DNA of 50,097 bases from Acidobacteriota bacterium. Lineage in GTDB: Bacteria > Acidobacteriota > Terriglobia > Acidiferrales > UBA7541. The stretch is taken from positions 133,303-183,399 of the forward strand of contig QHYS01000017.1 of assembly GCA_003223325.1 (NCBI GenBank), in the 5' to 3' direction. How positions within the stretch are numbered: the stretch's first letter is position 1; the number at the start of each line of letters is the position of its first letter. The notes beneath the pieces were generated by a model that was not told where the DNA came from, did no database searches, and saw only the letters and a list, made by a program, of their open reading frames with translations. This document shows, in pieces, positions 1 to 50,097 of the stretch. The position numbers and the translations under genes were made by a program.

Positions 1-830
1 CGGAGAAACCAACCCGAATGCCAAGGGGAGCCAATGGTTACGAAGCGGTGTATCGCGTCGTCTCCATCAACGATAAGTTGATGGGCGGCGGCGCGCCGAT
101 TCAAGTGAAGCAAGGGCAGCGACTCCTGTTTCATTTCCTGAACGCCTGCGCCACCTCCAACAGGAAGATCGCCATGACCGGCCACAAATTTCAAATTTTT
201 GCCTTGGACGGCAATCCGGTGCCCAATCCTCAAGCGGTGGATGTGATCGCCATGGGTCCCGGCGAGCGCGTGGATTGTTTTGTGGACATGAATCGGCCCG
301 GCGTCTGGGCTCTGGGTGCGACCGCCGATGCCGATCGCAATGCGGGCTTAGGCATCATCGTCGAGTACGAAAATCAGAAAGGGCAGCCGCAGTTTTTGCG
401 GCCCGCGAATCGCACCTGGGACTACATGGTCTTCGGCCGTCCGGTGGCGCCTCCCGCACCCGCGGAGACGATCGACATGATCTTCGAGAAGGTCCCCGGC
501 GGTGTTCATGGGTTCAACCACTGGACCATCAACAGCAAGGAATTTCCGCACGAGGATGAATTTGTGCTTCGTCCGGGCTCGAAATATCGCATTTTCTTCC
601 GCAATCGCACCGACGATGACCATCCGCTGCACATCCATCGGCATCTCTTCGAGATCGTGGAAATAAACGGTAAGCCGACGGGCGGCGTTATGAAAGACAC
701 CGTGGTCGTCCCTCAGTTTGGGCGCGTAGCGGTGGATCTGATGGCCGATCAGCCGGGCTTGACGCTTTTCCATTGTCATAATCAGATGCACATGGATTTT
801 GGATTCAAGGCGCTGTTCCGCTATTCGTGA
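1..830 (+). CDS. Multicopper oxidase, C-terminal part (5' end outside window)
   Basis: The frame is open from the window edge, so the gene is 5'-truncated by the window; the first ATG (18) is internal. The visible ~275 residues hold the end of the middle cupredoxin domain and the complete C-terminal one. The copper-binding motifs of the family are present: HPLHIHRH and, close to the C terminus, HCHNQMHMDFGF, which supplies the Cys-His bridge between the type 1 site and the trinuclear cluster. The usual axial Met/Leu position after the last motif is Phe. Family members oxidise metals or phenolics with reduction of O2 to water, normally in the periplasm. The substrate cannot be told from this fragment. 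A strong structured element follows the stop codon. Remnants of a blue-copper protein lie 1.7 kb downstream, so a copper or redox role is possible but inferred. Confidence 0.9.
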   Translation, partial: EKPTRMPRGANGYEAVYRVVSINDKLMGGGAPIQVKQGQRLLFHFLNACATSNRKIAMTGHKFQIFALDGNPVPNPQAVDVIAMGPGERVDCFVDMNRPGVWALGATADADRNAGLGIIVEYENQKGQPQFLRPANRTWDYMVFGRPVAPPAPAETIDMIFEKVPGGVHGFNHWTINSKEFPHEDEFVLRPGSKYRIFFRNRTDDDHPLHIHRHLFEIVEINGKPTGGVMKDTVVVPQFGRVAVDLMADQPGLTLFHCHNQMHMDFGFKALFRYS

Positions 831-848
831 TCGAATCCAATGGTTAGC

Positions 849-901
849 TCCTGTGGTGATCGAAGCGGCGAAAGTCACCCACAGGATGAGCTTTTCGCCG
901 C
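849..901 (+). other. Interleaved inverted repeats, potential H-type pseudoknot
   Basis: Two strong pairings overlap. Stem 1 pairs 849-859 with 875-886 (11 bp, one bulged C at 880). Stem 2 pairs 865-873, which lies inside the stem 1 loop, with 893-901 (9 bp, perfect). Connecting loops are about 5, 1 and 6 nt, the arrangement of an H-type pseudoknot; otherwise the two hairpins exclude each other. The element begins 18 nt after the multicopper oxidase stop and lies upstream of the candidate promoter of the next gene, so it most likely belongs to the 3' UTR of the oxidase mRNA. No T-tract follows, so it is not a classical intrinsic terminator. Confidence 0.5.
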
Positions 902-911
902 CTAAACCGAG

Positions 912-941
912 TTGAAGAAGAGTGCCGGATTCTGATACTCT
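912..941 (+). promoter_or_regulatory. Candidate sigma-70 promoter of the DUF4159 gene
   Basis: TTGAAG (912-917) is followed by TGATACTCT (933-941). This can be read as a GATACT -10 with a 16-nt spacer, or as an extended -10 TACTCT with 18 nt. Transcription would begin near 946-948, about 15 nt before the ATG at 962. It is a moderate match only. Confidence 0.35.
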
Positions 942-961
942 GCAGAGAGAGAGTTGAGACG

Positions 962-1780
962 ATGAAGTTCCTGGCCCGCAGTTTTCTGCTGCTGTTGTTC
1001 GTGGGTTCCGGTGCCACTCTGCTGGCCCTGCAGCAGGGTTACTATGGCGGTGGCTACGGCGGTTACCGCGGCTATCGCGAAGGTAACGAGGAACAGAAAG
1101 ACGAATTCGCTTTTGCCCGCCTTCGCTACCCCATCCGCATGGCCAGCTACGGGGGATTCGGCGACTTCGGCATGTTTCGCAACGGCGGCTGGTCGGAAGA
1201 TTATCCCAGGGCCGATCGGCAATTTGTGCAGGGCGTTCTTCGCCTGACGCGCATTGACGCGCGCCCCTACCAGGAAGTGATCGATCCCGACAGCGATGAG
1301 ATTTTCAATTGGCCCTGGCTCTATGCCGTTAACGTGGCTAACTGGGATTTCAACGATCAGCAGGCCAAGCGCATGCGCGACTACCTCCAGCGCGGCGGGT
1401 TCCTGATCGTGGACAGTTTTCACGGCGCGGCGGCCTGGGCAAGTTTCATGATCGGAATGCGCAAGATTCTTCCTGACCGGCCCATCGAAGATTTGACCAA
1501 CAAGGACGAGATCTTCCACGTTCTGTACGACTTGGACGAACGGCCTCAGGTACCCGGCTATCAATTTATTTATACGGGCCGTACCTACGAGAACGACGGC
1601 ATCTATCCCGAGTGGAAAGCGATTCGCGATGAAAACGGTCGCATCATGGTCGCCATCTGCTTCAACATGCACATCGGCGATGCCTGGGAACATGCCGATG
1701 ACCCGCGTTATCCGGAGCGCTTCTCTTCCTTTGCCTATCGCATGGGCATCAACTACATCATCTATCCCATGACCCACTAG
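962..1780 (+). CDS. DUF4159 domain-containing exported protein
   Basis: A 272-residue protein with a hydrophobic signal peptide (residues 1-23), a Gly/Tyr-rich linker (about 25-40) and then a DUF4159 domain to the C terminus. Recognised features are the FARLRYP opening, the central block ending in RGGFLIVDSFHG (about 146-157), and the terminal segment with the conserved MHIGDAWEHAD and FAYRMGINYIIYPMTH strings. The fold is considered related to class I glutamine amidotransferase-like domains, but no enzymatic activity is established and no catalytic Cys-His-Glu triad is apparent. In related genomes such proteins are often near MoxR/DUF58/VWA clusters; none of those is here. It probably acts in the periplasm. 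It appears to be a single-gene unit with its own promoter, 131 bp after the multicopper oxidase. Confidence 0.85.
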   Translation: MKFLARSFLLLLFVGSGATLLALQQGYYGGGYGGYRGYREGNEEQKDEFAFARLRYPIRMASYGGFGDFGMFRNGGWSEDYPRADRQFVQGVLRLTRIDARPYQEVIDPDSDEIFNWPWLYAVNVANWDFNDQQAKRMRDYLQRGGFLIVDSFHGAAAWASFMIGMRKILPDRPIEDLTNKDEIFHVLYDLDERPQVPGYQFIYTGRTYENDGIYPEWKAIRDENGRIMVAICFNMHIGDAWEHADDPRYPERFSSFAYRMGINYIIYPMTH

Positions 1781-1960
1781 AACTGCTAACCCTGGCCGTG
1801 TCTTTTTTTAAACGTCTGAAAGTCGCGTTTTGCGCCCACCTCGATGGCACCTAATTCTAAGTACACCTTTCGACACGGACAGCATTAGTCATCTCCCCAT
1901 CCTTAAGCCACCGTATTAGCGTTTCTTAATGTATCGGCTCTCCTTGCTGGTCCGTTCCTG

Positions 1961-1980
1961 CCAGTCGAGGGTCCGACTGG
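1961..1980 (+). repeat. Short perfect hairpin upstream of decayed kinase gene
   Basis: CCAGTCG (1961-1967) and CGACTGG (1974-1980) form a perfect 7-bp stem with a 6-nt loop, ending 18 nt before the GTG that opens the kinase remnant. The surrounding 1781-1998 intergenic stretch shows no other recognisable feature. Confidence 0.3.
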
Positions 1981-1998
1981 AGTCCCAAGGGTGATGCG

Positions 1999-2200
1999 GT
2001 GCGCCGCGTTCGGTTGACAACCAAACTACTGCTCTCGCTACTGGCTATCTCTTCTGCCCTCACCAGCGCCACGTTGCTGACCGTCCGCTATACGGTGGAG
2101 AGGCGAGTTCGGGAATCCATCAGCGAAGATTTGCGCAAGTCAGTTAATAGCTATCGGAGCTTTGCCCGCCAGCGCGAGGACATGCTCCAGGTTCCCGCGG
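1999..2200 (+). pseudogene. Sensor histidine kinase remnant, N-terminal fragment
   Basis: From GTG 1999 about 65 residues read as the start of a membrane sensor kinase: a basic N terminus, one transmembrane helix (about residues 8-28, LLLSLLAISSALTSATLLTV), then an Arg/Glu-rich helical region that resembles the start of a periplasmic sensor domain. After roughly position 2195 the frame loses kinase character and ends at 2319 in low-complexity sequence. No second transmembrane helix, HAMP, HisKA or ATPase domain follows in any frame. I therefore read it as a truncated and decayed gene, the first of three remnants in this interval. A short functional membrane protein is the alternative but less likely. 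Confidence 0.6.
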
Positions 2201-2201
2201 T

Positions 2202-2504
2202 TTGCGCTGCCGGGCGACCCGCTGGGCTCAAACGGCATTTGGAGGATCCCTCCGCCAGTTCATTGCGCCAACGACTGTCGTCCGCGGTATCGAGTCCGTG
2301 GGGGGATGGTTGCAATTGAAATTCAAGCCGAAAGCGAACCTGGGGCTGAACGGAGCGTTTGGCCAGGAAAACCCTTTTGCCCGCGACCTGCGGCAATACC
2401 CCGGTAACGTTAGCTATTTCGGTTTGCTGATTTCACGCAATCAGAGTGAGTTGGGCAATTTCATTTATCATTTGGAACCTGGTCTTCGACGGCCTGGGCG
2501 AGCG
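2202..2504 (+). pseudogene. Outer-membrane protein fragment
   Basis: About 100 residues in the frame of 2202 resemble an internal piece of a large acidobacterial outer-membrane or porin-like protein: a Gly/Phe-rich start, then alternating hydrophobic and polar strands such as GGWLQLKFKP, NGAFGQENPFARDL and SYFGLLISRNQSELGNFIY. There is no start signal, signal peptide or C-terminal strand of its own, and the frame runs directly into a new signal peptide at 2505. It abuts the kinase remnant, so the junction near 2200 probably marks a deletion that fused two decayed genes. The family assignment comes from memory of related sequences and is tentative. Confidence 0.45.
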
Positions 2505-3231
2505 ATGCAGGCCATGATCGCGAACGCCAGCTTATGCCTGGGACTCGCCGTGATTTGCGCCTACGCTCAACAATCTTCAGTGGTAGCGCAAGTCGAAGTC
2601 GTCAGGCAGGGAGGTGGCGAGCGACGGAAGGGGGAGGCAGGGTTCGCTGACCTGGTGGTGTGGCTGATGCCAATGGATGCGCCACCGACATCCGACCCCG
2701 TGTCCTCAACTCCGCGGATCGTGCAGCGGAATAAGAATAAGATGTTCGAGCCTCACGTCCTGGCGGTGCGGGTGGGTTCGGCCGTGGAGTTTCCGAACCA
2801 AGATCCCTTCCTGCACAATGTTCTCGCTATTCGATGGCAAGCGATTTGACTTGGGCTTTTATGAAGCAGGATCAAGCCGGGCGGTGCGGTTTGACCGCGC
2901 CGGTGTGAGCTTCTTATTCTGCAAAATTCTGGAACATACATTCGGAAATGAGCGCGGTCGTCGTGGCCTTGCCCACACCTTACTTCGACGTGTCGGACCG
3001 GAAGGGTCAGGTGACCCTCCCACAAGTTCCCAACGGGCGTTACCGTATGGAAGTCTGGTACGAACGCAGCGCCGCGAAAGAGTTAGAAAATTCGGCACGC
3101 GCCGTAACCATCACAGACGAGAACCGATCATTGGAACGATACGCGTGGCAGAAAATCCGAGCTTTACACTCACCCATAAAAACAAATATGGTCAGGATTA
3201 TGTCCCGCCTGCGAGTGGCATAACCTACTGA
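2505..3231 (+). pseudogene. Blue-copper (plastocyanin-like) protein, frameshifted
   Basis: The gene starts at ATG 2505 or 2514 with a signal peptide (ending near ICAYA), followed by a region typical of the 'methylamine utilization protein' / cupredoxin-like family: FEPHVLAVRVGSAVEFPNQD, then a His (PFLHNV). The frame must change at least three times to follow the family. It shifts near 2821 (to FSLFDGKRFDLGFYEAGSSR), near 2935-2948 (FLFCKI to a following MSAVVVALPTPYF) and near 3140 (to ENPSFTLTHKNKYGQDY, ending at 3231). The type 1 copper ligands expected in a C-x-I-H-x-x-M arrangement straddle the second shift. The C-terminal half also has a carboxypeptidase-regulatory-like stretch (GQVTLPQVPNGRYRMEVWY). 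Clustered frameshifts here and few elsewhere argue for real decay rather than random sequencing error. Confidence 0.75.
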
Positions 3232-3356
3232 ATGAATTGCGGGGGGCCTTGATGGAGAAGTTACTCGGCTATCGCAGATGGAAGATCAGCGCGGGCTGGT
3301 GAGGTTCGCCCTTGGGGGCTTGGGGGCCCTTTCCGGAACTTCGTGTGCTGAGCTGG

Positions 3357-3365
3357 TGCTATAAT
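3357..3365 (+). promoter_or_regulatory. Extended -10 promoter of the TlpA-like gene
   Basis: TGCTATAAT is a perfect extended -10 element (TG-N-TATAAT). No good -35 is visible 16-18 nt upstream, which is normal for extended -10 promoters. The expected start of transcription is near 3372, only about 3 nt before the GTG at 3375, so the mRNA would be almost leaderless. This fits the lack of a Shine-Dalgarno sequence there. Confidence 0.5.
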
Positions 3366-3374
3366 TTTGCCATT

Positions 3375-4640
3375 GTGAGAAAGCTTCTAGCCCTCTGTGG
3401 CAGCGTCGTAGGGATCTCTCTGGCATCCGCCGTTCCCGGCATTTCCGCCCCGAATATCGCGGGATTGTGGGACGCGAAGATCGTGGCGAATCAGCTAGAG
3501 ATTCCGTTTCGGTTCGAGATCGATCAAACGGGCAATCAGGTGCAAGGTTTCTTCTTCGAGGGGGATCGCAAGATCGGTTCGAGCTCAGGTAGCTTTGCCG
3601 GTGTGCATTTGATACTTGAATACGACATTCTCGATACCACCCTCGAAATTACGTTCCTGGGCGATCAGTTCGCAGGCACTTACCGGCTGAACCGACCTGG
3701 TGCGCAGCCCCTTGAAATCCGCGCACGCCGCTTTGTGCCTGTTCCTGCTGACGCCACCGCCGCTCCCCGGATTTCGGGTAGTTGGGAAATGCGGCGCATA
3801 CCTCAGGAAGTAAAGACTCCCAGCGATAGGCAGACGTGGAATCTATTCCTGCGCCAGTCAGGAGCGGAAGTCTCCGGCTCGATTCTGCGCGTTGATGGCG
3901 ACACTGGCTTCCTGATTGGCCGGTGGCAACACGGCCGGTTGGTTCTCAGCCACTTTGCGGGCCAAGGCCCGCTGCTCTTCGAGGGCAAACTGAATGGGGA
4001 CGGGACGCTTACGATTGCCTTGAATCGGTCCGCCAACTACGTAGCCGTGCGCAAGAGCGAGGCCAGAGCCAAGGGTGTTCCCGACCCGCCCGATCCTTCG
4101 CGGTACACCAGCGTGAAAGACCCTAGCGTTCCTTTCCGATTCAGGTTTCCGGGCCTCGACGGGAAAATCGTCTCCAATACCGATGCGCAATTCAAAGGCA
4201 AGGTGGTGCTTTTGGCGATCGGCGGAAGCTGGTGCCCCAATTGCCAGGACGAAGCGCCATTCCTGGTGGACTTGTACAAGGAATTTCACGCCCAAGGACT
4301 GGAAATCGTGGGTTTGATGTTCGAGGCAGATGCGAACCCGGCTCTGACGCGGCCGCGCGTGCAAACCTTTATCAGGCGCTACGGTATACCGTATCCCATG
4401 TTGCTCGCCGGAACTACGGATGACATCAATCAGAAAATTCCGCAATTGGTGAACTTTGGGGCTTACCCAACGACGATTTACTTAGGGCGCGACGGCCGGG
4501 TGCGAAGCGTGCATGCGGGGTTTGCCAGCCAGGCTACGGGCGACGAATACGTCCGGCTGAAGGGGGAAGTGCGGGGACTTGTACAGCGCCTGCTGGCAGA
4601 GAACCCTCAAGCGGGCGGGGCGGCTTCCCGCGGGTTATAA
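3375..4640 (+). CDS. TlpA-like periplasmic thioredoxin-fold protein with N-terminal double barrel
   Basis: I choose GTG 3375 because it opens directly into a signal peptide (VRKLLALCGSVVGISLASA); the frame is open upstream to 3312 but that part overlaps the promoter. The mature protein has two tandem beta-barrel-like repeats. The first begins IAGLWDAKI (about residues 32-120) and the second ISGSWEMRRI (about 133-225). A TlpA/ResA-type thioredoxin domain follows (about 255-410) with the redox motif SWCPNCQDEAPF, Cys287 and Cys290. TlpA-family proteins reduce or isomerise periplasmic disulfides, for example in cytochrome or copper-protein maturation. The long N-terminal extension is not part of the standard family and may bind a ligand or client. 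A DsbD-alpha-like gene starts 22 nt downstream, then a redoxin gene, suggesting one transcriptional unit for thiol redox chemistry. Confidence 0.85.
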   Translation: MRKLLALCGSVVGISLASAVPGISAPNIAGLWDAKIVANQLEIPFRFEIDQTGNQVQGFFFEGDRKIGSSSGSFAGVHLILEYDILDTTLEITFLGDQFAGTYRLNRPGAQPLEIRARRFVPVPADATAAPRISGSWEMRRIPQEVKTPSDRQTWNLFLRQSGAEVSGSILRVDGDTGFLIGRWQHGRLVLSHFAGQGPLLFEGKLNGDGTLTIALNRSANYVAVRKSEARAKGVPDPPDPSRYTSVKDPSVPFRFRFPGLDGKIVSNTDAQFKGKVVLLAIGGSWCPNCQDEAPFLVDLYKEFHAQGLEIVGLMFEADANPALTRPRVQTFIRRYGIPYPMLLAGTTDDINQKIPQLVNFGAYPTTIYLGRDGRVRSVHAGFASQATGDEYVRLKGEVRGLVQRLLAENPQAGGAASRGL

Positions 4641-4662
4641 CGTTTGCGGAAGGGACATCCAT

Positions 4663-5496
4663 ATGGTTGCGTTTGCAAGGTGCTTTTCATTCCGGTTAAC
4701 CCTTTGGCTGTTGGGACTCGCCTTCACCACAGCTGCTGCCGCGCAATCGTTCACCGTCACCCACGCGAAGGTAAGCCTGATTGCCGAAAAGAATTCGCTG
4801 CAGGCCGGGCAGATTACTTGGGTCGGCGTTTTATTTGATCTCGAGAAGGGCTGGCACATTTATTGGGTTAATTCAGGGGATTCGGGAGAGCGGCCGAAGA
4901 TACAGTGGCAGCTGCCACCCGGTTTTCAAGCCAAGGAGATTCGCTGGCCGACTCCAGTACGCCTAGGTGCTGGCACGGTGATTGATTACGGCTATGAGGG
5001 CCTGGTGCTGCTTCCCGTACCGATTCAGGTGCCGGCTGACTACAAGGCCGGTAAACCGGTGATGCTATCCGCCGATATTCGTTATTTGATCTGCCGGGAA
5101 GTGTGTATACCGGCTAAGACGCAGGCGAGCCTCGCGATTCCGCCAACGAGCGCCGGCAGCCAGGCGGAAGATAGCGAGCTATTCCGCAGCACGTTCGAGA
5201 ATTCGCCGAAAGCATGGCCCACGGGCTGGAAGGCGCAGGTAAGCGACAACGGCGGCTTTTTCTTGCTTTCTCTGGATACCGGGGCAAGCGAGCCCAAGGC
5301 CACCTTTTTCCCGCTAGAAGAGGAACAGATCGATAATTCCGCCGCGCAGAGCGTGGCACCATACCCTCGCGGTATGGTGATCAAGCTCAAAAAATCGGAC
5401 CAACTTTTGAAGCCGATCAGTGCGCTGAAAGGCGTGGTGGTATTTGGAGCGGGCCGCGCATTTGAAGTAACGGCGCCCGTGTCGGGAAAGAAGTAA
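4663..5496 (+). CDS. DsbD N-terminal (alpha/ScsB-like) domain protein, secreted
   Basis: ATG 4663 is preceded by GGAAGGGA. The first ~27 residues form a signal peptide ending AAAAQ. The mature protein matches the N-terminal domain of DsbD/ScsB: a Trp-rich strand region with GWHIYWVNSGDSG (about 64-76) and LPPGFQAKEIRWPTP, and the cysteine pair ICREVCIP (Cys144, Cys148). In DsbD this domain receives electrons from the membrane domain and passes them to periplasmic partners. Here the membrane (beta) and gamma domains are absent, as in stand-alone acidobacterial versions, so the electron donor must come from elsewhere. The C-terminal ~90 residues are of unknown fold. It sits between a TlpA-like gene and a redoxin gene, which supports a shared periplasmic thiol pathway. 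Confidence 0.82.
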   Translation: MVAFARCFSFRLTLWLLGLAFTTAAAAQSFTVTHAKVSLIAEKNSLQAGQITWVGVLFDLEKGWHIYWVNSGDSGERPKIQWQLPPGFQAKEIRWPTPVRLGAGTVIDYGYEGLVLLPVPIQVPADYKAGKPVMLSADIRYLICREVCIPAKTQASLAIPPTSAGSQAEDSELFRSTFENSPKAWPTGWKAQVSDNGGFFLLSLDTGASEPKATFFPLEEEQIDNSAAQSVAPYPRGMVIKLKKSDQLLKPISALKGVVVFGAGRAFEVTAPVSGKK

Positions 5497-5553
5497 TCGA
5501 GCGTTTATCTTCGTTGGCTCAGAATCCTGGGCTGAAACGCCAAGGGAGGAGAA

Positions 5554-6177
5554 ATGAGACGAGCGGCCACTTGCTGGATGATGGTAGCCGTGGCTGTGCT
5601 TTGCGCCGCGTCTCTGGGCCGGGCAGCGCGCGTCGGCGAACGCGCGCCGGATTTTTCTGTCACGGACACGAACGGCAAGCTGGAGAAGCTTTCCGATTAC
5701 GCAGGGAAGTTTGTCGTTCTCGAATGGAGCAACCGGGGTTGCCCTTACACGCAGAAGCACTACAACAGCGGGAATATGCAGCGCTTGCAGCGGGCCTGGA
5801 CGCAGCGAGGAGTCATCTGGCTGACGGTGATCTCTTCGGCTCCGCGCAAGCAAGGATACGTAACCGCAAGCGAAGAAAATTCCTGGTTGAAGCAGATCAA
5901 CGGCGCTCCCACGGCCGTGCTGCTCGATCCCGCGGGAACTCTCGGGCATCTTTATGACGCCAAAACCACACCGCAAATGTTCGTCATCAATCCGCAAGGG
6001 ACGCTCGTCTATGACGGCGCGATTGATGATAAGCCCACGACCGATCAGGCGGATATCGGTCGCGCGCGGAATTATCTTTCGCAAGCGCTCGAGGAAGCCA
6101 TGGCGGGCAAGCCGGTGAGCACGCCCGCGAGCCGGCCTTACGGCTGCTCGGTGAAATATCCCGGGACGTGGTTTTGA
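5554..6177 (+). CDS. Redoxin / AhpC-TSA-like thioredoxin-fold exported protein
   Basis: The start ATG 5554 follows the SD sequence GGGAGGAG. Residues 1-24 form a signal peptide. The thioredoxin-fold domain starts VGERAPDFSVTDTNGK and carries the active-site segment NRGCPYTQKHY with Cys63; the usual second Cys of a CxxC is Thr66. A second cysteine lies near the C terminus (PYGCSVKY, Cys198) and could act as a resolving residue, as in two-Cys peroxiredoxins. The cis-Pro region (KTTPQMFVI) and the IDDKP segment are typical of this redoxin family. It probably acts in the periplasm as a peroxidase or thiol oxidoreductase, possibly reduced by the DsbD-alpha-like protein encoded 57 bp upstream. Substrate unknown. 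Confidence 0.85.
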   Translation: MRRAATCWMMVAVAVLCAASLGRAARVGERAPDFSVTDTNGKLEKLSDYAGKFVVLEWSNRGCPYTQKHYNSGNMQRLQRAWTQRGVIWLTVISSAPRKQGYVTASEENSWLKQINGAPTAVLLDPAGTLGHLYDAKTTPQMFVINPQGTLVYDGAIDDKPTTDQADIGRARNYLSQALEEAMAGKPVSTPASRPYGCSVKYPGTWF

Positions 6178-6217
6178 TCGCCAGAGCGGTAACGGCGGCG
6201 ATTCTTTAGGAGGGGAT

Positions 6218-6904
6218 TTGCGAGTATTGGTGGTCGAAGACGAAAAACGACTCGCCGAAAACGTGGCGCGCGCATTGCGAGAGAACGCCGGTTACGCCGT
6301 GGATGTGGCCGGAGACGGAGAGGAAGGGTTGTACCTGGCCGAATCCAGCAACTACGACCTCATGGTGCTCGATCTCATGCTGCCGAAACTGGATGGACCC
6401 AGTCTCCTGGATCGATACCGCAAGAAGGGCCACGCCACGCCGGTTTTGGTGCTGACCGCACGAGACGAAAAAGAGAACGTGGTACGTTTGCTCAATGCCG
6501 GAGCGGATGACTACGTTTCCAAGCCCTTTGATCTGGGCGAATTTCTGGCGCGAGCCAAGGCTCTGGTCCGGCGCGGAAAAGGCCAAAGGTCGCCGGTGCT
6601 CTCGGTAGCCGACCTGCAACTGAATACGATCGAACGCACTGTGAAACGCGGGCAGAAGGAGATTGCGCTGGTGCCCATGGAATACCGCGTCCTGGAATAC
6701 CTTGCGCACCGGCCCCGTGCGGTGATTTCCAAGAGCGAGCTGCTGGAGCATCTCTACGACTACAACTGGGAGAAATTCAGTAACGTAATTGAAGTATACA
6801 TTTCCGGACTCCGGCGCAAGATCGATAGCAATTATGCCGTAAAGCTCATTCACACGGTGCGCGGCCATGGCTACGTTTTGCGTCCTGAGCGCGAACGCAC
6901 GTAA
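6218..6904 (+). CDS. OmpR-family response regulator
   Basis: Translation starts at TTG 6218, placed by the strong SD AGGAGG at 6208-6213. The 228-residue protein has an N-terminal receiver domain with acidic pocket residues VEDEK, phospho-acceptor Asp52 (VLDLMLPKLDG), conserved Thr (LTARDE) and Lys (VSKPFD). A C-terminal winged-helix DNA-binding domain follows (about 125-225; VPMEYRVLEYLAH, IEVYISGLRRKID, HTVRGHGYVL). It should be phosphorylated by the kinase encoded 35 nt downstream. The target is unknown; the efflux operon starting at 8769 is the obvious neighbour, and its upstream region contains a small dyad that could be an operator. That link is inference. Confidence 0.93.
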   Translation: MRVLVVEDEKRLAENVARALRENAGYAVDVAGDGEEGLYLAESSNYDLMVLDLMLPKLDGPSLLDRYRKKGHATPVLVLTARDEKENVVRLLNAGADDYVSKPFDLGEFLARAKALVRRGKGQRSPVLSVADLQLNTIERTVKRGQKEIALVPMEYRVLEYLAHRPRAVISKSELLEHLYDYNWEKFSNVIEVYISGLRRKIDSNYAVKLIHTVRGHGYVLRPERERT

Positions 6905-6939
6905 GCGCATTTCAAGGCGATTCAGAAAGGAAGGGTTCG

Positions 6940-8478
6940 GTGACGGCAGGAAGCTGGCTCCAAATTGAACCAGCGGCGAGCAGCGCGAGAGCCAAACGCA
7001 CAATAGCACAGCGGCTTTTGGCCACTCTGCGGCGCGAAGCGAGACCAACAGGCAGACCCTTTTCGCTGGCGGGCCGCATCATCGCCAGCGTAATCGTCTG
7101 CCAGCTGGTACTCACCGCCGCGCTCACGACCGTTGCCGTGCTCTACGCGCGCCTGGAGTTGGGCCGGGGTTTTGACGCCGCGCTGAACGGATGGGCCGCC
7201 AACACGCTTGCAGCCGTGCGTTATACGGAAACCGAAGTTCCCGATCTCCTGTTCGACCCGTCGTTGATTCCGCCATCGTCCAACTCTAGGCACCCCGATC
7301 TTTTCGAGATTCGCAGGAGCAACGGCGAGCTGCTGGCCCGATCCGCTGGGCCACTTCCCGTGGAAGTGAAAGAAGGCGCCACGTACGGCAATTTTGTGCT
7401 GAACGGCATTCCTTACCGAGCCATCGTTTTGCGGCAGGTGCCGGTGCTGGATCGCGAAGAGAACATCAGCGTGCCGGCAAGAGTTACCGTGATTTATGCC
7501 GCTTCGCGGGTGGGCCTGCATGAGCGCCTCGTCCAACTGGGCGTTTCCGTCGCCGGGGTCGGGCTGCTCTTACTTTTTATCGTCAGCGCCGTGGCCGCGT
7601 GGCGTGTGCGCCGAGGACTCGAGCCACTGCGCGAATTAGCCGGCCTAGCGGGAGCGATCTCCGTGCTGAATTGGGAATTTCGGCCTCCTGCCGAGGCATC
7701 GATGGCGAGAGAACTGGCTCCCCTTACGAGCGCCATTGAAACCGTGCTCGACCGGCTGCAGCAATCCTTCAGGCAGCAGCGCGACTTTACGAGCGATGCG
7801 GCCCATGAGCTGAAGACTTCGGTGGCGATCGTCAAATCGACGTTGCAAAGTTTGCTGCAACAGCCGCGTCCAGAGCACGAATACCGCGCCGGCCTGGAAA
7901 GCATGCTGGAGGATTGCGGGCGGCTGGAAGATTTGCTCGGACGCATGTTGCGATTGGCCCGCATCGAGCAATGGGCTGAGAACGGCATGAATCACAAGCT
8001 GGGCACTACCGAAGTCACGTCCACTTGCGAGGCGGCAATTTCTCGAATCCAGGCTTTAGCTGAAGCGCGCAATATTCAAATTGAATTGATCGCTCCACGA
8101 GAGGTTCACTTGCAAGCCGATCCCGAGGATCTGGAGGTGATCTGGGTGAATCTCCTGGAGAACGCGGTGCAATACAGCCCGCCGGGATCGAAAGTGGCGA
8201 TTCACGTGGAGTCCAACGGTGGCGGCACAGCATGCGTGTCAGTGCAAGACTCGGGTTCCGGGATTCCCGAGGAGCAGTTGCCGCATGTTTTTCAGCGATT
8301 CTATCGCGGTGATCCTTCGCGGTCTCGTGCTACCGGAGGATTTGGGCTTGGATTAGCGATTTGCGAAGCCATGGTAACGGCCTATGGCGGTCAGATTCGG
8401 GCCGCAAATCGCGACGGGCAAGGAACGGAGATGAGGGTTCAGCTTCCCATCAAGCGGTATGAGTTAAGCTCCGTTTAA
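6940..8478 (+). CDS. Membrane sensor histidine kinase
   Basis: GTG 6940 is preceded by AAGGAAGGG. The 512-residue protein has a basic cytoplasmic N terminus, transmembrane helix 1 (about 44-70), a periplasmic sensor region (about 70-190), transmembrane helix 2 (about 196-217), HAMP, a HisKA dimerisation domain with phospho-acceptor His289 (DAAHELKTSVAI), and an ATPase domain with the N box (NLLENAVQYSPPGS), G1 (DSGSGIP), F box (FQRFYRG) and G2 (GGFGLGLAI). The H box has Ser where the family normally has Pro (HELKTP). It pairs with the OmpR-type regulator just upstream. The signal is unknown; the position between a redox cluster and an RND efflux operon suggests envelope or toxic-compound stress. 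Confidence 0.92.
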   Translation: MTAGSWLQIEPAASSARAKRTIAQRLLATLRREARPTGRPFSLAGRIIASVIVCQLVLTAALTTVAVLYARLELGRGFDAALNGWAANTLAAVRYTETEVPDLLFDPSLIPPSSNSRHPDLFEIRRSNGELLARSAGPLPVEVKEGATYGNFVLNGIPYRAIVLRQVPVLDREENISVPARVTVIYAASRVGLHERLVQLGVSVAGVGLLLLFIVSAVAAWRVRRGLEPLRELAGLAGAISVLNWEFRPPAEASMARELAPLTSAIETVLDRLQQSFRQQRDFTSDAAHELKTSVAIVKSTLQSLLQQPRPEHEYRAGLESMLEDCGRLEDLLGRMLRLARIEQWAENGMNHKLGTTEVTSTCEAAISRIQALAEARNIQIELIAPREVHLQADPEDLEVIWVNLLENAVQYSPPGSKVAIHVESNGGGTACVSVQDSGSGIPEEQLPHVFQRFYRGDPSRSRATGGFGLGLAICEAMVTAYGGQIRAANRDGQGTEMRVQLPIKRYELSSV

Positions 8479-8520
8479 TGTCTTTGCCCGGACAATACTT
8501 TTATTGAGACCCCGGTAAAT

Positions 8521-8556
8521 GACGCCCCGTTCGGTCCCTGTGCCGGGCGGGGCGTC
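8521..8556 (+). terminator. Strong GC hairpin after the two-component genes
   Basis: GACGCCCCG (8521-8529) and CGGGGCGTC (8548-8556) pair perfectly over 9 bp with an 18-nt loop, 42 nt after the kinase stop. The tail TTGTAAG is poor in T, so termination may be Rho-assisted, or the hairpin may be a leader structure of the efflux operon. The rest of the 290-bp gap (8479-8768) holds one small dyad (8593-8609). Confidence 0.5.
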
Positions 8557-8592
8557 TTGTAAGAGGCGGGATTATACGTCTTAGGGTCAGCT

Positions 8593-8609
8593 TAATCTAA
8601 CGCAGATTA
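8593..8609 (+). promoter_or_regulatory. Dyad upstream of the efflux operon, candidate operator
   Basis: TAATCT (8593-8598) and AGATTA (8604-8609) are perfect inverted repeats separated by AACGC, and the symmetry continues imperfectly outward. The dyad lies about 160 bp upstream of the efflux operon start and could bind a regulator. There is no proof; OmpR-type regulators more often bind direct repeats. Confidence 0.25.
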
Positions 8610-8768
8610 GCTTCCGATATTTTGAGGGGCGCCCGCAGAAGCTCCCGTAGAGGAAAGCGGCTGACGGAGCGGGAAGCGGAGATCGCCGCGAAACGAAAAA
8701 CAGGACATATTCGTCTGAGGCTTTACAAAGATTTTGGGAGCCTAATTTCGAGATGGGAGGAAAGGGAC

Positions 8769-10238
8769 GTGACTGCTGCGCGTGGTGAGGTGCTGCTTGG
8801 CGAAACAGGCTGTGGGAGGGCGCGCCGCAGGGCCCAAATCCCTGCCGCGTTTTACTATGGCATGGGTTTGTTTTTGATTTGGGCCGGAGCGTCGGTTGGC
8901 AGTGCGCAGACCGCACCGCGACAGCAAACTCCAGAAGCGGCGGTACAGCTCGTATACCCGCGCAGGCCCCCGGAGCAGACGGGGCCACCCGTTACGATAA
9001 CGCTGGCGGATGCGCTGCAGCGGGCGCAGAGGAATAATGCCGAATTCTTAGCGGCTCTTTCCGACCAAAGGTCCGCGCATGAAGACCGCTTGCAAGCCAG
9101 GAATGCGCGACTGCCCCAGCTCGGGTTCAGAAGCGAATATATCGGCACGCAGGGCAACGGAATCACCCCGAACGGAAGATACGTCACGAATGACGGTGTG
9201 CACGTCTACCGCGAATGGGCTACGGTGCATCAGGATCTCACAGCGAACGTACTGATCGGTACCGATTACAAACGGTCCCAGGCCGCGGAAGCGATCGCAG
9301 CAGCCAAGGCGGAAATAGCCCGCCGCGGGCTAACGGTCACGGTCACGAAGACGTTTTATGCCTTGGTGATCGCACAGCGGAAGTATGCGACCGCGCAAGA
9401 AGCGTTGGAACAGGCAAGACGTTTTCTCCAACTCACTGAGGATACGGAGCGCGCGGGTCAGACGGCCCATAGCGACGTGATCAAGGCCCAGATTCAATAT
9501 CAGCAGCAAGAGGCGGCATTCACGGAAGCTAACCTGGGAATGGAGGATGCCCGGCTGGACCTCTCCGTGCTGATCTTTCCGACGTTGGATGAAAATTTCA
9601 CCGCCGTCGATGATCTGGATACGCCGCGGCCATTGCCGACGTTTGGCGAAGCGCAGGAGATGGCGGCGCGGATGAATCCGGACATACGCGTGGCGACGGA
9701 AACGCTGCGTCAGTCCAATCTGGACGTGAAAGGCGCCAAAGGCGCGTTTCTGCCCGCAGTATCCTTCGATCCCGTTTGGGGTCTGGAAGCCAATTGCGTC
9801 GCGACACATTGTGTATACACATCCCTCCCCGAAGCCGGCGCTACGCCAACCCTGGGCTATACGATTCAGGCCACGTTGACCGTTCCGCTTTGGGATTGGG
9901 GAACCTTGCGGAGCAAGCTGCGTCAAGCCGACTTCAAGCAGGAACAGGCCCAAGTGTCCCTGAGCCAGACCCAGCGGCGTGTACTCGCGGAGCTCTATGC
10001 GGCATATAATGAGGCCCTGGTGGCGCGCGAAGAAGTCGACAAGCTTCGACAGACCGCAGACCTCGCGGGAGAAAGCTTGCGCCTGGTCACATTGCGGTAT
10101 CAGGGCGGGTCGTCGACGACGTTGGAGGTAGTGGACGCGCAAACGACACTGATCACGGCGCGTAACGCTTACAACGATGCGCAGGTGCGGTATCGGAACG
10201 CGCTGGCGACTTTACAGACGTTTACGGGAAATTTCTAA
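8769..10238 (+). CDS. TolC-family outer membrane efflux protein
   Basis: The frame is open from 8622, but GTG 8769 has the best ribosome-binding site (GGAGG at 8756-8760, then AAAGG) and leads into an Arg-rich n-region and a hydrophobic signal segment (YYGMGLFLIWAGASVGSAQ). ATG 8862 is a shorter alternative. The mature protein has the two outer membrane efflux repeats of TolC/NodT proteins: a long coiled-coil first half (LADALQRAQRNNAEFLAALSDQ ... TVTKTFYALVIAQRKYATAQEALEQA) and a second half with LRLVTLRYQGGSSTTLEVVDAQTTLITARNAY. TolC-like trimers form the exit duct of tripartite efflux pumps. The gene leads an operon with an RND adaptor (start 17 nt after its stop) and an RND permease. Confidence 0.9.
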   Translation: MTAARGEVLLGETGCGRARRRAQIPAAFYYGMGLFLIWAGASVGSAQTAPRQQTPEAAVQLVYPRRPPEQTGPPVTITLADALQRAQRNNAEFLAALSDQRSAHEDRLQARNARLPQLGFRSEYIGTQGNGITPNGRYVTNDGVHVYREWATVHQDLTANVLIGTDYKRSQAAEAIAAAKAEIARRGLTVTVTKTFYALVIAQRKYATAQEALEQARRFLQLTEDTERAGQTAHSDVIKAQIQYQQQEAAFTEANLGMEDARLDLSVLIFPTLDENFTAVDDLDTPRPLPTFGEAQEMAARMNPDIRVATETLRQSNLDVKGAKGAFLPAVSFDPVWGLEANCVATHCVYTSLPEAGATPTLGYTIQATLTVPLWDWGTLRSKLRQADFKQEQAQVSLSQTQRRVLAELYAAYNEALVAREEVDKLRQTADLAGESLRLVTLRYQGGSSTTLEVVDAQTTLITARNAYNDAQVRYRNALATLQTFTGNF

Positions 10239-10254
10239 GAAGGTAGACAGGAAT

Positions 10255-11553
10255 ATGAACGGCGACAAGAAAGCAATGTGCATATCGATTCTTCAGATGA
10301 ACCCTAGCCATACTTCTCGAAGCCGTTGGACTAGCGGTTTGCTCGGGGTGGCTCTCGCGACGGCGGTTCTCTCATCCGGCTGCGGCGGCAAGGGCGACGT
10401 CGCCGAGGCCTCCCCGACCGTGACGGTACAGGTGGGCGCGGCGGAGAACCAAACCATCGAGCGGAAAGTAACTGCGGAAGCGACCCTCTATCCTCTGGAA
10501 CAGTCGGCGATCGTACCGAAGAACAGCGCGCCGGTTAAGAAGTTCTATGTGGAAAAGGGCAGCAAGGTGCATGCGGGCCAGCTGCTGGCAGAACTCGAGA
10601 ATTCGGACTTGCTCGCGCAGAAACAGGAAAACGAAGGAGCCTATACGCAGGCCGAAGCAGGGTATGAGCAAGCAGTCCAGAAGGCTAAACAGGACCTTAC
10701 GCTGTCTAAGGAAACATTGGACGCTGCACAGAAACTCTATAACGCGCGGCAGGACCTCTATAAACAGGGAGCAGTTTCCGCTAAGGACGTCGACGATGCC
10801 AACGTGGCATTGATCCAGGCGCGGAACCAATATGATCTGGCAGCGAAACAGCTGGACCTGAAAGTTGCCGAAGGACAGCTAACGGCGGCGAAGGCCAAGA
10901 CCGCCGAGGTCGACGTCGGCATAAATTATTCCAAAATTGTGAGCCCCATCGACGGGGTGGTTACGGACCGGCCGGTTTACCCCGGAGAAATGGCTTCGAA
11001 CTCCGGACCGATTATTACCGTAATGAATTTGTCGCAAATCGTGGCCCGTGCGCACATCGATCAGCAGGAGGCCGCGCAGCTCAAGGTGGGTGATGCCGCT
11101 ACGATCTCCGTGCCAGGGCAGCCGGGCGCCCTCAAAGGCAAGGTCAGTCTGGTAAGTCCGGCGCTCGATCCCAGCAGCACGACGGTGGAGGTGTGGGTTC
11201 AGTCTCTCAATCCCGGCGAGCGCATGAAGCCGGGAAGCAACGTGCAAGTTCAAATCGTGGCGCAGGCGGTCCCACACGCCATCGTGATTCCGGCCGAGGC
11301 CCTTCTGACCGGTTCAGATGGAAGTACCTCGGTAATTATTCTGGATACCGATAACAAGCCGCACAAAAAGAAGGTGAAAGTTGGTATACGAGATGCCGGG
11401 GACGTGCAGGTCACCGAAGGCTTGCAAGGCGGAGAAAGAGTAGTGACGGTAGGGGCTTTCGCTCTTTCACAGGAAGACGACCCAATCCTTGCGAAGACGA
11501 ACATACAGGTTGCGGCTCCGCCGAATATTCCCGAAGAGGACGAGGACCAATAG
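10255..11553 (+). CDS. RND efflux periplasmic adaptor (membrane fusion) lipoprotein
   Basis: ATG 10255 follows AAGGTAGACAGGA. Residues to about 42 form a lipoprotein signal with the lipobox LSSGC, so the mature protein should be lipid-anchored. The order is that of HlyD/AcrA adaptors: a barrel-sandwich (lipoyl) half (SAPVKKFYVEKGSKVHAGQLLAELENSDL), a long alpha-helical hairpin rich in Gln/Ala/Lys (about 115-215), the second lipoyl half (KIVSPIDGVVTDRPVYPGEMAS), a beta-barrel (LSQIVARAHIDQQEAAQLKVGD) and a membrane-proximal domain (IVIPAEALL ... VKVGIRDAGDVQVTEGLQGGERVV). It links the permease encoded 77 bp downstream to the TolC-type protein upstream. Confidence 0.93.
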   Translation: MNGDKKAMCISILQMNPSHTSRSRWTSGLLGVALATAVLSSGCGGKGDVAEASPTVTVQVGAAENQTIERKVTAEATLYPLEQSAIVPKNSAPVKKFYVEKGSKVHAGQLLAELENSDLLAQKQENEGAYTQAEAGYEQAVQKAKQDLTLSKETLDAAQKLYNARQDLYKQGAVSAKDVDDANVALIQARNQYDLAAKQLDLKVAEGQLTAAKAKTAEVDVGINYSKIVSPIDGVVTDRPVYPGEMASNSGPIITVMNLSQIVARAHIDQQEAAQLKVGDAATISVPGQPGALKGKVSLVSPALDPSSTTVEVWVQSLNPGERMKPGSNVQVQIVAQAVPHAIVIPAEALLTGSDGSTSVIILDTDNKPHKKKVKVGIRDAGDVQVTEGLQGGERVVTVGAFALSQEDDPILAKTNIQVAAPPNIPEEDEDQ

Positions 11554-11630
11554 GCTGGATGGTAAGGCCAGGCGCATAGGCGATTTATGCAACAAGCGAG
11601 GAATTCGCTGGCAGCTTGACGGTACATTCC

Positions 11631-14600
11631 ATGGAAAACAAGACGACAACAACTTCATTGAAGGCGGCCACTACGACCTTGCGACCTCCACGGCGTGTGG
11701 CGCCGATCGATGATCCCGATCGTTACTGGTTCGCGCGCCATTCTAAATCGATCATCTTCATGATTTTCACGCTGGCGGTGATTGGAATCTATGAGGCTTT
11801 GACGCTTCCCATCGCCGTGTTTCCCACCACGAACTTTCCGCGAATCATCGTCGGCGTGGATAACGGCGTCATGCCCATCAATCAGATGGAAGTGACGATC
11901 ACGCGGGTGATCGAGGAGGCGGTGAATAGCGTTCCCGGGCTGCTGCAGGTGCGCTCGATCACGAGCCGGGGTTCGGCGGAGATCGATTTGGACTTCGATT
12001 GGACCGTGGACATGGTGTTGACGCTCCAGCAAGTGAATTCGGCAATTGGGCGAATTCAGAGCACGCTGCCCATGACCGCTCAAATCGAGGCGCACCGGCT
12101 GGATTTTGCGAGCTTTCCGATTCTGGGCTATAGCCTCACGTCGGACAAAGTTCCTCAGACACAACTCTGGGAACTGGCAACCTACCAGCTCAAGCCACGC
12201 CTGAACCGGCTGAACGGTGTAGCCAGCGTTTTGGTACAGGGCGGGCAGCAGCCGGAGTTTCAGATCACGCCCGATCCGGCGCGAATGCTCCGCTCGCACG
12301 TGGCGTTGCAGGACATTCTGGATGCTGTGAATCACACCAACCTGATCGATTCTCCGGGCCTGCTCAGCCGCAATCATCAGCTCTTCCTTGGTCTCGTCAC
12401 CGCGCAAACACAGAGTCCCGACCAGATTGGCGATATCGTGATCAAGACCAATGGAGACGTTCCCATACGGATACGGGATGTCGGCACGGTTTCGCCCTCT
12501 TCGGCGCCTGCTTACACCGCGGTCACGGCGAACGGAAAGCCCGCTGTGCTGGTGAGCCTCAACCGGCAACCGGACAGCAATACCGTCGAAGTGGCCAATG
12601 AAGTTCACCAGGAGATCGAGAACATAGCTCCGAGTCTGCCGTCCGGCGTGGACCTGCGAGTGTTTTACGACCAGTCTAATATCGTCAAGGCGTCGATCGG
12701 CAGCGTGCGTGACGCGATCATTATCGGACTTTTTCTGGCCGGGCTCATTATCTGGCTTTTCCTGAGAGACTGGGGCACGGCCATCATGACGGGCCTGGTT
12801 GTGCCGGTAACGATCATGGTGACGTTCATCGTGATGAAGATCATGGGACAAAGTTTCAATATGATGACGCTTGGGGGACTCGCAGCGGCCGGCGGATTGG
12901 TGATTGATGACGCGATCGTGGTGGTGGAGAACATCGTTCTGCACCGCGACGGTGGCGAAGGGCCTTTGCGAGCCACGGCGAGCGCTTTGAAGGAATTGAC
13001 GATTCCGTTGATTGGCTCGACGCTGACGCCGATCGTAGTTTTCTTGCCGCTGATCAGTATCACCGGCGTGACGGGGACGTTCTTCCGCGCCTTGGCAATC
13101 GCCATGAGCGTTTCGCTACTGACTTCGCTGGTGCTGGCGCTTTCCTGGACGACGAACCTGGGGACGTTCTTGATCCGGCGCGGGAAGTCCGGCGCCGTCC
13201 AGGAGATAAATGAGGCAAACGGTACGAACGGAGGTCCGCAGGAATTCGGTAACGGCGTCGACGGGCCACACCAAGGACGTACGCCGCGTATGGAAGCGGC
13301 TGGCGCCGAATCCGTTGAGATGGAACAGATCCGGCGCATGATGGCGGCCGAAGAAGCCTCCCTGAGAGGAGGCTGGTTCGAGCGCATTATCAACTTTTAC
13401 GAGCGCTGGTTGCGGCGGGCTTTCGCGCATCCCGTAGTGCTGGGAGGGTTATGCGCCATTCTGATCGTCGTTTCGTACTTTAGTTATAAGGCGCTGGGCA
13501 GTGACTTGCTTCCCGCCATGGACGAGGGCGGCTTCATTCTCGACTATGTTACTCCCCCAGGCAGCTCTCTTCAGGAGACCAACCGCATGGTCTCGCATAT
13601 GGAGCAGATCGTGAGAACCCTGCCCGAAGTGGAGAGCACTTCGCGGCGCACGGGCTTGCAGTTAGGATTGGCGGCAGTTACTGAAGCGAACACGGGCGAC
13701 ATCTCGGTCAAGCTCAAGGATCAGCGCAGCCGCGCCGTGGAAGAAATCATCGCGGACGTGCGGGCGAAAGTCACGGCAGCTGAGCCCGCCGTGGACGTCG
13801 ATTTCCACCAGGTATTAGAGGACATGATTGGCGATTTGACCGGGGACCCGAAGCCGATCATGATCAGGCTCTACTCCGACGATGTGGACGCACTGAAGCA
13901 ATGGGCGCCACGCGTGGCGGATACCATCGGCGGCATCTATATCAAACAGAAGAAACCTGTGGTCGACGTGGACGACGGCATAGGCAGTACCACGAGCGGG
14001 CCAGCCGTGGTTTTCACGGTCGATCCCGTCCGAGCGGCGAAGGCGGGTTTCACAACCGACCAGCTCACTATGGTAACCTCCGCAATCGTCGACGGTGAAC
14101 CGGCAACCACTCCGGTGGTGGTTAATGACCGGCCGTACGTCGTGCGTGTACGTTATCCCAAACAGAGCCGGTCATCACTCGAAGCCATGAGGAATGCGCT
14201 GCTGGTGAATTCAAACGGCGGGACGGCAACGCTGGGTGCGGTGGCGGATATCAGCGAGTTGCCAGGACAGATCGAAGTGATGCGCGATAATTTGCAGCGA
14301 GACGTGGTAGTGGCGGCGCGATTGGAAGGACTCGATCTAGGGACAGGCGTTGCGGCGGTGCAGAAAGCGGTAAACGACTTGAAACCGCCGCCGTCGATAC
14401 GAGTGGAGTACGCGGGCACCTATAAGGAGCAGCAGAAATCGTTCCGCGAGTTGGTAACGGTGCTGCTGCTGGCCCTGGTGCTCGTTTTTGTCGTGCTGCT
14501 GCTGGAGTTCCGGGCATTTTCCGCTCCGCTGGCGATTCTCTCCTCGGCGGTGCTCTCTACTTCCGGGGTGTTCTTTGCTTTGCTGTTGACGCGCACCACG

Positions 14601-14951
14601 TTTAACGTCTCTTCGTTCATGGGGCTGATCATGGTGATCGGCATCGTGGCGAAGAACGGCATTTTGTTGCTCGATGCGAACCAGAAATTCCGTGCCGTAG
14701 GCTTCACAGCCGAAGAGGCGCTGGTGCAGGCGGGACGGCGCCGGCTTCGTCCGATCGTGATGACGGCAATGGCTGCGGTAGCCGGCATGCTTCCGCTCTC
14801 GCTGGCGATCGGCGCCGGTTCGCAGATGCTGCAGCCTCTGGCCATCGCCGTGATCGGAGGCATTCTGATCTCGATGATCTTGTCGCTCGTCATCACGCCG
14901 GCGATGGAATTTTTCATGACTCGTAAGAGCGAGCTCGTCGTTGAAGCGTAG
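11631..14951 (+). CDS. RND efflux permease (AcrB/HAE-like)
   Basis: I place the start at ATG 11631; TTG 11616 is possible but neither has a strong SD. At about 1,106 residues it has the full RND layout: TM1 (FMIFTLAVIGIYEALT), a first periplasmic loop, TM2-6, a second periplasmic loop and TM7-12. The proton-relay acidic pair is present in TM4 (IDDAIVVVEN, about 425) and the Lys in TM10 (VIGIVAKNGILLLD, about 1007). This fits a proton-driven drug or lipophile pump better than the CzcA metal group, though the substrate is open. The cytoplasmic stretch between TM6 and TM7 is unusually long, about 80 residues rich in Gly/Asn/Glu, compared with about 40 in AcrB. It is the third gene of a complete tripartite pump operon. 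Confidence 0.93.
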   Translation: MENKTTTTSLKAATTTLRPPRRVAPIDDPDRYWFARHSKSIIFMIFTLAVIGIYEALTLPIAVFPTTNFPRIIVGVDNGVMPINQMEVTITRVIEEAVNSVPGLLQVRSITSRGSAEIDLDFDWTVDMVLTLQQVNSAIGRIQSTLPMTAQIEAHRLDFASFPILGYSLTSDKVPQTQLWELATYQLKPRLNRLNGVASVLVQGGQQPEFQITPDPARMLRSHVALQDILDAVNHTNLIDSPGLLSRNHQLFLGLVTAQTQSPDQIGDIVIKTNGDVPIRIRDVGTVSPSSAPAYTAVTANGKPAVLVSLNRQPDSNTVEVANEVHQEIENIAPSLPSGVDLRVFYDQSNIVKASIGSVRDAIIIGLFLAGLIIWLFLRDWGTAIMTGLVVPVTIMVTFIVMKIMGQSFNMMTLGGLAAAGGLVIDDAIVVVENIVLHRDGGEGPLRATASALKELTIPLIGSTLTPIVVFLPLISITGVTGTFFRALAIAMSVSLLTSLVLALSWTTNLGTFLIRRGKSGAVQEINEANGTNGGPQEFGNGVDGPHQGRTPRMEAAGAESVEMEQIRRMMAAEEASLRGGWFERIINFYERWLRRAFAHPVVLGGLCAILIVVSYFSYKALGSDLLPAMDEGGFILDYVTPPGSSLQETNRMVSHMEQIVRTLPEVESTSRRTGLQLGLAAVTEANTGDISVKLKDQRSRAVEEIIADVRAKVTAAEPAVDVDFHQVLEDMIGDLTGDPKPIMIRLYSDDVDALKQWAPRVADTIGGIYIKQKKPVVDVDDGIGSTTSGPAVVFTVDPVRAAKAGFTTDQLTMVTSAIVDGEPATTPVVVNDRPYVVRVRYPKQSRSSLEAMRNALLVNSNGGTATLGAVADISELPGQIEVMRDNLQRDVVVAARLEGLDLGTGVAAVQKAVNDLKPPPSIRVEYAGTYKEQQKSFRELVTVLLLALVLVFVVLLLEFRAFSAPLAILSSAVLSTSGVFFALLLTRTTFNVSSFMGLIMVIGIVAKNGILLLDANQKFRAVGFTAEEALVQAGRRRLRPIVMTAMAAVAGMLPLSLAIGAGSQMLQPLAIAVIGGILISMILSLVITPAMEFFMTRKSELVVEA

Positions 14952-15038
14952 CAAGATCCAATGCCTGTGGGGATGATTCGATTCAGGTTTCGAAATTGAT
15001 GCGGCAGGTTTAATTAGGCAAGTCAGGAGGAGGCATAT

Positions 15039-16085
15039 ATGTTTCGGCGATGTTTCGTAGGATCGTTGTGTTGGGCCTGCGTTCTGGCTTCTTCGCTGGT
15101 CCTTATCTCCGTGGGTGCAGCTTCTGCTCAGAATTACAAGGTGCTGCGGAGAATCCCGGTGGGAGGCGAGGGCGGCTGGGACTATCTTCGAGTGGATCCG
15201 GATGCAAAGCGCATCTACGTTGCGCGGGGCGATCACATGATGATCGTCGACGAGACCGACGGCAAAGTGATCGGCGATCTACCGAATACAAAAGGCATTC
15301 ATGGCGCGGCGCTGGCGACGGACCTGGGCAAGGGCTACACCAGCAACGGCGGCACGGGCACGGTGACCGTGTTTGACCTGAAGACGATGAAGCCTGTTTC
15401 CGAGATCAAGACCACGGGCGACAACCCGGACTCGATTATTTATGATCCGGCCACCAAGCGCGTGTTCACGATGAACGGCAGGAGCAATAACTCCACCGTG
15501 ATCGATGCCACGACCGACAAAGTGGTGGGCACCGTGAATCTGGGCGGGCGGCCAGAGGAGCCGGCGCTGGATGGGCGGGGCAATATGTACGTCAACCTAG
15601 AAGATAAGAACTCCATTATGGCGTTCGATACGAAAACGCTGACGGTGAAGGGCACCTGGTCTCTCGCGCCTTGCGACGGGCCGTCCGCTCTTGCGCCAGA
15701 CACCAAGAACCATCGCTTCTTTGCTGCATGTGACAAAATGATCGCAGTGTTCAACGCGGACACGAACAAGGTGGTCGCCACACCGGCGATCGGCGGCGAT
15801 CCGGACGGCAATGGCTTCGATCCGGCTACGGGTCTGATTTTTGCCACCGTCCGCGAGGGTTTCGTGAGCGTGATACACGAAGACTCGCCGGACAAATATA
15901 CGGTCGTGGGCAACGTCCCGACGCAATTTGGCGCACGCACGATGACCCTGGATCCGAAGACGCATCACGTCTTCACCGAGACGGCGGACTTCAAGGCGGC
16001 AGGGCAGCCGACTCCGGATAATCCCCGTCCGCGGCCGCAGCCTATTGCGAACACGTTCGTGCTTTTGGAATTGGGGCCACAGTAG
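15039..16085 (+). CDS. YncE/YVTN-type beta-propeller exported protein
   Basis: ATG 15039 is preceded by AGGAGGAGG. Residues 1-31 are a signal peptide ending AASAQ. The mature part consists of about seven repeats of ~40 residues typical of YVTN/NHL propellers: DYLRVDPDAKRIYVARGD, GKGYTSNGGTGTVTVFDLKT, DSIIYDPATKRVFTMNGRSN, EEPALDGRGNMYVNLEDKNS, NHRFFAACDKMIAVFNADTN and so on. Such proteins act as periplasmic scaffolds or binding proteins; no catalytic residues are seen. It lies 87 bp after the RND permease on the same strand but has its own strong SD. A hairpin follows at 16113. Function unknown. Confidence 0.85.
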   Translation: MFRRCFVGSLCWACVLASSLVLISVGAASAQNYKVLRRIPVGGEGGWDYLRVDPDAKRIYVARGDHMMIVDETDGKVIGDLPNTKGIHGAALATDLGKGYTSNGGTGTVTVFDLKTMKPVSEIKTTGDNPDSIIYDPATKRVFTMNGRSNNSTVIDATTDKVVGTVNLGGRPEEPALDGRGNMYVNLEDKNSIMAFDTKTLTVKGTWSLAPCDGPSALAPDTKNHRFFAACDKMIAVFNADTNKVVATPAIGGDPDGNGFDPATGLIFATVREGFVSVIHEDSPDKYTVVGNVPTQFGARTMTLDPKTHHVFTETADFKAAGQPTPDNPRPRPQPIANTFVLLELGPQ

Positions 16086-16112
16086 TTCAGTTCCAACCCG
16101 GGATTCGCGCGT

Positions 16113-16147
16113 GGCTCCCACCGCAGAAATCGAACGCGGCGGGAGCC
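16113..16147 (+). terminator. Long hairpin downstream of the propeller gene
   Basis: GGCTCCCACCGC (16113-16124) pairs with GCGGCGGGAGCC (16136-16147) over 12 bp with one mismatch and an 11-nt loop, beginning 27 nt after the stop at 16085. There is no T-tract (the tail is AAACCTCGG). It is probably a 3'-end or Rho-related structure. Confidence 0.45.
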
Positions 16148-16318
16148 AAACCTCGGAAATCCACCCGAAATTTGAGCGCGTACCGGGTTTGCTGTATCCC
16201 TCAATAAACAATCGCTTCCGGGCAACCACGGGTGTATTCTGAAAACTCCAGTCCAACGACTTCGTGAAGTGCCGTCGCGGCCACGAAGGGCTCACCTCAG
16301 AGAGACCAGGAGGACGCC

Positions 16319-16840
16319 ATGTGGCATATGCGCGCAGCGTTGATCGGCGTGGGAGCTTTGTTAGTTCTCGTCCCGGGGGTTCGGGCTGACAGTTTGCAAT
16401 TGAAAAATGGCAATTTCGTGCAAGGCAAATATCTGGGCGGCACAGAGCGTGCGGTTCAGTTTGAAGTGAACGGGAGGATCCGACTATATGATATTGACGA
16501 GATTCTCTCCATTAACTTCGCCGCCGCATCTGCCGACGGAGGCATTCCCTCGGACAGCGTCGATACGAAGCCGAGCGTTGACGCAGAGTTAGGTTCCGCG
16601 GCCAAAGCGGAGGGTGGATTGGGCGCTGCACATTGGAACTCAACACAAGCACCCAACCTTGCCGCTCCGCGGATCAGGCGCGAGGACAAACAGTACAGCA
16701 ACAGGGTCAAGCTGCCGGTCGGAGCTTCCCGATCAGGTTGTGCTGCAGAGACAGCCTATTTCAGGGAAAAAATGCGAGCCCCGGCAATCTCGGCGCGATC
16801 TGTGCGCATTTCTGCGCCATCGTTTCCCGGTTCTCTCTGA
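16319..16840 (+). CDS. Exported protein of unknown function, probably C-terminally truncated
   Basis: ATG 16319 follows AGGAGGACGCC. Residues 1-23 are a signal peptide (cleavage after VRA). Residues 24-65 resemble a small beta module seen in acidobacterial proteins: SLQLKNGNFVQGKYLGG followed by VQFEVNGRIRLYDIDEILSINF. From about residue 95 the composition changes to Arg/Ser/Ala-rich with no recognisable pattern, and the stop at 16840 lies inside the loop of an inverted repeat. I suspect the original C-terminal domain has been lost and the tail is out-of-frame or foreign sequence, but neither of the other two forward frames shows a recognisable continuation. It may be a pseudogene or a short functional protein; no function can be given. 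Confidence 0.55.
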   Translation: MWHMRAALIGVGALLVLVPGVRADSLQLKNGNFVQGKYLGGTERAVQFEVNGRIRLYDIDEILSINFAAASADGGIPSDSVDTKPSVDAELGSAAKAEGGLGAAHWNSTQAPNLAAPRIRREDKQYSNRVKLPVGASRSGCAAETAYFREKMRAPAISARSVRISAPSFPGSL

Positions 16841-16852
16841 CTGGGAAACGAT
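16819..16852 (+). terminator. Perfect 10-bp inverted repeat over the end of the 16319 gene
   Basis: ATCGTTTCCC (16819-16828) and GGGAAACGAT (16843-16852) pair perfectly with a 14-nt loop that contains the stop codon (16838-16840). The tail CCTTTGCT has only a short T stretch. It could terminate transcription or mark the edge of a lost element. Confidence 0.45.
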
Positions 16853-17027
16853 CCTTTGCTCTCCAGGGTCCCTAAGGGCCGTTTTGGGGCGGGGCTGTCC
16901 TCAATTCGGATTCCAATCAAAAGCCCGGCTCTTGATTCCCGTGTACTCATGCGCACTGGTATCCAAAATCCTCTTGCGCGCCCATGGTGGCGTGCGTAAG
17001 ATACCGCACGTTTAAGGAAACGAGTGG

Positions 17028-17444
17028 ATGCCGAAGGAGAAGCCCAAAGTCAATATCGGCGAAGTTATCCGATCCTATCGCGGCCAGCGTGGATTATCGC
17101 AGGGTGATATTGAGCGCCGCACGGGGCTGCTGCGTTGTTACCTCTCCCGGGTTGAAAACGGTCATACCGTGCCTTCCCTCGAGACGCTCGCCAAAATTGC
17201 GGAAGCGATGGACATCAGTTTGGCCGATTTTTTTCCGGGGACAGAGACGGCCCACGATCGTGATACGCAGAAAATGCTGGGCGAGCTCTCCGAGGACGAG
17301 ATTCGATTCCTTTCAGAGATCAAGCGATACAGCACGAGCTTATCGGATGGTGACAAGCGCCTCGTCCTGGCTATGATCCGGAAAATGGCGAGTCTGATTC
17401 CTCCCCCAACGCGCAAGCCCGCCGTGCGCCGTACCGCGTTTTAA
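17028..17444 (+). CDS. XRE-family HTH transcriptional regulator
   Basis: A 138-residue cytoplasmic protein. Residues 9-66 form a Cro/CI-type helix-turn-helix: IGEVIRSYRGQRGLSQGDIERRTGLL, then CYLSRVENGHTVPSLETLAKIAEAMDISLADFF. The C-terminal half is helical and charged (LSEDEIRFLSEIKRYSTSLSDGDKRLVLAMIRKMASL) and ends in a basic tail; no ligand-binding domain is evident. The ATG at 17028 is followed by a Lys-rich n-region; a short SD-like AAGGAAACGAG lies upstream. It stands alone between the 16319 gene and the convergent flavoprotein gene, so its targets cannot be inferred from context. Confidence 0.88.
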   Translation: MPKEKPKVNIGEVIRSYRGQRGLSQGDIERRTGLLRCYLSRVENGHTVPSLETLAKIAEAMDISLADFFPGTETAHDRDTQKMLGELSEDEIRFLSEIKRYSTSLSDGDKRLVLAMIRKMASLIPPPTRKPAVRRTAF

Positions 17445-17529
17445 TCACAAAGAGCCGTTTTCGATTGAAACTCAGAATTCGCAGCTCCGGTTGTACCAGA
17501 CGCCGATGTTCTGGCGCCGCCGGCCAAGA

Positions 17530-18717
17530 TCAGGCGTCTCCTGGGTTGGGACGGGGAGTCGCCGATTTGGCGGAGCGAAAGACGCTGTCGAGCACTTCTC
17601 TCAGTGTGGTGGCCAGTTGCGACCAGAGACGCCTCTTAAGGGAAGCGTAGTTTTGCGCGCCGCTGAAGAGATCGACAATCATGGTGCGGAAAGTCACGCT
17701 GCGGTGGATGAACTGAATCATGCGCGTGGTGACCGCGCCTCCCAGGAAGCGTCCGTGATAGAAGTTGAGAGCGATCCGGGCGGCAATTTCCAGATCGGCT
17801 GAAAAATCTTCGCGCACACGCCGGGGATAAATTTCGGGCCGCCCGGAGATCAGCGAGTCGGCCAATAGCTCACCCGAACGCAAGGCATAATACAGGCCTT
17901 CTCCCGTAATCGGATCCACCCAGCCTGCGGCGTCGCCGATGAGAGCCCAATTGCGCCCGGCGACGCAGCGTGAGGCCAGGGTGTGAGCGCGAGGGGAAGG
18001 CAGAACGTGGCTGTAGAACCGCGCCGCGTCAATGGAAATATGTTCCTCGCGCATGAATTGCGCTAGATGCTGATGCAACTCGCGGCTCGTATGGCGGGCG
18101 AGGCTGCCGCAAATCCCGACCGAGAGATGGTCCGAACGCGGGAAAGACCAGATGTAACCCTGTAACCCGCCCACGAATTTCACCTGGATGGCGTCCGCGC
18201 ATGAGGGAACGAAGTAACCGAGGGTAGTCTCCAGATCCGCAGGCGCCAAGAGGCGAGTAGCCGGAAGAAGTGAGTTTCGCGCTCCCGAGGCCAGGATCAG
18301 GAAATCCGCGTGTTGAATAGAATTTTCGGCGGTGAACGACGGTGGATTCCCCGTGATGTCTACCGAGCTGACACGAGAACGGACGATACGGCATCCAGCT
18401 CTGGCTGCTCGTTCGAGCAATAACCCATTCAGGACGGCGCGAGAATAAATAACGATCGGATGGTCGAGGCAGAGCTGTGCACGATCTCCCTTGCCGGAGA
18501 TCAGTTCAACACGTTGAATCAATTTCTTGGGGTGCGGGCCATCGAGCAAAAACGGATAGCTGCGAAGAGCTTTATGTGTCAGGCCTCCGCCACAGGGCTT
18601 TTCCCAGGCGAGATGCTCATCGAAAAGGCTAACTCGAAAGCCGGCGGACGCGAGCCGTTCGGCGCACAGGGCCCCGGCCGGTCCTCCGCCCACAATGGCA
18701 ATATGCCGCGAGGCCAT
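17530..18717 (-). CDS. FAD-dependent oxidoreductase, geranylgeranyl-reductase family
   Basis: A 395-residue flavoprotein. The N terminus has the Rossmann dinucleotide motif IAIVGGGPAGALCAERLA (about residues 6-23), followed by EKPCGGGLTHKAL, the conserved Cys-Gly-Gly segment of geranylgeranyl reductases. A second FAD motif, ALIGDAAGWVDPITGEGL (about 269-286), binds the ribityl part and is followed by YYALRSGELLADSL. Members reduce isoprenoid double bonds in lipids, quinones or chlorophyll precursors, or act as related monooxygenases. The substrate here is unknown; menaquinone or isoprenoid lipid modification is the likeliest in this type of organism. It is transcribed divergently from the rfaE2-mfd operon and converges with the XRE regulator. 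Confidence 0.88.
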   Translation of the reverse strand: MASRHIAIVGGGPAGALCAERLASAGFRVSLFDEHLAWEKPCGGGLTHKALRSYPFLLDGPHPKKLIQRVELISGKGDRAQLCLDHPIVIYSRAVLNGLLLERAARAGCRIVRSRVSSVDITGNPPSFTAENSIQHADFLILASGARNSLLPATRLLAPADLETTLGYFVPSCADAIQVKFVGGLQGYIWSFPRSDHLSVGICGSLARHTSRELHQHLAQFMREEHISIDAARFYSHVLPSPRAHTLASRCVAGRNWALIGDAAGWVDPITGEGLYYALRSGELLADSLISGRPEIYPRRVREDFSADLEIAARIALNFYHGRFLGGAVTTRMIQFIHRSVTFRTMIVDLFSGAQNYASLKRRLWSQLATTLREVLDSVFRSAKSATPRPNPGDA

Positions 18718-18895
18718 AGCTTCAGCTCGCCCAACCGTTGGGTTGAATTCGAGATGAACGGCTAGCGAGGCCAGTTGGCATCAGCCCGCCGCGATCAGCC
18801 CGGAGCGACTCGTCTGATAAGGGATCAATTTTCTTTGTAATCAAGGCGAGTATACCACCGGCGACGTAGGCGTCCAGCACGGAAGAGGCGCGCAT

Positions 18896-18937
18896 GTTAA
18901 TATTTGGCATCGACTGTGACGTCGCCCGTGTATTAAC
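18896..18937 (+). repeat. Inverted repeat in front of rfaE2
   Basis: GTTAATA (18896-18902) and TATTAAC (18931-18937) are perfect inverted repeats separated by 28 nt, the second ending 2 nt before the rfaE2 ATG. It may be an operator or a translation-control stem; this is weak on its own. Confidence 0.25.
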
Positions 18938-18939
18938 AG

Positions 18940-19440
18940 ATGGGGCGGATTATTTCGCAAGAGGAATTGATCGCGCTACTCAGCCGCGGGAACCGCGGTT
19001 CGCGTCGAGTTGTGTTTACAAACGGCTGCTTCGACCTGCTGCATCCCGGACATATTCGCACCTTAGAGGAAGCTCGCACGCTGGGCGATGTCCTGGTCGT
19101 GGGATTGAATGACGATGCCGGCGTGCGGAACGCGAAGGGCGACTCGCGGCCTGCCCGCAGCCAGGACGAGCGGGCAGAATTACTGGCGGCGTTCGAGGCG
19201 GTTGATTTCGTGGTTTTGTTTGGCGAACCCACCCCACGCGAGCTCATCGCCCGGTTGCTTCCAGACGTGCTGGTCAAGGGCTCCGATTGGGGCTCGACCG
19301 AGATTGTCGGGCGCGACGAGGTGGAAGGGGCTGGTGGGCGCGTCGTTTCCATACCCTTGGAACCGGGCTACTCCACAACCAACATCGTAAAGAAGATACG
19401 TAAGCTCCCGCAGAACCTTTCACACCCGGCGATCCACTAA
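18940..19440 (+). CDS. rfaE2: D-glycero-beta-D-manno-heptose 1-phosphate adenylyltransferase
   Basis: A 166-residue nucleotidyltransferase of the cytidylyltransferase superfamily, equivalent to the C-terminal domain of E. coli HldE. It shows the nucleotide-binding TNGCFDLLHPGHI with the HxGH-type His35 and His38, GDVLVVGLNDDAGVR, RAELLAAFEAVDFVVLF, the LPDVLVKGSDW segment and the C-terminal YSTTNIV corresponding to the ISTTxII motif. It makes ADP-heptose for the LPS inner core. The kinase half (HldE1/RfaE1) is not in the window. The stop overlaps the mfd start (TAATG at 19438-19442), so it leads the operon that runs to dus. The SD before ATG 18940 is weak. Confidence 0.92.
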   Translation: MGRIISQEELIALLSRGNRGSRRVVFTNGCFDLLHPGHIRTLEEARTLGDVLVVGLNDDAGVRNAKGDSRPARSQDERAELLAAFEAVDFVVLFGEPTPRELIARLLPDVLVKGSDWGSTEIVGRDEVEGAGGRVVSIPLEPGYSTTNIVKKIRKLPQNLSHPAIH

Positions 19441-22400
19441 TGCTTTTTCCGGCAGTCACCGAGCTCTTCGGCCATTTAACGCGTCTTCCTGCCTTGGACG
19501 ATGCCATTGAAGCACTTCGGCAAGGTTCACGCACGGAAGAGTTGGCGGGGTTGACGAGTCCTGCCAAAGCGCTCGTCACCGCGCTCACGGCAACGGAACT
19601 GCGCAGGCCGTCTCTTGTGCTGGTGGAAGACGAGCGCCGCGCCGCAACCCTGCTGGAGCCACTGCAATTCTTCCATCGCACGCTCAATGGCAATTCCGCC
19701 GCGCCTGTTTTACTGCTCCCCGCGTTTGATACGCTGCCTGGAATGGGCGCGGGACCGCACCCCGAAATCCTGGAGGCGCGCGCCTCCACGCTTTCACGTT
19801 TCGTCAGCGGCCAAACCTCGATCGTTGTGGCGCCGATCGAGGCCACCTTGCTCGGTTTCGCCGCTCCGCGGTTCTATGAAACGCTCTCGCTCTCGCTCGC
19901 CCGCGATGCAGAGATTTCTCTGAAGGATGTAATCGCTCATCTTTCAGAGACCGGATACATTCGCACAGACCTGGTGGAAATGGAGGGGCAGTTTAGCGTC
20001 CGCGGCGGAATACTCGACGTTTTTCCGGCCGAAGCGGCTAAGCCCGTGCGTATCGAGTTGTTAGGAGACACGGTGGAATCGCTGCGCGAGTTTGATCCGG
20101 AGACGCAGCGTTCCACCGGGCCTGTCAGCCGCGTGATCTTGCCGCCGTTGACCGAGTTTCCGTTGGCTACAAACCAGCCTAACGATACGGATCCCGATTT
20201 TCCGAGATTGTACGCCACGGGATCGGAAGTGGTGGCGGAGAGAGCGGGGACCCTATTCGACCTTCGCGAAGGCACCTTGGTCGTGCTGGATGAACCTGAG
20301 CAAATCCTCCAAAAAGCAACAAAGTCGCGAGATCGGCTGCTGGCCGATTCCGCTTCACTCGCCTGCGACGCGGCAGTTCCCGTCATTTTGCCGGAACCCC
20401 TGTGGAAAGAGGCCCTCGAGCGACGGCAGCGGTTTAGCCTGGAGGAATTGGCGTTGTACCGGAACGGTAGGGAGCCCCGCACGCTCAAGGTTCAGCCGAC
20501 CGCGCACTATCACGGACAAATTCAAGCGTTCTTGGGTGAGGTTCGAGGACGGCTGGGCGCGGGCGACGAAGTCCTGATCGCCGGGGCGAGTTCCGGTGAA
20601 CTCGAGCGGCTGGCTGACCTTTGCCGTGAATATGATGTTCCTTATCGCCTGGGAGAGCTCGAACAGAGCGCGACAGGCGCGCGACTGGTGGAAGAAGTCA
20701 CCTCGGGAAGTGCTCCGGCTGCCGTCTTGCTTCGCGCTCCACTGCCGGATGGATTTGTAACCGCACCTGTGCACGAACGGCCACGGGCGCGTCCGAAGAC
20801 CGCCGGTTTCTTCAGTGACTTCAGTGAGCTCAAAGCTGGCGATTACGTCGTTCACGTGGACCACGGAATCGGCCAATTTGAGGGCTTGCAGATGATCGAG
20901 AGCGATGGCCGCCGCGGTGAGTTCATGCGCTTGTACTATGCCGATGAGGCGCGGCTCTATGTTCCGCTGGAACGAATGGACCTCGTTCAGAATTATCACT
21001 CTCTGGAAGGCCCCAAGCCGCAACTGGATCGGCTGGGTGGCACGGCTTGGGCCGCGCGCAAAACCCGGGTGCGCAAGTCGCTCACGGATCTTGCCGACAA
21101 ATTGCTCGAATTGTATGCGGAGCGAAAGACGGCGACGGGGTTCGGATTCGCGCCCGACCTGCCCTGGCAGCACGAGTTCGAGGATGCTTTTGAATTTTCA
21201 GAGACGCCCGATCAAGCGACGGCGATCGCCGATATCAAACGGGACATGGAAGCCCCGACGCCGATGGATCGCCTGCTTTGCGGCGATGTGGGGTATGGAA
21301 AAACCGAGGTCGCCATGCGGGCGGCGTTCAAAGCTGTCGCCAATTCCAAACAGGTGGTGGTGCTGGCGCCTACGACGGTTTTGGTTTTTCAGCACTACGA
21401 GACATTTCGCCGCCGCATGGCCGCCTTTCCGATTCGGATCGAGATGCTGAGCCGGTTCCGCGGCGCACGGGAGCAAAAGGATATCTTGGCCGCAGTGGAG
21501 GAGGGCAAAGTCGATATTCTGATCGGCACGCACCGGCTGCTTTCGCGCGACGTGCGTTTTCACGACCTGGGATTGTTGATCGTCGACGAGGAGCAGCGTT
21601 TTGGCGTGACCCACAAGGAGCGGCTGAAAGAAATGAGCCGGAACGTAGATGTGCTCACGATGACGGCCACGCCTATTCCGCGCACATTGAATATGTCGCT
21701 AGTGGGGCTGCGAGACATGTCTGTGATCGAAACGCCGCCGAAGGACCGACTGGCGATTCAGACGGTGGTCGCATCTTTCTCCGAGTCGGTTATCCGGCGG
21801 GCTATCCTGGAGGAACTGGACCGGGGCGGACAGGTTTTTTTCGTCCACAACCGCGTGGAGTCGATTTACTCGATGGCGGCATTAATTCAAAAACTGGCTC
21901 CGAAGGCGAAGGTCGTGGTCGGTCACGGCCAGATGGGTGAACGCGAACTGGAGAAGGTGATGCTCCAGTTCGTTCGTCACCAGGCGGATGTGCTCGTCTC
22001 GACAACCATCGTCGAAAACGGCCTGGATATACCCAGAGCTAATACGATTATCGTGAATCGCGCCGACCGCTTTGGACTATCGGAGCTTTACCAGCTTCGC
22101 GGGCGTGTAGGACGTTCAAACCAGCGCGCCTACGCATATCTCCTGGTCCCTCCGGAAGCTTCTCTGACTCCGCTGGCGAGGCGCAGGCTGGCAGCGCTGC
22201 GGGAATTCAGCGAACTCGGAGCTGGCTTTCGCATCGCCGCCCTCGATCTGGAACTGCGCGGCGCGGGCAATCTGCTGGGGCGCGAACAACACGGCCACAT
22301 CGCCGCCGTTGGATTCGATCTCTACACGCAGATGCTGGAGCGCGCGGTGGCCGCCAAGAAGGGAGAAATCGAACAACCCGATCTTCGAGCTACACTGAAT

Positions 22401-22820
22401 CTCGGCATGGATATTCGCATTCCGCCCGACTACCTGCCCAGCGAAAGCTTGCGCTTGCGCACGTACAAAAGGATTGCGGAGATACGCAACGAGGACCAGA
22501 GGGAGACGCTCCGGCGGGAGATGGCAGACCGCTTCGGCCCGCCGCCTCCCGCGATAAACAACCTGCTGGACTATGCGGTCTTGAAATCGCTCTGCGAGCG
22601 GTTGCAGATCTCGTCTGTGGACCGCCGGGGGAATGAGGCTGCCATCAAATTTCATCCAACGACTTCGGTGAGTCCCGAAAGGCTGGTCCGCTTGGTGCGA
22701 AAAGAAAAGGGTACGAAACTCGACCCGAGCGGCGTCTTAACGATCACGCTGGAACGTGGTAACAAGAGCATCGCAGAAGCGCTCCGAAACGTATTGCTTC
22801 CACTCGAAACAGGGAGCTAG
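19440..22820 (+). CDS. mfd: Transcription-repair coupling factor Mfd
   Basis: At 1,126 residues this is full length. The N-terminal UvrB-like part (about 1-390) contains TDLVEMEGQFSVRGGILDVFP. The CarD-like RNA polymerase interaction domain starts with KAGDYVVHVDHGIGQFEGL (about 463). The RecG-like translocase has Walker A GDVGYGKTE (about 615), Walker B DEEQRFGV (about 718), MTATPIPRTLNMSL, and the C-terminal helicase motifs IVENGLDIPRANTIIVN and QLRGRVGRS. The C-terminal regulatory TRCF domain is present. Mfd removes stalled RNA polymerase from DNA lesions and recruits UvrA. It overlaps rfaE2 by 1 nt, and the next gene follows 1 nt after its stop, indicating translational coupling in one operon. 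Confidence 0.98.
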   Translation: MLFPAVTELFGHLTRLPALDDAIEALRQGSRTEELAGLTSPAKALVTALTATELRRPSLVLVEDERRAATLLEPLQFFHRTLNGNSAAPVLLLPAFDTLPGMGAGPHPEILEARASTLSRFVSGQTSIVVAPIEATLLGFAAPRFYETLSLSLARDAEISLKDVIAHLSETGYIRTDLVEMEGQFSVRGGILDVFPAEAAKPVRIELLGDTVESLREFDPETQRSTGPVSRVILPPLTEFPLATNQPNDTDPDFPRLYATGSEVVAERAGTLFDLREGTLVVLDEPEQILQKATKSRDRLLADSASLACDAAVPVILPEPLWKEALERRQRFSLEELALYRNGREPRTLKVQPTAHYHGQIQAFLGEVRGRLGAGDEVLIAGASSGELERLADLCREYDVPYRLGELEQSATGARLVEEVTSGSAPAAVLLRAPLPDGFVTAPVHERPRARPKTAGFFSDFSELKAGDYVVHVDHGIGQFEGLQMIESDGRRGEFMRLYYADEARLYVPLERMDLVQNYHSLEGPKPQLDRLGGTAWAARKTRVRKSLTDLADKLLELYAERKTATGFGFAPDLPWQHEFEDAFEFSETPDQATAIADIKRDMEAPTPMDRLLCGDVGYGKTEVAMRAAFKAVANSKQVVVLAPTTVLVFQHYETFRRRMAAFPIRIEMLSRFRGAREQKDILAAVEEGKVDILIGTHRLLSRDVRFHDLGLLIVDEEQRFGVTHKERLKEMSRNVDVLTMTATPIPRTLNMSLVGLRDMSVIETPPKDRLAIQTVVASFSESVIRRAILEELDRGGQVFFVHNRVESIYSMAALIQKLAPKAKVVVGHGQMGERELEKVMLQFVRHQADVLVSTTIVENGLDIPRANTIIVNRADRFGLSELYQLRGRVGRSNQRAYAYLLVPPEASLTPLARRRLAALREFSELGAGFRIAALDLELRGAGNLLGREQHGHIAAVGFDLYTQMLERAVAAKKGEIEQPDLRATLNLGMDIRIPPDYLPSESLRLRTYKRIAEIRNEDQRETLRREMADRFGPPPPAINNLLDYAVLKSLCERLQISSVDRRGNEAAIKFHPTTSVSPERLVRLVRKEKGTKLDPSGVLTITLERGNKSIAEALRNVLLPLETGS

Positions 22821-22821
22821 A

Positions 22822-23958
22822 ATGCCGGAGGAGCAAAGGAGAAGGATGCAGAAGAGAGTGTGTATCTGCGCGGGGTTGATCCTGGCCCCGGCGTTCTCGT
22901 GCTTGGCACAAACAAAGAGCGTCGTGGTGGAAGAGGTCATAGCACGAGTAAATAACGAAGTGATTACCCGCAGCGACCTGGAGCGCGCGCGAAGCGAGAT
23001 GCAACAGGAAGCGCAGCAGGATTGTCCCAAGTGCACGCCGGAAGAGATTAATCAAAGGGTGGCGGCGGAAGATAAGAACGTGCTGCGCGACCTCATCGAC
23101 AATTCCCTGCTCGTTCAGCGCGGCAAGGATTCGGGCGGTAACGTCGACGCTGATGTGGTCAAGCGTCTGGACGAGATTCGGATACAGAACAATATCGCAT
23201 CCATGGAGGATCTGGAGACGCAGATTGATAAGAGTGGTATATCCTTCGAGGATTTTAAAAACAATATCAGAAACCAGCTTCTCCAGCAGGAGGTGATTCG
23301 GCACGAAGTAGGGTCGAAAATTATCCTGGATCATGCGCAGGTGCAGCGGTATTACGACGAACATAAAAGCGAGTTCGTGCGCCCCGAGCAGGCCTCCGTG
23401 CGGGAGATCTTTGTAAGTACGGAGGGAAAACAGGATTCGGAAATACCGGCGCTGCGAAAGAAAGCCGATGACCTGTTGCAGAGGGTGAAGAATGGCGAGG
23501 ATTTCGGCGAGCTTGCCAAGCATTTTTCTGATGGCAGCACGGCCAAACAGGGCGGACAGATGGGCCGATTCGAGCATGGCCAGCTGGCGCCCGAGATCGA
23601 GCAAGCAGTTTTCTCCCTGCAACGAAACCAAACCACAGACGTCATACCGACGAAAACCGGCTTTCTAATCTGGCAAGTGCAGGAACACTATGCCGCCGGG
23701 CAGCAGCCGGAAGACAAGGTAGAAAACGAAATCATGGACCGCCTTTACAATGAGCAATTGCGGCCGGCGCTACGGGCGTATCTGGAAATGCTGCGGGAAG
23801 ATAGCTACGTCGCCGTAAAGCCGGGTTATACGGACACAGCTGCAGTGCCGTCGAGCTCCATCGAGGAAGTCCCTCCAACCCCTGATGACGATAAGAAAAA
23901 GAAGAAGTCAGCGCCAACGCCGGCGACGCCCGTCGCAGGCAGTAAGAACGGTGAATGA
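22822..23958 (+). CDS. SurA-like periplasmic peptidyl-prolyl isomerase/chaperone
   Basis: Two starts are plausible: ATG 22822 (SD GGGAG) and ATG 22846 (SD AAGGAGAAGG, directly opening a signal peptide MQKRVCICAGLILAPAFSCLAQ). After the signal comes a SurA N-terminal chaperone domain (VEEVIARVNNEVITRSDLERA ... LRDLIDNSLLVQRGKD), then one parvulin domain (about 215-315: ASVREIFVSTEG, RVKNGEDFGELAKHFSDGSTAKQGGQMGRF, IPTKTGFLIWQVQEHY). SurA of E. coli has two parvulin domains; here only one is present. The C-terminal tail is Lys/Pro-rich. It should help fold outer-membrane proteins. It starts right after mfd and overlaps the next gene by 4 nt (ATGA). Confidence 0.88.
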   Translation: MPEEQRRRMQKRVCICAGLILAPAFSCLAQTKSVVVEEVIARVNNEVITRSDLERARSEMQQEAQQDCPKCTPEEINQRVAAEDKNVLRDLIDNSLLVQRGKDSGGNVDADVVKRLDEIRIQNNIASMEDLETQIDKSGISFEDFKNNIRNQLLQQEVIRHEVGSKIILDHAQVQRYYDEHKSEFVRPEQASVREIFVSTEGKQDSEIPALRKKADDLLQRVKNGEDFGELAKHFSDGSTAKQGGQMGRFEHGQLAPEIEQAVFSLQRNQTTDVIPTKTGFLIWQVQEHYAAGQQPEDKVENEIMDRLYNEQLRPALRAYLEMLREDSYVAVKPGYTDTAAVPSSSIEEVPPTPDDDKKKKKSAPTPATPVAGSKNGE

Positions 23959-24995
23959 AAGCAGCCTACGTTTCTGATTTGACTCCGGACACTATCATCA
24001 CGTCCTTTTTTCTCGTGTGTGAGAAAGAGCTACGCTCGACCCGTGAAGGTAAGCCGTTTTTGCGGTTGGAGCTGAGCGATCGAAGCGGAACGATTGAGGC
24101 GCGTCTCTGGGATAACGTGGAGGACTTCGCGGCTCTCTTCGATCGCGATGACATAATCAAGGTGCAGGCGCGCGTTGAGAATTACAAGAACCGGCTGCAG
24201 TTGGCTGTGGAGAAACTCCGCCGCGCGGAGGCCGGCGAAGTGGATTTGTCGGATTTTTTCCCTCACACGGCGGAGGATATCGAGCAGCTTTATGCGCGGC
24301 TGCGCGAACATGTCGCGGCCATCAAGAATCCTTACTTAGGCCGCCTTGTGTCAGGTGTTGTTGAGGATCCAGCCATATCCCCGCGCCTGAAGCGCGCCCC
24401 GGCCGCGAAAATCATGCACCATGCTTTTCTGGGCGGCCTGCTCGAGCATATTGTGAGTTTGTGCGACCTGTGCCGTTTGGCTGCTCAGCACTATCGCGAT
24501 CTCGATCTCGATCTTCTCCTCACGGGGGCGATTCTGCACGACATCGGCAAGCTGGATGAGCTTTGCTACGAACGCGCGATTCATTACACAAACGACGGCC
24601 AGTTGCTAGGGCATATCATCCTAGGACTCGAGCAGGTGACTGAGAGGATGAAAGGCATCGAAGGTTTTCCGCGCGACTACAAGACTCTGGTGAAGCACCT
24701 CTTGATCAGTCATCACGGCCAGTATGAATTCGGCTCGCCTAAGCTGCCGCTGTTTCGCGAGGCGCTGGTGCTGCATTACCTCGACGACCTGGATTCAAAA
24801 ATGGGCGCAGCCCGCGCCGTTCTGGGCACCGACGGAGGAGAAGGCGGTTGGACCGCGTTTAGCTCCGCCCTGAATCGAAGATTGCTTCGCTTGGACCGTT
24901 TTCGTGCGGCTCCGGCGGAAAACGCGGTTACAGCGTTGCCGGAAAACGACCACAAATCTGGCACGGAAGCACTCCTCAAGACGAAGACTGTCTAG
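23955..24995 (+). CDS. OB-fold/HD-domain protein, YhaM-like 3'-5' exoribonuclease
   Basis: A 346-residue cytoplasmic protein. An N-terminal OB-fold nucleic-acid-binding domain (about 13-95; FLRLELSDRSGTIEARLWDN, VQARVENYKNRLQLAVEKL) is followed by an HD phosphohydrolase domain (about 155-290). The metal ligands are visible in HHAFLGGLLEHIVSL, ILHDIGKLDEL, GHIILGLEQV and ISHHGQYEFGSP. This is the architecture of Bacillus YhaM, which degrades RNA and single-stranded DNA from the 3' end. Loss of the HD residues would argue against it, but they are intact. The start overlaps the SurA-like gene by 4 nt; the BlaI-like gene starts 12 nt after its stop. Confidence 0.85.
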   Translation: MKAAYVSDLTPDTIITSFFLVCEKELRSTREGKPFLRLELSDRSGTIEARLWDNVEDFAALFDRDDIIKVQARVENYKNRLQLAVEKLRRAEAGEVDLSDFFPHTAEDIEQLYARLREHVAAIKNPYLGRLVSGVVEDPAISPRLKRAPAAKIMHHAFLGGLLEHIVSLCDLCRLAAQHYRDLDLDLLLTGAILHDIGKLDELCYERAIHYTNDGQLLGHIILGLEQVTERMKGIEGFPRDYKTLVKHLLISHHGQYEFGSPKLPLFREALVLHYLDDLDSKMGAARAVLGTDGGEGGWTAFSSALNRRLLRLDRFRAAPAENAVTALPENDHKSGTEALLKTKTV

Positions 24996-25007
24996 AAAGA
25001 CGGTTAC

Positions 25008-25388
25008 ATGTCCAATTCGCCCGTTCGTATGATTCGCCGCTCCATACTGGACCTTGCTCCGCTGGAGCTCGATTGCATGAACGCTTTGTGGCGTTTGGGC
25101 GAGGCTACGGTGCGGGATGTTCATGCGGCGCTGGCGACCACGCGGCCCCGCGCATACACCACGATTATGACCATCCTTGATCGCTTAGCTCAGAAGGGCG
25201 TGGTAGAACGGCAGAAGGCCGGCCGCGCGTGGCTCTATAAGGCCCACCTCTCGGCGGACCAGGCCCGTACCCGTGCCGTCGCGCGACTCGTGGAAGGGTT
25301 TTTTCAGGGTTCTACCGAGGCGTTGGCCTCACATCTCTCGAGCCTGAGCAGCTCACCGCAAGCCAACCTCCGGCGCGATCGAGAATAA
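25008..25388 (+). CDS. BlaI/MecI/CopY-type transcriptional repressor
   Basis: A 126-residue winged-helix repressor. The family pattern is clear: [29 protein letters not shown] (first helices), then [29 protein letters not shown], the recognition helix and wing, and a C-terminal dimerisation segment with [19 protein letters not shown]. BlaI-type repressors are normally inactivated through a BlaR1/M56-type membrane metalloprotease, often encoded next to them. None is present here; the neighbours are a nuclease and a tRNA-modifying enzyme. It may regulate this operon itself or remote targets. Confidence 0.88.
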
Positions 25389-25398
25389 ATCGCAGACG

Positions 25399-26436
25399 AT
25401 GGAATTGGAAGCAATCGACAAAACGCGGGAGTTTGGTTTGACGATGCCGCGGAGTTTTCGGATCCGCCACCTCGAAATCGTACCGGCCACGATACTCGCC
25501 CCGATGGCCGGCGTCACGGACACGATCTTCCGACGCATGATCCGAAATCTCGGCGGCTGTGGGCTGATCATGACGGAATTCACGAGCGCCGAAGGCGTGA
25601 CCCGTCAGGCGCCGCGAACGCTTGGTTATCTTTCCTTCCAACCTGACGAACACCCCATCACGGCGCAGCTCTTTGGGGCCAACGCTCGCGTGATGGCCGA
25701 CGCCGCGAAGCTGGTGGAGGACCTCGGATTCGACATCGTGGACATCAATCTGGGATGTCCGGCGAAAAAAGTCGTCAAGTGCGGCGGCTCGGGGCTGTTA
25801 CGCGACCTCGGCGCGCTCGAGGAGCTACTACGCGCGGTTCGCAGCGCAGTGCGCATTCCGCTTACGATCAAGACCCGCGCGGGTTGGGACGAGAAGAGCA
25901 TCGTCGCCGTTGAAGTTGCCCGAATCGCGGAAGCGGTGGGCGTGGAGGCCATCGCGGTGCACCCCAGAACGCGTGCACAAGCCTATAGCGGATCGGCGGA
26001 TTGGGACCTGATTCGCGCAGTCAAGCAAGCCGTGGGTATACCTGTGGTCGGCAATGGTGATATTCGGACGGCAGAAGATGCCTTGCGTATGATGCGTGAG
26101 ACAGGGTGTGACGCCGTAATGATCGGGCGCGGAGCCAGCACGAATCCATGGATTTTCAGCCAGATCGAGCAGTTTGTTGCTACGGGGCGCTATGGGGAGC
26201 CCTCGGATGGCGACCGTTACGATCTGTTGTCGCGATATTTCCGCCATCTGCACGATGCCGGGTGGCCCGACGCGATTGGGAAAATGAAGCAGTTCGGATG
26301 TTGGTTTACGCATGGCATTCGGAAGGGCGCCGAGCTGCGGCGGCAGGTCACAACAGCGCGTTCCGCGGGGGAGATTCTGGAGCGCGTGGAAGCCTTCTTT
26401 GCCGCTGAACTTGCCGTGAGCGAGGGGCATAAGTAA
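25399..26436 (+). CDS. dusB: tRNA-dihydrouridine synthase (DusB-like)
   Basis: A 345-residue FMN TIM-barrel protein of the Dus family. Seen are [15 protein letters not shown] (FMN-binding start), MTEFTSAEG, the active-site segment [20 protein letters not shown] with the catalytic Cys, [24 protein letters not shown], and the phosphate-binding end [14 protein letters not shown] ... [16 protein letters not shown]. It reduces uridines in the D-loop of tRNA using NADPH. The DusB assignment within the family is by overall resemblance. It is the last gene of the rfaE2 operon, 10 nt after the BlaI-like gene. A bidirectional hairpin separates it from convergent rsmI. Confidence 0.9.
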
Positions 26437-26458
26437 GCGGCACGATCTCTTCCGGCCG

Positions 26459-26480
26459 GAAGCGCACTGGCGCTTCTTTC
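26459..26480. terminator. Bidirectional terminator between dus and rsmI
   Basis: GAAGCGC-ACTG-GCGCTTC (26459-26476) is a perfect 7-bp stem with a tetraloop followed by TTTC. A second palindrome, CTTCCGGCCGGAAG (26449-26462), overlaps its left arm. The location between two convergent stop codons fits shared termination. Confidence 0.65.
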
Positions 26481-26490
26481 AGAGATCCAA

Positions 26491-27372
26491 TTATGCGCCG
26501 CCTATTAGTTGTTTGTAGGCTTGGCGTTTCGTCAAGCCACGCTCGCGGGCGACAAGCTTCAGGGCCGATTTGCGATCGATCTGCTGCTCACGCATCATCT
26601 CTTCCACGCGCTGAGGCAGGGAGACTGTACATGACTCCTGAGTTTTTGCGTCGCCGGGTAATGGCGGCCCGATGAGGAGGGTGATCTCGCCCCGAACCGG
26701 CTGCTGTTGCACGCGTACGAGCAGCTCGGCCAAATCAGCGCGCATGAATTCCTCGTGGATTTTTGTCATTTCGCGGGCTAGGACCGCCTGGCGGCGGCCC
26801 AGGCAATCGAGTGCGTCAGAAAGGGTATCCGCGAGACGATGCGGCGCTTCGTAAAGCACTACGGTGCGGCTCTCCTTAGCGAGGTTCTGGAGTACCTTGC
26901 GGCGCGCCGTTGGCCGGGAGGGGAGGAAACCTAGAAAGAGGAACTCCCCCGCAGGGACCCCGGAGGCTGCCAGCGCCGCGATCACGGCCGAAGGACCTGG
27001 GATGGGGATAACGGGAATTTGTCTTTCGAGGCAGAGCGAGACCAGGCGGTGCCCGGGATCAGAAATTACTGGAGTCCCTGCATCAGTCACCAGGATAATC
27101 TGAGCGCCTTGTTCCAGGCGCTGAACCAATTCACCGGCCCTGGAGGCCTCGTTGTGCTGATGGTAACTAAGCGTTGGCTTCTCAATTCCGTAGTGACGAA
27201 GGAGTTTTGCTGTGTGCCGCGTATCCTCGCACGCAATCAGGTCCACTTCGCCCAAGAGACGCAGAGCCCGTACGGTGATGTCTTCCAAGTTCCCGATAGG
27301 CGTGGCCACCAGATACAGCCGCCCTGTCTCGCGTGACGGCCTTTCTGGTGCTCGACGTGCGACGTGTTGCAT
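26491..27372 (-). CDS. rsmI: 16S rRNA (cytidine1402-2'-O)-methyltransferase RsmI
   Basis: A 293-residue tetrapyrrole-methylase-fold enzyme. It shows the family start GRLYLVATPIGNLEDITVRALRLL, then VDLIACEDTRHTAKLLRHYGI, LVTDAGTPVISDPG, the IPIPGPSAVIAALAASG loop, the FLFLGFLPSR segment and VLYEAPHRLADTL. A C-terminal helical extension typical of RsmI is present (KSALKLVARERGLTKRQAYKQL). RsmI methylates the ribose of C1402 in the decoding centre of 16S rRNA, together with RsmH. It is on the minus strand, apparently monocistronic, and converges with dus. Confidence 0.95.
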   Translation of the reverse strand: MQHVARRAPERPSRETGRLYLVATPIGNLEDITVRALRLLGEVDLIACEDTRHTAKLLRHYGIEKPTLSYHQHNEASRAGELVQRLEQGAQIILVTDAGTPVISDPGHRLVSLCLERQIPVIPIPGPSAVIAALAASGVPAGEFLFLGFLPSRPTARRKVLQNLAKESRTVVLYEAPHRLADTLSDALDCLGRRQAVLAREMTKIHEEFMRADLAELLVRVQQQPVRGEITLLIGPPLPGDAKTQESCTVSLPQRVEEMMREQQIDRKSALKLVARERGLTKRQAYKQLIGGA

Positions 27373-27507
27373 GCGGCGGTCAGTCTAGCATGAGCGGGTT
27401 GCGCATCTCCGGAAGGGCGCAGATGATGGTATGCACGGTGCGCCACGGGTATAAGGAAGCCAGACTCATACCTCATGGTAAGATACTGATTTTACGGAAT
27501 CGAAAAA

Positions 27508-27768
27508 GTGGACGGGCCGCATTTGAAGAAATGCCCCAGCTGTGGGGGGCGAGTCGAGCGTTTAATGTCGCCTCCCGCCATCCAATTCAAGGGCAGCGGA
27601 TGGTACGTGACCGACTACGCCCGTTCCTCTAATAACCGCACGGAAAAAACCGACGCCACGGGCACGGCTGAGAAATCCGAAACGAAAGCCGAGCCAAAGA
27701 CGGAGTCCAAAGCGGAGACAAGAACGGCGCCTGAAGGCAAAGAAAAGAAGAAAGCCAAGGAGAAGTAG
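27508..27768 (+). CDS. FmdB-like zinc-ribbon protein lacking the N-terminal half of the ribbon
   Basis: An 86-residue protein starting at GTG 27508; an in-frame TGA at 27487 blocks any longer version. KKCPSCGGRVERLMSPPAIQFKGSGWYVTDYAR matches the second half of FmdB-type regulatory proteins, which normally begin with MPxYEYxCxxCG and carry two CxxC knuckles. Here only the second knuckle (CPSC, residues 8-11) is present, and no frame upstream encodes the first. The rest is a Lys/Glu/Thr-rich, probably disordered tail. It may be a truncated gene still expressed or a remnant. It lies between the divergently arranged rsmI and convergent galU. Confidence 0.6.
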   Translation: MDGPHLKKCPSCGGRVERLMSPPAIQFKGSGWYVTDYARSSNNRTEKTDATGTAEKSETKAEPKTESKAETRTAPEGKEKKKAKEK

Positions 27769-27773
27769 CTTCC

Positions 27774-28667
27774 CTAGAGCCTGAGACCGCGTAGATAGCT
27801 GCGAAAGTCCTCGCCCAATTCGCTGTTTTCCAGTGCGATCTCTACCGTGGCTTTCAAGAAACCGAGCTTGTCGCCCGCGTCGTAGGATTTGCCCTCATAG
27901 ACCAATGCGCAGAGTCCGTGCTCTTGAGCAAGCAATCGCAGTCCATCGGTAAGCTGAATTTCGCCTGCACTTCCTGGAGGAGTTCGCTCCAGGCAGTCGA
28001 AGACTTCCGGAGGAAGAACGTAGCGGCCCGTGATCGCCAGATTTGAAGGGGCTTTTCCGGGGCGCGGCTTTTCCACCAGATTGTGTATCCGAAGTAATCG
28101 CTGGCCCCATTTGGATGGTTCGGCTGGCTGAGGGTCAATTACGCCATAGAGGTGGGTGCGTTCAGGCGGCACTGGTTCAACGGCAATGGTGCCGATGCCG
28201 GTCTCCTCGTAAACTTCGGCGATCTGCCGTGTGGCGGGGTAGGGGCCTGGAATAATTACGTCGCCGAGAAGGACAGCGAAAGGCTCATCGCCGACCAACT
28301 CTCTTGCGATCAGCACGGCGTGGCCCAGTCCAAGGGGTTCTTTTTGTCGCGTATAACTGAAATGAACCATTTTACTGATGGAGCGGACCATTTCGACTTG
28401 CTCGGTCTTTCCTTTGTTTTCCAGAAATCTTTCCAGCTCGGGCGAATTATCGAAATGATCTTCGATAGCGTTCTTGCCTCGTCCGGTAACAATAATGATG
28501 TTCTCGATTCCTGAAGCCAGGCACTCCTCGACCACATATTGAATCAGCGGCTTGTCGACAACAGGCAGCATCTCTTTGGGTTGTGCTTTGGTGGCCGGCA
28601 GAAATCGAGTGCCCAGCCCGGCGGCTGGAAGGACGGCCTTGCGCACGCGTCGGCTCTTCTCGGTCAT
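27774..28667 (-). CDS. galU: UTP-glucose-1-phosphate uridylyltransferase
   Basis: I choose the ATG at 28667 (MTEKSRRVRKAVLPAAG); the frame continues to 28712 but the upstream part is not conserved-looking. At 297 residues it has the GalU signature: VLPAAGLGTRFLPATKAQPKEM, PLIQYVVEECLASGIENIIIVTGRGK, LGHAVLIARELVGDEPFAVLLGD, LVEKP and LTDGLRLL, with the C-terminal VYEGKSYDAGDKLGFLKA. It forms UDP-glucose for exopolysaccharide and LPS sugars. It is on the minus strand, with its start facing tsaD across a 184-bp divergent region. Confidence 0.95.
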   Translation of the reverse strand: MTEKSRRVRKAVLPAAGLGTRFLPATKAQPKEMLPVVDKPLIQYVVEECLASGIENIIIVTGRGKNAIEDHFDNSPELERFLENKGKTEQVEMVRSISKMVHFSYTRQKEPLGLGHAVLIARELVGDEPFAVLLGDVIIPGPYPATRQIAEVYEETGIGTIAVEPVPPERTHLYGVIDPQPAEPSKWGQRLLRIHNLVEKPRPGKAPSNLAITGRYVLPPEVFDCLERTPPGSAGEIQLTDGLRLLAQEHGLCALVYEGKSYDAGDKLGFLKATVEIALENSELGEDFRSYLRGLRL

Positions 28668-28805
28668 GACGAGATTCCGGAAGCTATTCCTATATCGAAG
28701 ATGGGAGGTCAAAAGATGCTTGCTCGATCAGCCAGAACGACCTCGCTCCTTCGATGAACAGAGGAGCACTCGCGGACAGCCCGTAGTCAGCGGGTAAGTC
28801 AAAAC

Positions 28806-28821
28806 CGTATGCTACCATACG
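28806..28821 (+). repeat. Small palindrome upstream of tsaD
   Basis: CGTATG-CTAC-CATACG is a perfect 6-bp inverted repeat with a 4-nt loop, 31 nt before the tsaD ATG in the galU/tsaD divergent region. It may be an operator or leader hairpin; evidence is weak. Confidence 0.25.
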
Positions 28822-28851
28822 AAAGCGCGAAACACGCGAGAACCTACGGCG

Positions 28852-29985
28852 ATGCGTATTCTTGGCATTGAATCCTCCTGCGATGAGACTGCGGCTTCGG
28901 TCGTTGCCGACGGCAGGGAGATCCTGTCGAACGTCGTCGCCTCGCAAGTCAGCGTGCACCAGAAGTACGGAGGGGTGGTACCGGAGCTGGCCTCGCGCGA
29001 GCACCTGCGGAGCATTGTTCCGGTTGTACGCGAAGCCCTAGATTGTGCAGGGCTGAACTTCAACGACATTGATGGTGTTGGAGTCACGTGTGGGCCAGGC
29101 CTGGTGGGCTCTCTGCTGGTCGGTTTGACCTACGGCAAAGTGGTAGCAGACGCTCTGGGCAAGCCCCTCATAGGAGTCAATCATCTCGAAGGTCATGTTC
29201 GCGCGGTATTCCTGGAGGCTTTTCGTGTGGACCGGAGGCCCTCGTTGCCGGCAGTTTGCCTTATCGTTTCGGGCGGGCACACTGTCTTGTACGAAGTCGC
29301 GGCGACGGGACCGCCTGAGCCGCTGTCTGCGGCGCTTCTGCGATATGGGAAGATCGGACAGACCCGGGATGATGCCGCCGGCGAAGCCTACGACAAGGTC
29401 GCAAAACTCCTAGCCTTGGGATATCCCGGCGGGCCCATCATTGATCGGCTAGCGACCCATGGTGCACAAAGCAGGCGTGCGCACGCAGAACACATCGATT
29501 TCTCGCCTACGAAGCTACGGGGAAATCCGTACGATTTCAGCTTCAGCGGCCTCAAGACGGCTGTCCTCTATTATCTTCGGGCGCACCCGGAATTACAGCC
29601 GGAAATCGAGGAGCGGCGGCGTGTCCTCGGTAGCGGCGAGCGCGGGGGCGACAAATTAGTTCCGCTATGTAGTCCGCAAACGTTAGGACTGCTCGTTGCC
29701 TTTCAGAAAAGAGTCGTAGCCGAATTAGCCAGGCGCACTCTCCAAGCGGCGGAGGAGATTGCGGCGCAAAGCATTCTGGTTTCCGGAGGCGTGGCCGCAA
29801 ACAATGAATTGCGGCATTCGTTCGAACGTGAAGCCGAACAGAGCGGTGTCCCAGTGTTCTTCCCCAGCCGCCAGCTTTCCACTGATAATGCCGCAATGAT
29901 TGCCGCCGCAGCTTATCCCAGACTGCTCTCGGGCCAGCGTGCCGGCTTGGATCTCAACGCGGAACCGGTCTTACCGCTGGCTTGA
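28852..29985 (+). CDS. tsaD: tRNA N6-adenosine threonylcarbamoyltransferase TsaD
   Basis: A 377-residue ASKHA-fold protein. Seen are RILGIESSCDETAASVV, the metal-binding VNHLEGHVRAVFLE (His-x3-His), LIVSGGHTVLYEV, GEAYDKVAKLLALGYPGGP, FSFSGLKTAV, SGGVAANNELR and the C-terminal STDNAAMIAAAAY. TsaD transfers the threonylcarbamoyl group to A37 of ANN-decoding tRNAs, in complex with TsaB and TsaE. A stretch of about 20 residues (EERRRVLGSGERGGDKL, roughly 250-270) is longer than in E. coli TsaD, which has 337 residues. tsaB lies 0.8 kb downstream beyond carD; tsaE is not in the window. Confidence 0.97.
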   Translation: MRILGIESSCDETAASVVADGREILSNVVASQVSVHQKYGGVVPELASREHLRSIVPVVREALDCAGLNFNDIDGVGVTCGPGLVGSLLVGLTYGKVVADALGKPLIGVNHLEGHVRAVFLEAFRVDRRPSLPAVCLIVSGGHTVLYEVAATGPPEPLSAALLRYGKIGQTRDDAAGEAYDKVAKLLALGYPGGPIIDRLATHGAQSRRAHAEHIDFSPTKLRGNPYDFSFSGLKTAVLYYLRAHPELQPEIEERRRVLGSGERGGDKLVPLCSPQTLGLLVAFQKRVVAELARRTLQAAEEIAAQSILVSGGVAANNELRHSFEREAEQSGVPVFFPSRQLSTDNAAMIAAAAYPRLLSGQRAGLDLNAEPVLPLA

Positions 29986-30092
29986 GAAACCTAAGGCGGT
30001 CCCGGACGTTTGGACGGATTCAAAAGCGGGAAATAGAGCGGGAAGCAAACTAGCTTACCGGTGGACGTTCACGAACAGGTGTGGCCGAGGAT

Positions 30093-30623
30093 TCAGTCTG
30101 CGGCGCTGGCTTCGTCACCTGTAGGGGGCATACGCAAGCGCGCTTTTGCTAGCGACTTGATCAGCATTGTTTCCATAGTCTGAGGAGTGGAGTTGCGGGC
30201 AGTCGCGAGCTCGGTAACGAGAAGGTATTTCGCGCGTTCGAGCATCTTCTTTTCCCGAAACGAGAGCGGCTTACTGTGGCTCAAGGCCACGAGGCTCTTC
30301 AGAACTGCGGCCACTTCGATAAGCGATCCGGTTCGCATGCGCTCGGAATTTTCCTTGAAGCGATGTTTCCAGTCGTGGTGGGAATTGAATTTACCCTTTT
30401 CGAGATAACCGAGAACCTTGGACGTGTCACCGTTTCGAATGACTGGACGAAGGCCCACTGCCGCTGCGTTCGAGCGCGGAACCATGACTTTGAGAGAGTT
30501 GGAAGTGATTCGCAACATGTAGTAGGTTTCGGTTCGGCCATCTAGCATCCCGTAGCTAATTTGTTCAATGACGCCCACACCGTGATTTGGATACACTACC
30601 TTGTCGCCGATTTTGAATTCCAT
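30093..30623 (-). CDS. carD: CarD-family transcriptional regulator
   Basis: The start is the ATG at 30623 (MEFKIGDKVVYPNHGVGVIEQIS), supported by the SD AGGGGGA and by a good promoter just upstream; an extension to 30671 would run through that promoter. The 176-residue protein has an N-terminal RNA-polymerase-interacting (Tudor-like) domain (1-60) and a helical C-terminal domain with WKHRFKENSERMRTGSLIEVAAVLKSLVAL and LSFREKKMLERAKYLLVTELA. CarD stabilises open complexes at many promoters, including rRNA promoters, through the RNA polymerase beta subunit. It is a single gene on the minus strand, inserted between tsaD and tsaB. Confidence 0.95.
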   Translation of the reverse strand: MEFKIGDKVVYPNHGVGVIEQISYGMLDGRTETYYMLRITSNSLKVMVPRSNAAAVGLRPVIRNGDTSKVLGYLEKGKFNSHHDWKHRFKENSERMRTGSLIEVAAVLKSLVALSHSKPLSFREKKMLERAKYLLVTELATARNSTPQTMETMLIKSLAKARLRMPPTGDEASAAD

Positions 30624-30660
30624 GGCAGGAGTTCCCCCTAAGGCAAAGCACGATGCACTC

Positions 30661-30690
30661 ATTTTAGGCAATTCTTGTATGTACAGTCAA
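30661..30690 (-). promoter_or_regulatory. Sigma-70 promoter of carD
   Basis: On the minus strand TTGACT (30690-30685) and TAAAAT (30666-30661) are separated by 18 nt. Transcription would start near 30654, giving a leader of about 30 nt with the SD AGGGGGA before the carD ATG at 30623. Confidence 0.6.
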
Positions 30691-30816
30691 TATATTTCTC
30701 GTAGAATCAGGTAGTTATGTAGAAATTGGCTTCCAGGATGGAACCCAAATTGCTTGAGCCGCAGCAACGACTCGGGCGAGTTTGAGGCAGCGCAAGTTGA
30801 CTTCAGGGCCTGAACC

Positions 30817-31533
30817 ATGCTGATTTTGGCCGTGGACACCAGCTCAGCCGCGGGAAGCCTCGCCCTGCTGAGCGATACGGCAATTCTGGCGCATCGAGTA
30901 ACCTCGGGGGAAGAACCATACTCCGAGGGCCTTTTGCGGGAAACGAAGGAATTGCTGGAGGGAGCGTGCATCTCGTTCGATCAGATTGACTTGTTTGCAG
31001 TCGATGCCGGTCCTGGTTCCTTTACGGGACTGCGAGTAGGTCTGACAACCGTGAAGGGCTGGGCCGAGATATGGGGGCGACCAGTAGCTGCAGTGAGCGG
31101 ACTAGAAGCGATTGCCACCCAGGTTGGGCGAATGGCTGAACCAGGTTCATTGGTAGCTGCCGTAATGGATGCGCGTCGGGGCGAAATCTTCGGGGGTTTG
31201 TTCCACCGGGGAAAGGAGGCTTCTGCAAGGCTGGATAGCCTTGGAGACGAAGTCGTGACCAGCGCACAGGAGTTCGTGCAATCGCTGCGACCACGCTTGT
31301 TAGGAGGCTGTGGATTGCTCATAGCATGCGTCCAACCGGAGGTAATCCGTCCTGCGACCGAGGGACAGGATATTGGTTGTTGCCGAATTGAGGTGGTATC
31401 TAGTGTGCTCGCGCCGTTCATTGGCCAGCTCGGGTACGTTAAGGCGCTTCGCGGCGACGTGGTGGACGCATTGCGTCTCGACGCAAACTACATCCGGCGT
31501 TCCGATGCTGAAATGAACTGGAAAGGTGTCTGA
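30817..31533 (+). CDS. tsaB: tRNA threonylcarbamoyladenosine biosynthesis protein TsaB
   Basis: A 238-residue ASKHA-fold protein lacking the metal-binding histidines of TsaD, as expected for TsaB. Recognised: MLILAVDTSSAAGSLALL, SEGLLRETKELLEGA, DLFAVDAGPGSFTGLRVGLTTVKGWAEI (the family hallmark), AVSGLEAIA and VMDARRGEIFGGLF. TsaB is the scaffold partner of TsaD in t6A synthesis. rimI follows 30-40 nt downstream, the classical tsaB-rimI pair. The C-terminal part ends in ALRLDANYIRRSDAEMNWKG, typical of the family. Confidence 0.95.
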   Translation: MLILAVDTSSAAGSLALLSDTAILAHRVTSGEEPYSEGLLRETKELLEGACISFDQIDLFAVDAGPGSFTGLRVGLTTVKGWAEIWGRPVAAVSGLEAIATQVGRMAEPGSLVAAVMDARRGEIFGGLFHRGKEASARLDSLGDEVVTSAQEFVQSLRPRLLGGCGLLIACVQPEVIRPATEGQDIGCCRIEVVSSVLAPFIGQLGYVKALRGDVVDALRLDANYIRRSDAEMNWKGV

Positions 31534-31572
31534 ATTCCGGGTCTGAACATTCTGGCAGGCTTCTTGCGAACG

Positions 31573-32007
31573 ATGATTCGTGACTTCGACCCACGTGATC
31601 TCGAAAGCATCCAGAAGCTGATATCGAGTATTCCCGAGGTTGCTCAGTGGTCTGCCGATGATTTCCTACTGGCCTCACAGAGGAATTTCTGTTTGCGGGT
31701 GACAGAAGAAGGGGATACTGTTTCTGGGCTCGTTGCTTTTCGAATGATAAAGGACGAGGCAGAGATTCTAAACCTAGCCGTCGACTCCAGCCACCGCCGC
31801 CGGGGAATTGGCTCGCGACTGGTGGAGGGAACGATCGAGGCGTGCAAAGCCGCAGGAGTCAAGAAGATTTTTCTGGAAGTTCGGGAGTCCAATATCGGAG
31901 CGCGCAATTTCTACTCGCGAATGGGATTTACGGAGGCAGGGCGGCGTGGGCGGTATTATCGGCAGCCGGTTGAGGATGCGCTGGTGTTGGTACGTAAGGT
32001 TGAATAG
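31573..32007 (+). CDS. rimI: Ribosomal-protein-alanine N-acetyltransferase RimI-like (GNAT)
   Basis: ATG 31573 gives MIRDFDPRDLESIQKL; TTG 31564 is an alternative three codons upstream. It is a compact GNAT-fold protein of about 144 residues: a central strand VSGLVAFRMIKDEAEILNLAVDSSHRRRGIGSRLVEGTI with the acetyl-CoA-binding RRRGIG loop, and the C-terminal FLEVRESNIGARNFYSRMGFTEAGRRGRYYR typical of RimI. In E. coli RimI acetylates the N-terminal alanine of ribosomal protein S18. Its position directly after tsaB supports the call; GNAT substrate specificity cannot be proven from sequence alone. Confidence 0.9.
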   Translation: MIRDFDPRDLESIQKLISSIPEVAQWSADDFLLASQRNFCLRVTEEGDTVSGLVAFRMIKDEAEILNLAVDSSHRRRGIGSRLVEGTIEACKAAGVKKIFLEVRESNIGARNFYSRMGFTEAGRRGRYYRQPVEDALVLVRKVE

Positions 32008-32089
32008 GTATGGAAAAAGTCTTGTGACGTAAACGTGCGTGTGTTAGGTTCGAATTATGTAAGACCTTCTCACGCTCAGGAGGCGCACA

Positions 32090-32323
32090 ATGTCTTTGTT
32101 CCGGGAAGTTCGCGAACAACTGCTGGCTGGCGACGCAGAATTCCGACACCTGGCTGAAGAGCATTCACGCTACGAAGCACAGCTTGAGCAACTCACCAAA
32201 AGCCCCTACCTGAGTGCCGAAGACATCCTTCTAGAATCCGATTTGAAAAAGAAGAAGCTGCGCGTGAAAGATGAGATGGAACGGCTGGTCGCGCAGCACA
32301 GCAGATTAGTCCACAACCATTAG
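32090..32323 (+). CDS. YdcH/DUF465-family small coiled-coil protein
   Basis: A 77-residue, highly charged protein with a strong SD (AGGAGGCGCAC) before ATG 32090. The sequence EFRHLAEEHSRYEAQLEQL, then DILLESDLKKKKLRVKDEMERLVAQH, matches the DUF465/YdcH family, predicted to form a helical hairpin. The biochemical role is unknown. It lies 82 bp after rimI and 80 bp before psd and is probably a separate transcript. Confidence 0.85.
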   Translation: MSLFREVREQLLAGDAEFRHLAEEHSRYEAQLEQLTKSPYLSAEDILLESDLKKKKLRVKDEMERLVAQHSRLVHNH

Positions 32324-32403
32324 TACGCGGCCTGCGGTGTTAGTCGATCGTAGAATGAGAGAGTGTTATTGTGCTCGCCTAGCGCACAGGCTTATGGCAG
32401 GGA

Positions 32404-33015
32404 ATGGTCAGAGACGGCTACAAGTTTGTTCTGCCGGCCCTTTGCGCGGGGATCGTCGCGCTCGCTCTCGGCTGGAAGGTTACGGCCGGACTGCTGTTAT
32501 TATTTTGCGCTGGGTTAGTTTTCTTCTTCCGCGACCCCGAGCGATTGCCTCCCGCCGATGCGGGAGTGGTCGTTTCACCGGCAGACGGCCGGATTATGGA
32601 GATAAGGGAGGAGGTTTTGGAGGGCCGTCCAGGTCTGCGAATCAGCATTTTTTTGTCTATCTGGGATGTCCACGTGAACCGGTCGCCCATGGCCGGACGC
32701 TTTCGAGAGGTGGAATATCGGCCCGGACGTTTCTACAACGCCATGCGCTCTCGCGCGTCCGTTGAGAACGAACAAAACATAATTCACTTGCAAACCGAGC
32801 GAGGGGAGATGGTTTTCAAGCAGATTGCCGGCGCCATCGCAAGGCGGGTGGTTTGCTGGAAAGCACCCGGCGACACCGTAAAATTAGGGGAACGAATCGG
32901 GCTCATCCGGTTCGGTTCACGCATGGATGTTTGGGTCCCGCAGGATACCGAAATCCTTACGCGTCTTGGCCAGCACGTCTCGGGAGGGGTCAGCGTGCTG
33001 GCGCGATGGCGATGA
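32404..33015 (+). CDS. psd: Phosphatidylserine decarboxylase, short form
   Basis: A 203-residue proenzyme of the short (archaeal/Bacteroidetes-like) type. Two hydrophobic segments near the N terminus (about 8-40) anchor it in the membrane. FFFRDPERLPP, VVSPADGRI, ISIFLSIWDVHVNRSP, the NEQN segment and IAGAIARRVVCW are family landmarks. The self-cleavage site that creates the pyruvoyl group is Gly171-Ser172 in RFGSRMDV. It converts phosphatidylserine to phosphatidylethanolamine. It overlaps pssA by 10 nt, so the two steps of PE synthesis are translated together. Confidence 0.95.
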   Translation: MVRDGYKFVLPALCAGIVALALGWKVTAGLLLLFCAGLVFFFRDPERLPPADAGVVVSPADGRIMEIREEVLEGRPGLRISIFLSIWDVHVNRSPMAGRFREVEYRPGRFYNAMRSRASVENEQNIIHLQTERGEMVFKQIAGAIARRVVCWKAPGDTVKLGERIGLIRFGSRMDVWVPQDTEILTRLGQHVSGGVSVLARWR

Positions 33016-33830
33016 GAGAGCCGGACCAGCAAGAATTCGGATTTATCGAGCCGCGGAATCATCGGCTGAGACGTGGCGTTTATCTCCTGCCCAGCGCATT
33101 TACCATCGGCAATCTTCTGTGCGGCTTTTATGCTGTCCTGGCAACTGTGAAGGGCGGAATTGTCGACCTGGATTATGCGGCGCGGGCTATTGGTTTCGCC
33201 ATCGTCTTTGATGCTTTCGACGGCTTTGTTGCGCGGGCCACACATACCAACACGGAATTCGGCAAACAATTTGATTCCTTGGCCGACATGGTCAGCTTTG
33301 GGATTGCGCCCGCGATTTTGGCCTACACCTGGGGAGTGCGCACCATTGCGCAGAGCGATATTCCCGAGGCGCGCCACATTTACGATCTGGCGTGGGTGGT
33401 GAGCCTGGCCTTCGTGTTATGTTGCGGCTGGCGACTGGCGCGCTTCAACGTGCACGGGATGGCACCGGCGGGCGGGCTGCGTTACTTCGTGGGCATGCCC
33501 TGCCCTGCGGCTGCGGGAATGATCGCGGCGACGGTACACGCCTGGAAAATACCCATCGAGGATTGGCGTTGGTCCGCAGTCTGGCTGATGCTGGTTCTGC
33601 TGCTCGCCGCACTCATGGTGAGTACGATCCGCTACGCCAGTTTCAAAGGGATTCCCTGGGGCAGGCGTCAGCATTCGCTGATCATCGTTGCGGTAGGCTT
33701 GTTGGTGTGGTCGGTTGTGGTCTATTCGGAGATCGTCTTGCTGCTGATCGCCGCCAGTTACACGGTAGGGGGCCTCACGATACACGTTGTACGCCTCGTT
33801 CGTCATCGTTTGGTCTCCCGCACTGCCTAA
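33006..33830 (+). CDS. pssA: CDP-diacylglycerol-serine O-phosphatidyltransferase
   Basis: ATG 33006 (or 33012) lies inside the end of psd; the frame is open far upstream but that part is antisense-like noise. The 274-residue integral membrane protein has about eight hydrophobic segments. The CDP-alcohol phosphotransferase motif D-G-x2-A-R-x8-G-x3-D-x3-D reads DGFVARATHTNTEFGKQFDSLAD followed by MVSFGIAP (about 76-106). It forms phosphatidylserine from CDP-diacylglycerol and serine, the substrate for the psd product. The Asd-like gene begins 3 nt after its stop. Confidence 0.95.
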   Translation: MAMREPDQQEFGFIEPRNHRLRRGVYLLPSAFTIGNLLCGFYAVLATVKGGIVDLDYAARAIGFAIVFDAFDGFVARATHTNTEFGKQFDSLADMVSFGIAPAILAYTWGVRTIAQSDIPEARHIYDLAWVVSLAFVLCCGWRLARFNVHGMAPAGGLRYFVGMPCPAAAGMIAATVHAWKIPIEDWRWSAVWLMLVLLLAALMVSTIRYASFKGIPWGRRQHSLIIVAVGLLVWSVVVYSEIVLLLIAASYTVGGLTIHVVRLVRHRLVSRTA

Positions 33831-33833
33831 TCG

Positions 33834-34859
33834 ATGCCGCTACCTGAGCACGCGATGCGGGTGGCTATCGCCGGAGCCACCTCGCTACGCGGCAAAGATC
33901 TGAAAGATTGGCTTGAGGAGGGCGGCTTTCCCGCAGTGGAAATCAGGCTGGTAGATGAAGAGCTAGCTTCAGGGACGCTGACCGAGGTGGCAGGCGAGCC
34001 CGCCATCGTCCAGAACGTCACCGAGAGCAGCTTCGAGGGATTGCGGTTCGTCTTTTTCACCGGATCGGCCGCGTTTACAGCCCAACACGGCCCCGCCGCG
34101 GACAGAGCCGGCGCTTCGGTAATTGATATGACTGGAGGTTTGTGGGCCGGCTCGCACGCACGACCCTGGATACCTCGGCTGGACGCGCTGATCTCTCCTC
34201 CCGCACCTTCCGCTCTACCAAACGATCATTATCACACCTGGGTGGCCCCTTCGACACCAGCCATCCTAGCCTGTTCGTTGGCAGCGGCTTTTGCAGAGCT
34301 TTCTCCGGTTCGCCTTGTGATCGTATTCTTTCAGCCTGTCTCTGAACGGGGGGAAGAGGGCATCACCGAATTGGAAGGACAAACCATCAAGCTGCTCTCC
34401 TTTCAACCGATTCCGCAGCTCGTTTTCGATACTCAGGTAGCCTTTAACCTAGCCGATCGGTGGGGCGCGGGCAGCGCACAAAAGCTCTCCGATGCGCGGA
34501 TGGCCATTGCCCGCGAGGTACAACGATATCTCGCAGACCGCATCTCATTACCTGCTGTGACGCTCGTGCAGGCACCCGTGTTTTATGGACATGCCTTTGC
34601 GGCTTGGGCCGAGTTCAACAATCCCGAGAGCGAAGAAAGGCTAACCACCAAACTGAAGAGCGCGGGATTTAAAGTCATACCGCCAGAGGAAGCGAGCCCG
34701 TCAAATCTGACTGCTGCCGGCGAGACGCAGCCGATGATCACCGTACCCGAGCGCGACGGCAACGTTGCCCACGGGTATTGGTTCTGGGGCGCGGCGGACA
34801 ATTTTCGGGTGGCCAGTGTGAATGCGACTCAGATTGCAGAGAGGCTCCTTGCGTCGTAA
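33834..34859 (+). CDS. Aspartate-semialdehyde-dehydrogenase-like protein without catalytic Cys (Usg-like)
   Basis: A 341-residue protein with the ASADH fold: N-terminal Rossmann start MRVAIAGATSLRGKDLKDWL (about 8-27), ASVIDMTGGL, the dimerisation-domain segments FFQPVSERGEEGITELEGQT and APVFYGHAFAAWAEF. Where true ASADH has the catalytic Cys in an (N)PNCST segment, this protein reads WVAPSTPAIL, so the nucleophile is replaced by Pro. The GATGxVG nucleotide motif is also altered (GATSLRG). It cannot be a normal ASADH and resembles E. coli Usg-1, a non-catalytic Asd relative. It sits in a phospholipid/LPS operon between pssA and lptE, so a structural or regulatory role is possible. ATG 33855 is an alternative start. 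Confidence 0.8.
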   Translation: MPLPEHAMRVAIAGATSLRGKDLKDWLEEGGFPAVEIRLVDEELASGTLTEVAGEPAIVQNVTESSFEGLRFVFFTGSAAFTAQHGPAADRAGASVIDMTGGLWAGSHARPWIPRLDALISPPAPSALPNDHYHTWVAPSTPAILACSLAAAFAELSPVRLVIVFFQPVSERGEEGITELEGQTIKLLSFQPIPQLVFDTQVAFNLADRWGAGSAQKLSDARMAIAREVQRYLADRISLPAVTLVQAPVFYGHAFAAWAEFNNPESEERLTTKLKSAGFKVIPPEEASPSNLTAAGETQPMITVPERDGNVAHGYWFWGAADNFRVASVNATQIAERLLAS

Positions 34860-35385
34860 CCGGAGTTCCCGCTTCGCAGCGATTCCCTGCACGCTGGCGG
34901 CTGTTCTAGCTGCGAGCGGCTGCGGCTATCACGTTGTGGGACGCGTGAACGCTCTTCCCGAAGGAGCTCGCAGCATCGCCATACCAGCGTTTGTTAATCG
35001 AACTACGCAGTATCGAATCGAGCAGATCCTCACGCAAGCCGTGGTGCACGAGTTCATCGCCCGAACGAAGTACCGAGTTGTGCCTGAAGCCGATGGCGCC
35101 GACCTGGTGCTTCAAGGAGAAGTGACCAACATCGCGAGTGGCGCGGTGCTCTTCGACCCCACAACGGGCCGGGCAACTACGGTGCTGGTGACGGTCAACC
35201 TCCGAATTGCATTGCAGGATCGCGCGGGAAAGATCTTGTACCAGAATGCTAATTTTGTGTTCCGCGAACCGTATGAAATCTCCGTGGATATCTCCTCATT
35301 TTTTCAGGAAGAAGGTCCGGCCCTCGGTCGGATGTCGAGGGATTTCGCGGGACAAGTCGTATCTGAGATACTCGAGAAGTTCTGA
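34849..35385 (+). CDS. lptE: LPS-assembly lipoprotein LptE-like
   Basis: TTG 34849 has the SD AGAGG and gives a compact lipoprotein signal; ATG 34822 in the same frame is an alternative with a longer basic N terminus. The lipobox LAASGC is followed by GYHVVGRVNALPEGARSIAIPAFVNRTTQYRIEQILTQAVVHEFI, the typical LptE opening, then DADLVLQGEVTNIASGAV-like strands and a C-terminal FFQEEGPALGRMSRDFAGQVVSEIL helix. LptE plugs LptD and helps deliver LPS to the outer leaflet. It overlaps the Asd-like gene by about 11 nt and holA by 1 nt (TGATG). Confidence 0.9.
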   Translation: MRRNRSSRFAAIPCTLAAVLAASGCGYHVVGRVNALPEGARSIAIPAFVNRTTQYRIEQILTQAVVHEFIARTKYRVVPEADGADLVLQGEVTNIASGAVLFDPTTGRATTVLVTVNLRIALQDRAGKILYQNANFVFREPYEISVDISSFFQEEGPALGRMSRDFAGQVVSEILEKF

Positions 35386-36458
35386 TGCCTAAAATTTCCG
35401 CTGAATCCCTCATCACGCAGCTAATAAAAAGTAAGGCGGGGCCCTCGCTGTTGTTTCTCGGAAGGGACGCGTATCTGCGGGATGTTTTGCGTGAGCGAGT
35501 GATTGAGGCGTCGATCGAACCGGCGGCAAGAAGCTGGGCGATATCACGCTACTCGGCAGAACAGGGGGAATTTGCCGCCGCGTTGGCGCAGGCCCGAACG
35601 GTACCCATGCTGGCCCGCCGCCAAGTTGTAATCGTGACTGAAGTCGAGGAACTCGAGCGGACGTCCGAGGAAAAGCGAGAAGCTGAAACACGGAGCCTCG
35701 CTGAATATTTCGCGGATCCTGCCCCTTTTACAGTCCTGATTTTCGAAGCAAAAGAACTGGATCAGCGGACGCGGTTTGCCAAAATGCTGCAGGAACAGAT
35801 GCTGGTTGTGGTGGCACAGCTTCCCGAAGATCCGCGAGAGCGCGCACGCACCGCCGGGATGCTGGCCGGACAGATGGCACGCCATCGTGATTCTGCAATT
35901 GAGGATGATGCCGCGGATGAACTGGCGGATCTCTGCAATTGCGACCTTGCCGCCATGCAGAGTGAGATTGAGAAGCTGGCGACTTACGTGGGGGCTGGGC
36001 GGCCTATCCAACGCGCAGACGTCGAGGCTCTGGTCGTTTCGGAGAAGAAACACTCGGTTTGGGAGCTTGCCGAAGTATTGGCCACGGGCCAGCGTGCGCG
36101 TGCATTCCTTTTCTTAGCCAATGTTCTGCAACAGGGAGAACCGGCGCCGGCGCTGATTGGCGCAATGGCCTGGATGTATCGAAAGCTGATGGAGGCTCAA
36201 CAGCTGAGCCCGCACACCTCTTCGTATCAGGCTGCAGGGCGTCTGGGGATGCGCGTGGCGACAGCGGAGATGGCGATCCGGCACGCAAGGAAAATCCCTC
36301 GGCAGCGGCTCGTGGACGGTTTGCGGGCGCTATACGACGCAGACAGCACACTCAAAGCGGGCTCAACGCATGATCGTGCGGTCATGGAGTTTGTTGTCGC
36401 ACAGCTTACAGCCTCGTACTCAAAGCACCGTGCGAACCGAGAAACGCGCCCAAGTTAG
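35385..36458 (+). CDS. holA: DNA polymerase III subunit delta
   Basis: A 357-residue clamp-loader subunit of the HolA family. It has an N-terminal AAA+-like domain without a Walker A motif (LLFLGRDAYLRDVLRERVIE, VPMLARRQVVIVTEVEEL), a middle lid domain (ADELADLCNCDLAAMQSEIEKLATYVG) and the C-terminal collar helices (SVWELAEVLATGQRARAFLFLANVLQQGEPAPALIGAMAWMYRKLM). The delta subunit opens the beta clamp. Linkage lptE-holA is common in many bacteria. The 1-nt overlap with lptE indicates coupling. It converges with rpsT 21 bp downstream. Confidence 0.93.
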   Translation: MPKISAESLITQLIKSKAGPSLLFLGRDAYLRDVLRERVIEASIEPAARSWAISRYSAEQGEFAAALAQARTVPMLARRQVVIVTEVEELERTSEEKREAETRSLAEYFADPAPFTVLIFEAKELDQRTRFAKMLQEQMLVVVAQLPEDPRERARTAGMLAGQMARHRDSAIEDDAADELADLCNCDLAAMQSEIEKLATYVGAGRPIQRADVEALVVSEKKHSVWELAEVLATGQRARAFLFLANVLQQGEPAPALIGAMAWMYRKLMEAQQLSPHTSSYQAAGRLGMRVATAEMAIRHARKIPRQRLVDGLRALYDADSTLKAGSTHDRAVMEFVVAQLTASYSKHRANRETRPS

Positions 36459-36479
36459 AGAGGGTGGGTCAGGAAAGGG

Positions 36480-36785
36480 CTAAGCGCCGGGTTGCGCTTG
36501 CAGATCGTTGCAGGCAAGCGTTAGGCGGGACTTGTAGCGGTTGGCGGTATTCTTGGCGAGGACGCCTTTGGCAACGGCACGGTCAATGGAGGCAACGGTA
36601 GTCGACAGCAGCTTGCCCGCGCCTGCTCCATCGCCTGAATTAATGGCGCTGCGCAGTGACTTAATCATGGAGCGCACACGGGTACGGTTCGCTCGGTTAA
36701 TTGCTGACCGCTTGATCGATTGAGCGGCGCGCTTCAGCACCGATTTCTTGCGCTTTTTTATCTTCGTTGGTGTTCCCTGAGCCAT
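36480..36785 (-). CDS. rpsT: 30S ribosomal protein S20
   Basis: A 101-residue, Lys/Arg-rich helical protein: KIKKRKKSVLKRAAQSIKRSAINRANRTRVRSMIKSLRSAI, then DRAVAKGVLAKNTANRYKSRL, as in S20. It binds 16S rRNA near the bottom of the 30S body. It has a strong SD (AGGAGCG) and a promoter with a perfect TTGACA -35 upstream. The gene is monocistronic on the minus strand, a common location after holA. Confidence 0.97.
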   Translation of the reverse strand: MAQGTPTKIKKRKKSVLKRAAQSIKRSAINRANRTRVRSMIKSLRSAINSGDGAGAGKLLSTTVASIDRAVAKGVLAKNTANRYKSRLTLACNDLQAQPGA

Positions 36786-36816
36786 TTATCGCTCCTTTTT
36801 TCGACGCGAAGCGATT

Positions 36817-36845
36817 ACGGTAGCCGACGAGGGGAGCTTTGTCAA
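36817..36845 (-). promoter_or_regulatory. Candidate rpsT promoter
   Basis: On the minus strand TTGACA (36845-36840) and TACCGT (36822-36817) are 17 nt apart. The -35 is perfect; the -10 keeps only T1, A2 and T6. Transcription would start near 36810, with a leader of about 25 nt. It overlaps the 5' end of the divergent TPM gene. Confidence 0.5.
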
Positions 36846-37679
36846 ACGCGGGTCGCCGCTTTCCCCCTGCGCGCGGCACTTGTGCTGGCGGTTTTTTTTT
36901 CTGCCCCGTGCGCTAGGGGTCTCGCGGCAGCCGAAAACGTCGAACAGCTCTCGCCGCAAGGTTACGTCAACGATTTTGCCGGGGTGATGGATACAGATTC
37001 GCGTCAGCGGATTGGCGCTCTGTGTGAAGAGTTAGACCAGCGAGCGGATGCGCAGCTCGCCGTCGTTACCATCCACACGCTCGACGGCGATCCTGTGCAG
37101 GATTTTGCCAGCCGTCTTTTCCAGAAATGGGGCGTCGGGCCCAAAGGCAAGGACCGGGGGGTGCTGGTCCTACTTGCCGTAAATGACCGTCAATACTGGA
37201 CAGAAGTCGGATACGGACTGGAGCCGATTCTACCGGATGGGAAAGTAGGTGGGTTCGGCCGCCAGATGCTGCCCCTTTTGCGGCAAGGCCAGTACGGGGC
37301 GGCGCTCTTACAGATCTCCTCTCAACTCGCCGCCACGATCGCCCAGGACCGGGGCGTTACCTTAAACCAAGGCGCGCCAAGCGCCCCGCCGGCAGAGCCT
37401 ACGGAGCCGTCCTTTTATGGAATCCCGCCAGCATTGCTGAATCTGCTCGTCCTGCTGCTCATTTTTGGAGGCTGGCGGGTCTTGGCTTTTCTTTTTGCCT
37501 TGGGAGCTTTATCCCGATATCGACGTGGAAGAGGCTACCGGGGAGGATGGTGGATCGGCCGGATGGGAGGTTGGGGAGCGGGAGGGTGGGGCGGCTATGG
37601 CGGAAGCGGCGGAGGCGGAGGTTTCGGCGGCTTTGGCGGGGGAGGGTCGGGTGGTGGCGGCGCAGGGGGAAGTTGGTAG
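36839..37679 (+). CDS. TPM-domain (YgcG-like) membrane protein, start region frameshifted
   Basis: The TPM domain (about 30-175 of the mature reading) is clear: LSPQGYVNDFAGVMDTDSRQRI, DAQLAVVTIHTLDGDPVQDFASRLF, KDRGVLVLLAVNDRQYWTEVGYGLEPILPDG. A transmembrane helix (LLNLLVLLLIFGGW ... LAFLFALGAL) and a Gly-rich C-terminal tail follow, as in YgcG proteins. The start is a problem. In the domain's frame there is no ATG, GTG or TTG between TTG 36720, which is inside antisense rpsT, and GTG 36882. TTG 36839 has GAGG upstream and would give an ideal signal peptide (n-region with RRFPLR, core AALVLAVFF) if one C of the C5 run 36863-36867 were removed. CTG 36867 is the alternative in the present sequence. 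Function unknown; linked to nucleotidyltransferase and LemA genes. Confidence 0.8.
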
Positions 37680-37692
37680 AAGCGAGGCGCGG

Positions 37693-38409
37693 ATGGACAC
37701 GGAGAAGGATCTGATCGATCTTGTCGGGCGCTTGAAGCAAGCAGCTGGTGAAAATCTGCGGGCGGTGGTTCTCTACGGCTCCGCCGTCGACCACGATTTT
37801 CGGGAACACTCAGACCTCAACGTGCTGTGCCTGCTCCATCGGTTGGAGGGCGCAGACTTGAAGAGCTTGCGGGCGGTGGGATGGTGGTGGTGGCGCAAGG
37901 GCCATCCGCCGCCGCTTCTTTTTACTCTTGTGGAGCTGCAGAACTCTGCCGATATGTTCTCGATCGAGCTTCTGGACATGAAAGCGCGCCATAGGATGCT
38001 AGAGGGCGCGGATTTCTTGGCTGAGCTGGAAGTGCCGATGGTTCAGCACAAATTGCAGGTTGAGCGGGAGTTGCGCATCAATGTGATTCGCTTACGCCAA
38101 TCGTTTCTACGCTGGCGGGGCGGGCGGTCCGACCTTGCTGAGTTGCTGATCGCATCCGCATCATCGTTTGGTACGCTTTTTCGTCATGCGCTGATTGCTC
38201 TGGGTGAGGAGGCACCGAAATCGGTTCGCGAGGCAGCCGAGCGAGTGGCGAGGCTAGTTACTTTGAATGCCGAACCATTTCAGCGTATATCAGACCTACG
38301 CGAAGGAAAGAGTGCAGAGGGCGAACTAAACCTGGAGGCGCTCTTGGAATCATATTTGGATTTGGTTACGCGGGTGGCCGAAGAGATCGATCAGCGCCTG
38401 GCCAGTTGA
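37693..38409 (+). CDS. Nucleotidyltransferase-fold protein with altered metal site
   Basis: ATG 37693, 13 nt after the TPM stop, gives a 238-residue protein; the frame is open further upstream only because it runs through the Gly-rich coding region. Residues 20-40 show the polymerase-beta-type nucleotidyltransferase signature VVLYGSAV followed by HSDLNVL. The canonical pattern G-S-x(n)-D-x-D has Asn in place of the second Asp. The C-terminal half (about 110-235) is helical (VQHKLQVERELRINVIRLRQ, LAELLIASASSFGTLFRHALIALGE), resembling the partner or substrate-binding helices of small nucleotidyltransferases. Activity may therefore be reduced or absent. It is grouped with TPM and LemA genes, a recurring neighbourhood of unknown purpose. 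Confidence 0.75.
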   Translation: MDTEKDLIDLVGRLKQAAGENLRAVVLYGSAVDHDFREHSDLNVLCLLHRLEGADLKSLRAVGWWWWRKGHPPPLLFTLVELQNSADMFSIELLDMKARHRMLEGADFLAELEVPMVQHKLQVERELRINVIRLRQSFLRWRGGRSDLAELLIASASSFGTLFRHALIALGEEAPKSVREAAERVARLVTLNAEPFQRISDLREGKSAEGELNLEALLESYLDLVTRVAEEIDQRLAS

Positions 38410-38498
38410 GCGACAGAGTGCAAGCGGACGTGTCGTGTTGCAGCGTCGAATATTCTGAAGATAGTCTTGCTCGCTAGCGGCACTAAAAAGGGGAGTGC

Positions 38499-39083
38499 AT
38501 GAAAAGAATATGGACGGCAGTGGTTCTGTTGGGCGTTGCGACCTTGGCGATTGGATTGATGTATGTGGGTCGGCGCAATGAAATGGTGGTGAAAAGCCAG
38601 GCGGTCGAAGCCCAATGGCATCAAGTTGATGTCGATCTCCAACGGCGCGCCGACCTGATTCCGAATCTGGTTGAGGCAGTAAAGGGATACGCGGCACAGG
38701 AGCAGAAGGTTTTCGGGGATGTAGCCAAAGCGCGCTCTGCTCTGCTCAGCGCCCAGACTCCCTCGGAGCGGATTGCGGCGAACGCGCAGCTCGAGGGATC
38801 GCTGGGGCGGCTCCTGGCGATTGTCGAGAACTATCCACAACTTAAATCGAATGAGAATTTCCTGCGCTTGCAGGATGAGCTGGCGGGAACGGAGAACCGA
38901 ATCGCGGTAGAACGCCGACGGTACAATCAGACCGTGCAGGACTACAACACGTATATTGGTCTCTTCCCCAACAATATTTTTGCCGGGTGGGCTGGTTTTA
39001 AGCCAAATAGCGCGTACTTTTCGGCCAACGAGGGTGGGAGGGAAGTGCCAAAAGTGGAATTCCCTGCGCCAGCTACGAAATGA
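38499..39083 (+). CDS. lemA: LemA-family protein
   Basis: ATG 38499 follows AAAGGGGAGTGC. The 194-residue protein has one N-terminal transmembrane helix (about 5-24) and a helical bundle with the LemA landmarks NEMVVKSQAVEAQWHQVDVDLQRRADLIPNLVE, VFGDVAKARSAL, and YPQLKSNENFLRLQDELAGTENRIAVERRRYNQTVQDYN. Its C-terminal end is Pro/Glu-rich. LemA proteins are membrane-anchored with an unknown biochemical role and very often adjoin TPM-domain genes, as here (TPM at 36839). Confidence 0.92.
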   Translation: MKRIWTAVVLLGVATLAIGLMYVGRRNEMVVKSQAVEAQWHQVDVDLQRRADLIPNLVEAVKGYAAQEQKVFGDVAKARSALLSAQTPSERIAANAQLEGSLGRLLAIVENYPQLKSNENFLRLQDELAGTENRIAVERRRYNQTVQDYNTYIGLFPNNIFAGWAGFKPNSAYFSANEGGREVPKVEFPAPATK

Positions 39084-39144
39084 GGCTTTGCATAGTTAGG
39101 CCAACGCGATCGTATTACAAATACAAGGGTTAGGGGAGTCCTCC

Positions 39145-39173
39145 TTGACCCAACTTAGGCATTCAGTTAGGCT
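39145..39173 (+). promoter_or_regulatory. Possible promoter of the phoH-ybeY-corC operon
   Basis: TTGACC (39145-39150) and TAGGCT (39168-39173) are 17 nt apart. The -35 is good, the -10 poor. It lies about 30 nt upstream of the leader ORF and 66 nt upstream of phoH. Confidence 0.3.
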
Positions 39174-39209
39174 CATCTGATCGGGACCCAAATAGGCGAG
39201 GAGGAATTC

Positions 39210-39239
39210 TTGCCGCTGCGGCCTGCTGCCGAATTGTAG
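39210..39239 (+). CDS. Nine-codon upstream ORF overlapping the phoH start
   Basis: The strongest ribosome-binding site in this leader, GAGGAGG (39198-39204), lies 5 nt before TTG 39210. That TTG opens an ORF of nine codons (MPLRPAAEL) ending in TAG at 39237-39239. The last G of the stop is the first base of the phoH GTG (TAGTG). phoH itself has no SD, so its translation may depend on ribosomes that finish this short ORF. No peptide function is implied. Confidence 0.35.
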
Positions 39240-40225
39240 TGGCCGCGAAGTCTATGAGACGTACGGTACAGATTGCCGGACAAATCGAGAACCTCTTTGG
39301 CACTCTGGATGAGAACCTGAAGCTCTTCGAGTCCGCGCTTCACGTAACGACTTTCTTCCATAATGATCGGTTGACAGTGGAGGGTGAACCTGCCCACGTG
39401 GATCGCGCGGTTCATATCCTCGATCAGTACAACGATCTTGTGCGCGAGGGCCGGCGAATGGATAACGGCGCCGTAAAGGCCCTGCTCCGCGTGGCGGTGG
39501 AGGATCCGAAGACCAGCCTTCGCCATATCCTCGAGCCAGGCCAGCCAGTTCGTCCCATGGAGGATATCGAGCATCACGACATGGTCTTTGCTATCGGCCC
39601 TGGGGGCACGGGCAAGACGTACCTCGCCGTGGCCATGGCCGTATCGGCGTTGTTGGCGAAGCAGGTGAATCGCATCATTCTCGCGCGACCGGCAGTCGAA
39701 GCCGGTGAGCGTCTTGGTTTTCTTCCCGGTACCCTTCAGCAAAAAATCGATCCCTATATGCGGCCGCTCTACGATGCGCTTTATGACCTTCTAGATACGG
39801 ATAAACTCGAAAGATATATCGATAAGGGAATTATCGAGGTGGCACCCCTTGCTTTCATGCGCGGGAGGACGCTCAACGACTCCTTCGTGATTTTGGATGA
39901 AGCCCAGAACACGACCAGCGAACAGATGAAGATGTTCCTGACGCGTCTGGGTTTTAACTCTAAGGCTGTAATCACCGGGGACATTACGCAAATCGACTTG
40001 CCTTCGGGCCGGCGTTCCGGTTTGATCGAGGCCATCGACGTGGTGGGAAAGATCGACGGCATCGCATTCGTCTACTTCAACGAGCGCGATGTGGTGCGCC
40101 ATAACCTCGTACAACAGATCATAAAGGCTTACGACGAGTTTGCGGCTGTACTGGCACGTTCTGGGCCCGTCGCCAACGAACCCGGAAACAATCCCAATCC
40201 CGCGAATTCCGACGCGAAACGATAG
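39239..40225 (+). CDS. phoH: PhoH-family ATPase
   Basis: A 328-residue protein starting at GTG 39239 or ATG 39254 ([16 protein letters not shown]); neither has an SD of its own. An N-terminal KH-like region ([25 protein letters not shown] ... [14 protein letters not shown]) is followed by the PhoH ATPase domain. Walker A is GPGGTGKT (residues 120-127), with [16 protein letters not shown], Walker [12 protein letters not shown], and [10 protein letters not shown]. PhoH/PhoL proteins are putative RNA helicases or nucleases tied to rRNA maturation, and are typically encoded next to ybeY, as here (ybeY begins 16 nt after the stop). Confidence 0.93.
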
Positions 40226-40240
40226 CCCGGCTCCGCGGGT

Positions 40241-40693
40241 ATGATTTTAAATCGCCAACGCCGCATACCGCTGGCTATGAAACCTTTAGCCAGGTTCTCC
40301 GAACGCGTGCAGCGCGAACTTGGCTTCCCCGAAGAAAGCGTCAGCGTCTGTTTCGTGAGCGATTTGGCCATGGCGCGGATGAATCGCAAATTTAGAGCTA
40401 AGCAAGGACCGACCGACGTGCTTTCCTTTCCCGCTGGGCGGACTAAAGCTCGTCGGGCACGTTCTTTTCGGAAGGCGAGGGAAAGGAGCGCCGACCAATA
40501 TATAGGGGATGTGGTAATTTCGCCAGAAACCGCGCGGCGATATGCACGGCGTCACTCTCGCGGACTGGTCTCCGAGCTCCGGGTGCTGATCTTGCACGGG
40601 ATGATTCATCTGGCCGGTTACGATCATCAACACGACAACGGGGAAATGATGCTTTTAGAGTGGCGCCTGCGCCGCCGGCTGGGTCTACGCTAG
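40241..40693 (+). CDS. ybeY: Endoribonuclease YbeY
   Basis: A 150-residue metalloprotein. The zinc-binding signature H-x3-H-x5-H is present as HGMIHLAGYDH (His119, His123, His129). Upstream are VCFVSDLAMARMNRKFRAKQGPTDVLSFPA and IGDVVISPETA, all typical of YbeY. A basic insert of about 15 residues (KARRARSFRKARERS, about 68-82) lies between the last two motifs. It processes the 3' end of 16S rRNA and takes part in ribosome quality control. It lies between phoH and the CorC/HlyC-type gene, the standard order. Confidence 0.93.
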   Translation: MILNRQRRIPLAMKPLARFSERVQRELGFPEESVSVCFVSDLAMARMNRKFRAKQGPTDVLSFPAGRTKARRARSFRKARERSADQYIGDVVISPETARRYARRHSRGLVSELRVLILHGMIHLAGYDHQHDNGEMMLLEWRLRRRLGLR

Positions 40694-40695
40694 CT

Positions 40696-41973
40696 ATGCC
40701 CATTTTTGGTTATACGTTAGGGGTGATCGGGCTTTGCGTCATATTAGTGATATTTTCCTTCCTGGACCGCGTGTACCGGCAATTGGGCCGGGTCGGTACG
40801 CGTACTCTGCGCGAACACAGCGAGATTTTTGAATCCGAAATCGAGCCGCGATTCAGACTGGGCCGGCGGCGCGCCAGCTTGGGATTCGCGATCCTGGCCA
40901 ACCTCTCGCTTGTAGCGGTGGCGGTGGAGACGGCACGGGGTGTGCTTCTTTTTGTGCCTGCCGTGTGGCAGGCTGCGGTTCAGTTGATCGTCTACGTCAC
41001 CGTGGAAGTGATGTTTTGTATGCATTTTGTTCCGGAGATACTAATGGCGCGCACGAGCACCCGCTGGCTCAAGCCTTTGGTTCCCGCATTGAGAGGAGTT
41101 TTGATGGTCATCTGGCCACTGCGAGCCGCTTTGGATTTGGCCATTTCCGTGGGGCGCATATCTGAAGAGGAATTGCCGCCGGGAACGCAGGCCCAACAAG
41201 ATGGAATCGAGGCTCTAGTGGAAGCGGCGCAGGAGGGCGGCATGCTGGCGGGAGACAAGGCTCATCTGATCGAACAGGTGGTCGAGTTCAGCGATAAGAG
41301 GGTCTTGGAAGTGATGACGCCACGCCCCGACATCGTAGCGATCCCCGCAAATGCGACCATCGAGCAAATGAGAAGGCTATTGGTGGAGACAAAATTTTCC
41401 CGATTGGTGGTTTACCAGCAAACGCTTGACGACGTTGTGGGCATCGCGCACGTGCAGGATTTGCTGCAGATTCCCGAAAGCGACGCAAAGCATCGCACCG
41501 TCCGGGAATTGGCGCGGCCGGCGTTATTCGTCCCTGAGACGAAGCTAGGTTCGGATTTGCTCAAAGAGATGCGCCGGCGCAGTCAGCAGATGGCAATCGT
41601 TATTGACGAACACGGAATGGTGGCCGGGGTTGTCACGGTCGAAGACCTGGTGGAAGAGATTGTCGGCGAGATGGGTAAGGAAGATGATCACATGGCGCCG
41701 GATATCGTACGGGAGACGGACGGAAGCGTGGTTCTGCGAGGAAGCGTTTCCGTGGCGAAGCTGCAGGAGCTGTTCGGGATCGAGTTTGCTGACGAATCGG
41801 ATCAGGCGGCCACGACGGTCGCCGGCCTGCTCAATCATATTGCAGGCCACGTCCCTCGCGCCGGGGAGCAGCTCAATTACGAGGGGCTGCACTTCGAAGT
41901 GGTCGAAGCCAACCAGCGAAAGGTGTTGCGCTTGCGCGTCCGGCCTCGGATTGTCGCGGTGCCCGTCTCCTAA
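40696..41973 (+). CDS. CorC/HlyC-type (CNNM-like) CBS-domain membrane protein
   Basis: ATG 40696, 2 nt after ybeY, gives 425 residues. The N-terminal third is hydrophobic with about four membrane helices (YTLGVIGLCVILVIFSFL, AILANLSLVAVAVETARGVLLFV, VQLIVYVTVEVMFCMHFVPEIL, LMVIWPLRAALDL), a DUF21-like transmembrane domain. Two CBS motifs follow (VLEVMTPRPDIVAIPANATIEQM about 205-225, and one with MAIVIDEHGMVAGVVTVEDLVEEIVGEM). The C-terminal CorC_HlyC domain has LRGSVSVAKLQELFGI and GEQLNYEGLHFEVVEA. Such proteins are implicated in Mg2+/Co2+ efflux or tolerance. It is probably the last gene of the phoH operon. Confidence 0.88.
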   Translation: MPIFGYTLGVIGLCVILVIFSFLDRVYRQLGRVGTRTLREHSEIFESEIEPRFRLGRRRASLGFAILANLSLVAVAVETARGVLLFVPAVWQAAVQLIVYVTVEVMFCMHFVPEILMARTSTRWLKPLVPALRGVLMVIWPLRAALDLAISVGRISEEELPPGTQAQQDGIEALVEAAQEGGMLAGDKAHLIEQVVEFSDKRVLEVMTPRPDIVAIPANATIEQMRRLLVETKFSRLVVYQQTLDDVVGIAHVQDLLQIPESDAKHRTVRELARPALFVPETKLGSDLLKEMRRRSQQMAIVIDEHGMVAGVVTVEDLVEEIVGEMGKEDDHMAPDIVRETDGSVVLRGSVSVAKLQELFGIEFADESDQAATTVAGLLNHIAGHVPRAGEQLNYEGLHFEVVEANQRKVLRLRVRPRIVAVPVS

Positions 41974-41979
41974 GTTCCC

Positions 41980-42687
41980 TCAGCTAACCAGCCGCGCCAA
42001 GCCAAATGCTGCGGCGGCCGCGATTCCGCCTGTTACTACGGTTTGGAATGCACCTTTCCACGGTGAGATACCGGTATAGCGGCTCTTCACGAAGCCGAAC
42101 ACTGCCAGCGCCAGAATAGTGATCGCGACGGAGAAGCGCAGGGCGGAGATCACGTTGGCCAGAGACATGTACGGAGCGAGCGGGATCAAGCCGCCGACTA
42201 CATAAGAGACGGCGATGGTGAGCGCACTGCGATTCGCACGCCCCGGTTCCGGCGGCTCCAGACCGAGTTCGAAGCGCATCATAAAGTCCACCCAATTTTT
42301 CTGGTTGCCGACAATTGCCTGGACGACCGGCTCCATGTGCACATCGCTCAATCCGTATTCCCGAAAAACCTTAGCCACTTCTTCGGTCTCGACGTCGGGG
42401 AGTTCTACAGTCTCGCGGACTTCGCGCTCGCGTTCGGCCGCGTAGTGCTCGGAGTCCGTCTTCGCCGCCAAATAACCGCCAAGGCCCATGGCAATCGAAC
42501 CGGCGGCAATCTCTGCAAGGCCGGCCGTGACGACCAAGCGCGTGGCGTTGACGCTGGCGGCGACGGCGCCCGATATGCCGGCGGCCAAGGCAAAGGGAAC
42601 AGTCAGGCCGTCGGCCATACCGATGACGACATCTCGCACGCTGGCGCTCGCTGTGAAATGTGACTCCACGTGGGTCGCTGTGGGCAT
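41980..42687 (-). CDS. VIT1/CCC1-family Fe2+/Mn2+ transporter
   Basis: ATG at 42687 (MPTATHVESHF), placed by the SD AGGAG. The 235-residue membrane protein has the VIT/CCC1 layout: TM1 with VIGMADGLTVPFALAAGISGA, TM2 around VVTAGLAEIAAGSIAMGLGGYLAAKTDSEHY, a cytoplasmic metal-binding helical region rich in Glu (EREREVRETVELPDVETEEVAKVFREYGL), then TM3-5 (VSYVVGGLIPLAPYM, ISALRFSVAITILALAVFGF, AFQTVVTGGIAAAAAFGLARLV). Members export Fe2+ or Mn2+ from the cytoplasm. Single gene, divergent from era and convergent with the CorC-type gene. Confidence 0.9.
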   Translation of the reverse strand: MPTATHVESHFTASASVRDVVIGMADGLTVPFALAAGISGAVAASVNATRLVVTAGLAEIAAGSIAMGLGGYLAAKTDSEHYAAEREREVRETVELPDVETEEVAKVFREYGLSDVHMEPVVQAIVGNQKNWVDFMMRFELGLEPPEPGRANRSALTIAVSYVVGGLIPLAPYMSLANVISALRFSVAITILALAVFGFVKSRYTGISPWKGAFQTVVTGGIAAAAAFGLARLVS

Positions 42688-42752
42688 GGATTCTCCTGAG
42701 TTATAAAGCGCTGAGTTTATCACGGGGCTTGTGAAGGAGCGCGGGCCGTCAT

Positions 42753-42768
42753 CGGACGATCGGACGAT
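42753..42768. repeat. Tandem octamer in the VIT/era divergent region
   Basis: CGGACGAT is repeated twice head to tail. It lies in the 119-bp divergent region between the VIT transporter and era starts. Nothing more can be said of it. Confidence 0.3.
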
Positions 42769-42806
42769 GAAGTGACGATGTAATATGGTGGACGGTCGTT
42801 GCTCTT

Positions 42807-43724
42807 ATGAAGGGATCATTTCGTTCCGGTTTTGTCGCGGTAGTCGGACGGCCCAACGCGGGGAAGTCCACATTCGTAAACCGGCTAGTGGGTCAAAAGG
42901 TGGCGATTGTGACGTCGCGGCCTCAGACTACTCGAAATCGCATTCTCGGAATCATAAATCGTCCGCACGCGCAGGTTGTGCTGATTGACACGCCAGGCAT
43001 ACATCGTGCCAGCAGCGTGCTCGAGCGGCAGATGATGGCGGAGGTGGGACAGGCGCTCGAAGGGATTGATCTCGTTGCCGTCATGATGGACGCCAGCAGT
43101 GGATTGACAGCGGGAGACCGCCTGACTATCGAGCACGCAAAGCAATTCCGCGGGCCTGTGTTTTTTTTGCTGAACAAGATCGACCGCGTCGCGAAGCCAG
43201 CGTTACTGCCGCTGACGGGGGTTTGCTCGAAGGAATTTTCATTTACCGAAATAATTCCCGTGTCCGCTCTCACCGGTGACGGCGTCGAGCTTGCGCTCGA
43301 ACGATTCATGGCTCACTTGCCTGAGGGCGAGCCCTACTTTCCGAAAGATCAGACTACCGACCAGCCGGAACGCTTTCTGGTCGCTGAAATCGTTCGTGAG
43401 AAAGTGATGACAAACACCAGACAGGAAGTTCCCCACGCAGTGGCCGTGCGGGTCGAAGCCTTCGAAGAAGGCGAGAAATTGATCCGAATTCGTGCCAGCA
43501 TCTCCGTCGAACGGGAGGGGCAAAAAGGAATCCTGATCGGCCGCGGAGGTGAAAGGCTGAAAGTCATCGGCACGGCGGCGCGGCACGAAGTTGAAGAGAT
43601 TCTCGGCGTCAAAACTTTTTTGGAACTTCGTGTTAAGGTGGAACGCGACTGGCGCCAAAATCCGCGCATCGTTCAGCAACTGGATTGGCGGCGCCAACTC
43701 GATCGCCTGGGAAGGGGCGAATAA
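42807..43724 (+). CDS. era: Ribosome-associated GTPase Era
   Basis: At 305 residues it is full length. G1 is GRPNAGKS (residues 14-21), followed by the G2 region RPQTTRNRILGI, G3 DTPG, G4 NKID and G5 VSALTGDGV. The C-terminal KH domain has RVEAFEEGEKLIRIRASISVEREGQKGILIGRGGERLKVIGTAARHEVEEILG with the GxxG loop. Era binds the 3' end of 16S rRNA and helps assemble 30S subunits, working in the same pathway as YbeY upstream. It ends 2 bp before the convergent ntrX stop with no terminator between. Confidence 0.97.
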   Translation: MKGSFRSGFVAVVGRPNAGKSTFVNRLVGQKVAIVTSRPQTTRNRILGIINRPHAQVVLIDTPGIHRASSVLERQMMAEVGQALEGIDLVAVMMDASSGLTAGDRLTIEHAKQFRGPVFFLLNKIDRVAKPALLPLTGVCSKEFSFTEIIPVSALTGDGVELALERFMAHLPEGEPYFPKDQTTDQPERFLVAEIVREKVMTNTRQEVPHAVAVRVEAFEEGEKLIRIRASISVEREGQKGILIGRGGERLKVIGTAARHEVEEILGVKTFLELRVKVERDWRQNPRIVQQLDWRRQLDRLGRGE

Positions 43725-43726
43725 AA

Positions 43727-45079
43727 CTACTCTTCAGCCGAAATTCCCAGTGACTTCATCTTGCGATAGAGATGGCTGCGCTCCAAGCCCAGAGCCACCG
43801 CGGTTCGTGTCATGTTCCATTGGTTCTCGCTGAGCTTGCGTAAGATGAATTCGCGCTCGTAAGCGCTGCGTGCCTCGTGCAAAGTCGCATTTGGCCGCGA
43901 GGAGATTGCCGGGAATCCGCGAAAGAGCTCCGGAGGCAGATGGAGAGGCTCGATGCGGGAATGAGGACAAGTGATCATCAGGCGCTCGATCAAGTTACGG
44001 AGCTCGCGGACGTTTCCGGGCCAACTGTGTCGGGCGAGCACGGCCAGAGCTGCGTCACTGATCTCCTTAGGTTTGCGGCCATAGGTGGCGGCGAATTCAG
44101 CGAGGAAATGACGCGTCAAAATGGGGATATCCTCGACTCTTTCGCGCAAAGCCGGAACTGTGAAGGGTATTACGTTCAGGCGATAAAAAAGGTCTTCGCG
44201 AAACAAGCCTCTGGCAATTTGCTCCTCCAGCTTTTTGTTGGTTGCGGCGATCACGCGCACGTTGACTGCTGTGGGGTGAGTGGATCCGACGCGCTCGAGC
44301 CGCTGCTCCTCAAGGACGCGAAGCACTTTGGCCTGCGTACGCAGGCTCATATCGCCCACTTCATCCAGGAACAGCGTTCCGTTATCGGCCTTCTGGAACT
44401 TACCGACCTTGTCTTCACTAGCACCCGTGAAGCTGCCTTTCATGTGACCAAATAGCTCTGATTCAATCAACTCTTCCGGTATTGCCGCACAATTTACCTC
44501 TACGAATGTCTCGCGGTTGCGAAGGCTTGCGGCATGCAATGCATGGGCGACGAGTTCTTTGCCGGTGCCGCTCTCGCCGTAGATAAGCACACGCCCGTTC
44601 GTGGGGGCGGCGAGGGCGATCTGCTGGCGCAGCGCCTTCATAGGAACACTATCGCCGAGGACCTGAAAGCGCTGGCCGAGTTCTTCGCGAAGGCGCCGAT
44701 TTTCCAATTGCAGCCGTAGAAATTCGAAAGCTCTTTTTACGGATTGGGTGGTTTTTTCGAGTGAGAGCGGTTTTTCGACGAAGTCGAAAGCGCCTAATTT
44801 GGTAGCTCGAACCGCTGTCTCGATATTGCCGTGTCCCGAGATCATGACGACCATGGGAAAATGTCCATCTCGTCGCATGCGCTCGAGCGTTTCGATTCCG
44901 TCCATTTTTGGCAACCAAACATCGAGCAGCACCAAATCGATCTGCCGCTTCGCAAGGAGCGCCAGACACTCCTCACCCGTGCCGACCGATTCGACTGCAT
45001 AGCCCTCTTCGGTCAGGATGGAGGACAGAGAATCGCGTATTCCTGCTTCGTCATCGACGATAAGAATGGACTGTGCCAT
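43727..45079 (-). CDS. ntrX: Sigma-54-dependent response regulator NtrX
   Basis: A 450-residue NtrC-type activator. The receiver domain has acidic residues DDE at 9-11, phospho-acceptor Asp53 (LLDVWLPKMDG) and Lys103. The AAA+ domain carries Walker A GESGTGKE (168-175), the L1 loop KGSFTGA (214-220) and Walker B TLFLDE (235-240). The C-terminal Fis-type HTH ends in ERSHLYRKMKSLGI. The canonical GAFTGA that contacts sigma-54 is GSFTGA here. It is encoded after ntrY on the minus strand, with a 159-bp gap in which I see no feature. NtrYX systems respond to nitrogen, redox or envelope cues. Confidence 0.92.
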   Translation of the reverse strand: MAQSILIVDDEAGIRDSLSSILTEEGYAVESVGTGEECLALLAKRQIDLVLLDVWLPKMDGIETLERMRRDGHFPMVVMISGHGNIETAVRATKLGAFDFVEKPLSLEKTTQSVKRAFEFLRLQLENRRLREELGQRFQVLGDSVPMKALRQQIALAAPTNGRVLIYGESGTGKELVAHALHAASLRNRETFVEVNCAAIPEELIESELFGHMKGSFTGASEDKVGKFQKADNGTLFLDEVGDMSLRTQAKVLRVLEEQRLERVGSTHPTAVNVRVIAATNKKLEEQIARGLFREDLFYRLNVIPFTVPALRERVEDIPILTRHFLAEFAATYGRKPKEISDAALAVLARHSWPGNVRELRNLIERLMITCPHSRIEPLHLPPELFRGFPAISSRPNATLHEARSAYEREFILRKLSENQWNMTRTAVALGLERSHLYRKMKSLGISAEE

Positions 45080-45238
45080 AGAAGATTAATGGCTGGCGTG
45101 CTGAAGAAAAGGCTTCTCGAACATCCTCAAAGGGCGAGATGTGCACGTGGCTATGATCGACCGCAAGATGCTCCTAACCCCGGGCGTCCGCGCCGATCGT
45201 GTTGAGACATACAGGGAACATTCTCTTTCTGTTTGAAG

Positions 45239-47431
45239 TCAGCCTTCCGCCGCGACAGAGATAGGCGCAGCATCAGCCGCGGGCAACTCGATCACAAATC
45301 GTGCGCCTGTGGGTGCGTTGTCTTCGGCGCGGATTACTCCATGATGTTCCGCGATCACCCGGCTGGCGATCGCCAATCCCAAACCAGTACCGCGATCCTT
45401 CGTCGAGAAATGCGGCAGGAAAAGCTTGTCCTTATCCTCCGGAGAGATTCCGTAACCACTGTCCGCGACGATAATCTCGACAGAGTCATGTCCGACGTGG
45501 AAGCGCGTGCTCAACACCAAATTTCGCACAGCCGCACCCTCCATCGCCTCGGCCGCATTATCGATAAGATTCACGACTACCCGCCGCAACATCTCTGAAT
45601 CTGCCCTAACCTGGGGAACCCGCTCGGCGAGGTTAGTATGAATCTGCACGTCGTCAAGCCGCCCTTTGAACACGTCGAGCGCGCCGAGCACAATGGCATT
45701 GGGGTCGGTCGGTACGAGCCGCGCGACGGGGAATCGGGCAAACCTTGAAAATTCGTTGACCAGGGCCTCCAAAGTTCCGACTTCCCGTCCGATCAGAGCG
45801 GCGCACTCACTGACCAAGCGCACAAGCTCCGGCACACTGCAATCGCCATTGTGACGGCTAATGAAGCGCGAAAGGCGCTCCGCGGAAAGCTGAATAGGCG
45901 TCAGCGGATTTTTAATTTCGTGCGCTATGCGCTGGGCGACCTCCTGCCAGGCCGCGGCCTTTTGCGCCTGTAGCAGTTCGGTCAAGTCATCTACGACGAC
46001 CAGATATCCAGCACCGCTGTGCCGCTCGCCCAGAGGGCTCACGGTGACCGCCGCGTGTACCACCCGCCCTCTCAGCCGGAACTCCATTTCCCTTGATGCC
46101 GTGCCCATCCTCAGTGAACGGCGTATTAGCTGCTGAATATCGCGCGCCGCGTCCTTCCCGGCTAGTGCGATCAGGTCCGAAGCGTCCCGAGCGCTGTCTC
46201 CAAAAATCTCCCGTGCGGAGCGATTCATGCGTGTGATGCGGGCGTTGGGATCGAAAGCAAGAACGCCTGTGGGAATATTTTCGAGAACGGTTTCGATGAG
46301 TGTGCGGCGGCTGTCCAGTTCCTGAACCGCCTGCTGCAGATGATGAGTGAACTCGTCGATCCGTCTGTGACTATCGGCGAGCTGCGCGGTCATTTTATTG
46401 AAGGAGCGGACCAAGATTCCCAATTCATCCTGAGCTTGGACGTTGACTTGGGTATCGAGATGCCCGGCCGCGATTTCACCAGTAGCTTTGGCCAGGGCTT
46501 GAATGGGTACGGTCACCTGCTTTGACAAGTAGAGCGCCGACCAGGTTGCGGCAAATAGCAGAAGAACCGTGAAAAGCGACAGAGTTAGGAGAATTTGCCG
46601 TTTGAACGTGCGTATGCGCTGATTCTCAATGGAATAGGCCGCGGTTTGAAGTTCGATGTTGTTATAGTGCGCCAGAAAGTCGGGAGGCAAACGGCGTGCA
46701 ACAAACAGAAAGCCCGAGCCGAGAGGGGCGCGGGCGGCGAGAAAAGAGCCGGAACGTGAATCCCAGAGCTCCGCTCCATTGGGGAGAACACTTTGAAATT
46801 TAAGCGTAGCGTCGAGTACTACCGGAACACTCAAAGGATCGGCCACATGCACCTGCGCCCCGGAAGGATCAATAGCCCAGATCCCTTCCGCGCCCTGATT
46901 TGCTGCGAATTGTGCGGCAGGCGTGAAGGCTGACGCAAGGTTGTCTGAGTTCGCGACCGGAACCGAAGCGGCTGCACGGTTGGCCAGCGTTTGAAGCCGC
47001 GAGTATTCCAAACGGCTGAGCTCACTAAGCAGGGCAAGGGCCTGCGAATTGGCATCCTCTAGTTCTTGCGGGAACCAGCGGTTCAGCGTGCGATTCATGA
47101 GCGCATAGCTGATGAAGAACAGGAATACCAGAGGAAACAGCGACACGGCCATGGCGCCCAGAACCATCTTGGTCTTGATGCGCGACCCGAGTTGTTCGGC
47201 TCGACGCTCGACCCACAGCCGTACTAGCGCGCGGCCCAGTATGAGACCAAAAACTAGGAGCGCCGCTACCACAAATGTGTTTACGGCGAAAAGAACGATT
47301 TTCTCGCCCCATGTGCCCGGCTCAAACGGAACCCTAAGCGAACCCAGAGTGATCACAGCGGCAAGCAGAAGGGCGAAAAGTATGCCGCCAAGAGCCAAGG
47401 ATAGCCGCGAATTGCGGGGGGATTCCCTCAA
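45239..47431 (-). CDS. ntrY: Sensor histidine kinase NtrY
   Basis: The start is TTG at 47431. The 730-residue protein has three N-terminal membrane helices (about 9-30, 46-68, 90-112), a periplasmic region (about 113-280), a further helix (about 282-303), HAMP (VTVPIQALAKATGEIAAGHLDTQV), a PAS domain (TVLENIPTGVLAFDPNARITRMNRSA), then the kinase core. The phospho-acceptor His lies in AQRIAHEIKNPLTPIQLSAERL. The ATPase motifs are NLIDNAAEAMEG, VADSGYGISPEDKDKLFLPHFSTK and GTGLGLAI. This is the NtrY layout. It should phosphorylate NtrX. Its promoter region is shared with the divergent pilB (47432-47704), where I find no confident promoter. Confidence 0.92.
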   Translation of the reverse strand: MRESPRNSRLSLALGGILFALLLAAVITLGSLRVPFEPGTWGEKIVLFAVNTFVVAALLVFGLILGRALVRLWVERRAEQLGSRIKTKMVLGAMAVSLFPLVFLFFISYALMNRTLNRWFPQELEDANSQALALLSELSRLEYSRLQTLANRAAASVPVANSDNLASAFTPAAQFAANQGAEGIWAIDPSGAQVHVADPLSVPVVLDATLKFQSVLPNGAELWDSRSGSFLAARAPLGSGFLFVARRLPPDFLAHYNNIELQTAAYSIENQRIRTFKRQILLTLSLFTVLLLFAATWSALYLSKQVTVPIQALAKATGEIAAGHLDTQVNVQAQDELGILVRSFNKMTAQLADSHRRIDEFTHHLQQAVQELDSRRTLIETVLENIPTGVLAFDPNARITRMNRSAREIFGDSARDASDLIALAGKDAARDIQQLIRRSLRMGTASREMEFRLRGRVVHAAVTVSPLGERHSGAGYLVVVDDLTELLQAQKAAAWQEVAQRIAHEIKNPLTPIQLSAERLSRFISRHNGDCSVPELVRLVSECAALIGREVGTLEALVNEFSRFARFPVARLVPTDPNAIVLGALDVFKGRLDDVQIHTNLAERVPQVRADSEMLRRVVVNLIDNAAEAMEGAAVRNLVLSTRFHVGHDSVEIIVADSGYGISPEDKDKLFLPHFSTKDRGTGLGLAIASRVIAEHHGVIRAEDNAPTGARFVIELPAADAAPISVAAEG

Positions 47432-47704
47432 CCTGAAGATCCTACTCCTGCGAGGTTTGCGGGAGCTTTAGCCGGCATTTCCGGCGCGACCGGTTCGAAA
47501 AGGCGCCGTCTGCCATACTGTGCAAGATATCTACGGGTCAGGATGCAAGTCAAGCGACGATTGTGTCCAAATTGCCACACTCAGCCCAAGCGGATTTTCG
47601 GGTATTAGCGCTTTCAATACGATAAGCAAATCGTCCCTGCGAGCTCGGGTTTCGTTATGTTACTTTTCCAATTTGAGGCGTGTTGTGCCGCCGAGGCTCT
47701 CGTT

Positions 47705-49423
47705 ATGTCTTCCCGGCTTGGCGAAATCCTGGTCAAAGAAAACCTGATTACCGCCGATCAGCTTAAGCAAGCTATCGCCCATCAGAGGCAGAATGGGGGT
47801 CGGCTGGGAACCGCTCTGATGAAATTGGGATTCGTTAGTGACGACGAAATCACCGAGGTTCTGTCCCGCCAATACGGCGTTCCCTCGATCAACTTGAAAT
47901 ACTATGAAGTTGATCCCGCGGTCATAAAGCTCATCCCCCAAGATACAGCGGTACGGTACCAAATTGTACCCCTCTCGCGTGTAGGCTCAACACTCACCAT
48001 CGCCATGATTGATCCCACCAACGTCTTTGCGATGGACGACATCAAGTTCATGACCGGCTTCAATGTCGAGCCAGTGGTTGCCTCGGAAACCTCCGTGAAC
48101 GAAGCAATCGCTAAGTTCTATGGGGAGGTGGAGAGCGGCGAAGAACTCTCCAAAGTGATGAAGGACCTCGGCGCCGAAGAAGGCGGCGACGTGGAACTTG
48201 CGTCGGAAGAACAGGAAATGGACTTGGCGGCACTGGAAAAAGCCGCCGAGGAAGCGCCCATCATCAAGCTGGTGAATCTGGTTCTCACCGACGCTGTAAA
48301 ACGGGGTGCCAGCGACATTCACATTGAACCGTACGAGCGCGAACTGCGCGTTCGCTTCCGCGTCGACGGCCTTTTGCAGAGTGTGATGACGCCGCCGATG
48401 AAATTGAAAGATGCCATCGCGAGCCGCATCAAGATCATGGCCAAGCTGGACATCAGTGAGAAGCGCCTTCCTCAGGACGGGCGCATCATGATCAAGTATC
48501 GTAGGGAAGGCAGGATCAAGGAGCTCGATTTCCGCGTTTCCACCGTTCCCACGCTTTTCGGTGAAAAGATCGTGATGCGCCTGCTGGACAAGGAAAACCT
48601 CCGGCTAGACATGACCAAGCTAGGGTTTGAGCCCGAATCGCTGGCCAAGTTCGAAAAAGCAATCTTGCGGCCCTACGGCATGGTACTCGTCACCGGTCCA
48701 ACGGGATCCGGCAAGACCAACACACTCTATTCCTCGGTGTCTCGCCTGAACACGCCCGACACGAATATTATGACAGCGGAAGACCCGGTCGAGTTTCAGT
48801 TGGCGGGCATTAACCAGGTGCAAATGAAGGATCAAATCGGGCTGAATTTTGCTTCCGCTCTTCGAGCCTTCTTGCGCCAGGACCCCAACATCATTCTAGT
48901 CGGAGAAATTAGAGACTTTGAAACGGCCGAAATTGCCGTCAAGGCGGCGCTCACTGGACATTTGGTTTTGTCCACACTCCATACGAATGATGCTCCTTCC
49001 ACGATCAGCCGGCTAATGAACATGGGAATAGAGCCTTTTCTGGTGGCCACCTCCGTAAATTTGATCTGCGCCCAAAGGTTGGTCCGGCGAATCTGTTCGA
49101 ATTGCAAGGAGCCCTTAGAAGTTCCCGAGCAGGCCCTACTGGATGCAGGCTTCACGCCGGAGGAGGCGAAGAAGACCACTGTGTATTACGGGAAAGGCTG
49201 CGGCACCTGTAATAAGAATGGTTATAGAGGACGCGTTGGGCTCTACGAAGCAATGGAAGTTAACGATGAATTACGGGAACTGATTCTCGTGGGCGCTTCC
49301 GCCTTGGAGCTGCGGAAGAAAGCTCTCGACGTCGGCATGATCACGTTGCGGCGCAGCGGTCTAATTAAAGCTAGCGCGGGTCTGACCACTCTGGAAGAAG
49401 TGGTGCGCGAAACCGTGCTGTAA
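47705..49423 (+). CDS. pilB: Type IV pilus assembly ATPase PilB
   Basis: ATG 47705 (MSSRLGEILVKENLITADQL) starts the conserved N-terminal MshEN domain; the frame is open to 47657 but the extra part is not family-like. The 572-residue secretion ATPase has MshEN domains (1-150), then the motor: SDIHIEPYERELRVRFRVDG, Walker A GPTGSGKTNT (about 335), the Asp box AEDPVEFQLAGINQVQ, Walker B ILVGEIRDFETAEIAV, the His box HLVLSTLHTNDA, and the tetracysteine zinc site (CSNC ... CGTCNKNGYRGR). PilB powers pilus extension. pilT starts 13 nt after its stop. Confidence 0.95.
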   Translation: MSSRLGEILVKENLITADQLKQAIAHQRQNGGRLGTALMKLGFVSDDEITEVLSRQYGVPSINLKYYEVDPAVIKLIPQDTAVRYQIVPLSRVGSTLTIAMIDPTNVFAMDDIKFMTGFNVEPVVASETSVNEAIAKFYGEVESGEELSKVMKDLGAEEGGDVELASEEQEMDLAALEKAAEEAPIIKLVNLVLTDAVKRGASDIHIEPYERELRVRFRVDGLLQSVMTPPMKLKDAIASRIKIMAKLDISEKRLPQDGRIMIKYRREGRIKELDFRVSTVPTLFGEKIVMRLLDKENLRLDMTKLGFEPESLAKFEKAILRPYGMVLVTGPTGSGKTNTLYSSVSRLNTPDTNIMTAEDPVEFQLAGINQVQMKDQIGLNFASALRAFLRQDPNIILVGEIRDFETAEIAVKAALTGHLVLSTLHTNDAPSTISRLMNMGIEPFLVATSVNLICAQRLVRRICSNCKEPLEVPEQALLDAGFTPEEAKKTTVYYGKGCGTCNKNGYRGRVGLYEAMEVNDELRELILVGASALELRKKALDVGMITLRRSGLIKASAGLTTLEEVVRETVL

Positions 49424-49436
49424 GGAGAATTGCGTC

Positions 49437-50097
49437 ATGCAAGGCATCACCTTAAGCGAGCTCTTCAAGAAGATGATCGAAATGGGGGGCAGTGATCTGC
49501 ACATATCCACAAATAGTCCACCGCGAGTCCGGGTCCACGGCAAATTGCGGCCGCTCGATATGCCGCCTTTTACCGCCGCGGATACCAAGGCTCTAGCTTA
49601 CAGTGTGCTGACCGATGCCCAAAAGCATCGCTTTGAAGAAAACTTGGAGCTGGATTTCTCCTTTGGCTTGAAGAATCTGGCCCGCTTTCGCGGAAATCTC
49701 TTCAATCAGCGCGGTGCCGTTGGCGCGGTGTTTCGGACCATTCCTTGGGAGCTCAAGGGATTCGACGCGCTCGGGCTGCCCGTGGTGGTGAAGAGCCTGT
49801 GTGACAAGCCGCGCGGCCTGGTGCTGGTAACCGGTCCTACCGGGTCAGGTAAATCGACCACCTTGGCTGCCATGCTTGACAAGATCAACAGCGAGCGCGA
49901 AGAGCACATGATCACGATTGAAGATCCCATTGAATTTCTGCACAACCATAAGAAATGCCTGGTGAACCAGCGCGAGGTGCATGCGGATACACATTCCTTC
50001 GCCAATTCTCTGCGCGCGGCATTGCGCGAAGATCCTGACGTAGTCCTCATCGGAGAAATGCGCGATCTGGAGACAATTGAGTCCGCCTTGCGCATCG
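49437..50097 (+). CDS. pilT: Type IV pilus retraction ATPase PilT (3' end outside window)
   Basis: ATG 49437 follows AAGGAG (49422-49427), which overlaps the pilB stop. The gene runs off the window edge after 220 codons. The N terminus matches PilT: TLSELFKKMIEMGGSDLHIS, PPRVRVHGKLRPL, then Walker A GPTGSGKSTTLAAM (about 131-144), the Asp box TIEDPIEFLH, the REVHADTHSFANSLRAALREDPD segment and Walker B VVLIGEMRDLETIE. It drives pilus retraction and forms an operon with pilB. Confidence 0.95.
   Translation, partial: MQGITLSELFKKMIEMGGSDLHISTNSPPRVRVHGKLRPLDMPPFTAADTKALAYSVLTDAQKHRFEENLELDFSFGLKNLARFRGNLFNQRGAVGAVFRTIPWELKGFDALGLPVVVKSLCDKPRGLVLVTGPTGSGKSTTLAAMLDKINSEREEHMITIEDPIEFLHNHKKCLVNQREVHADTHSFANSLRAALREDPDVVLIGEMRDLETIESALRI

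Follow-up and report, generated by a model that had tools for sequence, protein, structure and literature searches.

A predicted non-catalytic relative of aspartate-semialdehyde dehydrogenase encoded behind phosphatidylethanolamine synthesis genes in Acidobacteriota

Results

The locus and its genes

The window analysed here is a 50,097-nt stretch of an Acidobacteriota contig (QHYS01000017.1:133,303-183,399, forward strand) from an assembly of 6.1 Mb in 377 contigs, and all coordinates below are window positions. At 33,834–34,859 on the plus strand it carries a gene for a protein of 341 amino acids, plus stop, which has the ASADH fold without the ASADH catalytic residues, as judged from the open reading frame, domain matches, alignments and a structural model. 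The gene is real, and its frame has exactly the limits given in the first-pass annotation. The protein matches both Semialdhyde_dh domains above the cut-off (PF02774, 1e-13; PF01118, 7.5e-8), and we use the name ASDL for homologues of this type.

The gene belongs to the string tsaB–GNAT–psd–pssA–ASDL–lptE–holA, in which all members lie on the plus strand. Two genes named by reading, tsaB-like (30,817–31,533) and a GNAT-like acetyltransferase gene (31,564–32,007), are part of the conserved gene order. They are followed by psd, of the phosphatidylserine decarboxylase family (32,404–33,015; NF003678, 225.8 bits against a cut-off of 225), and by pssA, encoding CDP-diacylglycerol-serine phosphatidyltransferase (33,006–33,830, with the start chosen at 33,006; TIGR00473, 109.4 bits against a cut-off of 107). 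Downstream are an lptE-like gene (34,822–35,385; PF04390, 1.2e-14) and holA (35,385–36,458; TIGR01128, 180.2 bits against a cut-off of 80). ASDL begins 3 bases behind pssA and shares its last 38 bases with the lptE frame, in agreement with the tight packing between pssA and lptE that had been described. Further upstream, 28,852–29,985 reads as tsaD, less than 2 kb from the tsaB-like gene (both tRNA t6A genes), and between these two a CarD-like gene was recognized by reading on the minus strand (30,093–30,671).

The closest relatives with names are soil metagenome-assembled genomes (MAGs) titled Acidobacteria gp2, Candidatus Acidiferrales or Terriglobia, and the window protein is 85 and 89% identical to proteins of two gp2 MAGs. 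The source assembly also encodes a true Asd on another contig, of E. coli type with the GGNCTVSL motif intact, and a further contig carries a gene that reads as argC, followed by what reads as argB. No ArgC model was found among the NCBIfam matches of the window protein.

Loss of catalytic and nucleotide-binding residues

Residues were compared in a joint alignment of 116 ASDL rows with 15 true Asd and 3 Usg rows. The ASDL rows comprise 75 from a locus set that includes the window, after removal of five true Asd and of one stretch that gave no match, and 41 of 76 named loci; nine are near-copies, and the remaining 107 give the same picture. Judged by these sequences, ASDL is predicted to have lost ASADH chemistry. 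Cysteine occupies the nucleophile column in none of the 116 ASDL rows, compared with 15 of 15 Asd, and is replaced by P (65 rows), A (31), T (11), S (6), G (2) or V (1). Within the window's own family the site varies among S, P, A and G; most relatives have a His-Pro pair at the Asn-Cys site. In the window protein the former Asn-Cys site is represented by P139-S140-T141-P142 (34,248–34,259, plus strand), where the exact mapping depends on the alignment: a gap-free alignment equates P139 with Asn and S140 with Cys, the joint alignment places Asn at S140 and Cys at T141, and two other alignments open a gap there. The modelled helix starts at residue 141, that is, at the nucleophile position. The reported replacement of NC by AP therefore holds as to the missing cysteine, which no alignment supplies, and is slightly shifted as to the residues, with S140 or T141 at the nucleophile position.

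A substitute cysteine at the active site, which had been named as the observation that would overturn the pseudoenzyme reading, was rejected on sequence: besides the empty nucleophile column, the sole cysteine of the window protein, C147 (34,272–34,274, plus strand), lies within helix 141–156, as placed by sequence and secondary structure only, and is a cysteine in 29 of 116 ASDL rows only. One ASDL (L135:1224-2228) is ambiguous, the only such case; the cysteine of its SPCAAV motif falls in the nucleophile column in one alignment and one column earlier in the joint alignment, resembling P. aeruginosa USG-1, in which a cysteine adjoins the nucleophile position (SPCAVA).

Other functional positions have changed as well. 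The segment from Q246 to H253 (34,569–34,592, plus strand) aligns with the substrate Arg and the catalytic His of Asd, respectively. The Arg is present in 7 of 116 ASDL and 15 of 15 Asd, and its replacement by Q246 in the window had escaped the first-pass annotation; the substrate Lys of Asd is also lost. The nucleotide loop reads GATSLRGK (residues 14–21; 33,873–33,896, plus strand), with Asd having Gly at the position of residue 17. This middle Gly of the NADP loop GxxGxxG is found in 1 of 116 ASDL compared with 15 of 15 Asd, so that the altered nucleotide motif noticed earlier (GATSLRG rather than GATGxVG) is a feature of the family. The His column contains H in 39 of 116 rows, Y in 51 and other residues in the rest. 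H253 is present in the window, and the PVFYGH motif, cited as kept along with the rest of the fold, is indeed kept in the window's genus, as is the whole fold in the model; conservation of the His does not extend across the family. The window protein scores 86.2 bits against the asd_B model TIGR01296, far below the cut-off of 324.2 bits. Annotation by models points to aspartate-semialdehyde dehydrogenase, which the four positions tested (Cys, Arg, Lys and the Gly of the loop) show to be wrong.

Predicted fold, selection and residues particular to the family

AlphaFold2 predicted the whole ASADH fold from a 42-row alignment (pLDDT 84.8, pTM 0.86), with pLDDT below 50 at residues 1–3, 205–207 and 209–212. 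The top solved structure by Foldseek was V. cholerae Asd, whereas the top VIA-align match was 2hjs (Z 35.3, rmsd 2.6, 322 residues) with true Asd close behind (Z 34.3 and less). The maximum hydrophobicity of any 19-residue stretch was 1.73 and none was strongly hydrophobic, so ASDL is likely soluble.

The gene is under purifying selection. By the Nei-Gojobori method, dN/dS was 0.14 and 0.18 against two congeners, alongside 0.11–0.15 for psd, 0.06–0.08 for pssA, 0.09–0.18 for lptE and 0.21 for holA (one pair); nearly all ASDL matches are open frames with no inner stop. ASDL also has conserved residues of its own relative to Asd, among them L18, D41, L49, E55, P168, F190, F250 and W316 (96 to 116 of 116 rows each), with counts of 114 for P168, 109 for E55 and 108 for W316; E171 is found in 87 rows.

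According to the model and the alignment, D41 (33,954–33,956, plus strand) ends the second strand, and it is present in 96 of 116 ASDL and 2 of 15 Asd. An acidic residue at this position of a Rossmann fold generally goes with a preference for NAD rather than NADP. In the joint alignment ASDL also lacks the Arg found in the SxRS motif of Asd. Taken together, the two changes suggest that NADP is unlikely to be bound and that the ligand may be NAD-like. The pattern would fit a change of ligand, from NADP to something NAD-like or to another compound, although this is the least certain step of our reading.

Distribution and phylogeny

A one-sequence search matched 96 of 247 genomes of the phylum and a family profile matched 175 of 247. 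The latter is an upper bound because weaker matches mix divergent ASDL with true Asd or other semialdehyde dehydrogenases; 65 of the 175 genomes, counted by eye, score at least 319 bits, and the best true Asd seen scores 245 bits. At class level 281 of 299 genomes were matched, some of them by weak matches that are not ASDL, and 18 had no match. The gene is also present in the type strain of the culturable Acidipila rosea (L214). ASDL with the Acidobacteriota-type psd–pssA order was further observed in three MAGs titled Bacillota, Betaproteobacteria and Verrucomicrobia (L170, L191 and L210); these records are probably mistitled or derive from mixed bins.

In the tree, the 43 ASDL rows all fall on one side of a branch (support 100/99), and none of the true Asd tested lies among them. 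Their closest neighbour outside this group is P. aeruginosa USG-1 (96/96), and enterobacterial Usg grouped with V. cholerae Asd (89/98). The AU test rejected neither a single clade that unites ASDL and all Usg (p 0.295) nor a clade of all Usg (p 0.50), in a tree with three Usg rows, one of them of P. aeruginosa type, and long ASDL branches. We take ASDL to be an old lineage of proteins with the ASADH fold in Acidobacteriota, united in a single clade and new among Usg-like proteins. A search of the open PMC literature returned nothing on an ASADH-like pseudoenzyme of Acidobacteriota. A conceivable origin of ASDL would be an ancestral psd–pssA–leu–asd operon. Two of five true Asd loci adjoin lysine or threonine pathway genes, as seen by eye.

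Gene context across the family

In profile searches, 67 of 75 ASDL stretches had PssA immediately upstream and in the same orientation; for two of the remaining eight (L055 and L089) the upstream sequence is shorter than 500 bases. Of 70 named loci with enough sequence, 69 have PssA upstream, and Psd is found there in 67 of 67, with −28 to 80 bases between the PssA stop and the first aligned ASDL residue. This position is kept across many families at 25–35% identity. We also considered 16 genomes chosen for having no ASDL match in an earlier search, of which 15 have PssA, and found no ASDL beside the PssA loci fetched from them. Eight of the 16 have psd–pssA–lptE without ASDL, a natural empty site (seven loci of family f84, L240–L246, and L237 in genome G247). 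Conversely, of 10 genomes from the MsbA-type group and groups related to it, 6 have a PssA above the cut-off; it fell just under in G111 (101.8 of 107 bits), while G093, G194 and G146 have ASDL and weak PssA matches only. ASDL can thus disappear while pssA stays, and can persist where no PssA passes the cut-off, and both kinds of genome weaken the idea that it is an obligate PssA subunit.

Within a reach of 3.5 kb downstream, the 75 ASDL are followed by LptE (22), a LolCE-type permease (13) or an MsbA-like ABC transporter (6), so that export genes together account for 41 of 75 loci; 33 have none of these and one stretch is too short. The names LolCE, LolD and MsbA come from the best NCBIfam models (TIGR02212 lolCE, TIGR02211 LolD and TIGR02203 MsbA), all below their cut-offs. 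LptE is downstream in 51 of 69 named loci, but it comes after PssA with or without ASDL and is therefore not independent evidence. The first-pass annotation had tied ASDL equally to PssA, LptE and HolA. What the comparison retains is the tie to Psd–PssA, since LptE and HolA are missing downstream in many homologous loci. Neither PssA upstream nor LptE, a LolCE-type permease or an MsbA-like transporter downstream was found in any of five true Asd loci. One locus of the MsbA group (L052) retains psd–pssA in front of ASDL and so links the MsbA-type and psd–pssA arrangements, and two further loci of this group that were tested have a GT4-like glycosyltransferase in front, assigned by weak models.

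In several families a protein of about 280 amino acids with a signal-peptide-like start was seen by eye between ASDL and the LolCE-type permease (L054:4574-5407, L072:4711-5550, L057:6354-7190 and L087:6309-7130). Its members have a C-terminal part in common (GTW/GSLQGT, IDSxLGRS), with no NCBIfam match for two members scanned and no Pfam match for one.

Discussion

An inactive Asd relative found across the phylum, nearly always behind phosphatidylethanolamine (PE) genes, is probably kept for a different cell-envelope job. The first-pass annotation had proposed that a non-catalytic Asd was retained in an envelope operon for a new role; retention and the string of envelope-lipid genes are borne out, and the context suggests the new role. 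On the reading that we favour tentatively, and hold to be plausible, just short of probable, ASDL would take part in the biogenesis of phospholipids and the outer membrane as a partner that catalyses nothing itself and probably senses a ligand or serves as a scaffold. Closeness of genes does not prove that ASDL and psd–pssA have a common job.

We envisage ASDL as a soluble protein of the cytosol, probably a dimer, in which the remodelled pocket for nucleotide (Rossmann) and substrate would bind a ligand without turnover. As a regulator or scaffold it could tune PE supply and outer-membrane biogenesis, and production from the same transcript as PssA may help it to act on that supply. In a more specific version, ASDL would be a ligand-gated regulator or scaffold through which amino-acid or redox state acts on phosphatidylserine (PS) and PE synthesis and on outer-membrane export, with a ligand that, in view of Asp41, is perhaps of NAD(H) type. 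This is conceivable, though we would not expect it. If it were true, ASDL would represent a hitherto undescribed class of regulators of phospholipid synthesis. If gene context can be trusted here, much of the phylum has retained a dead metabolic enzyme that assists in PE synthesis and outer-membrane export.

The strong family-specific conservation of P168, E171, E55 and W316, together with purifying selection, would also suit an enzyme with new chemistry, its pocket rebuilt to act on a metabolite linked to PS/PE or envelope synthesis, for instance with the His-Pro pair at the Asn-Cys site or with E171, a neighbour of the former substrate Gln, as new catalytic residues. We consider this unlikely, as an enzyme using the old active site would hold its residues constant, and those of the nucleophile and His columns drift.

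It is likewise improbable that ASDL is a far branch of P. aeruginosa-type USG-1 with the same function. The two lie together on one side of a branch (96/96) and have Gln in place of the substrate Arg, and 2hjs is the top VIA-align match, with true Asd tied within about 2 Z. The best NCBIfam model of the window protein is NF004224/PRK05671; however, its score against this model (120.9 of 284 bits), like that against NF005957 (96.5 of 273), is far under the curated cut-off, both being what we take to be Usg-type models. Moreover, the nucleotide loop changed in ASDL is kept in 3 of 3 Usg rows, the neighbours differ (leuB–asd–usg–fimV–truA or pdxB–usg–truA–dedA against psd–pssA–ASDL), and a single row represented the P. 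aeruginosa type in the tree.

We regard as very unlikely that ASDL is an inactive partner that regulates true Asd through mixed dimers and lies behind pssA by accident. Its dimerisation domain (PF02774) is retained, and most genomes of the class have about three PF02774 proteins; but the true Asd encoded in the assembly belongs to the E. coli subfamily, whose solved members are about 13% identical to the ASDL model over the fold, which makes mixed dimers unlikely, and the place behind PssA is conserved at the low identities given above. Least credible is a relic under weak constraint, kept by its position between needed genes, which would suit the drifting active site and the clean absence of ASDL from f84 and G247 with neighbours intact but not the open frames, the family's own conserved residues or a dN/dS similar to that of the neighbours.

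The preferred reading, that of a non-catalytic envelope partner, is best set against known proteins of the same fold. AsdB-type ASADH (V. cholerae, 2qz9) is like ASDL in both domains, in overall fold and in the ELxxQ and AFN motifs, and has the Cys, Arg, Lys and loop Gly, all four of which ASDL is without. Enterobacterial Usg (E. coli, Proteus) belongs to the ASADH fold family and has Ser for Cys and Gln for Arg; unlike ASDL, it keeps the loop and the His and lies in a pdxB–usg–truA–dedA context. P. aeruginosa USG-1 (2hjs) is similar over the whole fold, lacks a Cys in the nucleophile column and has Gln for the substrate Arg, yet it retains the GATGxVG loop, occurs in the leuB–asd–usg–fimV–truA context and is 26–28% identical to ASDL. 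ASDL loci lack the truA-side context of Usg and have psd–pssA instead. The first-pass comparison with Usg-1 is thus upheld in that USG-1 is the nearest known relative, and the altered loop speaks against ASDL being simply Usg. We found no established molecular function for Usg in the open-access literature consulted (for example PMC6358828). Usg is nevertheless the right comparison for ASDL, and study of ASDL in a culturable relative could also illuminate the unexplained role of Usg.
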